The position numbers and the translations under genes were made by a program. This document shows positions 1-64,000 of a DNA stretch of 64,000 nt, one piece after another. The notes beneath the pieces were generated by a model. It worked only from the letters and a program-made list of their open reading frames with translations, did not search any database and was not told the DNA's origin. The DNA is from Pseudoxanthomonas sp. NC8 (GTDB lineage Bacteria; Pseudomonadota; Gammaproteobacteria; Xanthomonadales; Xanthomonadaceae). The stretch's first letter is position 1. The number at the start of each line of letters is the position of its first letter. The stretch is from assembly GCA_025232375.1 (NCBI GenBank), contig CP060419.1, forward strand, positions 433,001 to 497,000, given 5' to 3'.

Positions 1-1415
1 CCAGCGTGCGCCGCGAGGGCGGGCGCCTGCGCATCAGTGCACGGCTGTCCGATGCGCGCAGCGGCTACATGCTGTGGTCGCGCAACTACGACGGCGATGC
101 CGACGCGATCTTCGACACCCAGACCGACATCGCCAACGCGGCGGCCGATGCGCTGGTGGAGGTGCTGCCCGAGGAGCGCGAAGCGCTGCGCCGCCGGCTG
201 GCGCCGACCCGGGACGCATCGGCGTTCGGCGCCTACCTGCTCGGGGTGGGCCAGATGCTCCATCCGCAAGGCGAACGCGCACGCGAGGACGCGGCGGGGC
301 ATTTCCGCAGCGCGCTCGCCGCCGACGCCGGTTTCGCCCGGGCGCAGGCCGCGCTGTGCCGCATGGAGCTCTGGAACTTCGAGGCCAACCACGACGCCGG
401 CGCCTTCGACAAGGCGCGACTGGCCTGCCTGCGCGCGCGCAACATGGACCCGGCGCTGGGCGAGGTCAGCCTGGCCCTCGGTGACCTGTACCGGGTGCAG
501 GGCAACGAAAAGCAGGCCCTCCAGTACTACGACATCGCGATCGACGATCCCGCGGTGCGCTGGAAGGCGCTGGACGGGCGTGCCTGGCTGCACGTGAACC
601 AGGGGGCGGGAAGACGCGGCGATGAACGACTTCCGCCAGGCCCTGCAGGCCAGTCCCGGCAACGCCCGGGTGCATGCGGACCTGGGCTACCAGCAGTTCC
701 GGCTCGGGCACTACCGCGATGCCATCGCCTCCTACCGCACCGCGGTCGCGCTGCGTCCGGACGACGGCGACTACTGGAGCATCTTCGGCGGCCTGCTGCT
801 GGCCGTCGGCGACAACGATGCGGCCGAGGCCGCGCTGCAGCGCTCGCTGGCGATAGAGCCCAACGAGGCCGCGCTCGCCAACCCTGGGCACGCTGCGCTA
901 CCAGAAGCGCGACTACGCCGGTGCCGCCGATTTCTACCGTCGCGCCGCCGGGCTCAATCCCATGGATTTCTACTACCTGGGCAACCTGGGCGACGCGCTG
1001 GATGCCGAGCCGGACCAGGCCACACTGACGCGGCAGGCGTACGTGCAGGCCGCAGACCTTAGCCCAGCGCTACGTCGACGCCAATCCCGGGGACGCCAAG
1101 GCCCTGGCCGCGCTGGGCTGGTACCGCGCGCAACTGGGCGACGGTGACAGTGCCGTGCGGCTGGCAGGCCAGGCGCAGGCGCTGGACCTGGAAGCCGGCG
1201 AAGTCGCCGTGTTCAACGCGCAGTCCCTGGCCCGCCTGGGCCGGCTGGACGAGGCGCGCGTCGCCTTGAAAAACGCGCGGGACGCGGGTGTATCCGCCTC
1301 GCGCATCGACACCCATGCCGTGTTCCAGCGGGCCGGCCTGGTGGGATCGCCGGGAACCGTCGCGCCGCCCCCGGCCGATCCACGTGGGTCCCCGGCGCAT
1401 CCACCAGGAGATTGA
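1..1415 (+). CDS. TolB-like/TPR-repeat protein, C-terminal part (5' end outside window)
   Basis: This is the C-terminal part of a tetratricopeptide-repeat protein. The first ~60 residues (VRREGGRLRISARLSDA, then YMLWSRNYD) match the TolB-like segment that precedes TPRs in CadC/adenylate-cyclase-type proteins (family knowledge). The rest is helical repeats such as ALGDLYRVQGNEKQALQYY and ADLGYQQFRLGHYRDAIASY. The frame jumps near 605, 885 and 1063; at 1063 GACCTTAGCC stands where GACCTGGCC would keep the frame. The reading ends at TGA 1413-1415, just before the next gene. TPRs are protein-protein scaffolds; an N-terminal DNA-binding domain is possible but lies outside the window. The exact role is unknown. 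Confidence 0.75.
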
Positions 1416-1417
1416 AC

Positions 1418-1669
1418 ATGCGCGAAGTCCTTCGAGCCGAACTCGTCCAGGTCGACGAGGGGCGCTACGTCCTGAGGTACGACGACACGATGTCCATCGA
1501 ACTTTCCTTCTGGCTGCTGGCAGGCACGGGCGTCATCGTGAAGCCGCCGCGCCCCAAGCTGCTTGCGGCGCAGGTCGTGAACCTGGTCGATGCGGAAGGG
1601 GAGGGAGGCCTGTTGGCACTGGTCGAGATGAGGGCCGTGGACACGCCGGTCCGGGAGGTGGGCACCTGA
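1418..1669 (+). CDS. Small hypothetical protein, related to the next gene
   Basis: This 83-residue protein starts at ATG 1418, seven bases after the AGGAG at 1406-1410 and two bases after the TPR gene's stop, so it is probably cotranscribed with it. An in-frame TTG at 1412 is less likely because it overlaps that stop. It has no signal peptide or membrane segment and looks like a small beta-rich protein. Its middle (VIVKPPRPK, then VVNLVDAEG) resembles the next protein (VVVQPPPPK, then LVNLDEHGD), so the two appear to be diverged duplicates. I do not recognise the family. Confidence 0.6.
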   Translation: MREVLRAELVQVDEGRYVLRYDDTMSIELSFWLLAGTGVIVKPPRPKLLAAQVVNLVDAEGEGGLLALVEMRAVDTPVREVGT

Positions 1670-1753
1670 CCTGCCGGCCGCAACGCCGGATGACGCCGCC
1701 GTGGCGGACGGCGGCATTGCGGACTTTCCCGCGTAAACGCAAGGAGCAGGAAC

Positions 1754-2110
1754 ATGGCAAGGCAGGTGCAGAAGAAGCGCGTATCCATCGAACTGGGCGA
1801 GGGCATCGTCATCGAGGTCGACCTCAGGCCGGTCTACAGCGGCGTCGTCGTGCAGCCGCCGCCGCCGAAGAAGGTCGCCCGCGTGCTGGTCAACCTGGAC
1901 GAGCACGGCGACTGGGACTCGATGACGCTGGGCCTGGACATCGAGGTCGCGGTCAGGCGCAAGACCAAGGCCAGGGCGAAGAAGGCGGTGGGCGCGGCCA
2001 CGGCGCGGGTCGTGGCGCCGAAGAAGAAGGCTGCGCCACGCCCGCCGCCCGGCAAGCGCAGCGCGGTCCGGGACGCGCACGACCGGTTCGCCAATATCGA
2101 GGTCGACTGA
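1754..2110 (+). CDS. Small hypothetical protein with lysine-rich C-terminus
   Basis: This 118-residue protein starts at ATG 1754 behind a good AAGGAG (1740-1745). Residues ~1-75 are a beta-rich module paralogous to the preceding 83-residue protein: the V-V-x-P-P-x-P-K stretch is followed by a LVNL strand. Residues ~75-105 add a basic tail with RKTKARAKKA and APKKKAAPRPPPGK, which suggests nucleic-acid or polyanion binding (inference only). No frameshift is evident. The function is unknown. Confidence 0.65.
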   Translation: MARQVQKKRVSIELGEGIVIEVDLRPVYSGVVVQPPPPKKVARVLVNLDEHGDWDSMTLGLDIEVAVRRKTKARAKKAVGAATARVVAPKKKAAPRPPPGKRSAVRDAHDRFANIEVD

Positions 2111-2224
2111 ACGCACGGTTCCGCAGGCAGGGTGTCGGATCCGTCGCTCATGCCTGCGGCGCTGTCGAACCGGCCGCCGCCCGGCCGTCGTACCTGCGAC
2201 GTCCACCGCCAGCGGAGCATGCCC

Positions 2225-2446
2225 ATGGGCAGCGATACCCGGGTCAAGGGACCCGCCTCGTACTTCCCGTCGATCGAGAAGACCTACGGTCAGCCTGTCG
2301 CGCACTGGCTCGGGCTGCTGGACACGCTTGGCGGCCTGGGCCACATGCAGCAGGTGGCCGTGCTCAAGCGTGACCACGGTATGGGCCATGGCCACGCCAA
2401 CGCGCTGGTGGCGTACCACCGCGCAAGCGCGAGGGCCACGCCGTGA
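2225..2446 (+). CDS. DUF4287-domain protein
   Basis: This 73-residue protein resembles the DUF4287 family. A short helical part (SYFPSIEKTYGQPVAHW) is followed by the typical VLKRDHGMGHGHANALVAYH ending, where family members carry a K-x(3)-G-x-G-H-A motif. The start at ATG 2225 is chosen by the GGAG at 2214-2217; ATG 2219 is an alternative. Its stop overlaps the GTG start of the following glutathione S-transferase gene (GTGA, 2443-2446), so the two are probably translationally coupled. DUF4287 has no established biochemical function. Confidence 0.65.
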   Translation: MGSDTRVKGPASYFPSIEKTYGQPVAHWLGLLDTLGGLGHMQQVAVLKRDHGMGHGHANALVAYHRASARATP

Positions 2447-3086
2447 AGCTGCTCTTCAGCCGCAATCCCAACCCGCGCCGTGGCGGTGGCCGTGGCCCGC
2501 CAGGTCGATGCGCAGGTGGAGTTCGAGTTCGCCGCCCCGTTCGCGCCCGGTAAGGCCGAGCGCTACCGGCCGCTCAACCCGACGCTTTTCCTGCCGATCC
2601 GAGTACTGGCCCGGCGGCAGCCTGTGGGAGGCCGATGCCATCGCCTGCCGGCTGTCGCGCGATGCGCGCTCCACGTTCTGGCGCACCGGCGATGCCGAGC
2701 CGCGGATGATCCAGTGGCTGAGCTGGGGCAAGGAGAACTTCATCCGCGCCTGCGAGATGGTCCAGTACGAACGCGGCACCAAGCAGCGCTATGCGCAGGG
2801 ACCGATCGATCCAGCCAAGGTGGAGGAAGGACTGCGCCGCTTCGCCGCCGGCGCGGCGCTGCTCGACGCCGAGCTGTCGCGGCGCGACTGGCTGCTGGAC
2901 GACGGCCTGTCCTACGCCGACTTCCGCATGGCCACTTTCCTGCCCGGCAATGAGCAGGTAGCCCGCCTGCCGCTGGGCGACTACCCGGCGCTGGCGCGGT
3001 GGTATCGCCGGATCGGGGCGCTGGACGCGTGGCGCGACCCGTTCGCGGGCCTGCACGCTCCGGAGCTGCCGCCGCTTCCCGCCTGA
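2443..3086 (+). CDS. Glutathione S-transferase family protein
   Basis: The product is a ~213-residue GST-like protein. The N-terminal thioredoxin-fold half begins KLLFSRNPNPR and continues into VARQVDAQVEFEFAAPF. The C-terminal helical half carries the usual LLDAELSRRDWLLDDGLSYAD, where GSTs have the N-capping D-x-x-S/T-x-A-D motif. The frame jumps near 2474 (CGCCGTGGCGG where CGCCTGGCGG is expected) and near 2602. The start is GTG 2443, overlapping the DUF4287 stop. It presumably conjugates glutathione or acts in thiol detoxification; the substrate cannot be told from sequence. Confidence 0.75.
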
Positions 3087-3234
3087 ATGCGCGGCCGAAG
3101 CGACTGCCCGGCCTGCTGCGCCGGCGGCGCGGGGACGCATCGCGGCGGTTGTTAACGGTCCGCATGCATCGCGTTGCCAGCGGCTTAATCCTGCGGCTGC
3201 GACCCTGCCCGGAACTGTCGAACAGGAGCCATCC

Positions 3235-3466
3235 GTGCCGTACGAGCGGATCAGCGACCTCCCCGCATCGGTGCGCGATCACGTACCGCAGCACGCCCAG
3301 GAGATATACAAGGCGGCGTTCAGCAGCGCCTTGGCAGGACTATCGCGACCCGGCCGAGCGGCGCGACGACGCCTCGCGCGAAGAGGTCGCCCATCGCGTC
3401 GCCTGGGCGGCGGTGAAGCAGAACTACAGCAAAGGCGATGACGGCAACTGGCATGTCCGGCGCTGA
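3235..3466 (+). CDS. ChaB family protein
   Basis: This ~76-residue protein is ChaB-like: PYERISDLPASVRDHVPQHA is followed by EIYKAAFSSAW, YRDP, and the conserved VAHRVAWAAVK. ChaB is linked in E. coli to the ChaA cation antiporter, but its molecular role is poorly defined. The GTG start at 3235 follows AGGAG (3224-3228). The frame jumps near 3341, where GCCTTGGCAG stands for GCCTGGCAG and so splits the Trp codon of SAWQDY. No chaA homologue is visible nearby. Confidence 0.85.
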
Positions 3467-3521
3467 TCGCGCCACTGATGAGGCCGCGCTCTTCCGCGGC
3501 GCAGAACCGAGGAGATATTCG

Positions 3522-3936
3522 ATGCGAATCAGCGACGTAATGAGCCGTGACGTGCTCGTGATCGCACCCGACGACACGCTCGGCCGCGCCGCCGGCGTGA
3601 TGGCCAAGCACGATATCGGCAGCCTGCCGGTTGGCGAGAACGACCGGCTGGTGGGCTTCCTCACCGACCGCGACATCGTGGTCCGCGCGCTGGCCCGGGG
3701 CATGGATGCCAACACGCCGGTGCGCGAGGTGATGTCGCGCGAGGTGAAGTACTGCTATGCCGACGACGACATCGACGGCGTGGCCAGCAACATGGCCGAC
3801 CTCGAGCTGCGCCGGCTGCCGGTGGTCGATCGCGACAAGCGCCTTGGTCGGGATCGTCTCGCTGGCCAACTTCGCGCACAGTCGCGACATGAAGGCCTCG
3901 CAGGAGCTGTTGCGGGGCGTGGCGCGCCCGCACTGA
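3522..3936 (+). CDS. Tandem CBS-domain protein
   Basis: The product is ~137 residues consisting almost only of a CBS pair. The first CBS is RISDVMSRDVLVIAPDDTLG through VGFLTDRDIVVRA. The second starts VREVMSREVKYCYADDDID and ends LRRLPVVDRDKRLVGIVSLA. Such stand-alone CBS pairs sense adenine nucleotides and regulate partner proteins (family knowledge). The start at ATG 3522 follows GAGGAG (3509-3514). The frame jumps at 3841, where GCCTTGGTC stands for GCCTGGTC. No partner enzyme is obvious in the neighbourhood. Confidence 0.88.
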
Positions 3937-4190
3937 GCACCGCCCTGGCGCAGGGCACGGGCCGGACGCCGCCGCCGTTCGTCGTCGCGGCGGCGTCCGT
4001 TTCTGCGTGTGGCGCCGGGCGCGGCGCGCGGGCCTTTCATCACGACTTCGCGGTCGCTTGCCGACCATGGCGTGGTCCATCGTGTGGATGCCGCGACGCC
4101 ATCGACCATGTTCGGGCTCCCTCGCCGCCCACCGCCGCGCCGTTGCCGTTGCGGGCGGCGCTCGCCGACAGGCCATCGCCGGGTCCGCGC

Positions 4191-4994
4191 GTGCGTGCGC
4201 CGGGCGATGCGACCGGTACGGAAACGCCTGACGCGCCGCTGGTCCTCGGCGTCCTCACCGCCAACATCCACAAGGGATTCGACCTGCTGCACCGGCGCTT
4301 CGTGCTGCCGCAGCTGCGCGAGGCGATCCGCGGCACCGGCGCCGAGCTGGTGTTCCTGCAGGAAGTGCTGGGCGCGCACAGCGGCCATGCGCGCCGCCAC
4401 GCCGCCTGGCCGCAGGCGCCGCACTACGAGTTCCTTACCGACAGCCTGTGGCCGCAGTTCGCCTACGGCCGCAATGCGATCTATCCCGATGGCCACCACG
4501 GCAACGCGCTGCTGTCGATGCTGCCGATCGCCAGCCACGACAACCATGATGTGTCGGTCGCCGGGCACGAGAACCGCGGCCTGCTGCATTGCCGGCTGCA
4601 CGTACCGGCGCAGGAGCGGTGCCTGCACGCGATCTGCGTGCACCTGGGCCTGCGCGAGGCCCATCGCCAGCGCCAGATCGACCTGCTCTGCGCGCACCTG
4701 GACGCGGCGATTCCCGAGGGCGAACCGCTGATCGTCGCCGGTGACTTCAACGACTGGCGCGGCGCCGGCCACCGGCGCCTGTCGCGCTGTGGCCTGGTCG
4801 AGGTGTTCGAGGCCAGCCGCGGCCGCCTGGCGCGCAGCTTCCCGGTGCACTGGCCGGTGCTGCCGCTGGACCGGATCTACGTGCGCGGACTGGCAATCGT
4901 CGAGGCGTGCGTGCACAGCGCGCCGCCGTGGTCGCGCCTGTCGGACCACGCCGTGCTGTCCGCGCGCCTGGCGCTGGCGGGGGCCGGCGCATGA
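4191..4994 (+). CDS. ybhP: Endonuclease/exonuclease/phosphatase-family protein (YbhP-like)
   Basis: This is a 267-residue metal-dependent phosphodiesterase-fold protein. The signatures run in order: LTANIHKGF (strand with the metal-binding Asn), LVFLQEVLG (catalytic Glu), YGRNAIYPDG, LIVAGDFNDWRGAG (Asp/Asn) and the final LSDHAVLSA with the His. GTG 4191 is the best in-frame start; the reading frame continues upstream, but with no family match. Its end overlaps the start of a cardiolipin-synthase gene, followed by a UPF0104 gene, which is the ybhP-clsB-ybhN order of E. coli. A role in phospholipid metabolism is therefore likely, though YbhP's substrate is unsettled. Confidence 0.82.
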   Translation: MRAPGDATGTETPDAPLVLGVLTANIHKGFDLLHRRFVLPQLREAIRGTGAELVFLQEVLGAHSGHARRHAAWPQAPHYEFLTDSLWPQFAYGRNAIYPDGHHGNALLSMLPIASHDNHDVSVAGHENRGLLHCRLHVPAQERCLHAICVHLGLREAHRQRQIDLLCAHLDAAIPEGEPLIVAGDFNDWRGAGHRRLSRCGLVEVFEASRGRLARSFPVHWPVLPLDRIYVRGLAIVEACVHSAPPWSRLSDHAVLSARLALAGAGA

Positions 4995-6254
4995 GCCCGC
5001 CCGACGCCGGATCCGGCGCGCACTGGACCACGGGCAACCGCGTGGACCTGATCGAGAACGGCGAGGCGTTCTACCGGCGCGTGTTCGCGGCCATCGACGC
5101 GGCGCGGCACGAGCTGCAGCTGGAGACCTTCATCCTGTTCGAGGACGAGGTCGGCTGGGCCCTGCAGGCGCGCCTGCTCGACGCGGCCCGGCGCGGCGTG
5201 AAGGTGCAGGTGCTGGTGGACGGCTACGGCTCGCCGGGATTCTCGCCGGAGTTCCTCGATCCGCTGGTCCGCGCCGGCGTCGACTTCCGCGTGTTCGATC
5301 CGAAGCCGATCCTGTTCGGCGTGCGCCTGAACCTGTTCCGGCGGATGCACCGCAAGCTGGTGGTGATCGACGGCACGCGCGCCTTCATCGGCGGCATCAA
5401 CTACTCGGCCGACCACCTGCGCGCGTCCGGCCCGGAGGCCAAGCAGGACTATGCGGTCGAGGTGGAAGGGCCGGTGGTGGCGCAGGTCCACGGTTTCGTC
5501 CGCGGCGCTAAGGCCCGGCGCGGCCCCGCCCGCACGCGGCACGGCGGAAGCCGCCTTCGTCCTGCGCGACAACCGGCGCAACAGCACCGCCATCGAGCGT
5601 GCCTACCGCGAGGCGATCCGCGCGGCGCGCGCGGAGATCGTGATCGCCAACGCGTACTTCTTTCCCGGCCGCGGCTTCCTGCGCGAACTGCGCCACGCCG
5701 CCCGGCGCGGGGTGAAGGTGCGCCTGATCCTGCAGGGCGAGCCGGACATGCCGGTGGCGATGAAGGCGGCCCGCTCGCTGTACCGCGAGCTGATGCGCGA
5801 CGGCGTGGAGATCCACGAGTACCGCGCACGCCCCTTCCACGGCAAGGTCGCACTGGTGGACGGGCAATGGGCAACGGTAGGATCGAGCAACCTGGACCCG
5901 TTGAGCCTGTCGTTGAACCTCGAGGCCAACCTGCTGGTGCGCGACCACGGCTTCAACCGCCAGCTGCATGCGCGGATGCAGCGGCTGTGGCGCGAGGACT
6001 GCGATGCGGTGACGGACGCCATGCCGGCGCCGGCACGGCCGTGGTGGCTGCCGTCGTGGCTGCTCTACCACGTGCTGCGCCGGTTTCCGGACTGGGCCGG
6101 ACTGCTGCCCGCGCACCGGCCGCGCGTTGTCGCGCTGCCGGCCGGCGCGGGTGGGCGGCGGCCGGCGCAGGTCCGGCGGCAAGGCGACCGGACCGGGCGC
6201 GACGATGCAGGTCGCCAGGCGCGACGGGTCAACGGCCGGAACCGGAACGCGTGA
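4991..6254 (+). CDS. clsB: Phospholipase D-like cardiolipin synthase ClsB
   Basis: This ~420-residue PLD-superfamily protein has two HKD motifs: HRKLVVIDGTRAFIGG near residue 125 and HGKVALVDGQWATVGSSN near residue 290. Both keep the catalytic His, Lys and Asp. Length and the VDLIENGEAFYRR opening fit ClsB, which makes cardiolipin at the inner membrane from phosphatidylglycerol or related donors. ATG 4991 overlaps the preceding stop. The frame jumps at 5508, where GCTAAGGCC stands for GCCAGGCC. A polar, Arg/Gly-rich tail follows the last core helix (about residues 370-420). It is the middle gene of a three-gene phospholipid operon. Confidence 0.88.
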
Positions 6255-7197
6255 GCGGTCGGCCGGGGTACCGCGCCCGCCTCGGCAAGCTCCTGGTCCT
6301 TGCGGTCCCATGGTCGTGGTGGTGGTGCTGGGCGTGCGCTATGCGCGCGCCACCGACTGGACGGCCGTGGCCGCCGCGCTGCGCGGCTACGGCCCCGCGC
6401 GGCTGGCCGCCGCCTGCTGGGGGCGTCGTGCTGCCCAGCTACCTGCTCTACTGCGGCTACGAACTGCTCGCGCGGCGGCAGGTCGGCCACCGCCTGCCGC
6501 GTCCGCGCACGGCGGCCATCGCGTTCGTCTGCTACGCGGTGGGCCTCAATCTTGGCGCGCTGCTGGGCGGTGGCGGCATGCGCCTGCGGCTGTACACCCG
6601 CGCCGGCCTCCGGGCCGGGCAGGCGGCGCGCATCGCCGGCTTCGCCATGCTCACCAACTGGCTCGGTTACGCCGCGCTGGCCGGGGTCGTGCTGCTGGCC
6701 GCGCCATTGCCGCTGCCGCCGGGCACCGGCGACCGCATGCTGTGGCGCGTACCCGGCGTGGTGTTGCTGCTGCTGGTCATGGCATACCTGGTGCTGTGCG
6801 CACGGCGTGGCGGCAGGCGCCTGCACCTGCGCGGCCATGCGTTTGCCATACCGAGCCTGCGCATGGCGTTGCTGCAGCTGCTGTTTTCCGGCCTCAACTG
6901 GATGACGCTGGGCCTGTTGCTGTACCTGCTGCTGCCACCGGGCATGGACTACCCGCGGGTGCTGGCGATCGTGCTGGTGGCCGCCATGGCCGGGGTGCTC
7001 CTGCACACGCCGGCCGGACTGGGAGCATGGGAGTCGATGTTATGGTGACCCTGCGCGCCGAGCTCGGCGAGCCGGCGCTGGTGGCGGCGCTGCTGGCATT
7101 CCGCGGTCTCTACTACCTGTTGCCGCTGGGCGTGGCCGGGCTCGTCTACCTGTGGCTGGAGTCGCGGCGCGTGCGCCTGCCGCGCGCGGGCGACTAG
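6251..7197 (+). CDS. ybhN: Lysylphosphatidylglycerol synthase TM-region/UPF0104 protein (YbhN-like)
   Basis: This ~315-residue polytopic protein belongs to the UPF0104 (YbhN, MprF-TM-like) family. Hydrophobic segments include SYLLYCGYELLARR, AIAFVCYAVGLNLGALLGG, VVLLLLVMAYLVL, MALLQLLFSGLNWMTLG, and the closing GLYYLLPLGVAGLVYLWLES. The motifs NLGALLGGGGMRLRLY and HTPAGLGAWE are characteristic of the family. The frame jumps near 6310, 6420 and 7040. GTG 6251 overlaps the clsB stop, so the genes form one operon. YbhN proteins are linked to cardiolipin trafficking; a lipid-transport role here is inference. Its stop abuts the stop of the opposite gene with no spacer. Confidence 0.82.
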
Positions 7198-8087
7198 TCA
7201 GCGGCGCGTGGCCAGCACGCCGTCCAGGGCAAGGTCGGCGGTGAATCCGGCCTTCTGCAGCCGTGCGGCCACCTCGCGCGGCACGTCGCGGCCGCTGGTG
7301 AGCCTGTTGGGCGTGCCGGTGTAGTGGAACAGCCGGCCGCCGCGGCGCAGGACCCGCGCCAGCTGGCCGTAGAACGCCTGCGAATACAGCTCGCCGGCGA
7401 TGCCGAAGCGCGGCGGATCGTGCAGTAGCGCATCGACCGAAGCGTCGGCCACCGCCTGGATCGCTTCGGTGACGTCGGCGTGGACCAGCTGCAGGCGGCC
7501 GCCGGCTTCCGTCGCATCCGGGTCGGGCGACCACGGATTGAGCGTGCGCAGCCACAGCACGTCCGCGTTCTTCTCGAAGGAGTGGATGCGCGCGACGCCG
7601 GCGTCCAGGCAGCAGGCGGCGAAGTAGCCCAGCCCGCCGCAGGTGTCGAGCACGACCTTGCCCTGCGGCTGTACCAGCGCGACCTTGCGCCGCGCGTCGT
7701 CCAGCGGCGACTCCTTCGAGGTCGGCAGCATCTTGATGCCGTCGATCTCGAAGGTCGGCACGCCCCACTGGCTCGGCACCAGCTTGATCAGCGAGCCGGC
7801 GTAGCGCGACACCGGCGTCCACTCGCCCGCGTCGAGGAAATAGACGGTGCGGTCCTTGAGCTTGCCCGGCCACGGATACGCCACGCCGCACCAGTGCCAG
7901 CGCACGGCCTCGAGCGTGGCCGTGCCGGTGCTGCGGCCCAGGTCGAGCGAGCCGGTCCACGCGGTTTCGCCGCGGCGATGCGCGGCAAGCAGCGCGTCGG
8001 CGCTGTCGCGGGTCAGCAGGGGGCCGGAAGGGTGGGGCACGGCACAGGGCAGGGCGTCGGGGCGGGCATCGTACCCGAGCGCCGCAT
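7198..8087 (-). CDS. Class I SAM-dependent methyltransferase
   Basis: This is a ~295-residue methyltransferase. Residues from ~30 on read continuously: LLTRDSADALLAAHRRGE, WPGKLKDRTVYFLD, WGVPTFEIDGIKMLPTSKES. The SAM-binding motif I is VVLDTCGGLGYFAACCLDAG, and motif IV is VDALLHDPPRFGIAGELYSQ. D-P-P in motif IV is typical of N- or RNA/protein-methylating enzymes. The true start is unclear: ATG 8087 needs one frameshift within the first ten codons to reach GYDARPDALP. It is convergent with ybhN and divergent from the S9 peptidase gene. The substrate is unknown. Confidence 0.75.
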
Positions 8088-8172
8088 CCGCCGCGCCTGG
8101 CGCGTCCGGTGTCGATGGACAGCCTGCGCCGTGCTTGCCACGATGGCCTTGGTGAAGAAACAGGGGATGGGG

Positions 8173-10145
8173 ATGCGGGGCAGCAGGATCCAGATCGGCG
8201 CGATGCTGGCCGCCGCATTGTCGTGGACGCTGCCGGCAGCAGTGGCTGCGCCGGGCAAGGTCGACCTGGAGCCATACCTCCGGCAGGACCAGTACGAGCG
8301 TGTGAAGATCTCGCCCGACGGCGCCTACTACGCGGTGACCATGCCGATGGAGGACCGCACCGTACTGGCGGCGGTGCGCCGCGCCGACAGCGTTCCCACC
8401 GCCAAGATCATGGGTAACGCCGATTCGGTGGTCGACGACTTCTGGTGGGCGAACAACGAACGCCTGGTCGTGTCGATGGCCGAAAGGTACGGCTCGCGCG
8501 ACACGCCGTCGGTGCGCGGCGAGCTGCATGCGGTCAATGCCGACGGCAAGAACATCAAGCTGCTGGCCAGCCCGTACGGAGTCGACACCAACCCCGGCTT
8601 CGGTACCACCTACCGGTCCGGGTTCGAGCAGGCCGTGTACATGGTCGACACGGTGCCCGACGATCCGAACAGCGTGCTGGTCTACTCCGTGCAGGTGAAC
8701 AGCGGCGAGCCCTACACCCGGCTCGAGAAGCTCAACATCTACACCCGCAAGCGCACGCCGCTGGCCAATGCGCCGGTGCGCCGCGCCCGCTTCCACGCCG
8801 ACGCGCGCGGTGAAGTCCGCTTCGCCTACGGTGCCGATGCCGACAACGTTTCCAGGCTGTACTACCGCGAACGCGGCGGCGAGAAATGGCGCCTGGTCAA
8901 CAGCGAGGATGTCAGCGGCCACCGCGAGTACCCGCTGGGCTTCACCGCCGATGGCCGCCATGGCCTACCTGCAGGTCGAGCGCAGCGAGGGTCCGGATGC
9001 GATCGTGGCTCGGAACCCGGCCACCGGCGAGTACCGCGAGGTGCTGCGCGATGCGGTCGTCGATCCGTACCGGATCCTGTATGACCTCGACGGGCACACG
9101 CCGATCGGCGCGGCCTACATGACCGACACGGCGCGCAACCGCTTCTTCGACGACGCACAGCCGACCGCGCGCTTCTATCGCAGCTGGAACGGGCCTTCAA
9201 CGGAGACGCGGTGTGGATGACCTCCTCCACCGCCGACGGATCGGAAGTCCTGCTGTACGTATGGAGCGACCGCAACAACGGCGACTACTTCCTGTTCGAC
9301 ACCCGGACCCGACGCGCCGAGCGCGTGTTCAGCCGGCGCGAATGGTTCGATCCGGCGGAGGTGCCGGCCTCGCGCTACGTCACCTTCAAGGCGCGCGACG
9401 GCATGACCCTGCACGGTTACCTCACCGAGCCGCGCGGCCCGGCGGTCGGGCCGCGGCCGATGGTGCTCCTGCCACACGGCGGCCCATTCGGCATCTTCGA
9501 TACATGGAGCTTCGACGACGACGCGCAGATCCTGGCCGCGGCCGGCTATGCGGTGCTGCGGGTGAACTATCGCGGCTCGGGCAACTACGGCCGCCAGTAC
9601 CAGCGGGCAGGCCATAAGGAATGGGGCGGGCGGATGCAGGACGACCTGACCGACGCGACCCGCTGGGCGGTGCGCGAAGGCGTGGCCGACGCGTCGAAGA
9701 TCTGCATCTACGGCGCCAGCTACGGGGGCTATGCGGCGCTGATGGGCGTGGCCAGGAGCCCGGGCTGTACCGGTGCGCGGTCGGCTACGTCGGCGTCTAC
9801 GACCTGCCGATGATGCATGTCGATGCGTCGGCCAGCCGTTCCGGGCGGACCTGGGCGCTGGAGTGGATGGGCGAGCGCAACGCACTGGGTGCGCGCTCGC
9901 CGGTCAACCTGGCCGACCGGATCAGGGTGCCGGTGTTCCTTGCCGCCGGCGGCAAGGACGAGCGCGCGCCGATCGAACACAGCAGGCGCATGGAAAGGGC
10001 GCTGAAGAAGGCCGGCGTGCCGGTGGAGACGCTGTACTTCCCCAACGAAGGCCACGGCTTCTACACCGCGGAGCACCGCCGCGAGTACTACACCCGGCTG
10101 CTCGATTTCCTCGGCAGGCACCTGGGCGGTGCGACCGCGCAGTAG
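8173..10145 (+). CDS. S9 family (prolyl oligopeptidase-type) peptidase, secreted
   Basis: The product is a ~650-residue alpha/beta-hydrolase peptidase. A signal peptide (IQIGAMLAAALSWTLPAAVA) is followed by a beta-propeller-like region (DQYERVKISPDGAYYAVTMP and similar repeats). The catalytic domain has HGGPFG (oxyanion), the nucleophile in YGASYGGYAALMG, the Asp in AAGGKDERAP and the His in NEGHGFYT. The start at ATG 8173 follows AGGGG (8162-8166); ATG 8143 is also possible. The frame jumps near 8955, 9190 and 9765. It probably degrades short peptides in the periplasm; several such peptidases per genome is normal for this group. Confidence 0.88.
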
Positions 10146-10193
10146 CCCGGTGCGCGGGGCTTCGCCGGTGGATTCCCGGCGGGGCACGTACCG

Positions 10194-11463
10194 TCAGTTC
10201 ATCGCCGGCAGCGTGGCGGCGCGGCGGAAGCGCGGGCGCTGGCCATAGGTGAGCACGCGCCACAGCCATTCCATCGGGCCGAAGTGGAACCGTGCCAGCC
10301 ACCAGTGGCTGAAGACGACCTGGCCGGCGAAGAACACCAAGGCTGATGGCGACGATCGCGGCGCTGCCGATGCGCCCGGTAAGGCCCAGCCCCGGACCGA
10401 CGCCGTACAGCACGAAGGCGTAGAGGAATCCCTGCACGAGGTAGTTGGTCAACGCCATGCGTCCCACCGCGGCGAACGGCGACCACACCCTGCGCCCGCG
10501 CGCGCCATGCAGCGCCGTGCTGATGGCCGCGGCGTAGCCGGCGGCCAGCAGCAGCGCCGCCGGCGAACGCAGCAGGCTGTGGGCGAGGTGCTCGAGCGTC
10601 CCGTTGCCGCCCGTCGCTTCCCAGAGGCCGTCGCCGACCAGGCGCACCAGCAGTGCGGCGAGCAGGCCGGCGGGCAGGGCCCACGCCGCGATCGCGCGCA
10701 GGCGTGGCAGGTGCGCCGGGATGTCGTCGAGCAATCCGCTGCGGCCGATCGCCGCACCCAGCGCGAACCGGCCCAGCGCGTACACGATCCAGGCGGCGAG
10801 CATGCCGCCGGCGATCCATTCTTCCCAGGTCATCGACCACTGCATGGCGAAGACGTCGCGATAGCTGCCGGCGACGGCGACCGCCTGCCGCGCCAGCACC
10901 GCCTCGTCGCCGTACAGCGACTCGGGGATGAGGACCCGGCCGGTCGCCTCGGCGATCCACGCCTGCAGCCGGTCGCTGTACAGCGCGGCGGTAAGGCCGA
11001 ACACGACCAGGCTGCGCGTGGACCAGCGGCGCATCGCCAGCAGCAGGAAGCCGCACAGGGCATAGAGGTTGAGGATGTCCCACTGCCACAGGAACAGCAG
11101 GTTGGCCACGCCGAACAGCAGCAGCCAACCCAGCCGGCGGCGGTAGCGCTGCTCGAAGCCGGGGCGGCCGGCGCTGCGCCGCATCTGCAGGTAGAAGCCC
11201 AGCCCGAACAGGCAGGCGAACAGGGTGTTGGCCTTGTCGGCGACCAGCCAGTGGACGATGAACTCGACCACCGCGTCGATGCGCGCGGTGGGCAGGGCCG
11301 CCAGCTGCGCTTCGGTCGCCAGCACGCCGGCACCGGCCACGCCGACGAAGTTGGACAGGAGCACGCCGAGCAGGGCCACGCCCCTCAGCACGTCCAGCTC
11401 GGGCAGGCGTTCGCCCTCGGCGACCGGCATCGCGGTGCGGGCGGGAGCGGGTGTCTGGTCCAT
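10194..11463 (-). CDS. DUF418 family integral membrane protein
   Basis: This ~422-residue polytopic protein begins with the DUF418 hallmark LDVLRGVALLGVLLSNF. It continues with FIVHWLVADKANTLFACLFG and LGWLLLFGVANLLFLWQWDI, and ends with the family C-terminus containing FHFGPMEWLWRVLTYGQ. That Gly-Pro-x-Glu-Trp-x-W-R motif is diagnostic. The frame jumps near 10342, where AGCCTTGGTG (minus strand) stands for AGCCTGGTG. The start at 11463 is divergent from the diguanylate cyclase gene, with a 182-bp shared upstream region. DUF418 proteins are related to membrane acyltransferases; no reaction is established. Confidence 0.85.
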
Positions 11464-11645
11464 GGCGTCTCGTCGGCGTGGGCGAGGGTGGGCGGCAATG
11501 CGGTACGGTCCTGCCAGGCTCAAGAATGCGCCGGGCCGACCGTTCTGGTAACGGAAGGGTGCGGACGGCCCGGACGCGGCGGCACGGGCCTATCCCTGCC
11601 AGAATCGCGCAGGGACCCTGCCCGCCCGGTGCTGGAGCATCCGCG

Positions 11646-14321
11646 ATGCCGTTGCATGAGCACATCTCCGCCGCGCCGGACGAGCCCCGGGCTGGAGTGC
11701 TGCGTGCATCGCCGGCCTGGGCCCTGCTGGTGCTGGTCGCCGGGCTGCTGCTGACCGCCGCCGTGGCGCGGAGCGAATGGCTGGAAGCCCGCGCCAATGC
11801 CGAAGCCGTGCAGCACTCGCTGGCCGATGCCGCCCAGGCCCGCGCGCGGGAGCCGCTCGAGATGGCGGCGCAGGTCCTGCGCGGGATGCAGACCGTGTTC
11901 CTGTCCAACGACCACATGGACCAGCAGCTTTTCGTCCAGTACAAGGACAACCTGCGCATCAGCGAGCAGGTACCCGGCTTCGTCGCCGCCGCCTTCGCAC
12001 GCCGGAGCGAAGAGTCCGCGCTGCAGGGCCGGCCCGCCTACCGCTACGAGTTCGTCTCGCCGCTGGCCGGCAACGAGGCGCTGCGCGGCCTGGACATCGC
12101 CACCCAGCCGCAGAACCTGTCGGCGCTGTATGCGGCGCGCGACGCCGATGCGCCGGCGCTGTCGGCGCCTTTCCCGCTGCGCCAGTTCGGGCAGGCCCAG
12201 GATGCACGCGGGGTCACCGTGCGCCTGCCGGTGTATTCGCGCGGCCCGCAGCCGATGACGGTGCCGGCGCGGCGCGCGCGGGAGATGGGCGCACTGGCGG
12301 TCAGCCTGAGGCTGGAGCCGATGCTGCGTAAGGCGTTGCAGGGCCGGATCCTGGAATACATGCAGGTGGAGATCGTCGACCTGGACGCGTCGGCGGAGCA
12401 GGCCAGGTGTTCGCGTCCGGCGCCCTGCCCGGCGGTGCCCCGGTGCAGGTACGCCGCATGGACTTCGGCGGGCGGCGCTGGGAAGTGCGGCTGTGGCCGC
12501 GCCGGTCCCTGGTCGATACCAGCGAGACCCGCAAGGTGATCGTCGCCGGCGGCGTGATCAGCACGCTGCTGTCGCTGCTGCTGCTGTCGCTGACCACCAC
12601 CCAGCACCGGGCGCTGGAACTGGGCCGGCGGATCTCCGCCCGCTTCGGCGAGAGCGAGGCGCGCTTCCGCGTGCTCAATGAACTGCTGCCGGCGCTGGTG
12701 CTGCTGGCCGACGGCCATGACGGCCGCATCGTCTATGCCAACAAGGCCGCGCGCGAGCACCTGGCCTGGTGCTCGACGTGCCGCTGGTATCGCTGTTCGC
12801 CAATCCGCTGCTCGGCGGTAAGGCGATGGCCGAAGCGGCCGCGGGCGGCAGCTGGGCCAGCCAGGAAGCGATGGTCGTGGCCGCCGACGCCACCACGTTC
12901 TGGGCCAGTGCGTCGCTGGCGCGGGTCGAGGTCGATGGCGCGCCGCACCTGCTGATGGTGGCCACCGACACCAGCGAGCAGCGCGAACTGACCGAGCGGC
13001 TGCGCTACCAGGCCGCGCACGACGGCCTGACCGAGCTGTGCAACCGCCGCGAGTTCGAGCGCCGCCTGCAGGAGGCGCTGGCCGCGCGCGCCGGGCGCAC
13101 GGGTTCCGCTCCGTTCGCGTTGCTCTACATCGACCTCGACCAGTTCAAGCTGATCAACGATGTCTCCGGCCACATGGCCGGAGACCAGCTGCTGGTGCAG
13201 CTGGTCCACGCGATGCGCGCGTACCTGCGCCCCGGCGACCTGCTGGCGCGCCTGGGTGGCGACGAGTTCGGCCTGCTCGCCTTCGGCGTGGACGTCGACC
13301 AGGCGCAGGCGCTGGCCGAGCGCATGCGCCAGTGCATCGAAGGCGTGATGTTCGTCTGGCAGGCGCGGACCTACGCGGTCAGCGCCAGCATCGGCATGGT
13401 CATGGTCGACCACGACGGCTGCACGCTGAAGGACCTGTTGGCCTGGGCCGACAGCGCCTGCTACCAGGCCAAGGAGGCCGGGCGCAACCGGGTCTGCAGG
13501 TACCGCGAGGACGAGGACACGAGCCGCCGGCGCGGCGAGATGGAATGGGCCAACCGCCTGCGCTGGGCGCTGGAGCAGGACCGGCTGCTGCTGGACTACC
13601 CGGGAGGTCGTGTCGCTGCTGCCGGGGCCGAGCCGGCGACGAACATCGAGCTGCTGCTGCGCCTGCGCGAGGAGGACGGCAGCGTGGTCCCGCCCGGCGC
13701 GTTCGTGCCGGCGGCCGAACGCTATGGCCTGATGCCGCTGGTGGATCGCTGGGTGATCCGGACCGCGCTGTCGAACTTCGCGCGCCTGCATCCCTGCGGC
13801 GACGCGCTGCGCACCTGCGCGATCAACCTGTCGGGCGCCAGCATCGAGGACGAGGGGCTGGCCGACTTCATCCTCGACACCATCGCCGAGTGCGGCGTGC
13901 CGGCCAGGCGGATCTGCTGGAGATCACCGAGACGGTGGCGGTACGCAACCTGCTGCGGGTGGTCGGGGTGATGGAGCGGCTGCGCGCCGCCGGCTGCCGG
14001 ATCGCGCTGGACGACTTCGGCGCCGGCATGTCCTCGTTCGGCTACCTCAAGAACCTGCCGGTGGACGTGATCAAGATCGACGGCAGTTTCGTCCGCGACC
14101 TGGGCAGCGACCCGATGAGCCGCGCCATCGTCAACGCCGTGGCCCAGATCGGCCACCAGCGCGGGTTGAAAGTGGTGGCCGAGTGGGTGGACAGCGAGCA
14201 CACTTTGGCGGTGCTGCGCGAGCTGGGCGTGGACTACGGCCAGGGCTTCATCCTGCACCGTCCGCAGCGCGTGCTGTTCCAGCGCCCGGACGGCGATGCC
14301 GCCGGGCGCCGGGTCGCCTGA
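11646..14321 (+). CDS. CHASE-GGDEF-EAL cyclic-di-GMP turnover protein
   Basis: This is an ~890-residue inner-membrane signalling protein. A TM helix (ALLVLVAGLLLTAAVA) is followed by a periplasmic CHASE-type sensor (about residues 70-270), a second TM (GGVISTLLSLLLLSL) and a PAS-like linker. The GGDEF domain has ARLGGDEFGLLAFG. The EAL-type domain carries ELLLRL in place of EAL, then EITETVAV, DDFGAGMSSFGYLKNL, VIKIDGSFVRD and VVAEWV. The metal and catalytic acids look retained, so both synthesis and hydrolysis of c-di-GMP are possible. The frame jumps near 12410, 12765 and 13912, with a compensated pair near 13602-13625. Confidence 0.88.
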
Positions 14322-14322
14322 G

Positions 14323-16828
14323 TCAGCGCTTGCCGCCCTGGCCGAGCAGGGACTGCGCGGCGTTCACCAAGGAACACGTACCTGGCGCCGAGGTCGATCA
14401 CGTATTCGTTCTCGCCCCACAGGAACGGCCAGTCCTCCTTGTTCTCCGGGAAGTCCGGCTTGAGCACCAGCACGCCCGGGACCACGCCACCGGCGATGAA
14501 GCTGAAGTCGGCGCGGTTGTTGCCGTAGGCGACCTGCTTGGACTGCGTGCCCACCGCCGAGACGAACGACAGGTTCGTGTCCGGGTGGGTGCCGTACAGG
14601 TAGTTCAGGCCCTGCAGCGTGTCCTCGATGCCGAACAGGTCGGGGAATGCCTTGTGCAGCCAGTAGTTGGTGGTGGCCATGCCGACCACGGCGCTGTTGC
14701 CGGCCCAGCCGGTGCGGGTGATCGGCACGCCGTAGGGGTTCTCGGCGACCATCGCCGCGCGCTCGGCCTTGAAGTGCTCGGCGCGCGCGCGGAACTTCGC
14801 GCGGAAGGCCGCGTCCAGCTTCGGCAGCACCTGCGCCACCGCCGCGGCGTTGAAGGCGAAGCGTTCGTCGATCGCCGGCCACAGCGTGGCGATGGCCTTG
14901 GCGTACCTGGCCTTGCCGGTCGCCAGCAGCAGCTGCGCCGCCGCATCCAGCTGCTCGTCCTGCGGATGGCCGCCGGTGGTGTTGCCGACCCTGAACAGGT
15001 TCGGCTCCCGGCCCTGCTCGAAGTCCCAGACCTTTTCGGCCGTGGTAAGGCTCTCGGCGGCCAGCGCGTTGTTGTGGCCGCGCAGCGCGCGGCTGGCGGC
15101 GGCTAAGGCCGGCGGCCGAGCCGTAGTTGAGCGCGGTGGTGGCGCTGGTGAAGGTAAGGCGGTCGTCGTGCGGCGACTGCGGATCGGACGGATCGTCGAC
15201 CTTGCCGTCGGTCTTGGTCACCGCATCGCCGAGGTGGGTGTACTGCCCGAGGTCGGGTTCGACGATGCCGGGGATGGCGTGGCCGAACACGCGGTGCTGG
15301 GCGATCAGCATCAGCGTGCCGTGCTCGATCTGCTGCAGCAGGTCGGGCACGCCGTCGGGACGGTGGATCTCCACGTGCCGCTTCTTCTGGTCGATGCTGG
15401 TCTCGTCGCGCAGCGGCCGGGCCAGTTCCCAGGTGTCGACCAGCGACATCACCGTCGAGTAGTGGGTCTGGGTACGCAGGTCGAAGTCGCCGGCGTCGAA
15501 CCAGCCGCCGATCGCCAGGCCGGGGATGTGTTCGCCCGGCTTGAACGGCGAATCCAGCTCCGGGCCCTGGCCGTACAGGTCGAAATGCTCCTTGTTGGGC
15601 CCGACCTGGCGCGCGTCGTCCATGTGCGAACGCCCGTGCCACACGCGGTAGGCCTCGTTGACCGACATGTGGTCCATCTGCACCGGGAAGAACACGTCCA
15701 TGGTCGGGTGTAAGGCGTTGGCGTAGGCGTCGGCGGCGATGCGGAAGGTGCCGGTGCGCTGGCCGTCGGCTTCGACTATAGGTACAGGCCCGGCTTGCGC
15801 ACGGCGGAGAAATCGAAGGTGTAGTAGTCGTAGCGCAGGTACTGGCCCCAGCGCTGCGGCACGGTGGCCTGTACCTCGGTCGTGCTGCCGTCGGCGGCCA
15901 CGCGCAGCAGGCGTGCCTGGCCCGGGGCCGGGGCATTGCGGTCGCGCTCGAGGATCGCGACCTTGCGCTGCGCCGGGTGGTAGCCGACCTGCGAATGGCC
16001 GATCACCGTCGGCCGGGTCCAGCCCGGCACCGTGCTGCCTTCCACGGTCCACTCCAGCACCGTGCCGGTCTTGCCGCCGGGCAGCAGCGAGCGCACCACG
16101 TACCAGCCGTTCTGCGCGTTGTTGCGGCCGTCGTACAGGCCCAGCGTGGCCTTGGCCGAACGGATCGCCACGCGCCGGGTCGGGTCCTCCGGCGCCAGGG
16201 TGAGCGCGTGGCCGCTGGCCAGCGGCAGGCGCACGGTCGCGCCGGCGTTGTCGCGCCGGCTCGGGCCCGAGGGATACAGCGGCAGCGCGCCGGTGCCGGC
16301 GTCGCTCATCCACGACTTGCCGAAATACGCCGACGGCAGGAATTCGAGGTTGAAGCCGGCCTTGCCGGCCAGCCCAACCGGCAGCGGCTTGTCGAGCAGC
16401 ACCTGGATGGCCACGCCGGCGCGCGCGGGCGACACCTTCACCGCGTACTCGAAGTTCTCGGTGTCGAAGCGCATGCGCGTGGTGACCGTGCCGCTGGCCG
16501 CGTCCACCTTGCGGTCGACCGGCGTGGCCACGATGTCCCACTGCTCGGGCGTGGGCGACAGGCGCACGTCGCCATTGCTGGCGGTGCGCACGCCGTGGTG
16601 GATCAGCTCCACGCCGGCGATCTTGGAATCGCTGAAGTTGCCGTCGTAGGTGTTGCTGAAGGCCAGCACTTCGAAGCCGGGGTGCTGAAGTAGCCGGCCT
16701 CGTTGAGGGTCGGGCCACCCCGGCGGCGCCCGCAGGGAGGCTGGCGGCTGCAGGGCCGCGGCGAGGGCGGCGAGAGCGAGCGGGCGGGTGAACGTGGGAC
16801 GGTGTTGCGGCTGCGACGGTCGATGCAT
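14323..16828 (-). CDS. Glycoside hydrolase family 9 glucanase/cellulase, secreted
   Basis: This is a ~835-residue secreted hydrolase. A signal peptide (RPLALAALAAAL) leads to an N-terminal beta/Ig-like region with VIGHSQVGYHPAQRKVAILE, the cellulase N-terminal domain pattern. The GH9 catalytic domain follows: IGGWFDAGDFDLRTQTHY (catalytic Asp pair region), then PDGVPDLLQQIEHGTLMLI, NPYGVPITRTGWAG and YGTHPDTNLSFVSAVG. The frame jumps near 16690, 15778, 15106 (CTAAGG for CCAGG) and 14367 (CCAAGG for CCAGG). It cleaves beta-1,4-glucan-type chains by inversion (family knowledge). A LacI-type operator sits 18 bp upstream of the start, so it is probably repressed without substrate. Confidence 0.85.
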
Positions 16829-16846
16829 GGAGGCTCCCCGGAAGAA

Positions 16847-16860
16847 TGTTAACGCTAACA
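16847..16860 (-). promoter_or_regulatory. LacI/XylR-type operator (xyl-box-like palindrome)
   Basis: TGTTAGCGTTAACA on the minus strand is an imperfect palindrome with TGTTA/TAACA arms around a central CG step, the pattern of LacI-family operators. It differs at two of 14 positions from the xyl-box TGGTAGCGCTAACA described for XylR in Xanthomonas (recalled from the literature). It lies 18 bp upstream of the GH9 start codon, a good place for repression. No LacI-family gene is in the window. Confidence 0.6.
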
Positions 16861-16960
16861 TTGCCTTCCATCGGGTCCAGCTTGCGCTGCAGCAAACGGG
16901 TCACGCCGGCGTATCCGGGGTCGTTACGATCGGGGCGTCACCTCGCTCCGGAGCCGCTTC

Positions 16961-17107
16961 ATGCAGCGCCTGGCGCCGGTCCTGACCCTGGTCACTGGCT
17001 GCACGCCCAGCGGCGGAACCACCCGTGACCGCCGATCCGGCGCCCGCGGCCGGCCCGACCTGGGCACAGGCACCGCCCTCCTTCGACTGCACGCGAGCGC
17101 GGAGTGA
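16961..17107 (+). pseudogene. Small lipoprotein gene, apparently truncated
   Basis: ATG 16961 opens MQRLAPVLTLVTGCTPSGG, a short lipoprotein signal with the lipobox VTGC. In this frame translation stops at 17105-17107. A one-base shift near 17020 would give a more natural continuation (VTADPAPAAGPTWAQAPPSF then DCTRARSE). The SFDC start resembles small secreted proteins of the lysozyme-inhibitor (DUF1311) type, but the rest of such a domain is absent: the opposite-strand GST gene occupies the sequence from 17134. It is either a remnant or an indel-damaged small lipoprotein. Confidence 0.35.
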
Positions 17108-17133
17108 AGCGGACTTGGGCGGTCCCGGCCGCG

Positions 17134-17805
17134 TCAATCCCGGTCGGGGGCGCCGAGCGGGAAGTAGGAGCGGTACGGACGCGCCTCGTCCACGGCGCGG
17201 GCGAAGGCCGGATGGGCGAGCAGGCGTGCGCGGTACGCGCGGACGTGGACGTGCGCCTCCGGGATCCGGTGGGTCCAGTCCGCGTAGAACAGGAACGGCG
17301 CCGCGCCGCAGTCGGCCAGGCTGAAGTCGTCGCCCGCCGCCCACCGGCGGCCATCCTCCAGGTGCTTCTCCAGCCAGGCGTAGGACGTGTCGAGCATTCG
17401 CCGCGCTTCGGCCACGCCATACGGATCGCGGTCGCCCTCGGCGCGGATCGCGTCGAACACGCACTTCTGTTGCGGCGTGGACACGTAGTTGTCGAAGAAG
17501 CGGTCGAGCATGCGCACCCCCACGGCCGCGAGCGGGTCTTCCGGCAGCAGCCGCACCGGGCCGGGATGGCGGACATGCAGGTACTCGATGATCGCGGTGG
17601 CTTCGATGACGGTGCGCTCGCCGTCGCCGGGCGCGCTGTCCACGAGCACGGGGAAACGCTTCATCGGCCACAGCGCTTCCAGCGCGTGCTGGTGCGCCGG
17701 CTCTTCGAGGCTGCGGTACTGGAACGGGACGCCGTTGGCGTACAGCGCGACCAGCACCTTCTGGCAGTAGGAGGAGAAGGGATGGGCGTAGAGGGCGAGG
17801 GTCAT
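17134..17805 (-). CDS. Glutathione S-transferase family protein
   Basis: This intact 223-residue GST begins MTLALYAHPFSSYCQKVLVA, with a Ser/Cys-containing N-terminal active-site region typical of the bacterial beta/zeta-like groups. The glutathione-binding ERTVIEATAIIEYL follows. The helical C-terminal half contains WAAGDDFSLADCGAAPFLF, with the conserved D-x-F-S-L-A-D. No frameshift is seen. It is about 70 bp downstream of the acyl-carrier-protein phosphodiesterase-like gene on the same strand, so they may be cotranscribed. The substrate is unknown. Confidence 0.88.
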   Translation of the reverse strand: MTLALYAHPFSSYCQKVLVALYANGVPFQYRSLEEPAHQHALEALWPMKRFPVLVDSAPGDGERTVIEATAIIEYLHVRHPGPVRLLPEDPLAAVGVRMLDRFFDNYVSTPQQKCVFDAIRAEGDRDPYGVAEARRMLDTSYAWLEKHLEDGRRWAAGDDFSLADCGAAPFLFYADWTHRIPEAHVHVRAYRARLLAHPAFARAVDEARPYRSYFPLGAPDRD

Positions 17806-17876
17806 GGTCGGCTCGGAAGGACGGATACGAACCTGCGACGAAGCGACGATAGCCGGATCGACATGCGCCGTCGCGC

Positions 17877-18482
17877 TCAGGGACTGGCGTACGGCGGGTC
17901 GCCACGCAAGGCCTGGACGTGGTCGACCAGCTGCGGGAAGAACGCATCGAAGCCGGCGCCGATGGTGGCTTCGTGCCGGCGCAGGTCGGTAAGGCAGTCG
18001 ACCAGGCGCTCGCCGTTGCGCGACAGGCGGGTGGCGATCCGGCTGACCGCCGGGTCGACGCTGGCGCGGTCGCGGTACGAGCCCAGCCAGTCGTGCGCAG
18101 CGATGCGCGGGGCGATGGCACGCAGGCGCGGCGGCAGGTCGTCCAGCCGCGACAGCAGGTAGGTGTAGAAGCGCGCGCTGAAGTCGTCGAGCGCACCCTC
18201 TGCGTAGCGGTCCCAGTCGCATGGTAAGGCAATGGTCGTAGTACACGTCCAGCGCGATCCCGGCATAGCGGCGCAGGCCCGGCGAGAACATCTCGCGCGC
18301 GGCCACGACCAGCGGATGGGTGTCGGTGTAGCGGTCGACCTGGCGATGGATCACGATCTCGCGCCGCTCGACCACGCTGTAGTCGTCCAGCGCGCTGCGC
18401 CCGAACACGAAGTCGCCGAGCAGCGCGCCGAGCATCGCTTCCGGATCCGGTCGGGCAGGTAGAGGTGGGTAAGGTAGTTCAT
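17877..18482 (-). CDS. Acyl-carrier-protein phosphodiesterase (AcpH-like, DUF479)
   Basis: This ~200-residue protein matches the AcpH/DUF479 family, which removes 4'-phosphopantetheine from holo-ACP. It starts MNYLTHLYLPD, where relatives have MNYLAHLYL, then LLGDFVFGRSALDDYS, VIHRQVDRYTDTHP, and YAGIALDVYYDH with the conserved metal-binding Asp and His pattern. The C-terminal half includes AEGALDDFSARFYTYL. The frame jumps near 18440 and 18228. The Ala-to-Thr change at codon 5 (CTTACC for CTGGCC) fits the substitution-type reading error seen elsewhere in the window. Confidence 0.78.
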
Positions 18483-18582
18483 CGCGCGGTCTTCATGCCG
18501 GGGCGGCAGTGTGTCACGCCGCGCTTTACGGCGGCATGGCGCGCTTGACGGGCCGCTCACCGGCCGCATCGATACTGGCCGC

Positions 18583-19319
18583 ATGCCCGAGGGCCCTTCG
18601 ATCGTCATCCTCAAAGAAGAAGCGGCCGCTTTCGCCGGCCGAACGGTGCTGCGGGTGCGCGGCAACAGCAGAGAGGACATCCAGCGCATGGCCGGGCAGC
18701 GGATCAGGGCGCTGCGCAGCTGGGGCAAGCATTTTGGTGGAGTTCGGCGGTTTCAGCTTGCGCGTGCACTTCATGCTGTTCGGCAGCTACCGCATCGACG
18801 AGCGCAAGGAAGCGGCGCCGCGGCTCGGGCTGGACTTCGAGGGAGGCGGGGAACTCAACTTCTATGCCTGTTCGGTGAAGTTCATCGAGGCCCCGCTGGA
18901 CGAGGTCTACGACTGGAGCGCCGATGTCATGAACGACGCCTGGGACCCGGCCCGGGCGCGCCGCAAGCTGCGCGCCAGGCCGGAGGCGCTGGCCGCCGAC
19001 GCGCTGCTGGACCAGCAGGTGTTTTCCGGTGTCGGCAACATCATCAAGAACGAGGTGCTGCATCGGATCCGGGTGCACCCGGAAAGCCGGGTAGGCGCGC
19101 TGTCGCCGCGCAAGCTCGGCGAACTGGTCACGCAGGCGCGCGACTACAGCTTCGACTTCCTGCGCTGGAAGAAGGCCTACGTTCTGCGCAAGCACTACCA
19201 GGTCCACACCCGCACGGTCTGCCCGCGTGACGGGCAGCGCCTTACCTACCGCAAGCAGCTGGGCCTTGGCGAAGCGGCGCGCGTTCTTCTGCGAGCGCTG
19301 CCAGCGGCTGTACGACTGA
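18583..19319 (+). CDS. Nei/Fpg-family DNA glycosylase (endonuclease VIII-like)
   Basis: This is a ~245-residue base-excision repair glycosylase. The mature N-terminus PEGPSIVIL supplies the catalytic Pro1 and Glu2. A conserved Lys follows in SWGKHF. The helix-two-turn-helix has DQQVFSGVGNIIKNEVLHRI, with the family GxGNIxxxE pattern. A C-terminal zinc-finger-like part has CPRDG and CERCQRLY. The frame jumps near 18731 and 19264 (GGCCTTGGCG for GGCCTGGCG); correcting the second gives the expected AKRRAFFCERCQ end. It should excise oxidised pyrimidines and nick abasic sites. Confidence 0.88.
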
Positions 19320-19515
19320 AGGCGTCCCGGCTCAGCCGGCAGCGTGGTATTTCGACACCACCAGGCCGCCGTCGAAGGAGGTCGGTCGCGCCAGCCTCCC
19401 GGTGATGGCCGACCGACCCTCCGCTGGCGCCAGCCTGCTGTTGCATGAACAGGAGCCCGCGCAGGCACCGGCGCCCGGCTAGGCGGAGCTTGCTGCGTCG
19501 CAGCATAATGCGGCC

Positions 19516-20748
19516 ATGTCCTCTGTCCCCCTTCCCGCGACGCCTGCGGAGGCGTCCGCGTTGCCGGTCCTTGGCCGCGGCCGCCACGCGCTGGTCCTCG
19601 CCGCCCTGACGCTGGGGGGCTTCGCCATCGGCACCAGCGAATTCGCCGGCATGGGCCTGATGCCGAACATGGCCGCCGAGCTGGGCGTGAGCGCGCCGCA
19701 GGTCGGCCACCTGATCAGCGCCTACGCGCTGGGCGTGGTGGTCGGCGCGCCACTGCTGGCGATCCTGGGCGGGGCGCTGAAGCGCAAGGAGCTGCTGCTG
19801 GTGCTGATGGCGTTCTACGCACTGGGCAACCTTGGCCAGCGCGCTGGGCCCGGACTACGGCAGCCTGCTCCTGTTCCGCTTCATCGCCGGCCTGCCGCAC
19901 GGCGCCTACTTCGGCGTGGCCGCGCTGACCGCGGTGGCGATCAGCCGGCCCGAAGCGCGGGGCCGCGCGGTCAGCCTGGTGATGCTGGGCCTGACCCTGG
20001 CGATCCTGCTCGGCACGCCGCTGGCGACCTGGGCCGGGCAGCTGGTGAGCTGGCGCTGGGTGTTCGCCGCGGTGTCGCTGATCTCGCTGCTCACCGTCGC
20101 GCTGATCGCCTGGTCGCTGCCGGCCGCCGTGGACGGTCCGCGCGAGCGGCCGCTGGACGAACTGCGCGCGTTCAACCGGTTGCCGGTGTGGCAGGCGCTG
20201 CTGATCGGCGCGATCGGTTTTGCCGGCATGTTCTGCGTGTTCAGCTACCTGGCGCCGACCATGGTCGAGGTCACCGGCGTGGCGTCGGCGTGGATCCCGC
20301 TGGGCGTGGCCGGTTTCGGCCTCGGCGGGGTGATCGGCAACATGCTCGGCGGCTGGCTGTTCGACCGGCTGCAGTTCCGCGCGGTGCCGGTGGTGCTGGC
20401 TGGGCGGTGGCCATGCTGCTGCTGTTCCCGCTGGCCGCGCAGCAGCCGTGGAGCCTGCTGCTGGCGACGGTGTGCATCGGCATGATGGGCGCGCTGGGGC
20501 CGATCCTGCAGTCGCACCTGATGGACGTGGCCGACGGCGCGCAGACCCTGGCCGCCGCCTCGCACCACGCCGCGTTCAATGCCGCCAACGCGCTGGGCCC
20601 ATGGCTGGGTGGCATGGCGATCACCGCAGGCTGGGCTGGACCTCGACCGGCTGGGTCGGCGCCGCCACCGCGGTGGTCGGCCTTGGTGATCTGGATCTGG
20701 GCGATGCGCACGCGGTCCAGCCGCGGTGCCTGCCCCGCGGTGCCCTAG
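19516..20748 (+). CDS. MFS transporter, AraJ/YdhP-type efflux protein
   Basis: This ~410-residue, 12-TM major facilitator protein opens with the subfamily signature TLGGFAIGTSEFAGMGLMP. It continues with HLISAYALGVVVGAPLLAIL, LLLFRFIAGLPHGAYFGVA, MLGLTLAILLGTPLATWAGQ and VGAAT near the end. The FAIGTxEF and RFxxGxPHG motifs identify drug/sugar-efflux (DHA1-type) transporters. The frame jumps near 19831 (AACCTTGGCC for AACCTGGCC), 20399, 20635 and 20682 (GGCCTTGGTG). It probably exports small hydrophobic compounds by proton antiport; the substrate is unknown. Confidence 0.86.
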   Translation: MSSVPLPATPAEASALPVLGRGRHALVLAALTLGGFAIGTSEFAGMGLMPNMAAELGVSAPQVGHLISAYALGVVVGAPLLAILGGALKRKELLLVLMAFYALGNLGQRAGPGLRQPAPVPLHRRPAARRLLRRGRADRGGDQPARSAGPRGQPGDAGPDPGDPARHAAGDLGRAAGELALGVRRGVADLAAHRRADRLVAAGRRGRSARAAAGRTARVQPVAGVAGAADRRDRFCRHVLRVQLPGADHGRGHRRGVGVDPAGRGRFRPRRGDRQHARRLAVRPAAVPRGAGGAGWAVAMLLLFPLAAQQPWSLLLATVCIGMMGALGPILQSHLMDVADGAQTLAAASHHAAFNAANALGPWLGGMAITAGWAGPRPAGSAPPPRWSALVIWIWAMRTRSSRGACPAVP

Positions 20749-21074
20749 CACCCGGAGCGCCGGCACGTCGGCGGTCGCGAAGAAGACGCGCTAACGGCGG
20801 AAGACTGCGCTCCGCGCACCTGCACTCCGACAGCGCCGCGTGACCTGCTGCTCGCGACGGGGGCCGCCAGATGGCATTGACGCGGGTGCGCCGGAACAGG
20901 GATTGCGTCGGGCACGGCAGCGGATTCCCTCACCGGACGGAGGGCGCGATGCCTGATCCTCCCGCCGACCCCGCCATACGCCGCAGAAGGGTCGATTCCC
21001 GGCCGGACGACTTAGACTGTGCCGCTCCGCCGGCGCCCCTGCGCCCGCGCCTCCATCCGCTTCCGAGAGTCCGC
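20749..21074. other. Intergenic region upstream of fabV, no gene seen
   Basis: These 326 bases separate the MFS gene from fabV. I see no convincing ribosome site with a conserved reading frame, no strong hairpin and no clear sigma70 promoter. It presumably holds the fabV promoter. Confidence 0.4.
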
Positions 21075-22281
21075 GTGGTCATCCATCCGAAAGTCCGAGG
21101 CTTCATCTGCACCACCGCCCACCCCGTGGGCTGCGACAGGAACGTGCAGGAGCAGATCCGCCACGTGCAGGCGCAGGGCGTGCGCAGCGACGGTCCGAAG
21201 CGGGTGCTGGTGATCGGCTCCTCGACCGGCTATGGCCTGGCCGCGCGCATCACCGCCGCCTTCGGCTACGGCGCCGCGACCCTGGGCGTGTTCTTCGAGA
21301 AGCCCGGCACCGAGAAGAAGCCGGGCAACCCGGGCTGGTACAACTCCGCCGCCTTCGACCGCCATGCCAAGGCCGCCGGGCTGTGGAGCCGCTCGATCAA
21401 CGGCGACGCGTTCTCCAACGAGGTGCGCGAGAAGGCGATTGAACTGGCGCGCGAGATGGGCGGCCCGATCGACCTGGTGGTCTATTCGCTGGCCTCGCCG
21501 GTGCGCCGCCTGCCCGATTCCGGCGAACTGAAGCGCTCCTCGCTCAAGCCGATCGGCAAGCCCTACGAGGCCACCGCGGTGGACACCAACCGCGACCAGA
21601 TCATCCATGCCACGGTCGAACCGGCCACCGAGCAGGAGATCGCCGACACCGTGACGGTGATGGGCGGTAAGGACTGGGAGCTGTGGATCGACGCGCTGTC
21701 CAAGGCCGGCGTGCTGGCGCCCGACGCCAAGACCGTGGCCTTCAGCTACATCGGCACCGAGATCACCTTGGCCGATCTACTGGCACGGCGCGCTGGGCAA
21801 GGCCAAGGAAGACCTGGACCGCGCCGCGCACGCGATCGACGCCGCGCTCAAGCCCGGCGGCGGCCAGGGCAACGTCGCCGTGCTCAAGTCGGTGGTGACC
21901 CAGGCCAGCGCCGCGATCCCGGTGATGCCGCTGTACATCGCCATCGTGTACCGGATCATGAAGGCCAAGGGCCTGCATGAAGGCACCATCGAGCAGCTCG
22001 AGCGCACCTTCCGCGAGCACCTGTACGCGGCCAATCCGCCGCCGACCGACGACTCCAACCGCCTGCGCCTGGACGACCGCGAACTGCGCGACGAGGTCCA
22101 GCAGGCCTGCCGCGAGCTGTGGCCGACGGTGACCACGGAAAACCTGTTCCAGGTCACCGACTACGCCACCTACAAGCACGATTTCCTCAAGCTGTTCGGC
22201 TTCGAGCGCGACGACGTGGACTACGACGCCGAAGTCGATCCGGTTGCCGCCTTCGACGTGGTCGACCTGACCGGCGAGTGA
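21075..22281 (+). CDS. fabV: Trans-2-enoyl-ACP/CoA reductase FabV (NADH)
   Basis: This is a ~402-residue FabV enoyl reductase, the triclosan-tolerant alternative to FabI that does the last reduction of each fatty-acid elongation round. GTG 21075 opens [17 protein letters not shown]. The NADH-binding region is [20 protein letters not shown]. The active-site Y-x8-K region reads [20 protein letters not shown] after correction of the jump at 21767 (ACCTTGGCC for ACCTGGCC). The C-terminal [19 protein letters not shown] and [11 protein letters not shown] are family-specific. It is a single copy here and transcribed alone, so essential if no FabI exists. Confidence 0.95.
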
Positions 22282-22308
22282 TCCCGGCCGGAGGCGCGCC
22301 GCGCCGGC

Positions 22309-22678
22309 TCAACGCCGCGCGGCCGCCGCCTCCACGCAGTCGCGCAGGTCCTGCAGCCGGAACGGCTTGGCCAGCAGCACCAGACCGGGCGCCGGCCCGA
22401 TGTCGGCATGGCCCGAGGCCACGATCACCGGGGTCCGTGGATGGCGCGCGAGGACCTCGCGCGCCAGCATCGAACCGGACATGCCCGGCATCACGTGGTC
22501 GGTGATCATCAGTGCCGGCGCTAAGGCCGCCATCCATCGCATGCAGCGCCTTCTCGGCGCAGCCGGCTTCCACTACGGCGTAGCCCATGTCCGACAGCAC
22601 GTCGGCGATGCACATGCGTACGCCGGGATCGTCGTCGACGACCGGGGCGGTACCGCGCGCGGGCGGTATCGATGACAT
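22309..22678 (-). CDS. Single-domain response regulator (CheY-like receiver)
   Basis: This ~122-residue receiver-only protein has the acidic pocket in VVDDDPGVRM, the phospho-acceptor Asp in LMITDHVMPGMSG, the Thr/Ser switch in VIVASGHAD and the Lys in LLAKPFRLQDLRDCV. The frame jumps near 22522, where the plus strand has GCGCTAAGGCC instead of GCGCCAGGCC. The VMPGMSG motif and short C-terminus resemble receivers that follow hybrid histidine kinases. No kinase is adjacent, so its input is unknown. Confidence 0.82.
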
Positions 22679-22919
22679 TGCGGTTTTCCCCTTCCCCTGA
22701 TGGCGTGGCGTTGCACTGGCGCACGCTGCTGGATGCAGTGTCGGCGATGGCAGGACGAAAAGGAAACCGCCACGAGGCGGATGCGCCGCAGGGCGCATGA
22801 ACGGGACGTTGGACGACTCGCGTCGGCGGGGAACTCGCGACCGCCACGCGGGTCCTCCCCGGTCAGGAAACAGGAATGCCGCTTCTGCCCGTGCCGGACG
22901 CAGGATTACCCCGGGGGTC

Positions 22920-23873
22920 ATGACGACACGCTGCCACGCATCGCGGCACTGGGCGGAAGCCCTGGTGTTGCTGGTGCTGGCAGGCAGGCTGCTGCTGGGT
23001 TGGCCGGGCCCGCCGCCGTCGCAGGCGGAAGGGCCACGCGTGCAGCTGGTGTTCTCCGCGCCGGCGCCGCCGCGGCCTCGCGCGCAGGCGTCGCTGCCGA
23101 CGCTGGTGCCGGCAGACATTCCGCCGCGTTCGCGCCCACGCCCGGCCGGCGCGGCGTCGCCGGCCCCGTTATCGGCGCCGGCCACCGCGTCCGCGCATGG
23201 TGCCTGGTCCTGTACGACGCCGAGGGTCGACCGCAGCTGCCGGCCACCACCGACCCTGGACGCGGCCTGCGGCTGCGCCGCCTGGCTCGGCCGTGGCAGC
23301 CGACGAGGAGGCCGGCAGGCGCCTGCTGCAGCGCCCCAATCCGGTCGAGTCGCGCGAAACGCGCTTCGCCAGGAACTGGGTCAGCGACGGTGACGTGGCC
23401 GACGTGGCGGCGCAGGAAATCGCGCGGGCGCAGCGCAAGATCGCCCGGTTCCTGTTCGGTGGCGACATCGAACACGCGCAGGCGCGTCCTTCGCCGCAGG
23501 TGCGTTTCAATCCGGCGCGCCACGAGCGGAGCGCCGACCCGGCAGCGAAGCCAGCGGCGACGCCTACAAGGCCGCGCCGATCGACTACCAGCCGGCGCCG
23601 GGGCTCGACGGTGAAGCGAGCCGGCGGATCCGCGAACAGGTCGCCGCGCTGGAAACCAGCTATGGGCATTGCGACCGCGCGCGCCTGCAGCGGCTGATGC
23701 AACCGCTGCTGGCCCACCTGGACGAACTGCAGAAGGCCGAAGCGGCATACGCGCGCGGTGCCGATCCGGTCCGCGCCGCGCACATGCTGCCCAACGTGGC
23801 CGATGGTGCCTACGACATGGCCCGGCGCGCGCTGTGGTACGCCGACCGGCAGATGGCCGGGTGCGGCGCCTGA
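22920..23873 (+). CDS. Hypothetical membrane-anchored, proline-rich protein
   Basis: This ~315-residue protein, read across frames, has one N-terminal membrane segment (ALVLLVLAGRLLLGWPGPP). A proline/alanine-rich linker follows (residues ~40-110), then a charged helical domain with VADVAAQEIARAQRKIARFL and, at the end, LQRLMQPLLAHLDELQKAE and MARRALWYADRQMAGCG. The frame jumps near 23200 and 23545. The topology suggests a periplasmic domain anchored in the inner membrane. I do not recognise the family. Confidence 0.5.
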
Positions 23874-23889
23874 GGAACTGGCCTGGCGC

Positions 23890-24132
23890 TCAGTCCTGCT
23901 TGAGGAAGTACGGCTCGACGGTGCCCTTGACCTTGATCGTCATCGGATTGCCGCGGCGGTCGCGCGAACGCCCGACCTGGACCCGGATCCAGCCCTCGCT
24001 GACCGAGTATTCCTCGACGTTGTCACGCTCCTGGCCGTTGAAGCGCACGCCCACGCCGCGGTCGAGCAGGGCGGCGTCGTGGTACGGGCTGCGGGGATCC
24101 ATGGTAAGGCGGTCGGGAGGCGTATCGCTCAT
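23890..24132 (-). CDS. DUF3297 family protein
   Basis: This intact 80-residue protein is typical of DUF3297 in length and sequence: DRLTMDPRSPYHDAALLDRG, IRVQVGRSRDRRGNPMTIKV and the C-terminal GTVEPYFLKQ. It is a small beta-rich cytoplasmic protein with a conserved GRxxDRxGNPM motif. No function is established. It is convergent with the preceding hypothetical gene (17-bp gap). Confidence 0.88.
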   Translation of the reverse strand: MSDTPPDRLTMDPRSPYHDAALLDRGVGVRFNGQERDNVEEYSVSEGWIRVQVGRSRDRRGNPMTIKVKGTVEPYFLKQD

Positions 24133-24442
24133 CGGAATGCGGTGCGGGTGCTGCCGGCACGGCCGGCGGGGTGGCAAGGATACCCCACGGCCTGTCGGCG
24201 GCATGGCCTGTTCGCCGCGGGGGCGCGTTGATGCTGGCAAAGGAGCAGCGTCGCGGCCGGTGCGGGAGGGGGGCTTGGCGGGGCGCGTTTTTCACTCCCG
24301 TTTCGCGGGGACCGCAACAGCATGGTCAACGGACGGGTAGACCCCGTCGGTCGCGGGCGGCATCGCATGGGTGCCGCGTCGCGGGGAACGGGGAATTGCG
24401 GGAGCAACGGCCCAGCGGACCGGGCCATAACGAGGTGCCATC
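24133..24442. other. Intergenic region, no gene seen
   Basis: This is about 310 bases of GC-rich sequence between two divergent small genes. I see no conserved coding frame, no clear promoter and no repeat apart from short GC-rich dyads. Confidence 0.35.
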
Positions 24443-24653
24443 ATGAAGAATGTCGCCGATTTCGCCGCTTCGGTCGCGGGCTTCGGTCCGCTCGCATTCC
24501 TGTCGATCCAGCACGCGCCCATAAGGCGTGGTGCCGGAGGCGTTCAGCAACGAGGAGCGCGCACGCGCGTTCCGCAACGCCCTGCCGGTAGCCACCGCCA
24601 ATACCTACCACTGGGCGTTCCGTCGCGACGGCGGGCACCTGCTCGAGGGCTGA
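24443..24653 (+). CDS. Small hypothetical protein
   Basis: This ~70-residue protein starts at ATG 24443 with GAGGT at 24431-24435. It reads MKNVADFAASVAGFGPLAFL then SIQHAP. After a jump near 24522 (CATAAGGCGTGG) it continues PEAFSNEERARAFRNALPVA and NTYHWAFRRDGGHLLEG. The soluble helical composition and the LPVATANTYHWAFRR end are plausible for a real gene. The family is not recognised. Confidence 0.45.
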
Positions 24654-24831
24654 CCGCGGTCATGCGCGCCGCGGCGTGATCGTCGCCGCGGCGTGCGTGT
24701 GGGGCATCCGGCACGGCCGTGGCCGTTCACGGCACCGACCGGCGCACGCGGGCTGCGGCGCCGATGGTCCGTGCGCGCCGGCGTATCATGCGCGTCCCGT
24801 TCGCCCGTCGCGGCACCCCCGCAGGAATCCC

Positions 24832-25386
24832 ATGGCGCTCAAGGCCACCGTCGTCCGTGCCGAGCTGCAGATCAGCGACATGGATCGACACTATTACGCG
24901 ACCCATTCGCTGACTTTGGCCCAGCATCCGTCCGAGACCGACGAACGGTTGATGGTGCGGTTGTTCGCCTTCGCCCTGTTTGCCGACGAACGGCTGGAGT
25001 TCGGGCGCGGCCTGAGCACCGACGAAGACCCGGACCTGTGGCAGCGCGACTACACCGGCGAGGTTGACCGCTGGATCGAACTGGGCCAGCCGGACGAGTC
25101 GCGGATCCGCAAGGCCTGCGGCCGTGCGCGCGAGGTGGTGGTGGTCAACTACGGCGGTCGCGCCGCCGAGCTGTGGTGGGAGAAGAACGCGCAGGCGCTG
25201 GCACGCCACGACAACCTGCTCGTGCTCGACCTTCCCGCCGCGCAGGTCGAGGCGCTGGTTGCCCGCTATGCACGCGGCATGCGCTTCACCGTGATGATCC
25301 AGGACGGCGAGACCAGCCTGCTCGACGCCGACGGCGCCGCGACGGTGGTGCAGCCGGTCGTGCGCATGGGCGCGCAGGCGGCCTGA
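24832..25386 (+). CDS. yaeQ: YaeQ family protein
   Basis: This intact 184-residue YaeQ protein starts MALKATVVRAELQISDMDRH and contains the family blocks HPSETDERLMVRLFAFALF, LSTDEDPDLWQRDYTGE and WIELGQPDESRIRKACGRA. Structurally YaeQ is a PD-(D/E)XK-like fold. In E. coli it was named for compensating loss of RfaH, but its activity is unproven. It lies 10 bp upstream of the flavoprotein gene, so the two may form an operon. Confidence 0.93.
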   Translation: MALKATVVRAELQISDMDRHYYATHSLTLAQHPSETDERLMVRLFAFALFADERLEFGRGLSTDEDPDLWQRDYTGEVDRWIELGQPDESRIRKACGRAREVVVVNYGGRAAELWWEKNAQALARHDNLLVLDLPAAQVEALVARYARGMRFTVMIQDGETSLLDADGAATVVQPVVRMGAQAA

Positions 25387-25396
25387 GCGACGGCGC

Positions 25397-26585
25397 ATGG
25401 GCGGGCAGTCGTACGACGCCATCGTCATCGGTGCCGGCGCCGCCGGGCTGATGTGCGCGCTGACCGCCGGCGGTCGCGGCCTGCGCGTGCTGGTGCTCGA
25501 GCACGCCAACAAGGTCGGCAAGAAGATCCTGATGTCCGGCGGCGGCCGCTGCAATTTCACCAACACCGGCACCACGCCGGCGAACTACCTGTCGGCCAAT
25601 CCGCATTTCTGCAAGTCGGCGCTGGCCCGCTATACGCCGGGCCATTTCGTCGAACTGGTCGAACGGCACGGCGTCGCCTTGGCACGAGAAGACCCTCGGC
25701 CAGCTGTTCTGCGATGTCTCCTCCAAGCTGATCGTGAAGATGCTGCTGGACGAGTGCGCCGCGGCCGGCGTGGAGATCCGCACGCACTGCACGGTCGAGC
25801 GGGTCGAGCACGCCGACGGCGGCGGCTTCCGCCTGCGCACCGCGCAGGGCTCGTTCGCCGCGCCGGCGCTGGTGGTGGCGAGCGGCGGCCTGTCGATCCC
25901 GAGCCTCGGCGCCAGCGGCTTCGGCTACGAACTGGCGCGCCAGTTCGGCCATGCGGTGCTGCCCACGCGCGCCGGCCTGGGTTCCGCTGACCCTCAGCGG
26001 CCGCCACCAGGAACGCCTGCAGGACCTGTCCGGCGTCGCACTCGAGGTGGAAGCGCGGTGCAACAACCGCAGCTTCCGCGAGGCGCTGCTGTTCACCCAT
26101 CGTGGCGTCAGTGGCCCGGCGATCCTGCAGATCTCCTCCTACTGGCACCCCGGCGACACGCTGCGCCTGGACCTGCTGCCCGGTCGCGACGCGCACGACT
26201 GGCTGCGCACGCATCAAAAGCAGCGTCCCGACGCCGAGCTGAAGACGGTGCTGGCCGAGGCCCTGCCACGCCGCTTCGCCCAGCGCCTGTGCGAGCTGTG
26301 GCTGCCGAACCGGCCGATGCGCCAGTACGACGCGCCGCAGCTGCGCGAAGTCGCCGGCGTGCTCGCCGACTGGCCGCTGGTCGCCAGCGGAACCGAGGGC
26401 TATCGCACCGCCGAAGTCACCCTCGGCGGCGTCGATACCGATGCGGTGTCTTCGAGCACGATGCAGTCGCGGCACGTGCCGGGCCTGTATTTCGTCGGCG
26501 AAGTGCTCGACGTGACCGGCTGGCTGGGGGCTACAACTTCCAGTGGGCGTGGGCCTCCGGGCACGCCGCAGGCCACGCCGTGTAG
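25397..26585 (+). CDS. HI0933/YhiN-family FAD-dependent oxidoreductase
   Basis: This ~395-residue flavoprotein starts with a dinucleotide-binding motif YDAIVIGAGAAGLMCALTAG, then the family hallmark KILMSGGGRCNFTN. Further matches are VVASGGLSIPSLGASGFGYE, FTHRGVSGPAILQISSYW, GTEGYRTAEVTLGGVDT and the C-terminal GYNFQWAWASG, which closes the FAD site. The frame jumps near 25678 (GCCTTGGCAC for GCCTGGCAC), 25983 and 26530. The enzyme's redox substrate is unknown across the family (COG2081). Confidence 0.9.
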
Positions 26586-26770
26586 GCGGTCGGGATCGCA
26601 CTCGCGCGATACCCTGTCACAGGATCGCCATGAGCCCGCGCGCGATCGTGGACTGAACACTTCATCCGCGGTGCGGGGATATTCACCCCTTGCCGACGCA
26701 CGCACGGTGATTCTCCAAGGTCAAGGCAACCGGCGCATGCGTGCGCCGCGTCAGGGCAGGCGGCAGGCTG

Positions 26771-27088
26771 ATGGATGAAGCGCAACGGACACCGCACCAC
26801 GCGGTGGTGATCGATATCGACCGCGAACGCGAGCACTGGCGCCAGCGTTACCACGGATTGCCACGCGCGCGGGCGATGCGCAGCTTCGCCCGGTACTGGC
26901 CGGTGCTGGGCGCGGCCTACGATGTCTACCTCAACAATCCGCGCGTGGCGCGCGAGGAAGCCCTGCAGCTGTACCTGCAGCGCGATGACGTCCTCGCCAG
27001 TGTGCTGACCGAGGACGAGGCCGGCATGGTGTTCGACCGGGCCTGGTCGCGGATCCGGGACGACGGCGCGGCACTCGACCCGTCCTGA
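26771..27088 (+). CDS. Hypothetical protein
   Basis: This intact protein of ~105 residues starts at ATG 26771 (an upstream in-frame ATG at 26741 is possible). It is acidic-basic mixed and helical, with DREREHWRQRYHGLPRARAM, ARYWPVLGAAYDVYLNNPR and LTEDEAGMVFDRAWSRIRDD. It has no signal or membrane helix. The sequence looks like a conserved orphan of this bacterial group, but I cannot assign a family. Confidence 0.55.
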   Translation: MDEAQRTPHHAVVIDIDREREHWRQRYHGLPRARAMRSFARYWPVLGAAYDVYLNNPRVAREEALQLYLQRDDVLASVLTEDEAGMVFDRAWSRIRDDGAALDPS

Positions 27089-27241
27089 CCGCGCCACGCG
27101 GCCCGCGACCGGTCGCGGCGCTCCCGTTCCGGCAATGCGCGCGCGGCTTTCGTCGGCCCATGCGGGGTTTCGTCGCACACGGTCTTGCCCGCGTGCGGCA
27201 GGCGGCTATGCTCCGCGGCACCTGCCAACCACCGGTGTCCC

Positions 27242-28526
27242 GTGTCCGCCAGCCTGTTCCTGATCCTGCGCATCCTTTTTGCCTGGGCCGTGGCGATCCT
27301 GCTCGCCGGCTTCGTCTGGGGCGGCATCTTCGGCGATGTCGGCAGCGTCTTCTGGCTGCTGGCCTGGGTGCGATGGTGCTGGCGATGCTCGGCGCGGTGA
27401 CCCACCTGCGCCGGGTCCGGATCGCGGCGGGCCGCATGGATGCGGCCGTGCTCAGCAACCACCAGCAGCGCCGGATCGAGGTGCCGCTCGACGCCGGCGC
27501 GGCGTTCGACCTGCTGGAGGCCGCGGTGCGTGAACTGCCGCGGGTCGAGGACATCGAAGCCTCGCGCGGCAGCCTGCAGGTGCGGGCCAAGGTGCGCCGC
27601 ACCGATCCGTTCGGCGGCATCCAGCCTTCGCGCTGGAACGTGCTGGCGCGCTTCGCCATCACCCGCGACCGGGTGCTGGCCACGGTGGTCCCGGGCAACG
27701 GCACCAGCAGCGCCACGCTGCTGTGCGAGCCGGACGCGCCGCACTGGGTCGACCTGTTCGCGCTCGACGAGGGCACCAGCTACGAGAACGCCGAGGCCCT
27801 GCAGCGCTCGGTCACCCGGCGCGTGGCCGAGCAGCGCCGCGACGAGCAGGCGCAGGCCGAACGCAGCGCCACCGACAACGCCCTGACCGTGGCCCGGCTG
27901 AACCTGCTGCAGGCCCAGGTCGAACCGCACTTCCTCTACAACACCCTTACCTGGCCAATGCCCAGGTGCTGGCGCGCACTGATCCGCCACGCGCCGACGA
28001 GATGCTCGGCCACCTGATCCAGTACCTGCGCCGTTCGCTGCCGCGCGAACATGACGCACTGTCCACGCTGGGCGAGGAGCTGGAGCGGACCCGCGCTTAC
28101 CTGGAGATCCTCAAGATCCGCATGGGTGCGCGCCTGGAGCTGCAGGTGGAAGTGCCGGACGCGCTGAAGGCGCTGCAGCTGCCGTCGATGATGCTGCAGA
28201 CCCTGGTCGAGAACGCGATCAAGCACGGCCTCGAGCCCAAGCCCGGCGGCGGCACCGTGTGGATCCTGGCGCGCCGCTTCGATGACCACGCCACCGTCAC
28301 CGTGGCCGACGACGGCCAGGGTTTCGGCGGCGCCACCGGCGGCACCGGTATCGGCCTGAAGAACCTGCGCGAGCGCCTGCGCCTGACCTGGGGCGAGCGC
28401 GCGGCGTTCTCGATCGTCTCCAACTTCCCCAGCGGCGTGGCCGCCACCCTGACCCTGCCGCTGCCTGCGGCGCTGGCCGGCGCCGCGGTGCCGCCGCCGG
28501 TCCCCGGAGAGAATTCCCATGTTTGA
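27242..28526 (+). CDS. LytS/YehU-type sensor histidine kinase
   Basis: This ~425-residue membrane kinase has two N-terminal TM helices (FLILRILFAWAVAILLAGFV and VLAMLGAV). A conserved variable domain follows, then the His_kinase box LNLLQAQVEPHFLYNTL with the phospho-His and an ATPase domain (SMMLQTLVENAIKHGLEP; ADDGQGFGG; GIGLKNLRERL). The frame jumps near 27372 and at 27945, where five extra bases (TTACC) split NTLANAQVL. The GTG start at 27242 gives the most compact N-terminus. It overlaps the LytTR regulator gene by 8 bp, so they are a coupled two-component system. Confidence 0.88.
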
Positions 28527-29292
28527 GTGCGTCGTCGCCGAGGACGAGGAACTGCTGCGCACCTCGCTGCTGCTGCAGCTGGGCGAGGTGTGGCCGGGGT
28601 TGCGCGTGGTCGCCGAGTGCGAGGACGGGGCCAGCGCACTGGAGGCCATCGCCGAGCACAAGCCGGACGTGGCCTTCCTCGACATCCGCATGCCCGGCCT
28701 GACCGGGATCGAGGTCGCCGCGGCGCTGGCCGAGGTCAGTCCGCGCACCCGGGTGGTGTTCGTCACTGCCTACGACCAGTACGCGATCGACGCATTCGAG
28801 AAGGGCGCGGTCGACTACCTGCTCAAGCCGATCACGCGCGACCGCCTGCAGGCCACGGTGCAGCGGCTGCAGGCACGCGTCGCCGCCGGCCGTCCCGATA
28901 AGGCCACGCTCGACGCGCTGCTGCGGCAGCTGGCGCAGCGTCCGCCGGAGCAGGCGCCGAGCACGCCGCCGCTGGCCTGGATCACCGCCAACAGCGGCCG
29001 CGAGACGAAGCTGATCATGCTCGACGAGGTCGCCTACTTCCGCGCCGACAGCAAGTACACCGTGGTGGTGACCGCCGAGGGCGAGGCGCTGCTGCGCACG
29101 CCGCTGAAGGAACTGCTGGAGGCGCTGGATCCGCACCAGTTCCGCCAGATCCACCGCTCCACCATCGTCAATCTCAAGGCGGTGGCCTCGGTGGTCCGCG
29201 ACGACAGCGGCAAGGGCACGCTGCGGCTCAAGGGGCGCAGTGAAACGTTGCCGGTCAGCGTGCCGTTCATGGCCCTGTTCAGGGGAATGTGA
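28519..29292 (+). CDS. LytTR-family response regulator
   Basis: This intact 257-residue regulator has an N-terminal receiver (VVAEDEELLRTSL; phospho-Asp in VAFLDIRMPGLTG; VVFVTAYDQYAIDAFEKGA; LLKPITRDRL). A linker leads to a C-terminal LytTR DNA-binding domain (LIMLDEVAYFRADSKYTVVV; LDPHQFRQIHRSTIVNLKAV). It overlaps the upstream kinase gene and is its evident partner. LytTR regulators bind paired direct repeats upstream of targets; none was identified here. Confidence 0.94.
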   Translation: MFECVVAEDEELLRTSLLLQLGEVWPGLRVVAECEDGASALEAIAEHKPDVAFLDIRMPGLTGIEVAAALAEVSPRTRVVFVTAYDQYAIDAFEKGAVDYLLKPITRDRLQATVQRLQARVAAGRPDKATLDALLRQLAQRPPEQAPSTPPLAWITANSGRETKLIMLDEVAYFRADSKYTVVVTAEGEALLRTPLKELLEALDPHQFRQIHRSTIVNLKAVASVVRDDSGKGTLRLKGRSETLPVSVPFMALFRGM

Positions 29293-29449
29293 GGCGTCCG
29301 CGCGCCACGTTGCGGCGGTAGCGCCGCGTCCATGCATCCAGAAGGAGTTGCCGCATGTCCATCCACGATCCACGACCCGACGAACCGCGATATCCGATCC
29401 GCCCCGTGCACCCGCTTGCGCGTGCCGGTTCCGCGCTCCGAGGTCTGCC

Positions 29450-29820
29450 ATGAACCTGTTGACCACCCTGCTGTCGTGCCTGCTGTCGCTGTTCGGCTGC
29501 GCGCAGGCCAGCACCACCAGCATCACCCGCGTCGTCGATGACGGCGACGAGACCCTGTTCAGCAAGACCACGCTGGCCGACGGCGTCGCCACTTTCGAGT
29601 GCTTCACCAGCGCCAGCGGGGCTGCCACTACCGGATCTACGAGGAGCGCTGCGAGGCCGCCGCGGGCGCCGTGGCCGCTGCGCCGCAGGCGGCCGGCGCA
29701 TGCCGGCAGCAGACCCTGGATACGTTCGCGCTCACCGTCGGCAATCGTCGCAAGGTCGAAGGATTGCCGGCGGGATTCCGCCATTGCGTGACGATCCGGG
29801 ATTCGGCCGCTTGCACCTGA
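29450..29820 (+). CDS. Hypothetical secreted protein
   Basis: This ~122-residue protein has a signal peptide (NLLTTLLSCLLSLFGCAQAS), possibly a lipobox around FGC. The mature part has several cysteines (TFECF, CHYRIYEERC, ACRQQTLDTF, RHCVTI, AACT), which suggests disulfides in the periplasm. The frame jumps near 29620. It starts at ATG 29450 with GAGGT at 29440-29444. The gene follows the LytTR regulator by ~150 bp; whether it is a target is unknown. No family is recognised. Confidence 0.5.
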
Positions 29821-29839
29821 GCGCGTCCGCGGTCCGGCC

Positions 29840-30614
29840 TCAGCGCAGCGACTGGCCGCCGATCGCCGCGGTGCCCAGTCCGGCGCGCTGCCGGCGCCGG
29901 TACAGCCACGCGGTCTGCAGCAGCAGGACCACGGCAATGGCGATCGCCACCGCGGCGGCGGTATCGGCGCCGGGCAATGCCGACTCCGATTGCTCGACCC
30001 ATACCGCGGTAAGGCCCCATACGGCGGCGGCGACGTAGGCGATGTTGCCGCGCATGCGCCGGTTCAGTTCGAGCAGCACTACCGCCGCGAGCAGGAACAA
30101 CAGCAGGCTTGCCGCGAGCTGCGCGGTCGGGTGGGTCCAGCCGTAGGCCAGTCCCGCCTATAGTACAGGTTGAGGAAGGCGGCCAGCGACAGCCAGCCGG
30201 CGTGCAGCGACAGCGGCAACCACGCCCATGCGCGGTCGGGGGCGCGTGCGACCTGCAGCGCGGCCTGGGTAAGGCAGGCGAGGGCGGCGAAGATCACCAG
30301 CAGGCACAGGCCGAACAGACCCTGCGAAAAAGCGGCATCCATGCCGCGGTCAATGCGAACCCGCCTGCCGTGGCCGGCGCGATGCGATCGAGCAGCGGGT
30401 CGGTGCGGGGTCGGGTGCCGAGCTGCTGGCAGGCGGCATAGGCCACGTCGAGCAGGAAGATCAGCCCCCAGATCGAGAATGCGTAGCCGGCGGCGACCAG
30501 CAGGGTCGGGTAGCGGTCGGAGATGGTGCCGTTGTCGGGTCCGAATGCGCCGGACTGCGACAGCCACGACACCACCGGCATGGCGAGGGCGAACAGCAGG
30601 ACCAGGATGCGCAT
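29840..30614 (-). CDS. TspO/MBR-like (tryptophan-rich sensory protein-like) membrane protein
   Basis: This ~255-residue polytopic protein has SGAFGPDNGTISDRYPTLLV followed by AAGYAFSIWGLIFLLDVAYA, LPLSLHAGWLSLAAFLNLYY and late helices VAAAVWGLTAVWVEQ and AVAIAIAVVLLLQTAWLYRR. The AFSIWxxIF and AGWxxxAxxLNxxY blocks match the long bacterial proteins annotated as tryptophan-rich sensory protein. The frame jumps near 30330 and 30155. The strong SD GGAGGAG precedes the ATG (minus strand 30614; GTG 30617 is possible). Ligand and role are unknown. Confidence 0.6.
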
Positions 30615-30697
30615 CACGCGGCTCCTCCGGAACGGAGGCGCACGCTAGCAGGGGCGGCTGCGCAGGCGGCGTGAAACGTGGATCCGGCGCGACGGGC

Positions 30698-31072
30698 TCA
30701 GGCGCCGACGCGCACGCGCTCGGCGTCCATGTCGGCGACCGGGCGCACTTCCATCGCGCCGTAGCGGGCCCATGGGAACTTCCTGGCCAGCTCGACCGCT
30801 TCTTCCATCGAACCGGCTTCGATCAGGTTGTAGCCGGCCAGCACTTCCTTGGTCTCGGCGAACGGACCGTCGAACACGCTGGTGCGGCCTTCGCGCACGC
30901 GCACCGTGCGCGCCTGCGCCGGCGATTCGAGCTTGTTGCTGCCCAGCAGGGTGCCCTTGGCGTGCAGGGCGTCGGCGTCGCGGATGCAGCCGCGCATGTG
31001 CGCGTCGTATTCGGCGGCGGGCAGCGCTTCGAGCAGGTCCGGGTCGGTGTACACCAGCAACAGGTACTTCAT
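30698..31072 (-). CDS. YCII/DGPF-domain protein
   Basis: This intact 124-residue protein has the PhnB/YciI-like DGPF domain: MKYLLLVYTDPDLLEALPA, VREGRTSVFDGPFAETKEVL, AGYNLIEAGSMEEAVELARK and GAMEVRPVADMD. DGPF proteins often accompany ECF sigma factors, but none is adjacent. They are small ferredoxin-like folds with a conserved His/Asp pair of unproven catalytic role. Confidence 0.92.
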   Translation of the reverse strand: MKYLLLVYTDPDLLEALPAAEYDAHMRGCIRDADALHAKGTLLGSNKLESPAQARTVRVREGRTSVFDGPFAETKEVLAGYNLIEAGSMEEAVELARKFPWARYGAMEVRPVADMDAERVRVGA

Positions 31073-31135
31073 TCGCCTGAGTCCTCGCCGTGCGGAGCCG
31101 GCATGGTAACGCGCCGCGCCGCCGGACCCGCCGGT

Positions 31136-31599
31136 TCAGGCAGGTCCGCCCTCGGCGCCGCCGCGGTGCAGCGGATCGGGCAGCGGCTGCGCAGCCTCGG
31201 TGAAAGCCAGCGACACCGAATTGAGGCAGTGCCGTTCATGCGTCGGCGGCGGGCCGTCGGGGAAGACATGGCCGAGATGGCTGCCGCAGCGCGCGCAGAC
31301 GATCTCGGTGCGGATCATGCCGTGGCTGGTGTCGCGGATGCGGCCGACATGGGCCTCGTCATACGGGGCGAAGAAGCTCGGCCAGCCGGTGCCGGAGTCG
31401 AACTTGGTGCTGGAGCGGAACAGCGGCAGGCCGCACAGGCGGCAGCAGTAGGTGCCTTCGCGCTTGTTGTCGAGGAACACGCCGCAGAACGGCGCCTCGG
31501 TGCCGTGCTGGAGCAGGACCCTGCGTTCGTCCGGCGACAGGCCGGCGACCAGTGCGTCGTGCTGGGCCGGGGTGGGCGGGCTGAGGTCGAAGCGGCTCA
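31136..31599 (-). CDS. msrB: Peptide-methionine (R)-S-oxide reductase MsrB
   Basis: This intact 154-residue MsrB repairs methionine-R-sulfoxide in proteins. The motifs are in order: [20 protein letters not shown] and [12 protein letters not shown] give two CxxC zinc sites. [16 protein letters not shown] and RHCLNSVSL carry the substrate-binding and catalytic Cys. The start at 31599 gives the common short N-terminus [13 protein letters not shown]. It has no signal peptide, so it acts in the cytoplasm. Confidence 0.95.
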
Positions 31600-31783
31600 T
31601 GGGCTTTCCGTCGGGGAGAGGGGCAGGCCGATCATGCACGACCGGCGTGCGTGGGAAGGTGGGGGCGCCGGCCGTGGGGCGCAAGCCGGCCGGCATGCGC
31701 ACGAAATACTGACGAACCGTGCGCGGCGCACTAACACGCCGCTTCCTACCTTCGCTGCAACCCCGCCGCAGACAGGAAAAACC

Positions 31784-32194
31784 ATGCGCAGGCTCCCCCG
31801 TGAAACCTGGGTGCTGGTCGCCGATGGTGCGTCGGCGCGGCTGTTCCGCAACCCGGGGAGGCGAGAAAGGTGCGGTGCGGCTGCACATAAGGAAGAGGCG
31901 CTGGCACTGGATCCAGCCGAAGGCGTGATGCCGTCGGTGATGCCGGCCGACATGCCGGCACGCGAGGCCGAGGAGGCCTCCTTCGCCCGCCAGCTGGCGC
32001 TGCACCTCAATAAGGCCGCGCTGGATGGCCGCTACGCGCACCTATGGTCCTTGGCCGCCGATCCGCAGACGCTCGGCCAGATCCGTCCGCTGCTGCACGG
32101 CGAGGCGCGCAGCCGCGTGGTCGCCGAACTGCCGAAGAACTACACCAACGTGCCGCGCGAACACATCGAACGGGCGCTGGCGCCGGAGTTCTGA
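31784..32194 (+). CDS. Host attachment family protein (AtsE-like)
   Basis: This ~136-residue protein resembles the host-attachment protein family (Pfam Host_attach). It starts with [18 protein letters not shown], and its C-terminal half has [39 protein letters not shown] and [17 protein letters not shown]. Near 31860-31900 two small compensating indels garble ~12 residues; the corrected frame would read [10 protein letters not shown] then [12 protein letters not shown]. Another disturbance is at 32044-32054. The name comes from a plant-associated mutant phenotype, and the biochemical role is unknown. Its stop directly abuts the stop of the opposite gene. Confidence 0.75.
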
Positions 32195-32765
32195 TCAGTC
32201 CGCTTCGCCGCTGGCCACGGCCCGCGACGGTGCCGGCAGTTCGCGCCGCAGCCAGGTGTCGATCATCCGCTTCTCGAACCGCAGGTTGTCGGTGTCGGTG
32301 GGCATCGATCCCTGCAGGTAGCTCATGTCTGCCAGCTTGCGCTCGCCCTCGGCCAGCACCTGGCCGTCGGCGCCGGTGATGCGCACGTTGAGCGTCATCC
32401 GCGGCGGATAGACGTCGCGCATCACCCGCACGTGGCTGTGGTTGATGCCCAGCCACGGTTCGTAGCGGCCGGCGCGCTGGATGTCGGTGATGGTGACGGC
32501 CATCTGCTGCCCGGCTGGCAGGCGTTTGGCAGCTTCCTCCTGCAGGTGCTGGGTAAAGGGTGGTCACCCAGTCGCCCTGCTGCGCTTCCCAGCGGTTGTT
32601 GCTGAAGCGCAGGTCGGAGAACGCGCCGGGGTCGGTCCAGTCCACGCTGACCGCGCCTTCGGCGGGCAGGCTGCGCGGCCGCGACGGGTCGGTGACGGTA
32701 TTCGCGGTATGGGCCGGCAGGACCAGCAGGGCGGCGAGCAGGGGAATGAGGAAAAGCGGACGCAT
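32195..32765 (-). CDS. DUF3016 domain-containing secreted protein
   Basis: This ~190-residue exported protein has a signal peptide (FLIPLLAALLVLPAHT). It then follows the DUF3016 pattern: GAVSVDWTDPGAFSDLRFSN, EAAKRLPAGQQMAVTITDI, VRVMRDVYPPRMTLNVRI and LRFEKRMIDTWLRREL. The frame jumps near 32549, where CCCTTTACCCAG stands for a CTGACCCAG-like stretch. DUF3016 proteins are periplasmic and of unknown role. The gene is convergent with the host-attachment gene with zero spacing. Confidence 0.8.
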
Positions 32766-32950
32766 GATGGCGTTCCTCGTGGGATCTGGGCCGATTCTGC
32801 GCCGACCGGCGGTGCCGCGTGAAGGCCCGGTTCCGGTCCGTTGCCGTCGCTTCAGGCGCGCGCCTGAAACGCTGAATCTCCGCCTGCCCGGCGAATGCGG
32901 CCGGATGGCTGCATTAGAATCTGCAACCGTCTCTTGCGGTCTCCTCCCCC

Positions 32951-33852
32951 ATGTCCGTTTCCGCACAGGCTCCGGCGCGCGCCGCAGGCCTGGCCGTCGT
33001 CGTCGCCCCCTGGCTATCGTCTACCTGGTCTGGGGTTCGACCTACCTGGGAATCCGCTTCGCCTGGAGGGCGGCTGGCCGCCGTTGCTGGCCGTGTCCGG
33101 GGGCCGCTTCGTGGTCGCCGGCGGCGCCATGTATGCGTTCCTGCGCTGGCGCGGCGTGGCCGCGCCCACGCCTGCGCAATGGAAGAACCTGGCGGTGATG
33201 GCGCTGCTGTTGCTGCTGCTCGGCAACGGTTGCGTGGTCCAGCCGAACAGAGCGTGTCCTCGGGGCTGGCCGCGGTGGCGGTGGCGTCGGTGCCGCTGTG
33301 GATGGGCCTGTTCGGCATGATCTACGGCCAGCGCCCCAGCCGGATCGAGTGGCTGGGCATCGCCACCGGCTTCGCCGGCGTGCTCTGGCTCAACGCCGGC
33401 AGCAGCCTGAAGGCCAGCCCGGCCGGGCTGGTGCTGCTGCTGGTCGCGCCGGTGGGCTGGGCGTTCGGTTCGGTGTGGTCGCGCGGGCGCGACCTGCCGT
33501 CGCCGTTCATGGCTGCCGCCTCGCAGATGCTGTGCGGTGGCGTGCTGCTGGTGGCCGTCGGCCTGCTGCGCGGCGAAAGCTTCGCCGCCACGCCCACCCT
33601 GCACGCCAGCCTGGCTGGCGCTGTACCTGGCGGTGTTCGGCTCGATCATCGCCTTCAGCGCCTACACCTTGGCTGCTGCACCACGTGCGCCCGGTGCTGG
33701 TCAGCAGTTATGCCTATGTCAATCCGGCGATCGCGGTCGCGCTCGGCGCATGGCTGGGCAGCGAGCGCTTCACCGCGCACGACCTCGGCGCGATGGCGGT
33801 GATCCTGGCCGGCGTGGTGATCATCACCCTGGCCAAGGTCCTGCGCCGGTGA
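32951..33852 (+). CDS. EamA-family drug/metabolite transporter (YedA-like)
   Basis: This ~300-residue, ten-helix EamA transporter reads, after frame correction, LAIVYLVWGSTYLGIRFA, LAVSGGRFVVAGGAMYAFL, NLAVMALLLLLLGNGCVV, AVASVPLWMGLFGMIYG and LVLLLVAPVGWAFGSVWSRG, ending SSYAYVNPAIAVALGAWLG. VWGSTYLGIRF and YVNPxIAVxLG are EamA signatures. The frame jumps near 33010, 33065, 33248, 33611 and 33667 (ACCTTGGCT for ACCTGGCT). It probably exports amino acids or metabolites. It overlaps the next transporter gene by 4 bp. Confidence 0.82.
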
Positions 33853-34753
33853 CCGCGCCTGCGGGCATCGACCGCCGCGGCCCCAGCGGTCACCGCCGGT
33901 ACCTTCGTCATCTGGGGCGTGGTACCGCTGTACTGGCACCTGCTCAAGGCCGTACCGGCGCTGCAGATCATGGCCCACCGGGTGATCTGGAGCGCGCTGC
34001 TGGTGGTCGGCTGGCTGCTGCTGCGCGAAGGCCGGGGCTGGCTGCGGCGGCTGGCCGCGCAGCCACGGGTGTTGCCGGCGCTGGCGGCGAGCGCGGTGCT
34101 GATCGCGGTCAACTGGGGCCTGTACATATGGGCGGTCAACGCCGGCCACGTGGTCGAGACCAGCCTGGGCTACTTCATCAATCCGCTGGTCAACGTGGTG
34201 CTGGGCGTGCTGGTGCTGCACGAGCGGCTGCGCCGGCTGCAGTGGATCGCGGTCGGCTGCGCCGCTGCCGGCGTGGCCTTGGCTGACGGTCAGCGCCGGT
34301 TCGCCGCCGTGGATCGCGCTGGGCCTGGCTGCCTCCTTCGGCCTGTATGGACTGGTGCGCAAGCTGGTCGCGGTCGACCCGGTGGCCGGGCTGGGTATGG
34401 AAAGCCTGTACCTGTTGCTGCCGTCGCTGGCCTGGGTGCTATGGGCCGAGGCCGGCCACGGCGGCGGCTTCGCCGGCGACTGGGGCCTGGGCATCGACCT
34501 GCTGCTGGTGTTCGGTGGCGTGGTCACCGCGGTGCCGCTGATCGGCTTCGCCTACGGCGTGCGCCGGATCCCGCTGAGCGTGGTCGGGCTGCTGCAGTAC
34601 ATCGCGCCGACGCTGGCGCTGCTGTCGGGGGTGTGGTTCTTCCACGAACCGTTCGGCGCGGCGCGTGCGCTGGGTTTCGGGGCGATCTGGCTGGGCCTGG
34701 CGATCTACGCCGGCGAGGGCCTGTGGCGCAGCCGGCGCCGGGCGATGCGCTAG
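33849..34753 (+). CDS. rarD: RarD-type EamA transporter
   Basis: This ~300-residue ten-TM EamA protein of the RarD subfamily has GTFVIWGVVPLYWHLLKAVP, ALQIMAHRVIWSALLVVGWL, AVNWGLYIWAVNAGHVVETS, LGYFINPLVNVVLGVLVLHE and LLQYIAPTLALLSGVWFFHE. The HRVIWS and LGYFINPLVNVxLG motifs define RarD, often tied to chloramphenicol sensitivity. The start is GTG 33849, inside the preceding stop. The frame jumps near 33885 and 34276 (GCCTTGGCTGAC for GCCTGGCTGAC). The substrate is unknown. Confidence 0.87.
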
Positions 34754-34795
34754 CGTTCCGGCAACAACACCGGGAAACACGCGGGGCACGGCTGC

Positions 34796-35351
34796 ATGTT
34801 CTATTTCCTCAGGCAGAACCTTCTCGAGCGGCAGGGCATGCGCCGGCTGGTCGGGTGCGCGACCGGGGAAGACGCGCCGAGCTGGATCGAGGGCTGCAGG
34901 TTCGGCGCGCCGCCGAAGCTCCCTGCACTGATGCTTGATTCCACGCATGGCGAAACGTTGCCGGACTTCTTCGATTCCACCGTGCCGGTGATGTCGAACC
35001 GGCTGCTGTCGTGCCTTGGCCGGACTCGGGGTCGACAACATGGATGCCTATCCCGTGGTGCTGCGCGACCGTGCTTCGGGCGGGGAAGTGCACGGCTATT
35101 CCGCCGTCAACGTGGTCGGCTGCATCGATGCCACGCGCCTGGAAGGCTCCCGCTACCGCCTCCGGTTCGGCAAGCCCTGCTTCACCGGCGCCGTGGCGAT
35201 CGATGAAGCGAAGGCGGGGGATCGGGCTCTTTTCCGCACGCTGCATGGCCCCGGATTCATGGTGGTCTCCGCCGGCATCGCCGACGGGCTCCGCCGGGAA
35301 TCCTGGTCCGGACTGCTGCTGCAGCCGACCGCGGAGTACGCCGGCGCGTAG
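34796..35351 (+). CDS. Imm11-like (DUF1629-type) protein, possible orphan immunity protein
   Basis: This ~184-residue soluble protein resembles Imm11/DUF1629 immunity proteins. A preface contains TLPDFFDSTVPVMSNRLLSC, then GVDNMDAYPVVLRDRASGG, VHGYSAVNVVGCIDATRLEG and the C-terminal ALFRTLHGPGFMVVSAGIAD. The order of xxSxRL, GVDNxxxYP, Y-x-x-xNVxG and LFRL-x-x is the family pattern. The frame jumps near 35018, where TGCCTTGGCC stands for TGCCTGGCC. No polymorphic toxin or secretion gene is adjacent. Confidence 0.6.
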
Positions 35352-35429
35352 GAGACGCAGGCCGGCTTCGACGGCCCGCCGGCATGTTCGCGCCGGTGCC
35401 GGCCGCGTCGCGGGCGGCGAGGCAGCGGA

Positions 35430-36586
35430 TCACGCGTGGCCCGGAGGCAGCGGCTGCGGGCAGGCGCCGGTGCTGTCCGGCGTGCGCGCGAACCAGTCCT
35501 CGATCGTCGGTGCCAGCCGGTCCAGCCGCATCGGCAGGCTCAGGTGGTCCTCGCCGGCCAGTTAGGTAGCGCGCGCGCGGTGCGGCTGCGGTAAGGGCGC
35601 GGCCGTGCGCGACCGGCACGTGCGCATCGTCGCTGCCGTGCAGCAGCAGCACGCAGGCCGGGGCCAGCGCCAGCGCGGCGCCGACGTCGACACGATCAAG
35701 GTCCAGCTGCAGGCGACGGTCGGCCGTGGCGATCGCGCTTTTGGGGTGGCGCGATCGAAGCGCCAGCGCAGCCAGTCCTGCGACAGGCGTTCGCCGAGGC
35801 TGTCCGGCGCGCGCTGCAGCATGTGCGGGACCATGTCGCGGATCGCGCGGCCGGCGTTGTCGAACGATTCCATCGCCACCACGCCGCCGAGCTGCAGGTC
35901 GTCGACCTGCGCGCCGCCGGCGCCGAGCTCGCGTGCAGTGAAGATCGCGGTGGCCGCGCCGTAGGACACGCCCATCACGTGCAGCGGGCCGACCACCTCG
36001 CCCTGGGCGCGCAGCTGGCGCAGCACGGCGACCACGTCCCCGGCCTCGCGCGTGCCGTAGCCCGACGCGCCGGGACCGGAGCGGCCGTGGTTGCGCAGGT
36101 CGATGGCGATGGTGCGGTAGCCGCGCTGGGCCAGTTCCACCGACCACGGCAGCAGCGAGCCGCCGTCCATCATCCAGCCGTGCAGCAGGACCACCGTGCC
36201 GCGCGGGGTGACCGCTTCGCCCGGCGCGCGCAGCGACAGGGTGTAGTCCATGCGCCTGCTTTCGCCGCCGTGCCGGCCCCCTGCAGGCGTAGTGCATGTG
36301 GTAGTCGCCCGGGTCGAGCGCGCGCCAGAACACGGACACGCCGGCAGGCGTGGTCACGTAGCCGGTGCGGTTGGGCACGCTGGCGAGCAGGGCTTCGATC
36401 CGTGCGCGCGGCAGCAACGGCGATACGCCGCCGGGCGCGACAAGGCGCGCGCCGAGCGCGCCGGCCGGGTCGGCAAGGCCGGGCGAGCGGGTGAAGCCGG
36501 CGAGCAGCAGGCAGGCGCAGGCCAGCAGCAGCTAAGGCGGCGAGGCCTCGTGGCCACGCGCGGGCGGAGACGGATACGGCGGACAT
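35430..36586 (-). CDS. Alpha/beta hydrolase, probably membrane-anchored or exported
   Basis: This ~380-residue hydrolase has an N-terminal hydrophobic helix (LLLACACLLLAGFTRSP), then IEALLASVPNRTGYVTTPAG and VFWRALDPGDYHMHY. The fold core contains TVVLLHGWMMDGGSLLPWS (oxyanion), YRTIAIDLRNHGRSG, the nucleophile elbow HVMGVSYGAATAIF, the Asp in LLLHGSDDAHVPVAHG, and the His in LAGEDHLSLPMRL. The frame jumps near 36535, 36285, 35740 and 35560. The substrate (ester, amide or lipid) cannot be told. Confidence 0.78.
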
Positions 36587-36721
36587 GGCGGTCGCAGTGA
36601 CGACGGCGCCACACCGTAGCGCGCGACCGGCTGCCCCTTCTACCGCATTACGGTGACAGGGTGATGACAGCGCCGGCTCCGTTCAGCGGAGCCGGCGTGC
36701 ATGACGACACCCGGGTGCGGC

Positions 36722-38035
36722 TCAGAGCGCGCGCAGGGCGGTGGTGATCGGCAGTCGCGCCGCGCGCAGTGCCGGGAACAGCCCGCCGACTAAGGCCAAT
36801 CCCCAGTGCCCACTTCAGGCCCGACCACAGCAGCTCGGGCGTCACCTTGAACTGGAACACCACCGCGCTGAAGTTGCTGCCCATGGTCGAGGCGCTGTAG
36901 CCGTTGAAGATCAGTAAGGCCAGCAGCCCGCCGAGCACGCCGCCGAGCAGCGCCAGCAGCATCGTCTCCAGCATCACCGCCACCACCACCGGCAGGCCGC
37001 GGAAGCCGATCGCGCGCATCGTCGCGATCTCGCGCGCCCGCCCGGCCACGGCCGCGTACATGGTGTTGAGCGCGCCGAACACCGCGCCCACCGCCATGAT
37101 CGCGCCGATCACCGTGCCGAGGATGGTCAGCAGCTGGTTGAGCTGGCCGCTCTGCTTGGCGTAGTAGGCCTTGGTGGTCTCCACGTCGAGCTTGAGCCGC
37201 GGATCGGCCGCCATCGCTGCCTTGAACTGCTCGAAGCCGGGCTTGCCCTCGGTGCGCACGCTGACCAGCTGCCAAGGCGCCGCGGTTGTAGGTGCCGGCC
37301 AGCGTCTCGGCGTCGGTCCAGATCTCCGAATCGTGGACGTCGCCGGAGGCGAACTTGCCGACCACCTGCCACTGCTGGTTGCCGAGGTTGAGCGTGCTGC
37401 CGACCTCCAGGTCGCGGAACTGCTTCTGTGCGCCCTGGCCGACCACGATCTCGCGCAGGCCGCTGCCGTACTTGCGGCCTTCGACGATCTTGACCTTGTC
37501 GTGCACCGCCCAGCCCAGTTCGCCGACGCCGCGGAACTGCGCGTTGACGTCGTTGCCGTCCTCGCGCGAGAATGGGTTCACCACCTGCGACAGTTCCGGC
37601 GAGACCATCGGCCGGCCTTCGCCGTCGCGGGCGATGCCGGGCAGGCTGGAGATCAGCGGCACCTGGTCGCGCATGATCACCGAGTTGGTCTCGGCCTGCG
37701 ATCCGGCGCGCAGCACCAGCGCGGTGCTCTCGTCGCCGGTGCTGTTCATCGTGGTCTGGAAACCGCGACCCATCGACAGCATCGCCACCAGCACCGCGAC
37801 CACGCCGGCGATGCCCACGACAATGACCGACGACGCACCCCAGCGCTGCGGCAGGCTGGCGATGCCGATCCCGGTGGCGGCCAGTGCCAGCCGGCCGCTG
37901 CGGGTCAGGAACAGCCACAGCGCCAACAGCACCGCCACGGCCAGTACGCCCCTGCCAGGGCAGGAAAATCCATGCGATAAGGCCCACGACGAGCAGCACG
38001 ATCGTGAGCAGGTTCCACAGCCATTGCTTCTTCAT
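36722..38035 (-). CDS. ABC transporter permease, MacB/FtsX type (distal)
   Basis: This ~435-residue permease has the MacB topology. Its extra N-terminal helices are NLLTIVLLVVGLIAWIFL and VAVLLALWLFLTRSG, and the usual TM follows (SVIVVGIAGVVAVLVAML). A long periplasmic domain (SLPGIARDGEGRPMVSPELS ... NLGNQQWQVVGKFASGDVHD) leads to the FtsX core (NTMYAAVAGRAREIATMRAI). The frame jumps near 37955, 37273 (GCCTTGGCAG for GCCTGGCAG, minus strand) and 36789 (CTAAGG for CCAGG). It is the last gene of a four-gene leftward operon with a second permease, ATPase and adaptor. Confidence 0.88.
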
Positions 38036-38047
38036 GATCGGCTCTCC

Positions 38048-39207
38048 TCAGCGTCCGGCCAGCGCATCGACGATCTTCAGCCGCTTGGCGCGCAGCGCCG
38101 GCAGCACGCCCACCACCAGGCCGATCAGCACGATCAGCACGGCGCCCACGATCCAGGTCTGCAGCGGGATGGTCGCCGGCAACATGCCCTGCGCTTTGCT
38201 CGCCAGCCCGGGCAGGAGCACCCGCGCCAGCCCCATGCCGATCACGCCGCCCAGGCCGACCAGCAGCACCGATTCGACCAGCACCAGCACCAGCACCAGC
38301 CCGTCCTTGAAGCCCAGCGTCTTGAGGATCGCCAGCTCCGGGATGCGTTCACGCACCGCCTGGGCCATGGTGTTGCCGGTCAGCAGCAGCAGGGTGAAGA
38401 ACACCGCGCCCATGATCGAGGTGACGATCAGGCCGATGTCGGCGAACTGCTTGGCGAAGGACTGCTGGAACGCCGACTCGGTCTGGCTCTTGGTCTCGCG
38501 GTCGGAGTTCAGCGACAGCGCATCGATCGCCTGGGCCACGCGCGAGGCATGGTCGGCGTTGTCCAGCGCGACCGTGTACCAGCTGACCTGGCCCTTGATG
38601 TAGTCGTTGGACTCGTCGAAGTACTTCCAGTTCATCACCAGCTGGCGTTCCTCGCCGCTGGCCGCGGCACGGTCCTTGGAGCGGAAGATGCCGACCAGGG
38701 TCAGCGGCCAGTCGTTGCTGCCTGGCGCGGGAAGATCGTGGCCTGCAGCGGGATGGTGTCGCCGATCTTCCAGCCGAACTCCTTGGGTAAGGGTCTCGCC
38801 GACCACCGCGCCGGTCTGCGTGTCATGGAAGGCCTTGAGCTGCTCCGGCGGCAGCTGCAGGTTGGAGTACACGTCGAAGTAGTTGGGCGCGACCGAGAAG
38901 CTGGGGAAGAAATTCTTCGGGTCCCTGGTAGATGCCGCCGAACCACATCGCGTAGGTCACGTCCTTGACCCCGGACACGGTGCGGATCTGCTCCTGCAGC
39001 CGCACCGGCAGGCTCTGGGTGATCGACAGGCGCGAGGTGGTGACTAAGGCGGTTGGCGCCATCGACGCTGCCGCCGGAGTTGAACGCCACGCGCACCGAA
39101 TCGAGCATGCCGAACAGCAGGAAGGCGGTGACCACCGACAGCAGGGTCAACAGCGTCCGCGTCTTGCTGCGGAACAGCTGCGCCCAGACGAGCGAGAGAT
39201 ATTTCAT
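38048..39207 (-). CDS. ABC transporter permease, MacB/FtsX type (proximal)
   Basis: This ~385-residue permease has an N-terminal helix in [20 protein letters not shown] and [15 protein letters not shown] periplasmic MacB-like domain ([20 protein letters not shown]) is followed by the three C-terminal TM helices ([58 protein letters not shown]). The FtsX signature [20 protein letters not shown] is present. The frame jumps near 39043 (CTAAGG for CCAGG), 38930, 38788 and 38724. It is separated by 12 bp from the distal permease and by 15 bp from the ATPase gene. Confidence 0.88.
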
Positions 39208-39222
39208 CGCGGTGCCCTCGGC

Positions 39223-39912
<690 letters not shown>

Positions 39913-40008
39913 CGCTTTGCTTCCTCGTCGTGGCCTGCGCGCATGCCGCGCAGGCGGGGTTCGGGATGGTTCGCGCCGCCAGGCGCGTTTGTCACGGTCG
40001 ATCGGAAC

Positions 40009-41261
40009 TCACTGCGCCTCGCCGGCGCCGGCCAGGCGCACCGCGTCGCCGTCCTGCAGCGTTTCCGGCGCATCGAGCACCACGGTCTCGCCGGCGGTCA
40101 GGCCCGACAGCACCTGCCGGTCCTTGCCCATCGCGATGCCGGGCTTGATCGCGCGCTGTTCGACCACGTCCTCGTCGCCGAGCACGAACGCCACCTCGGC
40201 GCCATCGCGCTGCACGATCGCTCCGGCCGGCACGCGCACGCCCTGCGGCTTCTGTTCGCCGGCGGGCTGCGCGGCCTCGAGGAAGCTGACCCGCACGCCC
40301 ATGTCCGGAACGATGCGCGCGTCCTTCTCCTTCAGGGCAACGCGCACCTTGACCGTGGCCTTGCCGCGGTCGGCGGCCGGGATGATCGCGATCACCTCGC
40401 CGGGGATGCGCCAGTCCGGATAGGCGTTGAGCACGATCTCCACCGGCATCTTCGGCTGCACCCGGCCGATGTAGGACTCGCCCACCTCGACCTCGACTTC
40501 CAGCGACTCCATGTCGACGATCGTGCCGATGCCGGTGCGGGTGTAGCCGCCGGTGGCCAGCGGCGAGACGATCTCGCCCGGCTGCGCCGCCTTGGAGGTG
40601 ACGATGCCGGCGAACGGCGCGCGGACGATGGTGTTGTCCACGCCCTTGGCCGGCGATGCGCAGCTGGTCGCCGGCGACCTGGGCGTTGCGGTGGGCGGTA
40701 GCCAGCTGCGCGCGCAGCGCGTTGCGCTGGGCGATGGCCTTGGTCGTACTGGGCGCGCGAGACCAGCTGTTGCCCGACCAGCTTCGACAGGCGGTTGGCG
40801 TTGGCCTCGGCCTCCACCAGCTGCGCCTGCACGCTATCGGGCGGGCTCCTGGACGCGGCCACCTGCGAGGCGGCCAGCGTGCGCTGGGCGTCGGCGTCGA
40901 TCGGGTCGAGGCGGGCCAGCACCTGGCCTTCCTCCACGCGCATGCCTTCCTCGATCAGCACTTCCTTGACCCGGCCGGTGACCTTGGCCGAGACGGTGGC
41001 CATGCGCCGGGCCACGATATAGCCGCTGGCATCGAGCACCGACGCACTGGCGGCGCCGCCGGAGGACATCGCCACCGCCGGCGCGGTCCGCACTTCCGGC
41101 GCCTGCTCACGGCCGAGCAGCGCCCGGGCGGCGAGCGCGAGCAGCACGGCGGCGGCCACGCCCAGCCCGATCCACAACCCGCGCCGTGACGGCGGCGGCG
41201 TGGAGGGGGTCTTGCTGCGTTCCAGGCGCAATTCCTTGAGCAGTTCAGCGGAAGCGTTCAT
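40009..41261 (-). CDS. Periplasmic adaptor (HlyD/MacA-type membrane fusion protein)
   Basis: This ~418-residue adaptor starts with a cytoplasmic tail and one TM helix ([19 protein letters not shown]). A biotinyl-lipoyl hairpin follows: [20 protein letters not shown], then [20 protein letters not shown], a coiled coil ([20 protein letters not shown]), then [20 protein letters not shown]. The beta-barrel and membrane-proximal domains follow ([40 protein letters not shown]). The frame jumps near 40739 (GACCAAGGCC for GACCAGGCC, minus strand) and 40650. It is the first gene of the leftward tripartite export operon; an outer-membrane TolC partner is not in the window. Confidence 0.9.
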
Positions 41262-41532
41262 CGTGTTCTCTGCGGGGTTCCATTCCAGTGTCGGCGGCAA
41301 GGGTACACGGCGGCCAGTTGCCGGAAGTCACTTTCTCCGCGGGAGGCCGCACCCATACTGGGACGAACGGCGCTGCGGGTTTTCGACCGGCGTTCCCGGC
41401 ACGGCGCATCCTGCCGGCGCGTGCGGCCCCGACGTAGTGACAGCTGTCATGTGCTTTGGATGCGCGTGGTGACTGCAACGGAGGACGGCGGCCGCCGAGA
41501 CTGGCGGCGAGTTCCCACCGGACGCTACCGCC

Positions 41533-42470
41533 ATGGACACCGCACCCCGCGCGCCGCTGGCGCGCCTGCGCGACAGGCCCGCAAGCACTACGGCAAGACC
41601 CTCGCGCTGGACCGGCTCGACCTGGACCTGCATGCCGGGTAAGGTCCCTGGCCCTGCTCGGCCCCAATGGCGCGGGCAAGAGCACCGCCATCGGCCTGCT
41701 GCTCGGGCTGCAGTCGCCAGACGCCGGCCACGTCGAGCTGTTCGGCCAGCCGCCGCACTCGCTGCAGGCGCGGCGCCGCACCGGGGTGATGCTGCAGACC
41801 GCCGGCATCCCCGACACATTGAAAGTGCGCGAACTGGTCGCGCTGGCCCGCAGCTACTACCCGCAGCCGCGCGGGCTCGACGAAATGCCTGGCTTTGGCC
41901 GGGCTGGAAACGGTGCAGCAGCGCCGCTACGGCCAGCTCTCCGGCGGCCAGCAGCGGCGCGTGCAGTTCGCCATGGCCGTGTGCGGCCGGCCGCAGCTGC
42001 TGTTCCTCGACGAGCCCACCACCGGCCTGGACATCGATGCACGGCAGGGCCTGTGGCGGGCGATCCGCGAACTGGCCGCGCAGGGCTGCGCGGTGCTGCT
42101 GACCACCCATTACCTGGAGGAAGCCGAGGCGCTGGCCGACCGGGTGATGGTGATCGACCACGGCCGGCTGCTGGCGCAGGGCAGCGTGGAGGAGATGCGC
42201 GCGCGGGTGGCGCAGCGCCGGATCGGCTGCATCTCGTCGCTGTCGCCGGCGCGGGTGTCGGCGTGGCCGGGCGTGCAGGAGGCGCGCGCGGGCATCGACG
42301 GGCGCCTGGAGATCGTCGCCGCGCAGGCCGAGCCGGTGGTGCGCCGGCTGCTGGCCGAAGACCCGTCGCTGTCGGAACTGGAAGTGCGCCGCGCCGGCCT
42401 GGCCGACGCCTTCCTCGCCCTGACCGGCGAACCCGCGCAACCCGCCGACCTGCTGGAGGAGGCCGCCTGA
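41533..42470 (+). CDS. ABC-2 type transporter ATP-binding protein
   Basis: This ~310-residue ATPase of the DrrA/YhaQ kind has Walker A in LALLGPNGAGKSTAIGLLLG. The signature QLSGGQQRRVQFAMAVCGRP, Walker B LLFLDEPTTGLDIDARQGLW and the H-loop CAVLLTTHYLEEAEALADRV follow. The ~90-residue C-terminal extension is typical of drug-exporting ATPases. The frame jumps near 41578, 41642 and 41893. Its TGA overlaps the permease ATG (TGATG at 42468-42472). A DesK/DesR-type pair follows, suggesting regulated export. Confidence 0.88.
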
Positions 42471-43241
42471 TGGACGCCACGAACACCGTCGCCGCTGCCG
42501 GTACGCCGCGCTGGAACCCCTGCCTGCAGGAGGCGCGCTACGAATTCCTGCGCCTGCTGCGCTCGCCCTCGTTCTCGTTGCCGGTGCTGCTGTTCCCGCC
42601 GCTGTTCTACCTGCTGTTCGGCGAGGTGTTCGGCGCCAACCGCTCGCCGGAGGCCGCGCGCTTCCTGCTCGCCGGCTACAGCGTGTTCGGGGTCATGGGC
42701 GTGGCCCTGTTCGGCTTCGGCGTGACCGTGGCGCTGGACCGCGAGCAGGGCCTGCTGCTGCTCAAGCGCGCCCAGCCGATGCCGCCGGGCGCCTACCTGC
42801 TGGCCAAGGTGGCGATGGCGATGCTGTTCGCCGCGATCGTGCTGGTGCTGCTGGCACTGCTCGGCGCGACCGTGGCCGGCGTGCGGCTGGCGCCGGCGCA
42901 GTGGTCGGGCCTGTTCGCGACCGGCCTGCTGGGCGTGTTGCCGTTCAGTGCGCTGGGCCTGTGGCTGGGCACCCTGGTCGGCGGTCGCGGCGCGCCGGCG
43001 CTGATCAACCTGGTGTACCTGCCGATGGCGTTCCTGTCGGGGCTGTTCCTCCCGCTGTCGATGCTGCCGGCCGCGCTGAAGTCGATCGCGCCGCTGTGGC
43101 CGGCGTACCATCTGGCCCGGATCGCGCAGGCGCAGGCCGGCTTCGGCGACGGCGCCACGCCTTGGGCGGCGGTGGTGATCCTGCTGGGCGTCACCGCGCT
43201 GTTCCTGTTCCTGGCCCGTCGCCGCCCTGGCGACCTCCTGA
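42470..43241 (+). CDS. ABC-2 type transporter permease
   Basis: This ~257-residue, six-TM ABC-2 permease starts YEFLRLLRSPSFSLPVLLFP and has FLLAGYSVFGVMGVALFGFG, VAMAMLFAAIVLVLLALLGA, LLGVLPFSALGLWLGTLVG and LINLVYLPMAFLSGLFLPLS. The last two are the conserved ABC-2 motif region. The final TM is AAVVILLGVTALFLFLARRR. Removing the extra C in GCCGCCCTGGCG near 43225 brings the frame to TGA 43239-43241 (RRRLATS). It is coupled with the upstream ATPase and followed after 15 bp by the sensor kinase. Confidence 0.88.
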
Positions 43242-43256
43242 CCCGGGTATCCCGCC

Positions 43257-44435
43257 ATGCATGCCACGCCGTTTCGCGGACCGTTGCTCCGCTGGATCAG
43301 GCCCGCGCCCGATTCGGTGCTGGCGCACAGCCAGCGCCGCGGGTCGCCGCCATGGGCCGAGTTCGTCCACCTGCTGTGGACGATGTGGGTGTTCGTGACG
43401 CCGACATTCACCACGCAGGGCTACGACGCGCGCTGGTGGCTGCTCACCGCACTGTCCTATCCGCTGTTCATCGCACTCTACGTCGCCACTATGGTGCTGC
43501 CGATGCGTCGGGTCGCCGCGGGTGCCGTCGGCATGATGGCGCTGTGCCTTAGCCTTGCTGCCGTGGTACCCGGGCGGCATGAGCTATTTCGTGTTCGGCT
43601 GCGTGATGCTCGGCGCGCACCACTGGCGCAGCGGCTGGCAGTACGCGCTGGCCCTGCTGCTGGCCAACATCGCCCTGCTCGCGTTTGCCCGCTGGCTCGG
43701 CTATCCGTGGTCGGCGCTGGTGTGGATGCCGGTCACCACCCTGGTGGTCGGGCTGATCGTCCACGTCGAGCGCCAGCGCCAGCGCAAGGATGCGGCGCTG
43801 CGCCTGTCGCAGGATGAAGTCCGTCGCCTGGCCGCCACCGCCGAGCGCGAGCGCATCGGCCGCGACCTGCACGACCTGCTCGGCCACACCCTGTCGCTGG
43901 TGGCGCTGAAGGCCGACTTGGCCGGCCGGCTGCTGGAGTCTGATCCGCGTGCGGCGCAGCGCGAGATCGGCGAGCTGGGGGCCAGGTCGCGCGCGATGCG
44001 TTGGCGCAGGTGCGACGCGCGGTCACCGGCATCCGTGCCGCGGGGCTGGCGGCCGAACTGGCCGCGGCGAAAGTGCTACTGCAGGGCGAGGGCGTGGCGC
44101 TGTCCGTCGACGCGGACGCGGACGAACTGCCGCCGGCGCAGGAAACCGTGCTGGCCCTGTGCCTGCGCGAGGCGGTGACCAATATCCACCGGCATGCACG
44201 CGCCAGCCGGGTGCAGGTCACGCTGCGCCGCGAAGCGCAGCACTGGCGGTTGCAGGTCGAGGACGACGGCCGCGGCGGCGCGATCCGGCCCGGCAATGGC
44301 CTGGATGGCATGCGCGAACGCCTGCAGGCCCTGGGTGGCAGCCTGGACATCGAACCGGTCGCGCCTCGTGGCACCCGCCTGTCGGCCGAGGTGCCGCACT
44401 GGTCGCCGCTGCCGGTCGAGCCCGTGCATCCGTAG
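43257..44435 (+). CDS. DesK-type sensor histidine kinase
   Basis: This ~395-residue membrane kinase has five or so TM helices (FVHLLWTMWVFVTPTF; ALSYPLFIALYVATMVL; MSYFVFGCVMLGA; YALALLLANIALLAFARWLG; ALVWMPVTTLVVGLIVHV). The HisKA_3 domain has RERIGRDLHDLLGHTLSLVA with the phospho-His. The ATPase domain includes LCLREAVTNIHRHARASRVQ and VEDDGRGGAI. The frame jumps near 43547 (TGCCTTAGCC for TGCCTGGCC) and 43985. HisKA_3 kinases pair with LuxR-type regulators, which is what follows. The ABC exporter upstream is a likely target or sensor partner. Confidence 0.88.
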
Positions 44436-44576
44436 CGCGGGGTTTGCCCCCGCTGCCGTCGCCACCGTGCGGCCTGCCCCGCCGCCTCCCGCGGTAAGAC
44501 GTGCGGGGCAAGCCCGGCGCCATGGCCCGCAGGGGTCTGCTAACGTCGTCCGCATGTCCGCCACCAATCCGCATCG

Positions 44577-45187
44577 ATGATCCGCGTCCTGCTGGCCGAA
44601 GACCAAGGCGATGGTCCGTGGCGCGCTGGCCGCGTTGCTGGGCATGGAAACGGACATCGAGGTCGTCGGTGCCGTCGCCGACGGCGAGAGCGCCTGGCGC
44701 GAGGTGCAGCGGTTGCAGCCGGACGTGCTGGTCACCGACATCGAGATGCCGGGCCTCACCGGCCTGGAGCTGGCCCAGCGCATCGCCCGCCACGAACTGC
44801 CGGTCAAGGTGGTGATCGTCACCACCTTCGCCCGCACCGGTTTCCTGCGCCGCGCGCTGGAAGCCGGCGTGGTCGGCTACCTGCTCAAGGACGCGCCGGC
44901 CGAGCGCAGCCTGGCCGAAGCGCTGCGCAAGGTCCGCCATGGCGGCCGCGCGATCGACCCGGAGCTGGCGGTGGAAGCCGCAGGGCGAGGCCGACCCGCT
45001 CAACGACCGCGAACGCCAGGTGCTGCGCCTGCCGGCCGGCGAAGGCAGCTCCTCCGGCGAGATCGCCGCACGGCTCAACCTGTCCCGGGGCACGGTGCGC
45101 AACTACCTGTCCGAGGCGATCGGCAAGCTCGGTGCCGGCAACCGGGTCGAGGCCGCGCGGCTGGCCCGGCAGAAGGGCTGGCTGTAG
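44577..45187 (+). CDS. DesR/NarL-type response regulator
   Basis: This ~203-residue regulator has a receiver (IRVLLAEDQAMVRGALAALL after correction; LVTDIEMPGLTGLELAQRI; VVIVTTFARTGFLRRALEAG; GYLLKDAPAERSL). A LuxR-type HTH follows (NDRERQVLRLPAGEGSSSGE; IAARLNLSRGTVRNYLSEAI). The frame jumps near 44602 (GACCAAGGCG for GACCAGGCG) and 44985. The YLLKDAPAE motif and GTVRNYLSEAI helix are characteristic of DesR. It is 142 bp after the sensor kinase. Confidence 0.9.
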
Positions 45188-45265
45188 CCGCGCACGCCGG
45201 GCGTTGCCCGGCATGTCCCTTGCAAGGGGGTGTCGTTCCCCGCCGCATCCCGCACACTTCCCGCC

Positions 45266-46966
45266 ATGCCCCGCCGCCTGCATCTCGCCAACCGGATCGG
45301 CCTGCCCGTCGCCGCGCTGATCTTCGCCGCGATCGGCGTGGGCGTGCTGCTGGGCGCGCAGCGCTTCATCGCCGATGCCAACCAGGTGGCGCACACCAAC
45401 GAGGTGATCGCCAGCGTCGATGCGGTCGAGGCGCGCCTGCGCGACGCCGAGGCCGCCCAGCGCGGCTACCTGCTGACCGGCGACGTCGACTACCTTGGCC
45501 ATCTACCGGGCCAACCGCGAACAGATCGGGCCGCTGCTGGACCGGCTGGCGGGCCTGGTCCGCGACAACCCGCAACAGGTGCGGCGGGTCGCGGCGCTGC
45601 GTGTCCTGCGTGACCGGCGCATCGCCCAGATCGAAACCGTGCTCGAGCGCTACCGGCAGGGCGGCTGGCCGCTGCCCGGGCGGGCATCGACCGCGACATG
45701 CTGCAGGTCTCCTCGGCCATCCGCAGTAAGGCCCAGCAGCTGCTCGAACGCGAGCGCGAACTGCTCGTCGAGCGCGGCCTGTCCAGCCGGCGCAGCGCCG
45801 ACATCCTGCGCGGGCTGGCCCTGCTCGGCATTCCGCTGGGCATCGCGGTAGTCGGCGCGGTGTACTGGATGCTGGTGCGCGAGATCCGCCGCCGCGGCCG
45901 CGCCGAACGTGCCGGTACCGAGGCCAACCTGCGCCTGCGCGACTCGGTCGAACAGCTCGAGCGGCACACCGCCGACCTGGCCGAACTCAACCGCTACGGC
46001 GGCCTGCTGCAGAACTGCCTGAACCCCGAGGAAGCGGTGGCGCTGACCAGCCAGCTGCTGTCGCGGCTGCTGCCGGGCACCGGCGGCACCCTCTACCGGA
46101 TCCGCGCCTCGCAGGACTACGCCGAGGAACTGGCGCACTGGGGCGAACACGCCGCCGGCAGCGCGGCGCTGCTGCCACCGGAGCACTGCTGGGCGCTGCG
46201 CCGGGGCCAGCCGCACCTGCTGCGCGCGCATGGCGAGACGCTGCGCTGCGCGCACATCGAGCCGCCGGCGATCGACGTCGAGCTCAACACCGCCTGCCTG
46301 CCGCTGGTCGCGCAGGGCAGCCAGCTGGGTTTCCTCTACCTGTCGTCGGCATCGCCGGCGATGCTCGAGCGGATGGATATGGTGCAGGCGGCCACCGAGC
46401 AGCTGTCGATGGCCCTGCACAACCTGGCCCTGCAGGAGCGCCTGCGCATCCAGTCGATCCGCGATCCGCTCACCGGCCTGTTCAACCGCCGCTACCTCGA
46501 GGAGTCGCTGGCCCGCGAACTGGCCCGCTGCGAGCGCCGCGCGTTGCCGCTGGGCCTGCTGATGCTCGACCTGGACCATTTCAAGGCGTTCAATGACCTG
46601 CACGGCCATCCCGGTGGCGACGCGTTGCTGGCCGGGTTCGGCCGCCTGCTGAAGTCGGCGACGCGCGGCGAGGACATCGCCTGCCGCTATGGCGGCGAGG
46701 AATTCACCCTGATCCTGCCGGAAGCGACCGCCGAGCAGGCGGCACGCCGCGCCGGCGAGATCGTCGAGGCGGTGCGGGCGATGCGGGTCGAGCACCTGGG
46801 CAGCGAGCTGCCGGCGGTGACGGTGTCGATCGGCGTGGCGGCGTTCGAGGGCGCCAGCGACACCGCCGAAATGCTGATGCGGCGCGCCGACCGCGCCCTG
46901 TACCGGGCCAAGCGGGGCGGCCGTGACCGCTTCGAGGTCGCAGCGGACATCCCGGTCGGCAGCTGA
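45266..46966 (+). CDS. CHASE3-GAF-GGDEF diguanylate cyclase
   Basis: This ~567-residue membrane cyclase has TM1 (VAALIFAAIGVGVLLGAQRF), then a periplasmic CHASE3 domain whose hallmark is RLRDAEAAQRGYLLTGDVDY. TM2 is LALLGIPLGIAVVGAVYWML. A short coiled coil leads to a GAF-like domain (about residues 245-385) and a GGDEF domain (IRDPLTGLFNRRYLEESLAR; LGLLMLDLDHFKAFNDLHGH; CRYGGEEFTLILPEA). GGEEF is an active signature; the inhibitory RxxD is not obvious. The frame jumps near 45492 (TACCTTGGCC for TACCTGGCC) and 45680. It makes c-di-GMP in response to a periplasmic signal. Confidence 0.9.
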
Positions 46967-46999
46967 CCCGAAGCATGCGGCTCCGGCCGCGGCAGGTGC

Positions 47000-48062
47000 T
47001 CAGCGCAGCAGGCGCAACGCCAGCGAGAGCAGCGTAAGGCCGACTATGACCACCAGCATGATCCGCAGGCCGCGGATGTCCTGCTTCGCCCGCCGCGCGT
47101 GCCTGTCCATGGTGACCCTGAGCTCCGGCAGTGCCGCATTCTGGCCGGCGAAGTGCTCGCGCACCCGGGCATCGAGCGCGGCGATACGCTCCGGGCCGGC
47201 ATCCGCCGGCAACGCGCGCAGTTCCTCGAGGATGTCGTCGTGCTCGCGATCCAGGTCCTGCATCCGCAGCAGCGCCTCGACTTCGCGCTGCTCCATGCGG
47301 TGGTGCCAGTCCTCCAGGAACGGCGCGTCGTGGCGCTGGCGCAGCGCGAGTGCCGAACGGTGGATCAGGTCCGGGCTCTTTTCCAGCAGGTTGAGCGGGA
47401 TCGGCAGCGCGGCAAGGTCGTCATCGCCGCGCATCCGTCGCCCCTGCAGCCAGCGGGCGAGCGGCGGCGCGTTGCGCAGGTAGCGTCTTGCGCCGCGTAC
47501 GCCGAGCATCAGCGTGTACTGGGTTGAATGGCGGACGCGGATGCTCTGCAGCTCCATGCCGACCACGTTGCCCCACGGGATCGGCCCGTACTGGGCGTGG
47601 TCGATGACGCGGGCGTCCATGCGCAGCATCGGTCCGGGGCGCAGCACCTGGCGCACGACCTGCCAGCCCAGCAGCAGGAACACGGTCAGCAGCGCGAACG
47701 AAACCGGGGCCATGTCCCACCGGCTCTTCTGCACGCCGGCCCATAGGACCAAAGCCGAACAGCGCGATGAGCGACACCATCAGCAGGAACCCGCCCGAGC
47801 TGCCGCGCGACTCGAACGCGTCGCCGTGCCGCGCCGCGGCCAGTTCAGCCGCTTCGCGCGCACGCTGCCAGCCATCCAGGCCATGGCGCGCGAGCAGGCA
47901 GGCGCCCGCGACCAGCGCGAAGCCCAGCCAGCGTGCCTCGGTTCCCGGCGGCATCGGCGCGCCGTGCCGGCCCCATTCCAGCCATGGCAGCGTGTTGACG
48001 AGCACGCCCAGGCCGGCGATCAACGCCGCGAGCAGCAATACGAACTTTCCCAGCTTCAGCAT
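47000..48062 (-). CDS. Hypothetical membrane protein
   Basis: This ~353-residue protein has an N-terminal TM (FVLLLAALIAGLGVLVNTLP), a second (WLGFALVAGACLLARHGLDG), a pair in the middle (GGFLLMVSLIALFGFG; FALLTVFLLLGWQVVRQVL) and a C-terminal TM (IRGLRIMLVVIVGLTLLSLA). Between the last two is a soluble region with a PH-like strand pattern (IDHAQYGPIPWGNVVGMELQ, then TQYTLMLGV). A helical part contains DLDREHDDILEELRALPADA. The frame jumps near 47750 (GGCTTTGGTCC for GGCCTGGTCC, minus strand). The family is not recognised. Confidence 0.55.
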
Positions 48063-48137
48063 CCTGCCTTCCCCGTGCGAAGAGGCAGGATCATCGTCCA
48101 GCGCGCGGGGGATATCCAGCCCGGAGCTGCGATGGGC

Positions 48138-49507
48138 TCAGCCGCCGTAGCGCCCCTTCAGCAGCGCCCGGGCCGAGCGCAGGCCGAGCGCTTCGCCGCC
48201 GGCGGGACGGCCGGGGCGGCTGTTGTCGTTCCAGGCGTAGGTGTCCAGGTGCGCCCACTGGGTGCCTTTGGGCACGAAGCGCTCCAGGTACAGCGCGGCG
48301 GTGACCGCGCCGGCCATGCGCGAGCCGGCATTGGTAAGGTCGGCGACATGGCTGGTCAGGTAGCGCAGGTACGGGCGCCACAGCGGCATGCGCCAGACCG
48401 GATCGCGGGTCTGCTCGCCGCTGGCGATCCATTCGGCCGCCAGCGCGTCGTCGTTGGCGAACAGCGCCGGCAGGTCCGGGCCCAGCGCGATGCGGGCGGC
48501 GCCGGTGAGCGTGGCGAAGTCGACGATCAGCGCCGGCGCCTGTTCGCCGGCATAGGTCAGCGCGTCGCACAGGACCACCCGGCCCTCGGCGTCGGTGTTG
48601 TCGATCTCCACGCTGACCCCGGCGCGGGTGGCGATCACTTCGCCCGGGCGGAACGCGTCGGGCCCGATCGCGTTCTCCACCGCCGGCACCAGCAGGCTCA
48701 GCCGCACCGGCAGCCTGCGCGCCATCACCAGCGCGGCCAGCGCCAGCGCGTGCGCGGCGCCGCCCATGTCCTTCTTCATGTTGCGCATGCCGTCGGCCGG
48801 CTTGATGTCCAGGCCGCCGGTGTCGAAGCACACGCCCTTGCCGACCAGCACCACGTGCGGATGCGAGGCGTCGCCCCAGCGCAGCTCGATCAGCCGCGGC
48901 GCGCGATGCGAGGCGCGGCCGACCGCGTGGATGGCGGGGAAGTTGCGCGCCAGCAGCGCGTCGCCGCTGACCACCTCCACCTGCGCGCCATGCTCGGCGG
49001 CCAGTTCGCGGGCGATGTCCTCCAGGTGCTGCGGGCCCATGTCCCAGGTCGGCGTGTTGACCCAGTCGCGTACCCGCGCCGTGGCCAGCAGCACGTCCAG
49101 CGCTTCGGCGTCCAGCTGCGGCAGGCGCAGGCGCGCAGGCTGGCGCGGCGGGGTCCGGTAGCGGTCGAAGCGGTAGCCGCCGGGCCCCAGCCCAGCTGCA
49201 AGGCGGCCTGCTGCGCGGCGGGCAGCTCGCCCGCGGGCGCCCACACCCCCGCCGGCAGCGCGGTCGGCGCGTGCGCGTAGCTGCACGGATCGAGCCGGTC
49301 GCCCGGGCCGACCACCGCGCCGCCGATCCCGCCCTCGCCCGGCAGCAGCGCCACCGTGCCCGGGGTGGGCTGGAATTCCTGCGCGTCCAGCCACGCGATC
49401 ACCGCGGGCGGCTGGGTGGCGCGCCAGCCGGCGTAGCCGTCGCGGTCGAGCAGGTGCAGCGGCAGGGCGGTGCCGGCGGAATCGGCGTAGCAGGCGTGGT
49501 GGTTCAT
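48138..49507 (-). CDS. M17 leucyl aminopeptidase family protein
   Basis: This ~455-residue cytosolic metallo-aminopeptidase has a short divergent N-terminal domain. The catalytic domain has VVLVGKGVCFDTGGLDIKPA (metal-binding Lys and Asp), MKKDMGGAAHALALAALVMA, and the M17 signature VSVEIDNTDAEGRVVLCDAL. Further matches are LIVDFATLTGAARIALGPD, SRMAGAVTAALYLERFVPKG and WAHLDTYAWNDNSRPGRPAG. The latter fits the PepB-like group with W-N. The frame jumps near 49195. Its ATG overlaps the HAD gene's stop, so the two are cotranscribed. The product clips N-terminal residues from peptides. Confidence 0.9.
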
Positions 49508-50228
49508 GCGGCGTGTTCCGGGGCGAAATCGCGGGCGGACGCGTCCAGCCAGTCGGCCAGCGCGGTCAGGGTGGTGAACTGCAGGTCGGGCACGATCTCG
49601 GCGTGCTCCCACGTGCGGTCATCGCGGTTGATCCAGCAGCTGCGCAGGCCGGCGCGGGCGGCGCCGGCGACATCCATCTCGATGTGGTCGCCGACGTGCA
49701 GCACCTCGCCGGGGCCACAGCCCAGCCGCGCGCAGGCGGCGTGGAAGATGCTGGCCTCGGGCTTGGCCGCGCCGTGTTCGCGCGCGCCGAGCTGGAAGGC
49801 GAAATGGTGGGCGATGCCGACCCGCTGCAGGTCGGCGTTGCCATTGCTCAGCGCCGCCACCGGCACCCGGGCCGCGATCCGGGCCAGTGCGTCGAGCGCG
49901 TCGGGGTAGTACTCGACCTTGGTTGCGCGCGGCGTAGAACGCCTCGTAGGCCGGTTCGAGCAGGCCCAGCGACGCACCGCTGTTCTCCAGCGCCTCGCGC
50001 AGGGTCAGCCGGCGCAGCGCCGACAGGTCGTGGTGCAGCTGCGGGTTGTCGCGGAAGGAGCGCTCGCGCAGTTCGCGCATCGCCGGCACCGGGTACATCG
50101 TGGCGGTGGCCGGGCTGTGCTCGAGCATCCAGTCGTGCAGGACCTGGTCGATGCGCGCGCCGATCGGCGCGAACGGCCACAGGGTGTCGTCGAGGTCGAG
50201 GGTGATGGCGCGGACGGCGAAGCTCACC
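49504..50228 (-). CDS. HAD-superfamily hydrolase
   Basis: This ~240-residue HAD phosphatase has motif I in FAVRAITLDLDDTLWPFAP (Asp nucleophile and acid). A helical cap carries RELRERSFRDNPQLHHDLSA, motif II is VPVAALSNGNADLQ, motif III is HGAAKPEASIFHAACARLG, and motif IV is VLHVGDHIEMDVAGAARAGL. GTG 50228 starts MSFAVRAITLD-like sequence. The frame jumps near 49919, where CAACCAAGGTCG (minus strand) stands for CAACCAGGTCG. It resembles the YjjG/YigB group acting on small phosphates such as FMN or nucleotides; the substrate is inferred only. Confidence 0.9.
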
Positions 50229-50621
50229 GGGCCATTGTAGGCCTCCGTCCGGGAGATGGGCACGGCCGGGCGAAGCGGAGTCTTCGAGGCTGCCCTGCCC
50301 GCGGAGCATCACAGGGCCGCAAGCCTGTGTTCGACAACGGCCGGACCTTGCGGGGGCGGGAGCTTTCACTCGCCGCTTCACGTCGAGCGAGTCACTTTTC
50401 TTTGCTTGTGCAAAGAAAAGTAACCAAAAGAAAGCACAGCCGGGGACGCGATCCGGCCGCTGTGCGGCCGGTGCCCTGCGCTTCTCGCGTCGGCGGGGAC
50501 GCCCACGACTCGCTGCGCCCAGACATGTGGGCCTCTTCGCCCCGCCGCCGCTGCGATGCTCGGCTCGCTTTACCGGCAGGGGGCAAGACGGCCGCAAAGG
50601 CACGGCCACGGCCAGAGGCGG
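50229..50621. other. Intergenic region carrying a dispersed-repeat-like module
   Basis: This 393-bp region has no convincing gene. It contains a 12-bp perfect hairpin (50394-50421) followed by TAACCAAAAGAAAGC, then a GC-rich part with GGCCGCTGTGCGGCC. From memory, the AAAGAAAAGTAACCAAAAGAAAG stretch (at 50412-50434) occurs in many copies in Xanthomonadaceae and other proteobacteria, often followed by similar GC-rich text. Confidence 0.5.
50394..50421. repeat. Perfect 12-bp inverted repeat (hairpin of a dispersed element)
   Basis: ACTTTTCTTTGC is followed by a TTGT loop and GCAAAGAAAAGT, a perfect 12-bp stem. It is AT-rich in a GC-rich setting and lacks a run of T after the stem in either direction long enough for a classic terminator. 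It could end the leftward AI-2E-exporter transcript or be the core of a mobile repeat. Confidence 0.6.
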
Positions 50622-51753
50622 CTATTCCAGCAGCCGCGCCCAGCCCTGCAGGCCCTCGATCTGGGCCAGCACCAGCTTCACGCAGACCAGCAGCGGCACC
50701 GCCAGCAGCAGGCCGATAAGGCCCCACAGCCAGCCGAACAGCATCAGCGCTGGGATCAGCACCAGCGGCGACAGCGCCATGCGCCGGCCCAGGACGATAG
50801 GCGTGATGATCTGGCCCTCGACGGTGTGCAGCAGCAGGTACAGCGCTGCCGGCAGCAGCGAATGCCAGGTGTCGTCGAAGGCGATGAAGCCGACCAGCAG
50901 CATCATGCACATGCCGATCAGCGGGCCCACGTAGGGCGCGTAGTTGAGCAGCATCACCATCGTCCCCCACAGCAGCGCTTCCTGCGGCGGGAACCTGAGC
51001 AGGTACAGGATCCCGGCGAAGGTAAGGCCGACCACCGCGTTGATCACGCTGATGGTCAGCACGTAGCGCGAAACCTGGTGCTCGATCGCGTGCAGCATGT
51101 CGACGGTGAACCGCTTCTGCTGGCGCCCGGGCAGCAGCGCGATCGCGTTGCGCTGCAGGTTGCCGCCGAAGACCATGAAGAAGAACGTCAGCAACACCAC
51201 CGCCAGCACCGAGGCGGTAAGGCGCGGGGTGCGGGTCAGCACCGCATAGGGATCGTCGACCCGGGTGCGCACCACCTCGACCCTGCGGCTGGTCTCGCCG
51301 GCGGCCGCGCGCGCCATGTCCTCGGCGATGCGGTTGGCCTCGTGCATCGGCCGGGTCAGGTCCTGCAGCTGGCGGCCGAGCCGGCGTGCCTCGCGCGGCG
51401 CCTGCTCGGCCCATTCGCTGGCCGGTGCGGCCAGTTGCACGGCCAGCACGCCGGCGCCGGTAAGTACCGGCGAACAGCACCAGCAGCGCGGTAAGGAAGC
51501 GCGGCACGTACAGCCGGCGCAGGCCGCGGATCAGCGGGTTGCCGATCAGGGCGAAGAACGCGGCCAGCAGCACCGGCAGGATCACCTCCTGCGCCGCCCA
51601 CAGCGTGTAGCCGACCGCGAGGGTGGCCAGCACCAGCGCCGCCGCGGAAGCGCGCGGCCGTGGCGGCGACAGCGGGCCCTCGGCCGTCGCCGGCTGCGCG
51701 GTGGAGGATTCGGCTTCGGACGGCGGAATGGCGGACATGCGGGGCGGCGGCAT
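50622..51753 (-). CDS. AI-2E family transporter (UPF0118)
   Basis: This ~375-residue polytopic protein of the AI-2E/TqsA exporter family has an N-terminal TM pair (LVLATLAVGYTLWAAQEVIL; LLAAFFALIGNPLIRGLRRL) and a third (FLTALLVLFAGT). A large soluble loop leads to the conserved C-terminal half: VLAVVLLTFFFMVFGGNLQR, YVLTISVINAVVGLTFAGIL, LWGTMVMLLNYAPYVGPLIG, EGQIITPIVLGRRMALSPLV and LLLAVPLLVCVKLVL. The frame jumps near 51470. Starts at 51753 and 51738 are both possible. The true substrate is unknown; family members range from autoinducer-2 export to ion antiport. Confidence 0.9.
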
Positions 51754-51795
51754 CCAGCGGCGTTGTCGCCGGCGCAGGGAGGGAAGGGAGAGGAC

Positions 51796-52259
51796 TCAGC
51801 GCTCGGAAACGTCGGTGGCCGCTTCGGCCGGGGCCGGCGCGCGGGCCTGCACAAGTGGTTCGGCCGCGACGGAGGGCGCCGCCGTTCCGGCCGGGGCGAC
51901 CGGTACCTCCTGGCCGGTGGCCGCGGCCACGGTCTGGCTGGTCGCGGCCGCTTCCTGCGCGGCGACGTCGGCCGCGGCGGTGGCGTCCACCGATGCGGAT
52001 GCCGCCCGCAGCGAGGCGAGCATCGAGGACACCGTGCCCAGCATCTGCAGCCAGCGCGTGCCGCCGACCCGCGACAGCGGCTGCGGCACGCCCGACCAGG
52101 AAGCCGGACAGCAGGCCGGCGACGACGATGCGGCCCGGCGTCCAGCCACGGCGCTAAGGCCCGGCCGAACTCGGCGCGGTGGGTCTGTGCGCGGTCCATG
52201 CACGATTCGACCCGCCGCTCCGCCCGCTGGACCCGTTGCCGCAGCAGTTCGAACCTCAT
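51796..52259 (-). CDS. Small membrane-associated protein of a YqjDE-like cluster
   Basis: This ~153-residue protein starts MRFELLRQRVQRAERRVESC, a charged coiled-coil-like helix. After a jump near 52130 it has a hydrophobic helix (GRIVVAGLLSGFLVG) and, after another near 52090, an amphipathic region (WLQMLGTVSSMLASLRAASA) and an alanine-rich tail. It overlaps the upstream holin-like gene by 3 bp (ATGA), and that gene follows a DUF883 gene, as in E. coli yqjD-yqjE-yqjK. It may be the YqjK-position protein; the similarity is positional, not proven. Confidence 0.5.
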
Positions 52260-52835
52260 TGCCGCGGCTCCTGCGAAGGTGTGGCGGCGGTGGTCAGCGA
52301 GGCGGCGACCGCATCTGCGCGCGCGCGCGCGCCTGGTGCGTTGCCGGTGCCCGGGCCCGCGTCCTCACCATCGTCGCCATCCTCGTCAAACAGGCCCATG
52401 CGGCTGAGCTGGCGCCGCGTGGCGTGCAGGCCCATGTAGTCGAAGAAGCGCGCCGTGCGCCGGGCATGGCAAGGCCAGTGATGGCGAGGTTGAAAAGCGC
52501 CGCCACGCTCAGCGAGGTGAGCCAGGACAGGCCGAACCGTTGCATGAGGGCCACGCCGGCGGCGGTGGCCAGCAACCACCCCGAGGCACCGAAGACGATC
52601 GCGACCCCGGCCCAGGCGATGCCGCGGCCGGGGCGCTGCGGGCCAGCGCGAGGTCGGCCGACAGCAATGCACGCAGCGAGCGCAACGCGTCGCGGGTTGC
52701 GGCCAGCGACGCCTTGCCGGCGTCACCGACCGCGCGCAGGCTTTCCTCGAGCGCAGGCGACGGACCGCCGTCGCCGGGCACGCCTGGCGCACCGGTTCCC
52801 TCCGGACCCTCGTCCCGGCGCTCCCCTTCGGCCAT
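52256..52835 (-). CDS. Phage-holin-superfamily/YqjE-like membrane protein
   Basis: This ~190-residue protein has a Gly/Pro-rich N-terminus, then LEESLRAVGDAGKASLAATR and ALRSLRALLSADLALA. Two TM helices follow (GIAWAGVAIVFGASGWLLAT and WLTSLSVAALFNLAITGLA), then a cytoplasmic tail with YMGLHATRRQLSRMGLFDED. The two-helix hairpin with a short turn fits the phage_holin_3_6 (YqjE) family. The frame jumps near 52640 and 52455. It sits between the DUF883 gene (16 bp upstream) and the YqjK-position gene. Confidence 0.65.
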
Positions 52836-52851
52836 GGCGCGACGGTTCCGC

Positions 52852-53211
52852 TCAGCGGTCGCGGCGGGTCAGCGCGGCGACCAGCCAGCCGGCGGCGAAG
52901 GCCACGCCGAACGAGGCCAGCGGACGTTCGCGGATCAGCTCGGCGGCGCTGTCGATCAGGTCGCGGCCCTTGTCCATCAGCGCGTCCATCTGTTCGCGCG
53001 CCGCATCGCCGCCCAGTTCGGCGGCGGCCAGCCCGGACAGCGCGCTGTCGGCCAGTTCGGCCTTGACGTTGGCACGGCCCAGGCGCAGTTCATCGCCTGC
53101 CGCAGTGGTCGCGCCGCGCAGCGCCTCGCCGGCGGCGCCGGCCGCGGCCTTCAGGTGCGAACCGGCTTCGGACAGGTTGTCCTTCATGTTTTCGGTGGAG
53201 GTCGGGCTCAT
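52852..53211 (-). CDS. DUF883 (YqjD/ElaB-like) protein
   Basis: This intact 119-residue protein has an amphipathic helical body (NLSEAGSHLKAAAGAAGEAL; LMDKGRDLIDSAAELIRERP) and a C-terminal TM helix (LASFGVAFAAGWLVAALTRR) after the ERPLASFG motif. This is the DUF883 pattern of E. coli YqjD, which tethers stationary-phase ribosomes to the inner membrane. It is the first gene of a three-gene leftward set with the holin-like protein. Confidence 0.88.
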   Translation of the reverse strand: MSPTSTENMKDNLSEAGSHLKAAAGAAGEALRGATTAAGDELRLGRANVKAELADSALSGLAAAELGGDAAREQMDALMDKGRDLIDSAAELIRERPLASFGVAFAAGWLVAALTRRDR

Positions 53212-53365
53212 CGTGGGGTCTCCTTGTGCCTGAGTATGGGCCGACTGGCGTGGGGCCAGCAGCGGATAGACGTGGCGGCGCCGGAACGACGCGACACGGC
53301 CATGGAACCACGGGCCCGGTGTAGGCCCCGTTACGGGATGCCGGAATACCGGGAGCCGCATGCGC

Positions 53366-54824
53366 TCAACGCATCTGCAACTGCCCCCGCACGTTACCGC
53401 GAGTGACCAGCAGCACCAACTGCGGCGGCGGCGGCGCCAGGCCGGCGCGCAGTCCGGCCAGGTCGTCCACCTGCCCGGCACTGGTGGCGACGATCACGTC
53501 GCCGGGGCGCAGTCCGTTCTGCGCGGCGCGGCTGCCGGCCTGCACCTCCTCGACCAGTACGCCACGCAGGGGCGCGGCGTTGTGCTTCCGGGCAGCTCGG
53601 TAAGGCGCGCGCCGGTAAGGCGCGGATCGACCGCGCCACCGTCCACGTTGCGCGGCTGCTCGCGCAGGGTCGCATCCAGCTTCAGGGTGCGGCCGTCGCG
53701 CAGCACCTGCAGCGCCACCTTCGCGCCCGGCTGCTGCAGCCCCTCGAAGTTGTGCAGCGCCAGCGGATCGGCAATGCGCTGGCCGGCGGCGGCGGTGATC
53801 ACGTCGCCGGGCCTGATCCCGGCGGCGGCCGCGGCCGAGCCGGCGTACACCTGCGTCACCAGTGCGCCGCGCTGGTCCTCGGTAAAGCCAGGCTGCGCGC
53901 CAGGCGCGCGTCCAGCGCCTGCGTCTCCACGCCCGGGGTGCCGCGCCGGACCTCGCCGATGGTGACCAGCTGGTGGACCACGTCGCGGGGTAAGGTTGGA
54001 GGGAATGGTAAGGCCAGGCCGATGTTGCCGGCCATGCTGCCGCGCGGGTTGAGGCTGGCGGTGTTGATGCCGACCAGCTCGCCGCGCAGGTTGACCAGCG
54101 CGCCGCCGGAGTTGCCCGGGTTGATCGAGGCATCGGTCTGGATGAAGTTCTGGTAGCCCAGCCCGCGGATGCCGCTGCGGCCGACCGCCGAGACAATGCC
54201 CGAGGTCACCGTCTGGCTGAGCCCGAACGGGTTGCCGATCGCGACCACGTAGTCGCCGACCTGCAGCCGGCCGCTGTCGCCCAGCGGCAGGCCGCTGAGG
54301 TTCTCGGCCGGGATCCGGATCAGGGCCACGTCGGTGTCCTGGTCCGAGCCGAGGAACTCGGCCTTGAGCGTGCGCCCGTCGGCCAGGGTCACCGAGACGT
54401 CGTCGGCGCCCTCGACCACGTGGTGGTTGGTCAGCACGTAGCCGCGCTGGGCGTCGATGATCACGCCCGAGCCCAGCGACTCGTTGATCCGCTCCTGCGG
54501 CACCTGCGGGAACAGGCGGCGGAAGAACGGGTCGTCGAAGAACGGGTTGCGCACCGCCACCCGCTGCTTGGTGTGGACGCTTACCACCGCCGGCATCACC
54601 CGCTGCAGCATCGGCGCCAGCGAGGGCATGGGCTGGCCGTCCACCGCCGCCGGCAGGGTGGCCGGGGCAGCCACCGGCTCGGCCAGCGGCGCAGGCGCCG
54701 GGACGGCCGGCGCCACGGGCGCGGCCTCGGCGCGGTTGTCGAGAAGTTCGTTCAGAGCGGTCGCGGCGAAACCGCCGAATGCGGCGGCGGCGGTCAGGGC
54801 GATCAGCAGGGCGGTGCGGCGCAT
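53366..54824 (-). CDS. Do-family periplasmic serine endoprotease (DegP/DegQ-like)
   Basis: This ~480-residue trypsin-like protease has a signal/anchor (LLIALTAAAAFGGFAATAL). The catalytic triad lies in GYVLTNHHVVEGADDV (His), SDQDTDVALIRIPAENLSG (Asp) and TDASINPGNSGGALVNLRGE (Ser). PDZ1 has YAGSAAAAAGIRPGDVITAA and PDZ2 has VLVEEVQAGSRAAQNGLRPG. The frame jumps near 53995-54010, 53885 and 53580. In PDZ regions two CTTACC pairs give LT where relatives often have LA. It degrades or refolds damaged envelope proteins; the gene is transcribed alone, divergent from nrdJ. Confidence 0.93.
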
Positions 54825-55334
54825 CGGAACCGGTTCCTCACGGCGGGGGTGGATTACGGACCGCCCGCGGGCGCGGGAAGTGCCGGCGGGCGGTCGATCA
54901 TGAACCTGAACGAGTCTGCTGCGCCCGGATTTAACGGTCGGTGAAGTAGCTTCGCAGGCGGTCGTCAGCGTCCCGCGAACCGCCTCTTCCAACCCCGGCG
55001 AAGACGCTGTTCGCGGCAATACGCAAGTGGTTGACAGTGCCCCGGACGGGGGTAGCTTGACGGCCTGTTGCGCCACTACATGTTGCGGTGCGACGGAATC
55101 CAGGCCCAAGTGATGGTGTTTTCACAAAACATGCGTCATGGGGCCAAATCGCCGGGGGTGGCGAGCGGATGCGGCAGGAAAACACAGTCGGCGGAAGCCT
55201 TCCGGGCTTCAAACCACGACCCGTCTGACCCGGCGAGCGGCGCGTCTTCACGCGACCGCCGGCCTCGCCGTCGCCGTCCGTTCCCCCTGGTCCCATGGAA
55301 GCAGATCCAGGTGCGGTAAGGAGATATCCACAGC
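54825..55334. other. Divergent promoter region between the Do protease and nrdJ
   Basis: This is 510 bp without a convincing gene. It holds a candidate sigma70 element (TTGACA 55031-55036, weak TAGCTT 55053-55058) and a 6-3-6 palindrome TGTTTTCACAAAACA at 55117-55131. A strong AAGGAG (55318-55323) serves nrdJ. I do not see a cobalamin-riboswitch B12 box. Confidence 0.5.
55117..55131. promoter_or_regulatory. Palindrome upstream of nrdJ, candidate operator
   Basis: TGTTTT-CAC-AAAACA is a perfect 6-bp dyad with a 3-bp spacer, about 200 bp upstream of the nrdJ start and ~60 bp downstream of the candidate promoter. It is AT-rich against its GC-rich setting. It does not match the NrdR box I know (ACACWATATMTWG-like). 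Confidence 0.35.
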
Positions 55335-57486
55335 ATGAGCACGGTGCGCCTCGAAGTGGTGGGACAACACCAAGACGAGCAGCGACATCCCGCTGCAGCC
55401 CGCCTCCCAGGACATCTGGGACAAGAAGTACCGCCTGAAGACCAAGCAGGGCGCGCCGCTGGACGCGGATATCGACGGCACCTACCAGCGCGTGGCCCGG
55501 GCCCTGGCCGATGCCGAGGGCAGCGAGGAGAAGCGCGCCTACTGGTACGAGCGCTTCGTCTGGGCGCTGCGCCGCGGCGCGATCCCGGCCGGCCGCATCA
55601 CCTCCAATGCCGGCGCCTGGAACACAAGCCGGCGACCAGCACGATCAACTGCACCGTCTCGGGCACGGTCACCGACTCGATGGACGGCATCCTGGAGAAG
55701 GTCCACGAGGCCGGCCTGACCCTGAAGGCCGGCTGCGGCATCGGCTACGAGTTCAGCACCCTGCGCCCGCGCGGTGCGTTCGTCGCCGGCGCCGGCGCCT
55801 ACACCTCCGGCCCGATGTCCTTCATGGATATCTTCGACAAGATGTGTTTCACCGTGTCCTCGGCCGGTGGTCGCCGCGGCGCGCAGATGGGCACGTTCGA
55901 CGTCAGCCATCCGGACGTGAAGGATTTCATCCGCGCCAAGCGCGAGGACGGCCGCCTGCGCCAGTTCAACCTGTCGCTGCTGATCACCGACGGCTTCATG
56001 AAGGCCGTGGCCGACGACGCCGACTGGCCGCTGGTGTTCCCGGTCAACCGCAAGGAAGAGGGCGACCTGACCTGGGTGACGCCGACAAGGTGGTCTGGCG
56101 CGACTGGCCGACCCACGAGAACTACATCAGCCGCGACGACGGCCTTGGTGGCCTGCAAGGTGTACGGGCACATCCGCGCCCGCCACCTGTGGGACATGAT
56201 CATGGTCTCCACCTACGACTACGCCGAGCCGGGCTTCATCCTGATCGACAAGGTCAACGAGATGAACAACAACTGGTGGTGCGAGAACATCCGCGCCACC
56301 AACCCGTGCGGCGAGCAGCCGCTGCCGCCGTACGGCGCCTGCCTGCTCGGCTCGGTCAACCTGACCACCTTCGTCCGTGACCCGTTCACCGACAAGGCCA
56401 GCTTCGACTGGGAGGAATACAAGGAAGTCGTGCGCGTGTTCACCCGCATGCTCGACAACGTGGTCGAAGTGAACGGCCTGCCGTTGCAGCAGCAGCGCGA
56501 CGAGATCATGCGCAAGCGCCGCCACGGCATGGGCTTCCTCGGCCTGGGCAGCACCCTGACCATGCTGAAGATGAAGTACGGCTCGCCCGAGAGCCTGGTC
56601 TTCACCGAGCAGGTTTCCCGCGACATGGCCGTGGCCGGCTGGGAAGTGGGCCTGTCGCTGGCCCTCGAGAAGGGCCCGGCGCCGATCATGGAGGAGCGCT
56701 TCGAGGTCACAGCGCAGATGCTGCGCCAGCGCCCGGAAATGGCGAAGGACGGCTGGCGCGTGGGCCAGGAGATCGAGGGCAAGGTGCTGCACGCGCGCTA
56801 CAGCCGCTACATGCAGCGGGTCGCCTCGGTGGCGCCGGAGCTGGTGGATGAACTGGCCGAGGTCGGTTCGCGCTTCACCCACCACAGCTCGATCGCCCCG
56901 ACCGGCACCATCTCGCTGTCGCTGGCCAACAACGCCTCCAACGGCATCGAGCCGTCGTTCGCGCACCACTACAGCCGCAATGTGATCCGCGAAGGCAAGA
57001 AGTCCAAGGAGAAGGTGGACGTCTACAGCTACGAGCTGCTGGCCTACCGCCACCTGGTGAACGCCAAGGCGATGCCGTACGCCGACAGCGCCGACGCGCA
57101 GCTGCCGGACTACTTCATCTCCGCCGACGACATCCATCCCAAGGAACACGTCGACGTGCAGGCCGCCGCGCAGAAGTGGGTGGACAGCTCCATCTCCAAG
57201 ACCGCGAACGTCCCCACGGACTATCCGTACGAGGACTTCAAGGACATCTACCGCTACGCCTACGAGCAGGGCCTGAAGGGCTGCACCACGTTCCGCTTCA
57301 ACCCGGCCGCCTTGGGGTGTGCTGGTCAAGGAGAAGGACCTGGAGAACACCACCTACCGCTTCGAGCTGGAAGACGGCTCGATCCTGGAGGTCAAGGGCA
57401 ACGAAGAGATCGAGTACGACGGCGAGACCCATAGCGCCGCCAATCTCTTCGACGCGCTCAAAGAGGGCTACTACGGCAAGTTCTGA
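55335..57486 (+). CDS. nrdJ: Adenosylcobalamin-dependent (class II) ribonucleotide reductase, catalytic part (NrdJ/NrdJa)
   Basis: This ~715-residue class II RNR reduces ribonucleotides to deoxyribonucleotides using B12. The active-site Cys is in STINCTVSGTV, with LKAGCGIGYEFSTLRP. The radical/substrate segment ATNPCGEQPLPPYGACLLGS carries N-P-C-G-E, and HHSSIAPTGTISL supplies the phosphate-binding P-T-G-T. The end is EGYYGKF. ATG 55335 follows AAGGAG. The frame jumps near 55368, 55627, 56085, 56144 (GGCCTTGGTGG for GGCCTGGTGG) and 57313. The zinc-finger C-terminus of long NrdJ proteins is missing here and is supplied by the separate nrdJb gene downstream. Confidence 0.93.
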
Positions 57487-57621
57487 TACTTGCCCCAGGC
57501 AGGCCGCGGCGCGCGCTGTTCCGGGCGCCCGCCGTGGTCGCACCACCCGCGGTACGGCGCCCGGAATGCTGCTGAAGTTGTCCCGATTACCACACAGAGA
57601 GCGCCCCTGGGAGGGCTCCCC

Positions 57622-58217
57622 ATGAGCAATGGCAATGGTGTGACGGCGACCCTTTCCGAGGCCGCCGATACCGTGAAAGAAAAAGCGGTCGAGGTTGGTA
57701 AGGCGATCAGCACCAGCGCCGGCGAGGCGGTGGCCAGCGCCGGCAACGCGGTGAAGAAGGTACGCAAGGCCGCCAGCAAGCGCGTGGCCAAGGCGAGCAA
57801 GGCGGTCAAGAAGGAAACGGCCAAGGTCAAGAAGGCCGTGACCAAGACCGTGGCCAAGGCGAAGAAGAAGCTGACCGCGGCCAAGGACAAGGCCACCGCC
57901 GAAGCCGATGCCCTGCGCAAGAAGCTGGGCAAGAAGAAGCCGGCGAAGAAGGCTGCTGCCAAGAAGGCCGCGAAGAAGGCGGCCCCGAAGAAGGCCGCTG
58001 CAAAGAAGGTCGCTGCGAAGAAGGCCCCGGCAAAGAAGGCCGCCGCAAAGAAGGCAGTTAAGAAGGCCGCGGCAAAGAAGGCCGTCATGGGACCCCGCAA
58101 AAGGGGGCCAAGGCCCCGGCGAAGAAGGCCGTGAAGAAAGCCGCGCCCAAGAAGGCTGCCACCAAGCGCGCGCCGGCCAAGAAAGCGCCCGCCAAGAAAG
58201 CCGCCAAGAAGAAGTAA
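57622..58217 (+). CDS. Histone H1-like lysine/alanine-rich protein (AlgP-like)
   Basis: This ~197-residue protein has an N-terminal acidic/amphipathic part (TATLSEAADTVKEKAVEVG, AGEAVASAGNAVKKV). A long basic tail then consists of AAKKA, AKKAP and PAKK repeats from residue ~100 to the end (KKPAKKAAAKKAAKKA and so on). Such H1-like proteins bind DNA and compact or regulate it; AlgP is the Pseudomonas example. Homopurine repeats make indels likely: the frame jumps near 58095 before KAPAKKAVKKA, and the true end is TAA 58215-58217. The gene lies between nrdJ and nrdJb on the same strand. Confidence 0.85.
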
Positions 58218-58236
58218 GCACCACCCAACGCAACAC

Positions 58237-58261
58237 GTCCCTCCCCATGGCGGGGAGGGAC
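58237..58261 (+). promoter_or_regulatory. Strong hairpin between the histone-like gene and nrdJb
   Basis: GTCCCTCCCC and GGGGAGGGAC form a perfect 10-bp stem around ATGGC. It starts 20 bp after the histone-like stop, with no T-run behind it. It may be an mRNA-stabilising or attenuating element between cotranscribed genes, or a rho-dependent pause site. Confidence 0.45.
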
Positions 58262-58323
58262 GGCGGCGGCGTCCCTGACGCCTGCACGCAACGCTCCCAC
58301 GCAATACACACAGGACACGCAAG

Positions 58324-59105
58324 ATGGCCGTCAAGATCGACAAGAAAATCAAGGGTTACGCCGTGGTCACCGCCGAGGAGAAGGCGCGCGAAGCAGCGCC
58401 GCCGGTGGTCGCTGTAACGGTCGATCGCGCCGCCGCCCAGGCCGAGGCGCCCAAGGACAACATCATCCAGATGCACGAGCGCATCGAGCGCCCGGAAGTC
58501 CTGATCGGCAGCACCTACAAGATCAAGTCGCCGATGGTCGAGCACGCCATGTACGTGACCATCAACGACATCGTCCTCAACGCCGGCACCGAGCACGAGC
58601 TGCGCCGCCCGTTCGAGGTGTTCATCAACTCAAGTCGATGGACCACTTCCAGTGGATCGTCGGCCTGACCCGGATCATGTCGGCCGTGTTCCGCAAGGGC
58701 GGCGACGTGACCTTCCTTGGTGGAAGAGATGAAGGCCGTGTTCGACCCGCGCGGCGGCTACTTCAAGTCCGGCGGCGTCTACATGCCCTCGCTGGTGGCC
58801 GAGATCGGCGCGGTGGTCGAGGAGCACATGAAGTCGATCGGCCTGATCCACGACCCGGAGATGAGCGCCCACACCAAGGCCCTGATCGCCGAGAAGCGCA
58901 AGCAGTTCGAAGACCGCTCAAAAAAACAGTGACCTGACCGCAGCGCCCGTCGCCGTCGGCACCAGGGGAAGACATCGCCGTCACCGGCGACGGCACCAGC
59001 TTCCCGCCCAGCGCCACCATGTGCCACAAGTGCAGCACCAAGGCGCTGGTGATCATGGATGGGTGCGCGACTTGCTTGAATTGCGGGTATAGCAAGTGCG
59101 GGTGA
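58324..59105 (+). CDS. nrdJb: NrdJb: TSCPD/zinc-finger part of class II ribonucleotide reductase
   Basis: This ~258-residue protein corresponds to the C-terminal part of NrdJ. It has AVKIDKKIKGYAVVTAEEKA and the TSCPD domain (STYKIKSPMVEHAMYVTIND; HFQWIVGLTRIMSAVFRKGG; FLVEEMKAVFDPRGGYFKSG). The final Cys-rich tail MCHKCSTKALVIMDG then CATCLNCGYSKCG gives the redox/zinc end. The frame jumps near 58632, 58719 (TTCCTTGGTGG for TTCCTGGTGG) and at the A-run 58921-58927; without the last correction the protein would stop at 58932. P. aeruginosa has the same NrdJa/NrdJb split (family knowledge). Confidence 0.85.
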
Positions 59106-59132
59106 GACTTCACGGCTAAGTATGAAGAAATT

Positions 59133-59158
59133 GGGTCAGGTTCTGGTGAGCCTGACCC
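59133..59158 (+). terminator. Hairpin with T-rich tail after nrdJb; also an element of the GGGGTCAGGTT repeat family
   Basis: GGGTCAGG, a 10-base loop and CCTGACCC form a perfect 8-bp stem, followed directly by TTTTCTTTTC. This fits an intrinsic terminator for nrdJb. The arms also match the GGGTCAGGTT...CCTGACCC arms of the palindromes further along the island, so it may be a member of that repeat family. It sits just upstream of the nuclease gene's ribosome site. Confidence 0.55.
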
Positions 59159-59179
59159 TTTTCTTTTCTGGGAGGTTCA

Positions 59180-60295
59180 ATGTCTAGAGTCGTAGCCGCT
59201 CTCGATAAAATTCCAGGCGCATTGGAAAAAACTGGCTTCATTCTTGAGCACGAGATCGCGGAGGCCTTCAAGAAGAGGGGCTGGTCAACAATCAACGGAC
59301 GCTACTACGCGGATGACGTCGATGGACGGGCGAGGGAGTTGGATCTCGTTGCCTACAGGACTGATAAATCAGCAGACATTGAAGTTGTCACTGGGGTACT
59401 GGTTAGCTGCAAGAAAGACGCCGAACACACGTGGGCTTTCCTAAGCAAAGAAAAGCCTCGGAGCGACCCAAATTTTGACTGGGATCCGGTCCATTATTGG
59501 ACGGATGTCGAGCCCTTGAAAACATATCTTGCGAATGAGAACTGGAAGTCCGACTACGTCACGGCCGGTGGTTCTACATACGATGAGGATATTCGAGCGG
59601 CGCGCGACATATTTGCATTTCAGCTCATATCTTCACAAACAGTTTCGCCCAAGAACGATAAGCCAATATTTGACTCGATATCGTCGCTTCTGAAGGCATT
59701 GGACCATGAGATGGAAGTTCTTCCATCTAGGGCAAAGAAGCGGAAGAGGGTTTACTTTTTCTCCCTGTTGTCTGTTGTGGACGCCCCCTTAGTGGATGTC
59801 GACTACTCCAAGGGTGCCGCCATAGCTCGCGAGGTCAAGAAGCTCACTCACTTTGCGCGATATATGGTTAAGAAACGTGATCTGTCTGCTCTCATACACT
59901 TCGTACGAAGTGATGCAACGGATGATTTCATTCGGTCGATGTCCGACTTGGCTCAAGTAAATTTGCAGTTCATGGAGGCGCGGGTGGATGCCTCATATCG
60001 TGCTATCAGGACAAATCCGGCAGTTCGCGGATACTTTGCCGAAAGGTTGAAGCATCGCCTGGTCTGGCGCATGAATAGCGCTTTGCGAACGACGCCAGCA
60101 ACTAAGGTTGAAGAACTAACTCTGTCTTATAGGGTGGAGGACGATCTGCTGGTCGTCGGCGTCGACGTCTTTGACGACGATCAGTTGAAGCGGATGAACT
60201 CTGATGCCGAGTTGGTTGACTACACCGAGAAGGCTTTGTTCGAGATCGCACGTTACAAGGGTAAATTTGTCTTTGAGCTAGATGTGCCATTCTGA
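59180..60295 (+). CDS. Predicted PD-(D/E)XK nuclease-like protein (accessory island)
   Basis: This intact 371-residue protein starts at ATG 59180 behind GGGAGG. Residues ~15-85 look like a restriction-endonuclease-fold core: EHEIAEAFKKRGWSTINGRY gives the helix-1 Glu, ARELDLVAYRTD the Asp, and VTGVLVSCKKDAEHTWAFL the E/S-x-K-type Cys-Lys-Lys strand. The rest is a helical/beta region with no recognised domain (YFFSLLSVVDAPLVDVDY; RTNPAVRGYFAERLKHRLVW). GC and codon use are markedly lower and more mixed than in the neighbours (ATA, TTT, AGG codons common). Activity and partners are not known; a defence role is inference. Confidence 0.6.
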   Translation: MSRVVAALDKIPGALEKTGFILEHEIAEAFKKRGWSTINGRYYADDVDGRARELDLVAYRTDKSADIEVVTGVLVSCKKDAEHTWAFLSKEKPRSDPNFDWDPVHYWTDVEPLKTYLANENWKSDYVTAGGSTYDEDIRAARDIFAFQLISSQTVSPKNDKPIFDSISSLLKALDHEMEVLPSRAKKRKRVYFFSLLSVVDAPLVDVDYSKGAAIAREVKKLTHFARYMVKKRDLSALIHFVRSDATDDFIRSMSDLAQVNLQFMEARVDASYRAIRTNPAVRGYFAERLKHRLVWRMNSALRTTPATKVEELTLSYRVEDDLLVVGVDVFDDDQLKRMNSDAELVDYTEKALFEIARYKGKFVFELDVPF

Positions 60296-60302
60296 GGATA
60301 GC

Positions 60303-60360
60303 GGGGTCAGGTTAACTTCCCAGAGAATGGCGGGGGCATAAGAAAACTCAACCTGACCCC
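60303..60360. repeat. 58-bp palindromic element, copy 1 (GGGGTCAGGTT arms)
   Basis: Perfect 11-bp terminal inverted repeats GGGGTCAGGTT and AACCTGACCCC bound an internal segment that includes AGAGAATGGCGGGGGCATAA. It begins 7 bp after the nuclease stop. A near-identical copy lies at 61452-61515 on the other side of the next gene. The palindrome could form a long hairpin. Confidence 0.8.
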
Positions 60361-60409
60361 ATTCTTGCTCGCTGAGTGGCTTCCGGGAACTGCGAAGAGG
60401 GGCTGTTTC

Positions 60410-61417
60410 ATGGATGTCGATGTTCCCGGCCTCGAGCTTGGTACAGCACAGGCCAAGGAGGAGATCCACTTCTCTGGTGGCCTTCGAGGCGCGCGCACCG
60501 ATCAAGGCTGGGTGCTCTTCCCTGTCTCTGACGATCCCGAAGCGGATGCAGTTGTTTTCAAGAGCTCAGACGCGCACTTTGCTTTTGCAACGAAGGAATG
60601 CGGGGCCCGTTACTTGGGCGCATGCATCACCTACAGATCAGGGCCGAATTCTCCTCCAATGGACGCTTGGGAGTTCGGCGCAAGAGACCCCGCGAACGGA
60701 TTAGGTGCAGCGGACTCTTGGAGCGCGATTTGTCGCCAGGCCCACCGAGCCGGGGACATGCGTTACGCCGAGAAGGCCTCGTTCGTTGCCGCAAACCTGC
60801 GGGGCGCAGGCCTAAAACTCCGGGATGTTTCCAATGGATATCACGAGCAATTGCGTTGGGCCTTAGCTGACAAGACCCCGCCCGGGCGATGGTTCTCGAA
60901 CGCAGCGCTTCAAAGCGTCTACGCGAATTTTCACGCCCTTGCCTCGGAGCTCTTCTCAGCCCGCGACCACCTGGCCGCTGTCGTTGGTATGCATGTTGGA
61001 GCACCCGAGCGCATCAATGGGCTTTCCCGCCTCGAAGACTGGATATCTGCTGAGACTCGGCAAAATAGTGCTCAAGAGCCCATGGTTAGGCTCATCTTGG
61101 ACGCACTAGGTAGCGAGACGGCGCCTGGATGGCTCCGAAGGCTGGGCGATGTTCGCAATGAGATGCTGCATCGAGTACCAATGAGCGCCAATAGATCGGT
61201 GGCGAGTCTGGTTCTTGAGGCGAGACTTACGACGATGGGTGACGTCACCACTATCCGAATGGGAAAGCCACCGGGAGATTCCACTTCTTCTTTTGGGCAT
61301 ATGCAGGATCCTCTCATCGAATTTGGCTGGCTTAGCGGCAGCCTGGAGCTGCTCTGCAGGTCGATGTGGAAGTTCGCTAAGTATTCTCCCGAACTGCCGA
61401 TCCTTACGGTTCGCTAG
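60410..61417 (+). CDS. Hypothetical protein with HEPN-like RNxxxH motif (accessory island)
   Basis: This intact 335-residue protein starts at ATG 60410 behind GAAGAGGGG (60394-60402); a TTG at 60365 inside the spacer is less likely. The N-terminal ~120 residues are beta-rich (GWVLFPVSDDPEADAVVFKS; RYLGACITYRSG). The C-terminal ~170 are helical, with YANFHALASELFSARDHLAA and, late, RRLGDVRNEMLHRVPM. R-N-E-M-L-H fits the Rx4-6H motif of HEPN ribonuclease-type domains. It lies between two copies of the same palindromic element. Toxin, antiviral or regulatory RNase roles are only inferences. Confidence 0.55.
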   Translation: MDVDVPGLELGTAQAKEEIHFSGGLRGARTDQGWVLFPVSDDPEADAVVFKSSDAHFAFATKECGARYLGACITYRSGPNSPPMDAWEFGARDPANGLGAADSWSAICRQAHRAGDMRYAEKASFVAANLRGAGLKLRDVSNGYHEQLRWALADKTPPGRWFSNAALQSVYANFHALASELFSARDHLAAVVGMHVGAPERINGLSRLEDWISAETRQNSAQEPMVRLILDALGSETAPGWLRRLGDVRNEMLHRVPMSANRSVASLVLEARLTTMGDVTTIRMGKPPGDSTSSFGHMQDPLIEFGWLSGSLELLCRSMWKFAKYSPELPILTVR

Positions 61418-61451
61418 CTGACGCGCAGCGGAGGCTAGGGTCAGAGTGGAT

Positions 61452-61515
61452 AACGGGGTCAGTTTCACTTCCAAGAGAATGGCGGGGGCATAAGAAAGCT
61501 CAACCCGACCCCGTT
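61452..61515. repeat. 64-bp palindromic element, copy 2
   Basis: The arms AACGGGGTCAGTTT and AACCCGACCCCGTT pair at 12 of 14 positions. The interior shares AGAGAATGGCGGGGGCATAA with copy 1. It begins 35 bp after the HEPN-like gene's stop. The two copies are in the same orientation and flank that gene. Confidence 0.8.
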
Positions 61516-61671
61516 CTGTTACCGTCCTGCTACGGGGCGAATTGATCTCCGCCTGCATTGCCAGAACCGTTACCTCCGCCGCGGCGCGACCGTCGGTGCC
61601 CGCACCGCTGCAAATGCCCCCGTGGAGCCGTGCATGGCCCAGTCGCCCGCAGCCCGAACCGCCGGTTCGGT

Positions 61672-61690
61672 AACGGGGTCAGGTTCATTT
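61672..61690 (+). repeat. Half copy of the repeat family
   Basis: AACGGGGTCAGGTTCATTT is one arm and the inner edge of the palindrome family, without a matching right arm nearby. It lies 37 bp upstream of the SH3-like protein gene. Confidence 0.7.
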
Positions 61691-61727
61691 CTTTTTCGCG
61701 GCTCGGCTTAGTCCAGGTGCCAGCTCC

Positions 61728-62102
61728 ATGTTGAAGATCGCCACGCTCGCAGCAGTTCTTGTCGCCGCTGCCACTGCTTCATCGCGACCGGTTCCCGTCA
61801 TGGTTGGCGGCGAGCCAGAACTCGACGCCTGCACCTCGCTGGCGACGATCACAGGCAAGGATCCAACGGCGCTACGCTCCGGTCCGAGCGGCGCTTCTCA
61901 AGAAATAATGAAGGTGCCTGTGGGCGGGTTCGTCTACCTGTGCAGCGTGTCACCGGATGGCCGGTGGTCGGGTGTGGTTCTATCCTGGGACGACGATCTT
62001 GATTGTGGCGTGTCGTCCCCTGTGCCGGTTGCGCGCCCATATTCCGGTCCTTGCATCCATGGCTGGGTCCTTTCAAGCGCACTCGAGCCATTCGCTGGCT
62101 AG
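61728..62102 (+). CDS. Secreted SH3-like small protein of the integron-cassette type
   Basis: This intact 124-residue protein has a signal peptide (LKIATLAAVLVAAATASS). A mature domain follows with GGEPELDACTSLATITG, the bacterial-SH3-like region ALRSGPSGASQEIMKVPVGG, then FVYLCSVSPDGRWSGVVLS. The closing part is GVSSPVPVARPYSGPCIHGW. Its three or four Cys suggest disulfides. I recall very similar secreted proteins among gene cassettes of xanthomonad integrons; that is memory, not a search. No integrase or attC site was seen here. Confidence 0.6.
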   Translation: MLKIATLAAVLVAAATASSRPVPVMVGGEPELDACTSLATITGKDPTALRSGPSGASQEIMKVPVGGFVYLCSVSPDGRWSGVVLSWDDDLDCGVSSPVPVARPYSGPCIHGWVLSSALEPFAG

Positions 62103-62110
62103 GGCCCGAG

Positions 62111-62156
62111 AACGGGGTCAGGTTCACTTGAGCCGAGAACGAGGTCGGGTTTACTT
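62111..62156 (+). repeat. Two direct half copies of the repeat family
   Basis: AACGGGGTCAGGTTCACTT at 62111-62129 is followed by the diverged AACGAGGTCGGGTTTACTT at 62138-62156, in the same direction. They start 8 bp after the SH3-like gene's stop. Confidence 0.7.
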
Positions 62157-62270
62157 CGCAGGGGGAGTCGGCGATACAGGAGAAGGGGCCCAGAAGATCA
62201 GGCGCCCGTTGCGCGGTATCGTTGGCTTGGATCCCGGTTCTCGGCACTGCCCACTATTTGCGAGGTCTTC

Positions 62271-62717
62271 ATGGCGATCATCATTCGTCCCATTGCATCT
62301 GCCGACCGCGAAGAATGGGCGGTCCTCTACTCCGGTTACGCGGATTTCTACAAGGCGATCCAGACGCCCGAGATGCGCGACCGCGTCTGGTCCCTGGCTG
62401 GAGGACGGCGCACACGAACTGCAAGGATTCGTGGCCGTGAACGAGGCGGGCCAGCTCGTCGGCCTGGCGCACTACCGGCCCTTCTCGCGCCCGCTCTCGG
62501 CCACGGTGGCCGGATTATGGACGACCTGTTCGTGAGCCCGGCCGCACGCGGGCAGGAGGTGGGCAAGCAACTGATCGCCGCCATCGCCGAGGTAGGGCGC
62601 GAGAAGAACTGGTCGTGCATCCGCTGGCTGACGGCCGAGGACAACTACCGCGCCCGCAGTTCGTACGACAAGATTTCCACGCGAACCAATTTCCTGACCT
62701 ACGACCTCAAGCTCTAG
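62271..62717 (+). CDS. GNAT family N-acetyltransferase
   Basis: This ~147-residue acetyltransferase starts at ATG 62271. It has IIIRPIASADREEWAVLYSG, YADFYKAIQTPEMRDRVWSW, then (in the corrected frame) LQGFVAVNEAGQLVGLAHYR. The acetyl-CoA loop is MDDLFVSPAARGQEVGKQLI, with the Q/R-x-x-G-x-G/K pattern, and the end is AEDNYRARSSYDKISTRTNF. The frame jumps near 62393 (TCCCTGGCTGG) and back near 62515. GC is higher than in the nuclease and HEPN genes. The substrate is unknown. Confidence 0.8.
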   Translation: MAIIIRPIASADREEWAVLYSGYADFYKAIQTPEMRDRVWSLAGGRRTRTARIRGRERGGPARRPGALPALLAPALGHGGRIMDDLFVSPAARGQEVGKQLIAAIAEVGREKNWSCIRWLTAEDNYRARSSYDKISTRTNFLTYDLKL

Positions 62718-62746
62718 GTCCCTGCGTCGGCGGTAGCGGTCCGGCT

Positions 62747-62765
62747 AACGGGGTCAGGTTCACTT
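62747..62765 (+). repeat. Half copy of the repeat family, right edge of island
   Basis: AACGGGGTCAGGTTCACTT lies 29 bp after the GNAT stop, the last copy before core-like GC-rich sequence resumes. It is identical over 19 bases to the copy at 62111. Confidence 0.75.
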
Positions 62766-62924
62766 CCTTTCCTATGGCTGCGCTGAGCAGCTCGGATCGA
62801 TCCGTGCGGCGGCGCGCGCCGCACGGCTCGAACCGTCTCGGCGGGTCAGCAATATCCGTGGCGGCATACATCGTGGCGACATCCGCATACGACGCGTGCG
62901 CCGGTGGTCGCTAAGCTCGGGGGC

Positions 62925-64000
62925 ATGAACACCACCAACACGACGACCACCGTGCTGCGCCGCTGTCTCGCGCTGCTGGCCCTTTGCGCGATCGCCATGA
63001 CCGGCATCGCCAAGGAACCTGCCGCGCGCCGGATCGAACTCGATATCGCCCGCGCCACCGCGCCGGTGGATCGCTTCCATGACCTGTCGGTCGGCTCGGA
63101 CTACCCGGGCACCCTGATCCGCGACGATGCGCAGGCCCACCTGCAGCTGGCCGTGGACGAGCTCGGCTTCCGCTACGTGCGCTTCCACGACCTGTTCCAC
63201 GATGCGCTGGGTACCGTGCGCAGGGTCGATGGCCGGATCGTCTACGACTGGACGAAGATCGACGCGCTGTACGACGCGTTGCTGGCCAAGGGCATCCGTC
63301 CGTTCGTGGAGCTCGGGTTCACCCCGGCCGAGCTCAAAACCTCGGACCAGTCGCTGTTCTACTGGAAGGGCAACACCTCCCATCCGAAGACGGCGATGTG
63401 GAACCACCTGGTCGATGCCTACCTGCGGCACGTCATCGCCCGCTACGGCATCGACGAGGTGCGGCGCTGGTACTTCGAGGTGTGGAACGAGCCGAACCTG
63501 AAGGATTTCTGGGAGGGCGCCGACCAGGCCGCCTACTTCGACCTCTACGCCAACACCGCGCGCACGCTCAAGGCGGTCGATGCCGGGCTGCGCGTCGGTG
63601 GTCCCTCCACGGCCGGCGCGGCGTGGGTGCCCGAGCTGCTGGCGTTCTGCTTAAGGCGCAAGGTGTGCCGATCGATTTCGTGACCACGCATACCTACGGG
63701 GTGGCCGGCGGCTTCCTCGACGAGGAGGGCAGGCAGGACACCAAGCTGCTGGCCACGCCGGACGCGATCGTCGCCGACGTGCGCCGGGTCCGGGGCGAGA
63801 TCGAGGCCTCCGCGTTCCCGGGCCTGCCGCTGTTCTTCACCGAGTGGAGCAGCAGCTACAGCCCGCGCGACTTCGTGCATGACAGCTACATCAATGCGCC
63901 CTACGTGCTGACCAAGCTGCGGCAGGTCGAAGGCCTCGTCCAGGGCATGAGCTACTGGGCGTACAGCGACCTGTTCGAAGAAGCCGGCCCGCCGCCGACG
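62925..64000 (+). CDS. Glycoside hydrolase family 39 enzyme (beta-xylosidase-like), 3' end outside window
   Basis: The visible ~358 residues have a signal peptide (CLALLALCAIAMTGIA). A GH39 TIM barrel follows: FHDLSVGSDYPGTLIRDD, LGFRYVRFHDLFHDALGTV, RPFVELGFTPAELKTSDQS, the acid/base in YFEVWNEPNLKDFWEGAD and the nucleophile in LFFTEWSSSYSPRDFVHDSY. The frame jumps near 63651, where TGCTTAAGGCG stands for TGCCAGGCG. GH39 members are beta-xylosidases or alpha-L-iduronidases; WNEPNLKDFW with TEWxxSYSPRDxVHDSY fits the xylosidase side. The gene continues past the window edge. Confidence 0.9.

Follow-up and report, generated by a model that had tools for sequence, protein, structure and literature searches.

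How might a restriction-endonuclease-like protein find DNA to cut when its gene stands alone? The question is raised by a gene near the right-hand end of the 64,000-nt stretch of Pseudoxanthomonas sp. NC8 DNA that was analysed (the window), which a preliminary description, made from the letters, took to encode a stand-alone 371-residue protein with an N-terminal restriction-endonuclease-like core. The best explanation reached here, held at about even probability, is a single-gene mobile defence nuclease that would dock on SSB-binding proteins through a mimic of the SSB tail.

Gene and insertion site

The gene is intact, lies directly behind a break in similarity to other genomes of the genus, and has repeat hairpins on both sides:

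59103–59105, + strand: stop codon of the upstream gene (58324–59105), where similarity to genus relatives breaks off on comparison
59132–59160, no strand: hairpin formed by the GGGTCAGG repeat, with a T-rich run behind it (-24.4 kcal/mol)
59170–59175, + strand: ribosome-binding site GGGAGG as read from the sequence, 4 nt before the ATG
59180–60295, + strand: coding sequence of a PD-(D/E)XK-type nuclease with a KH-like domain and an SSB-like C-terminal tail, 371 aa, intact from ATG to TGA
60296–60365, no strand: 70-nt hairpin formed by the repeat (GGGGTCAGGTT ... AACCTGACCCC), immediately behind the stop codon (-25.4 kcal/mol)

The stand-alone character of the protein is borne out for the adjacent genes, because family searches of both neighbours found nothing: the downstream ORF (60365–61417) has no match in Pfam, NCBIfam or PADLOC at E values up to 5; of the upstream gene, which is frameshifted, a stretch of 71 aa was searched against Pfam, also without a match. 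The statement that no methylase, helicase or specificity subunit is adjacent likewise holds for the immediate neighbours, among which the cognate methylase that marks a type II restriction-modification system was not found. The downstream ORF (+ strand, 350 aa) is itself bounded by the same repeat hairpins as the nuclease gene, and it contains the string RNEMLH, which fits the pattern Rx4–6H that we take to be the HEPN RNase motif; the fit could be due to chance.

The upstream gene, which from its sequence we presume to encode an nrdJ-type ribonucleotide reductase subunit, is 782 nt long and frameshifted in the window, and 780 nt long and open at a related locus (L080). A piece of it is present in 15 of the 17 genomes of the genus (own included). 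Among 15 matches from the 14 relatives similarity ends at 59103–59110 in 14 and at 59180 in one, and in four relatives read over 7–19 kb it ends at 59103–59106, that is, at the stop codon; beyond the break there are only scattered patches, from ~7.4 kb on in three of these four, and one 29-nt repeat match. At the matching site one relative (G006, locus L081) has genes for a KAP-family NTPase and a PDDEXK_4 protein, and another (G012) has genes without defence character. Because relatives hold other genes there, the place behind the upstream gene looks like a candidate site for accessory genes in this genus, some of them of defence type. The GC content of the nuclease gene (50.0%) is lower than in any of the 579 overlapping, equally long windows upstream (median 71.1%) and, with its position directly behind the similarity break, this makes the gene look horizontally acquired.

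The two hairpins that bracket the nuclease gene (59132–59160 and 60296–60365) are both formed by the GGGGTCAGGTT repeat, and the second has a 90% identical copy at 61448–61517. An integron cassette was considered and rejected because the flanking repeats resemble REP hairpins. The repeat consensus AACGGGGTCAGGTTCACTT, noted at window positions 59129–62765, has 42 sites in the 3.54-Mb genome with three or fewer mismatches (a reversed-pattern control gave 0), of which 39 fall in four clusters (~410–421, 493–501, 1656–1671 and 2333–2335 kb) and 32 share one orientation; in one cluster a Y1 transposase gene (1661756–1662082) is flanked by inverted copies. These clusters are possibly REP/RAYT arrays that mark gene modules. 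The upstream gene and the SSB gene of this genome (L057) are both broken by frameshifts or stops and the nuclease gene is unaffected; completeness of the genome is given as 57%, and the breaks are probably assembly indels.

Family, active site and predicted fold

Relatives of the protein are few and scattered. A single-protein search found them in 2 of 99 other genomes (3 of 100 with its own) and a plasmid search found five records, in Priestia, Leptospira and Enterobacter, the same five being returned with the distant member L014 as query; the plasmid search with a short cousin (L041) gave no relative, phage records held none of the window protein or of L016, and a single-protein scan of the contigs of named genomes gave 0 matches. 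A search with a five-row alignment yielded 13 loci in named genomes and two in viral contigs, to which later scans added more. Matches were found in 14 of 5426 complete Escherichia coli genomes and, at E ≤ 0.001, in 13 of 395 genomes of the window's taxonomic family; six of these (own included) have a full-length gene, and the other seven have no more than a short cousin, a fragment or a deletion allele. A sample of the phylum gave 3 of 398 genomes (its own, a deletion allele and a short cousin) and a sample of the class 5 of 369 (its own, one other full-length form and three that are partial or short). The distribution of the family is thus patchy. The named relatives suggest that the host belongs to the Lysobacter/Luteimonas family. 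Some copies have decayed: one in Stenotrophomonas has an internal deletion (L017, L040), a Leptospira copy (L005) is riddled with stops, and L012 is truncated, as would be expected of a dispensable accessory gene. The Stenotrophomonas allele (L017, 6983–7405; L040), which came from two collections, lacks approximately residues 80–178, deleted directly after SCKK, and has an early stop.

For counting, 21 distinct intact long forms (window included) and seven shorter cousins were used. This count leaves out the truncated L012, the deletion allele L017, L040/L042, the Leptospira copy with stops (L005), the fragments L018, L019 and L094, and L095 and L100, which the motif filter missed; duplicates were removed (L002/L084 equal L007; L085, L008; L088, L003; L059, L021; L061, L013; L062, L020; L001/L096, the window; L099, L041), and some N-terminal starts were set by hand. 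Pairwise identity among the 21 long forms is 23–76% with a median of 30%, although they are not independent, L009 and L087 being 76% identical and the enterobacterial L014, L021 and L038 67–74%.

The features of the protein discussed below are:

59231–59950, + strand: nuclease lobe, residues 18–257, with an insertion at ~91–160 (by VIA-align; repeated by the second model)
59246–59248, + strand: E23, a helix Glu, in 21/21 long and 6/7 short forms
59342–59344, + strand: D55, a catalytic-type Asp in the second strand, in 28/28 (21 long and 7 short)
59405–59413, + strand: S76-C77-K78, with Ser at the (D/E) position and the Lys of (D/E)XK, K78 in 28/28
59708–59710, + strand: E177 in helix 161–184, a candidate relocated carboxylate whose role is proposed below
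60002–60292, + strand: KH-like (RbfA-like) domain, residues 275–371, without a GXXG loop (by its match to RbfA 2dyj_B)
60275–60292, + strand: C-terminal tail ELDVPF-COOH, SSB-tip-like, P370 in 20/21 and F371 in 21/21 long forms

The Glu, Asp and Lys from which a PD-(D/E)XK site had been proposed lie in the segments named, as E23 (ILEHEIAEAF), D55 (ARELD) and K78 (VLVSCK); the distance from Asp to Lys is 23 residues, close to the ~25 claimed, and that from Glu to Asp is 32 rather than ~45. On alignment all three are kept in every long form, and because they are invariant in 21 of 21 proteins at 23–76% identity the pattern does not arise by chance; the remaining invariant residues are R52, E53, S76, C77, K79, F145, Q148 and E177. 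Both conserved residues of the bipartite motif, Asp and Lys, are present in all 28 proteins, and the acid two residues before the Lys is absent from all 21 long forms. Position 76 is Ser in these 21 and Glu in all seven shorter cousins, so S76 occupies the place of the acid, and with Ser there the site of the long forms is a variant, E-D-SxK. The short branch (L041, L089–L093 and L098) consists of proteins of 205–299 aa, of which L098 (205 aa) may itself be cut short, with a canonical E-C-K and neither the KH-like domain nor the PF tail.

A relocated acid offers one possible solution. E177, in the helix after the core strands, is Glu in 21/21 long and 0/7 short forms, with a weak alignment in that region, and it is proposed as a hypothesis that its carboxylate replaces the one missing at position 76. 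Passages of PMC551604 describe such relocation in Cfr10I, NgoMIV and others ('PD-XXK-E') and note that accepted superfamily members also lack the acid two residues before the Lys; part of PMC4652773 gives BsaWI as a further reference for a site of this kind. The window protein is like the Cfr10I/NgoMIV type in its kept Lys, missing strand acid and candidate acid in the following helix, but no sequence relation to that type was detected, E177 is a candidate only, and no methylase was found adjacent. The long and short branches form a natural pair for studying carboxylate movement in a PD-(D/E)XK site.

The window protein has no Pfam or NCBIfam model over cut-off and no PADLOC match, and its score with archaeal Hjc (PF01870) is below threshold (12.3 bits with a cut-off of 21.1, E 0.17); the short cousin L041 gave a sub-threshold Hjc match in Pfam and nothing else. 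A scan of 13 members gave scattered matches to eight Pfam families at E ≤ 0.5, each in no more than one or two members, the best being PF10098 (DUF2336; E 0.00087 in 1 of 13), and DUF4263 is not among the eight. Of 18 members, one matched a phrogs profile of unknown function (E 0.0027), four NCBIfam models were matched by one member each, including a weak match to YraN (E 0.0027), and none matched PADLOC 2.0 (E ≤ 0.01). Sequence searches of the PDB gave nothing meaningful.

Two AlphaFold2 models were made, the first from a 13-row alignment of the window protein (pLDDT 89.4, pTM 0.85) and the second with the distant member L014 (29% identical) as first row (pLDDT 88.3, pTM 0.84); the second is not fully independent of the first because the alignment rows are essentially the same, and the truncated L012 is a row in both and in the member profile scans. 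Foldseek against the PDB gave only low-confidence rows, with no match at E ≤ 0.001, and against viral structures a single row at that level, herpesvirus UL24 (E 7.2e-4, TM 0.15). Foldseek candidates were compared by VIA-align, so that folds missed by Foldseek cannot appear, and the tool warns that a Z below 8 may reflect a common arrangement. The lobe of the first model (residues 18–260) best matches McrC (6hz4_M; Z 8.2 over 134 residues, 3.7 A), followed by AF1548 (1y88; Z 7.6), Upx (Z 7.5), two Hjc-type resolvases (1ob8 and 2eo0, both with Z 6.9) and an XisH-like excision protein of the fdxN element (Z 6.5). That of the second matches McrC (Z 8.5 over 134 residues, 3.5 A), Hjc-type proteins (Z 6.8–6.9) and SduA (Z 5.6 over 147 residues). 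McrC, AF1548 and Hjc are thus matched by both models, XisH by the first and SduA by the second; the limits of the lobe insertion (~91–160) were derived from DSSP elements. With several separate PD-(D/E)XK families recurring at moderate Z (8.2–8.5 at best) and the motif in the expected order, the lobe is predicted to be PD-(D/E)XK-like, with the core order alpha-beta-beta-beta-alpha-beta. The superposition proposed earlier as a check on the N-terminal core accordingly has PD-(D/E)XK proteins as its best matches, and the invariant residues and predicted fold together support such a core; of the two findings that would have spoken against it, poor conservation of the three residues and a different fold, neither was made.

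The region described as some 280 C-terminal residues of unknown nature is predicted to be in part the rest of the nuclease lobe (to ~257), and in part a separate KH-like domain of ~97 residues with an SSB-like end. Residues 275–371 of the first model match RbfA (2dyj_B; Z 8.5 over 85 residues, 2.9 A) and other KH-like proteins, the KH domains of ribosomal S3 and Der among them, and the C-terminal part of the second matches RbfA with Z 7.8. The first model has the alpha-beta-beta-alpha-alpha-beta order of KH type II (H280–301, E313–318, E323–328, H333–341, H343–357 and E362–367). The GXXG loop between two helices is absent, the turn reading N340-S-D-A343 in the window protein; RbfA presumably also deviates at this position.

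Compared with PD-(D/E)XK nucleases such as McrC, Hjc, YraN-like proteins and XisH, the window protein has the same predicted fold and the same order of helix Glu, strand Asp and Lys, but differs in its Ser for the acid, its large insertion and its own C-terminal domain. Shedu (SduA), which we take to be defined by DUF4263, is similar as a single-gene nuclease candidate and aligns to the second model (Z 5.6), but the Pfam scans gave no DUF4263 match and the window family has a different extra domain and the SSB-like tail.

Mobile and defence context of the relatives

Nine of 15 long-form loci whose flanks were read are in or beside mobile elements. Two are on plasmids (L004 and L006); one adjoins Rep_trans and an integrase (L007); one has an integrase on one side and an AIPR/Mrr_cat protein matching AbiU on the other (L009); one is flanked by a tmRNA, an integrase and an RT-Toprim gene (L014); two are on viral contigs, adjoining Baseplate_J (L020) or with Tmn upstream and a terminase downstream (L021); and one is in an E. 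coli element at tRNA-Asn with an integrase and the relaxase MobQ (L038). The ninth (L013) was counted as mobile because its contig, from equal length and the same protein, is probably one that is also in IMG/VR. Defence genes (AbiU, RT-Toprim or Tmn) therefore adjoin three loci; PADLOC was searched with ten chosen neighbours in all. Elsewhere, L015 lies 135 bp behind tRNA-Ser, and no mobile or defence marker was seen at L008, L010 or L016, where library searches covered one neighbour of L010, one of L016 and, for L008, none. Neither an integrase nor a phage gene was seen adjoining the window copy.

A restriction-modification partner and a conserved partner gene were both considered for the family and rejected. 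In the loci scanned no restriction-modification partner is adjacent, a type III methyltransferase gene lies two genes away at L011 only, and no gene recurs among the neighbours looked at.

The C-terminal tail and possible functions

All 21 long forms finish exactly on F371, and 20 of them have P370 before it; the exception is the cyanobacterial L013, which ends LSF. Other ends include DDDIPF, DDIPF, LDVPF, VDVPF, PDLPF and VYLPF. Fourteen of the 21, the window protein among them, have a strict D-[IVL]-P-F, and an Asp or Glu stands directly before the last three residues ([IVLFP]PF) in 17 of the 20 that end in PF, all but L004, L020 and L086. The rest of the C-terminal domain is poorly conserved: no column between 242 and 369 reaches 95% identity, and the best are L257 and G361 (90%) and N340 (86%). 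Among 388 ORFs of at least 100 aa called in the window and at 23 loci, a PF end occurs in 16, each of them a family member. The calling was greedy for the longest ORF, some of the 388 frames are surely no genes, and the family member L013 is one of the 372 that end otherwise.

The tip of bacterial SSB has the same motif and, according to part of PMC7145534, binds at least 17 partner proteins in E. coli. Likeness to SSB-Ct consists in an acidic residue followed by [IVL]-P-F at the very C-terminus; the differences are that this tail is borne by a nuclease, with no OB fold, no long linker and usually one or two acids rather than a run, ELDVPF of the window protein being less acidic than DDDIPF. 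The best host SSB ends D-[IV]-P-F in 10 of 12 genomes searched, two of the ten (G034 and G491) having the same SSB place and probably being one genome. The broken SSB gene of the window genome has FADDDIPF before a stop in one frame. The L014 host has a second SSB that continues beyond DDDIPF and a third SSB-like frame without this motif; in Myxacorys, the host of L013, the best SSB match ends EEDF and a weaker SSB-like match DDIPF; and in a metagenome-assembled genome the nuclease ends VDVPF and the SSB EDDVPF. At L011 and L013 there is a hint that the nuclease tail matches the host SSB tail, in too few cases to count.

These features suggest how a lone nuclease might be directed. The horizontally moving single-gene enzyme would most likely act against phage DNA or that of competing mobile elements, with a lobe whose variant site (E23, D55 and S76-x-K78) would be completed by the carboxylate of E177; the KH-like ~97 residues would probably bind single-stranded nucleic acid; and the tail, D-[IVL]-P-F-COOH, would dock the enzyme on proteins, of the host or of the invader, that interact with SSB. 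Such proteins gather at single-stranded DNA and replication forks and would so bring the enzyme to replicating DNA. As docking would target the enzyme to forks and single-stranded DNA, neither a methylase nor a specificity subunit would be needed. That the protein cleaves DNA is probable, a defence role is somewhat favoured, and for the tail as a functional SSB-tip mimic the chances seem evenly divided. If true, the proposal would explain how such a nuclease finds DNA to cut, and a defence protein that carries an SSB tail would represent a novel means of targeting or monitoring replication.

Links between defence and SSB are known from other systems: passages of PMC13381803, PMC10732053 and PMC10568477 report phage SSB as a trigger of AbpAB, Hna, Retron-Eco8, Hachiman and Nhi. 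These likewise tie defence to SSB biology (parts of PMC10732053 and PMC13381803) but respond to phage SSB, whereas in the present family the mimic of the SSB tail would be part of the defence protein. A PD-(D/E)XK fold and a relocated acid are of kinds already known; neither this family nor an SSB-tip-like tail on a defence nuclease was found among the literature matches listed, and the combination of a PD-(D/E)XK-like lobe, a KH-like domain and an SSB-like tail in an unnamed mobile family is new among those matches, as far as searched.

A bolder version of the docking proposal, rated somewhat short of even, is that the family evolved its SSB-tip mimic either as a tether to forks or as bait, the tip being offered to SSB-binding proteins of phages whose docking would switch the enzyme on. 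In the same branch the acid would have changed its place, leaving the strand (as E of ExK) for the helix (as E177), and from this shift it would follow that tail, KH-like domain and altered site arose together in a guarded self-targeting enzyme.

An unlikely but serious alternative keeps the same nuclease and likely defence role and makes the Pro-Phe end structural, packing on the KH-like domain or capping the last strand, with no SSB link. The tail follows the last predicted strand (362–367) at once, without the long linker of SSB, the end is LSF in one member, and in three no acid precedes the motif. P370 and F371 could be buried in the models, confidence being low only at the very end (pLDDT 41 at residue 371 and a mean of 84 for 361–370 in the first model; a mean of 70 over the last six residues in the second). 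However, residues with a structural task would rarely stay fixed at the exact C-terminus amid drifting surroundings, and the Phe is last in all 21 long forms and an acid precedes the motif in 17 of 20 within a domain otherwise barely conserved.

It is improbable that the protein serves its carrier element, for example by resolving Holliday junctions or cutting DNA in recombination after recruitment by SSB partners. Such a role would suit the resemblance of the lobe to Hjc-type resolvases of archaea (Z 6.9 with both 1ob8 and 2eo0; profile match sub-threshold at E 0.17) and the copies in viral contigs, integrative elements and plasmids, but the carriers differ (a Baseplate_J contig, a MobQ relaxase element, a Rep_trans/integrase element and plasmids), defence genes adjoin three of the loci, and the window copy has no integrase or phage gene seen beside it.

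Loss of cleavage through the change from Glu to Ser at position 76, leaving a protein that only binds or blocks DNA, is distinctly improbable: S76 stands in place of the canonical acid in 21/21, but E23, D55 and K78, which a dead site would not need, are invariant in the same 21, and passages of PMC551604 document relocated acids for Cfr10I, NgoMIV and others. Very improbable is an RNA-directed nuclease, in which the RbfA/KH-like domain would bind RNA or the ribosome and the lobe would cut RNA in abortive infection, as its case from RbfA as best C-terminal match, the KH domains of ribosomal S3 and Der being further matches, is opposed by the absent GXXG loop, by a tail that points to DNA metabolism, and by the fact that PD-(D/E)XK lobes mostly act on DNA.
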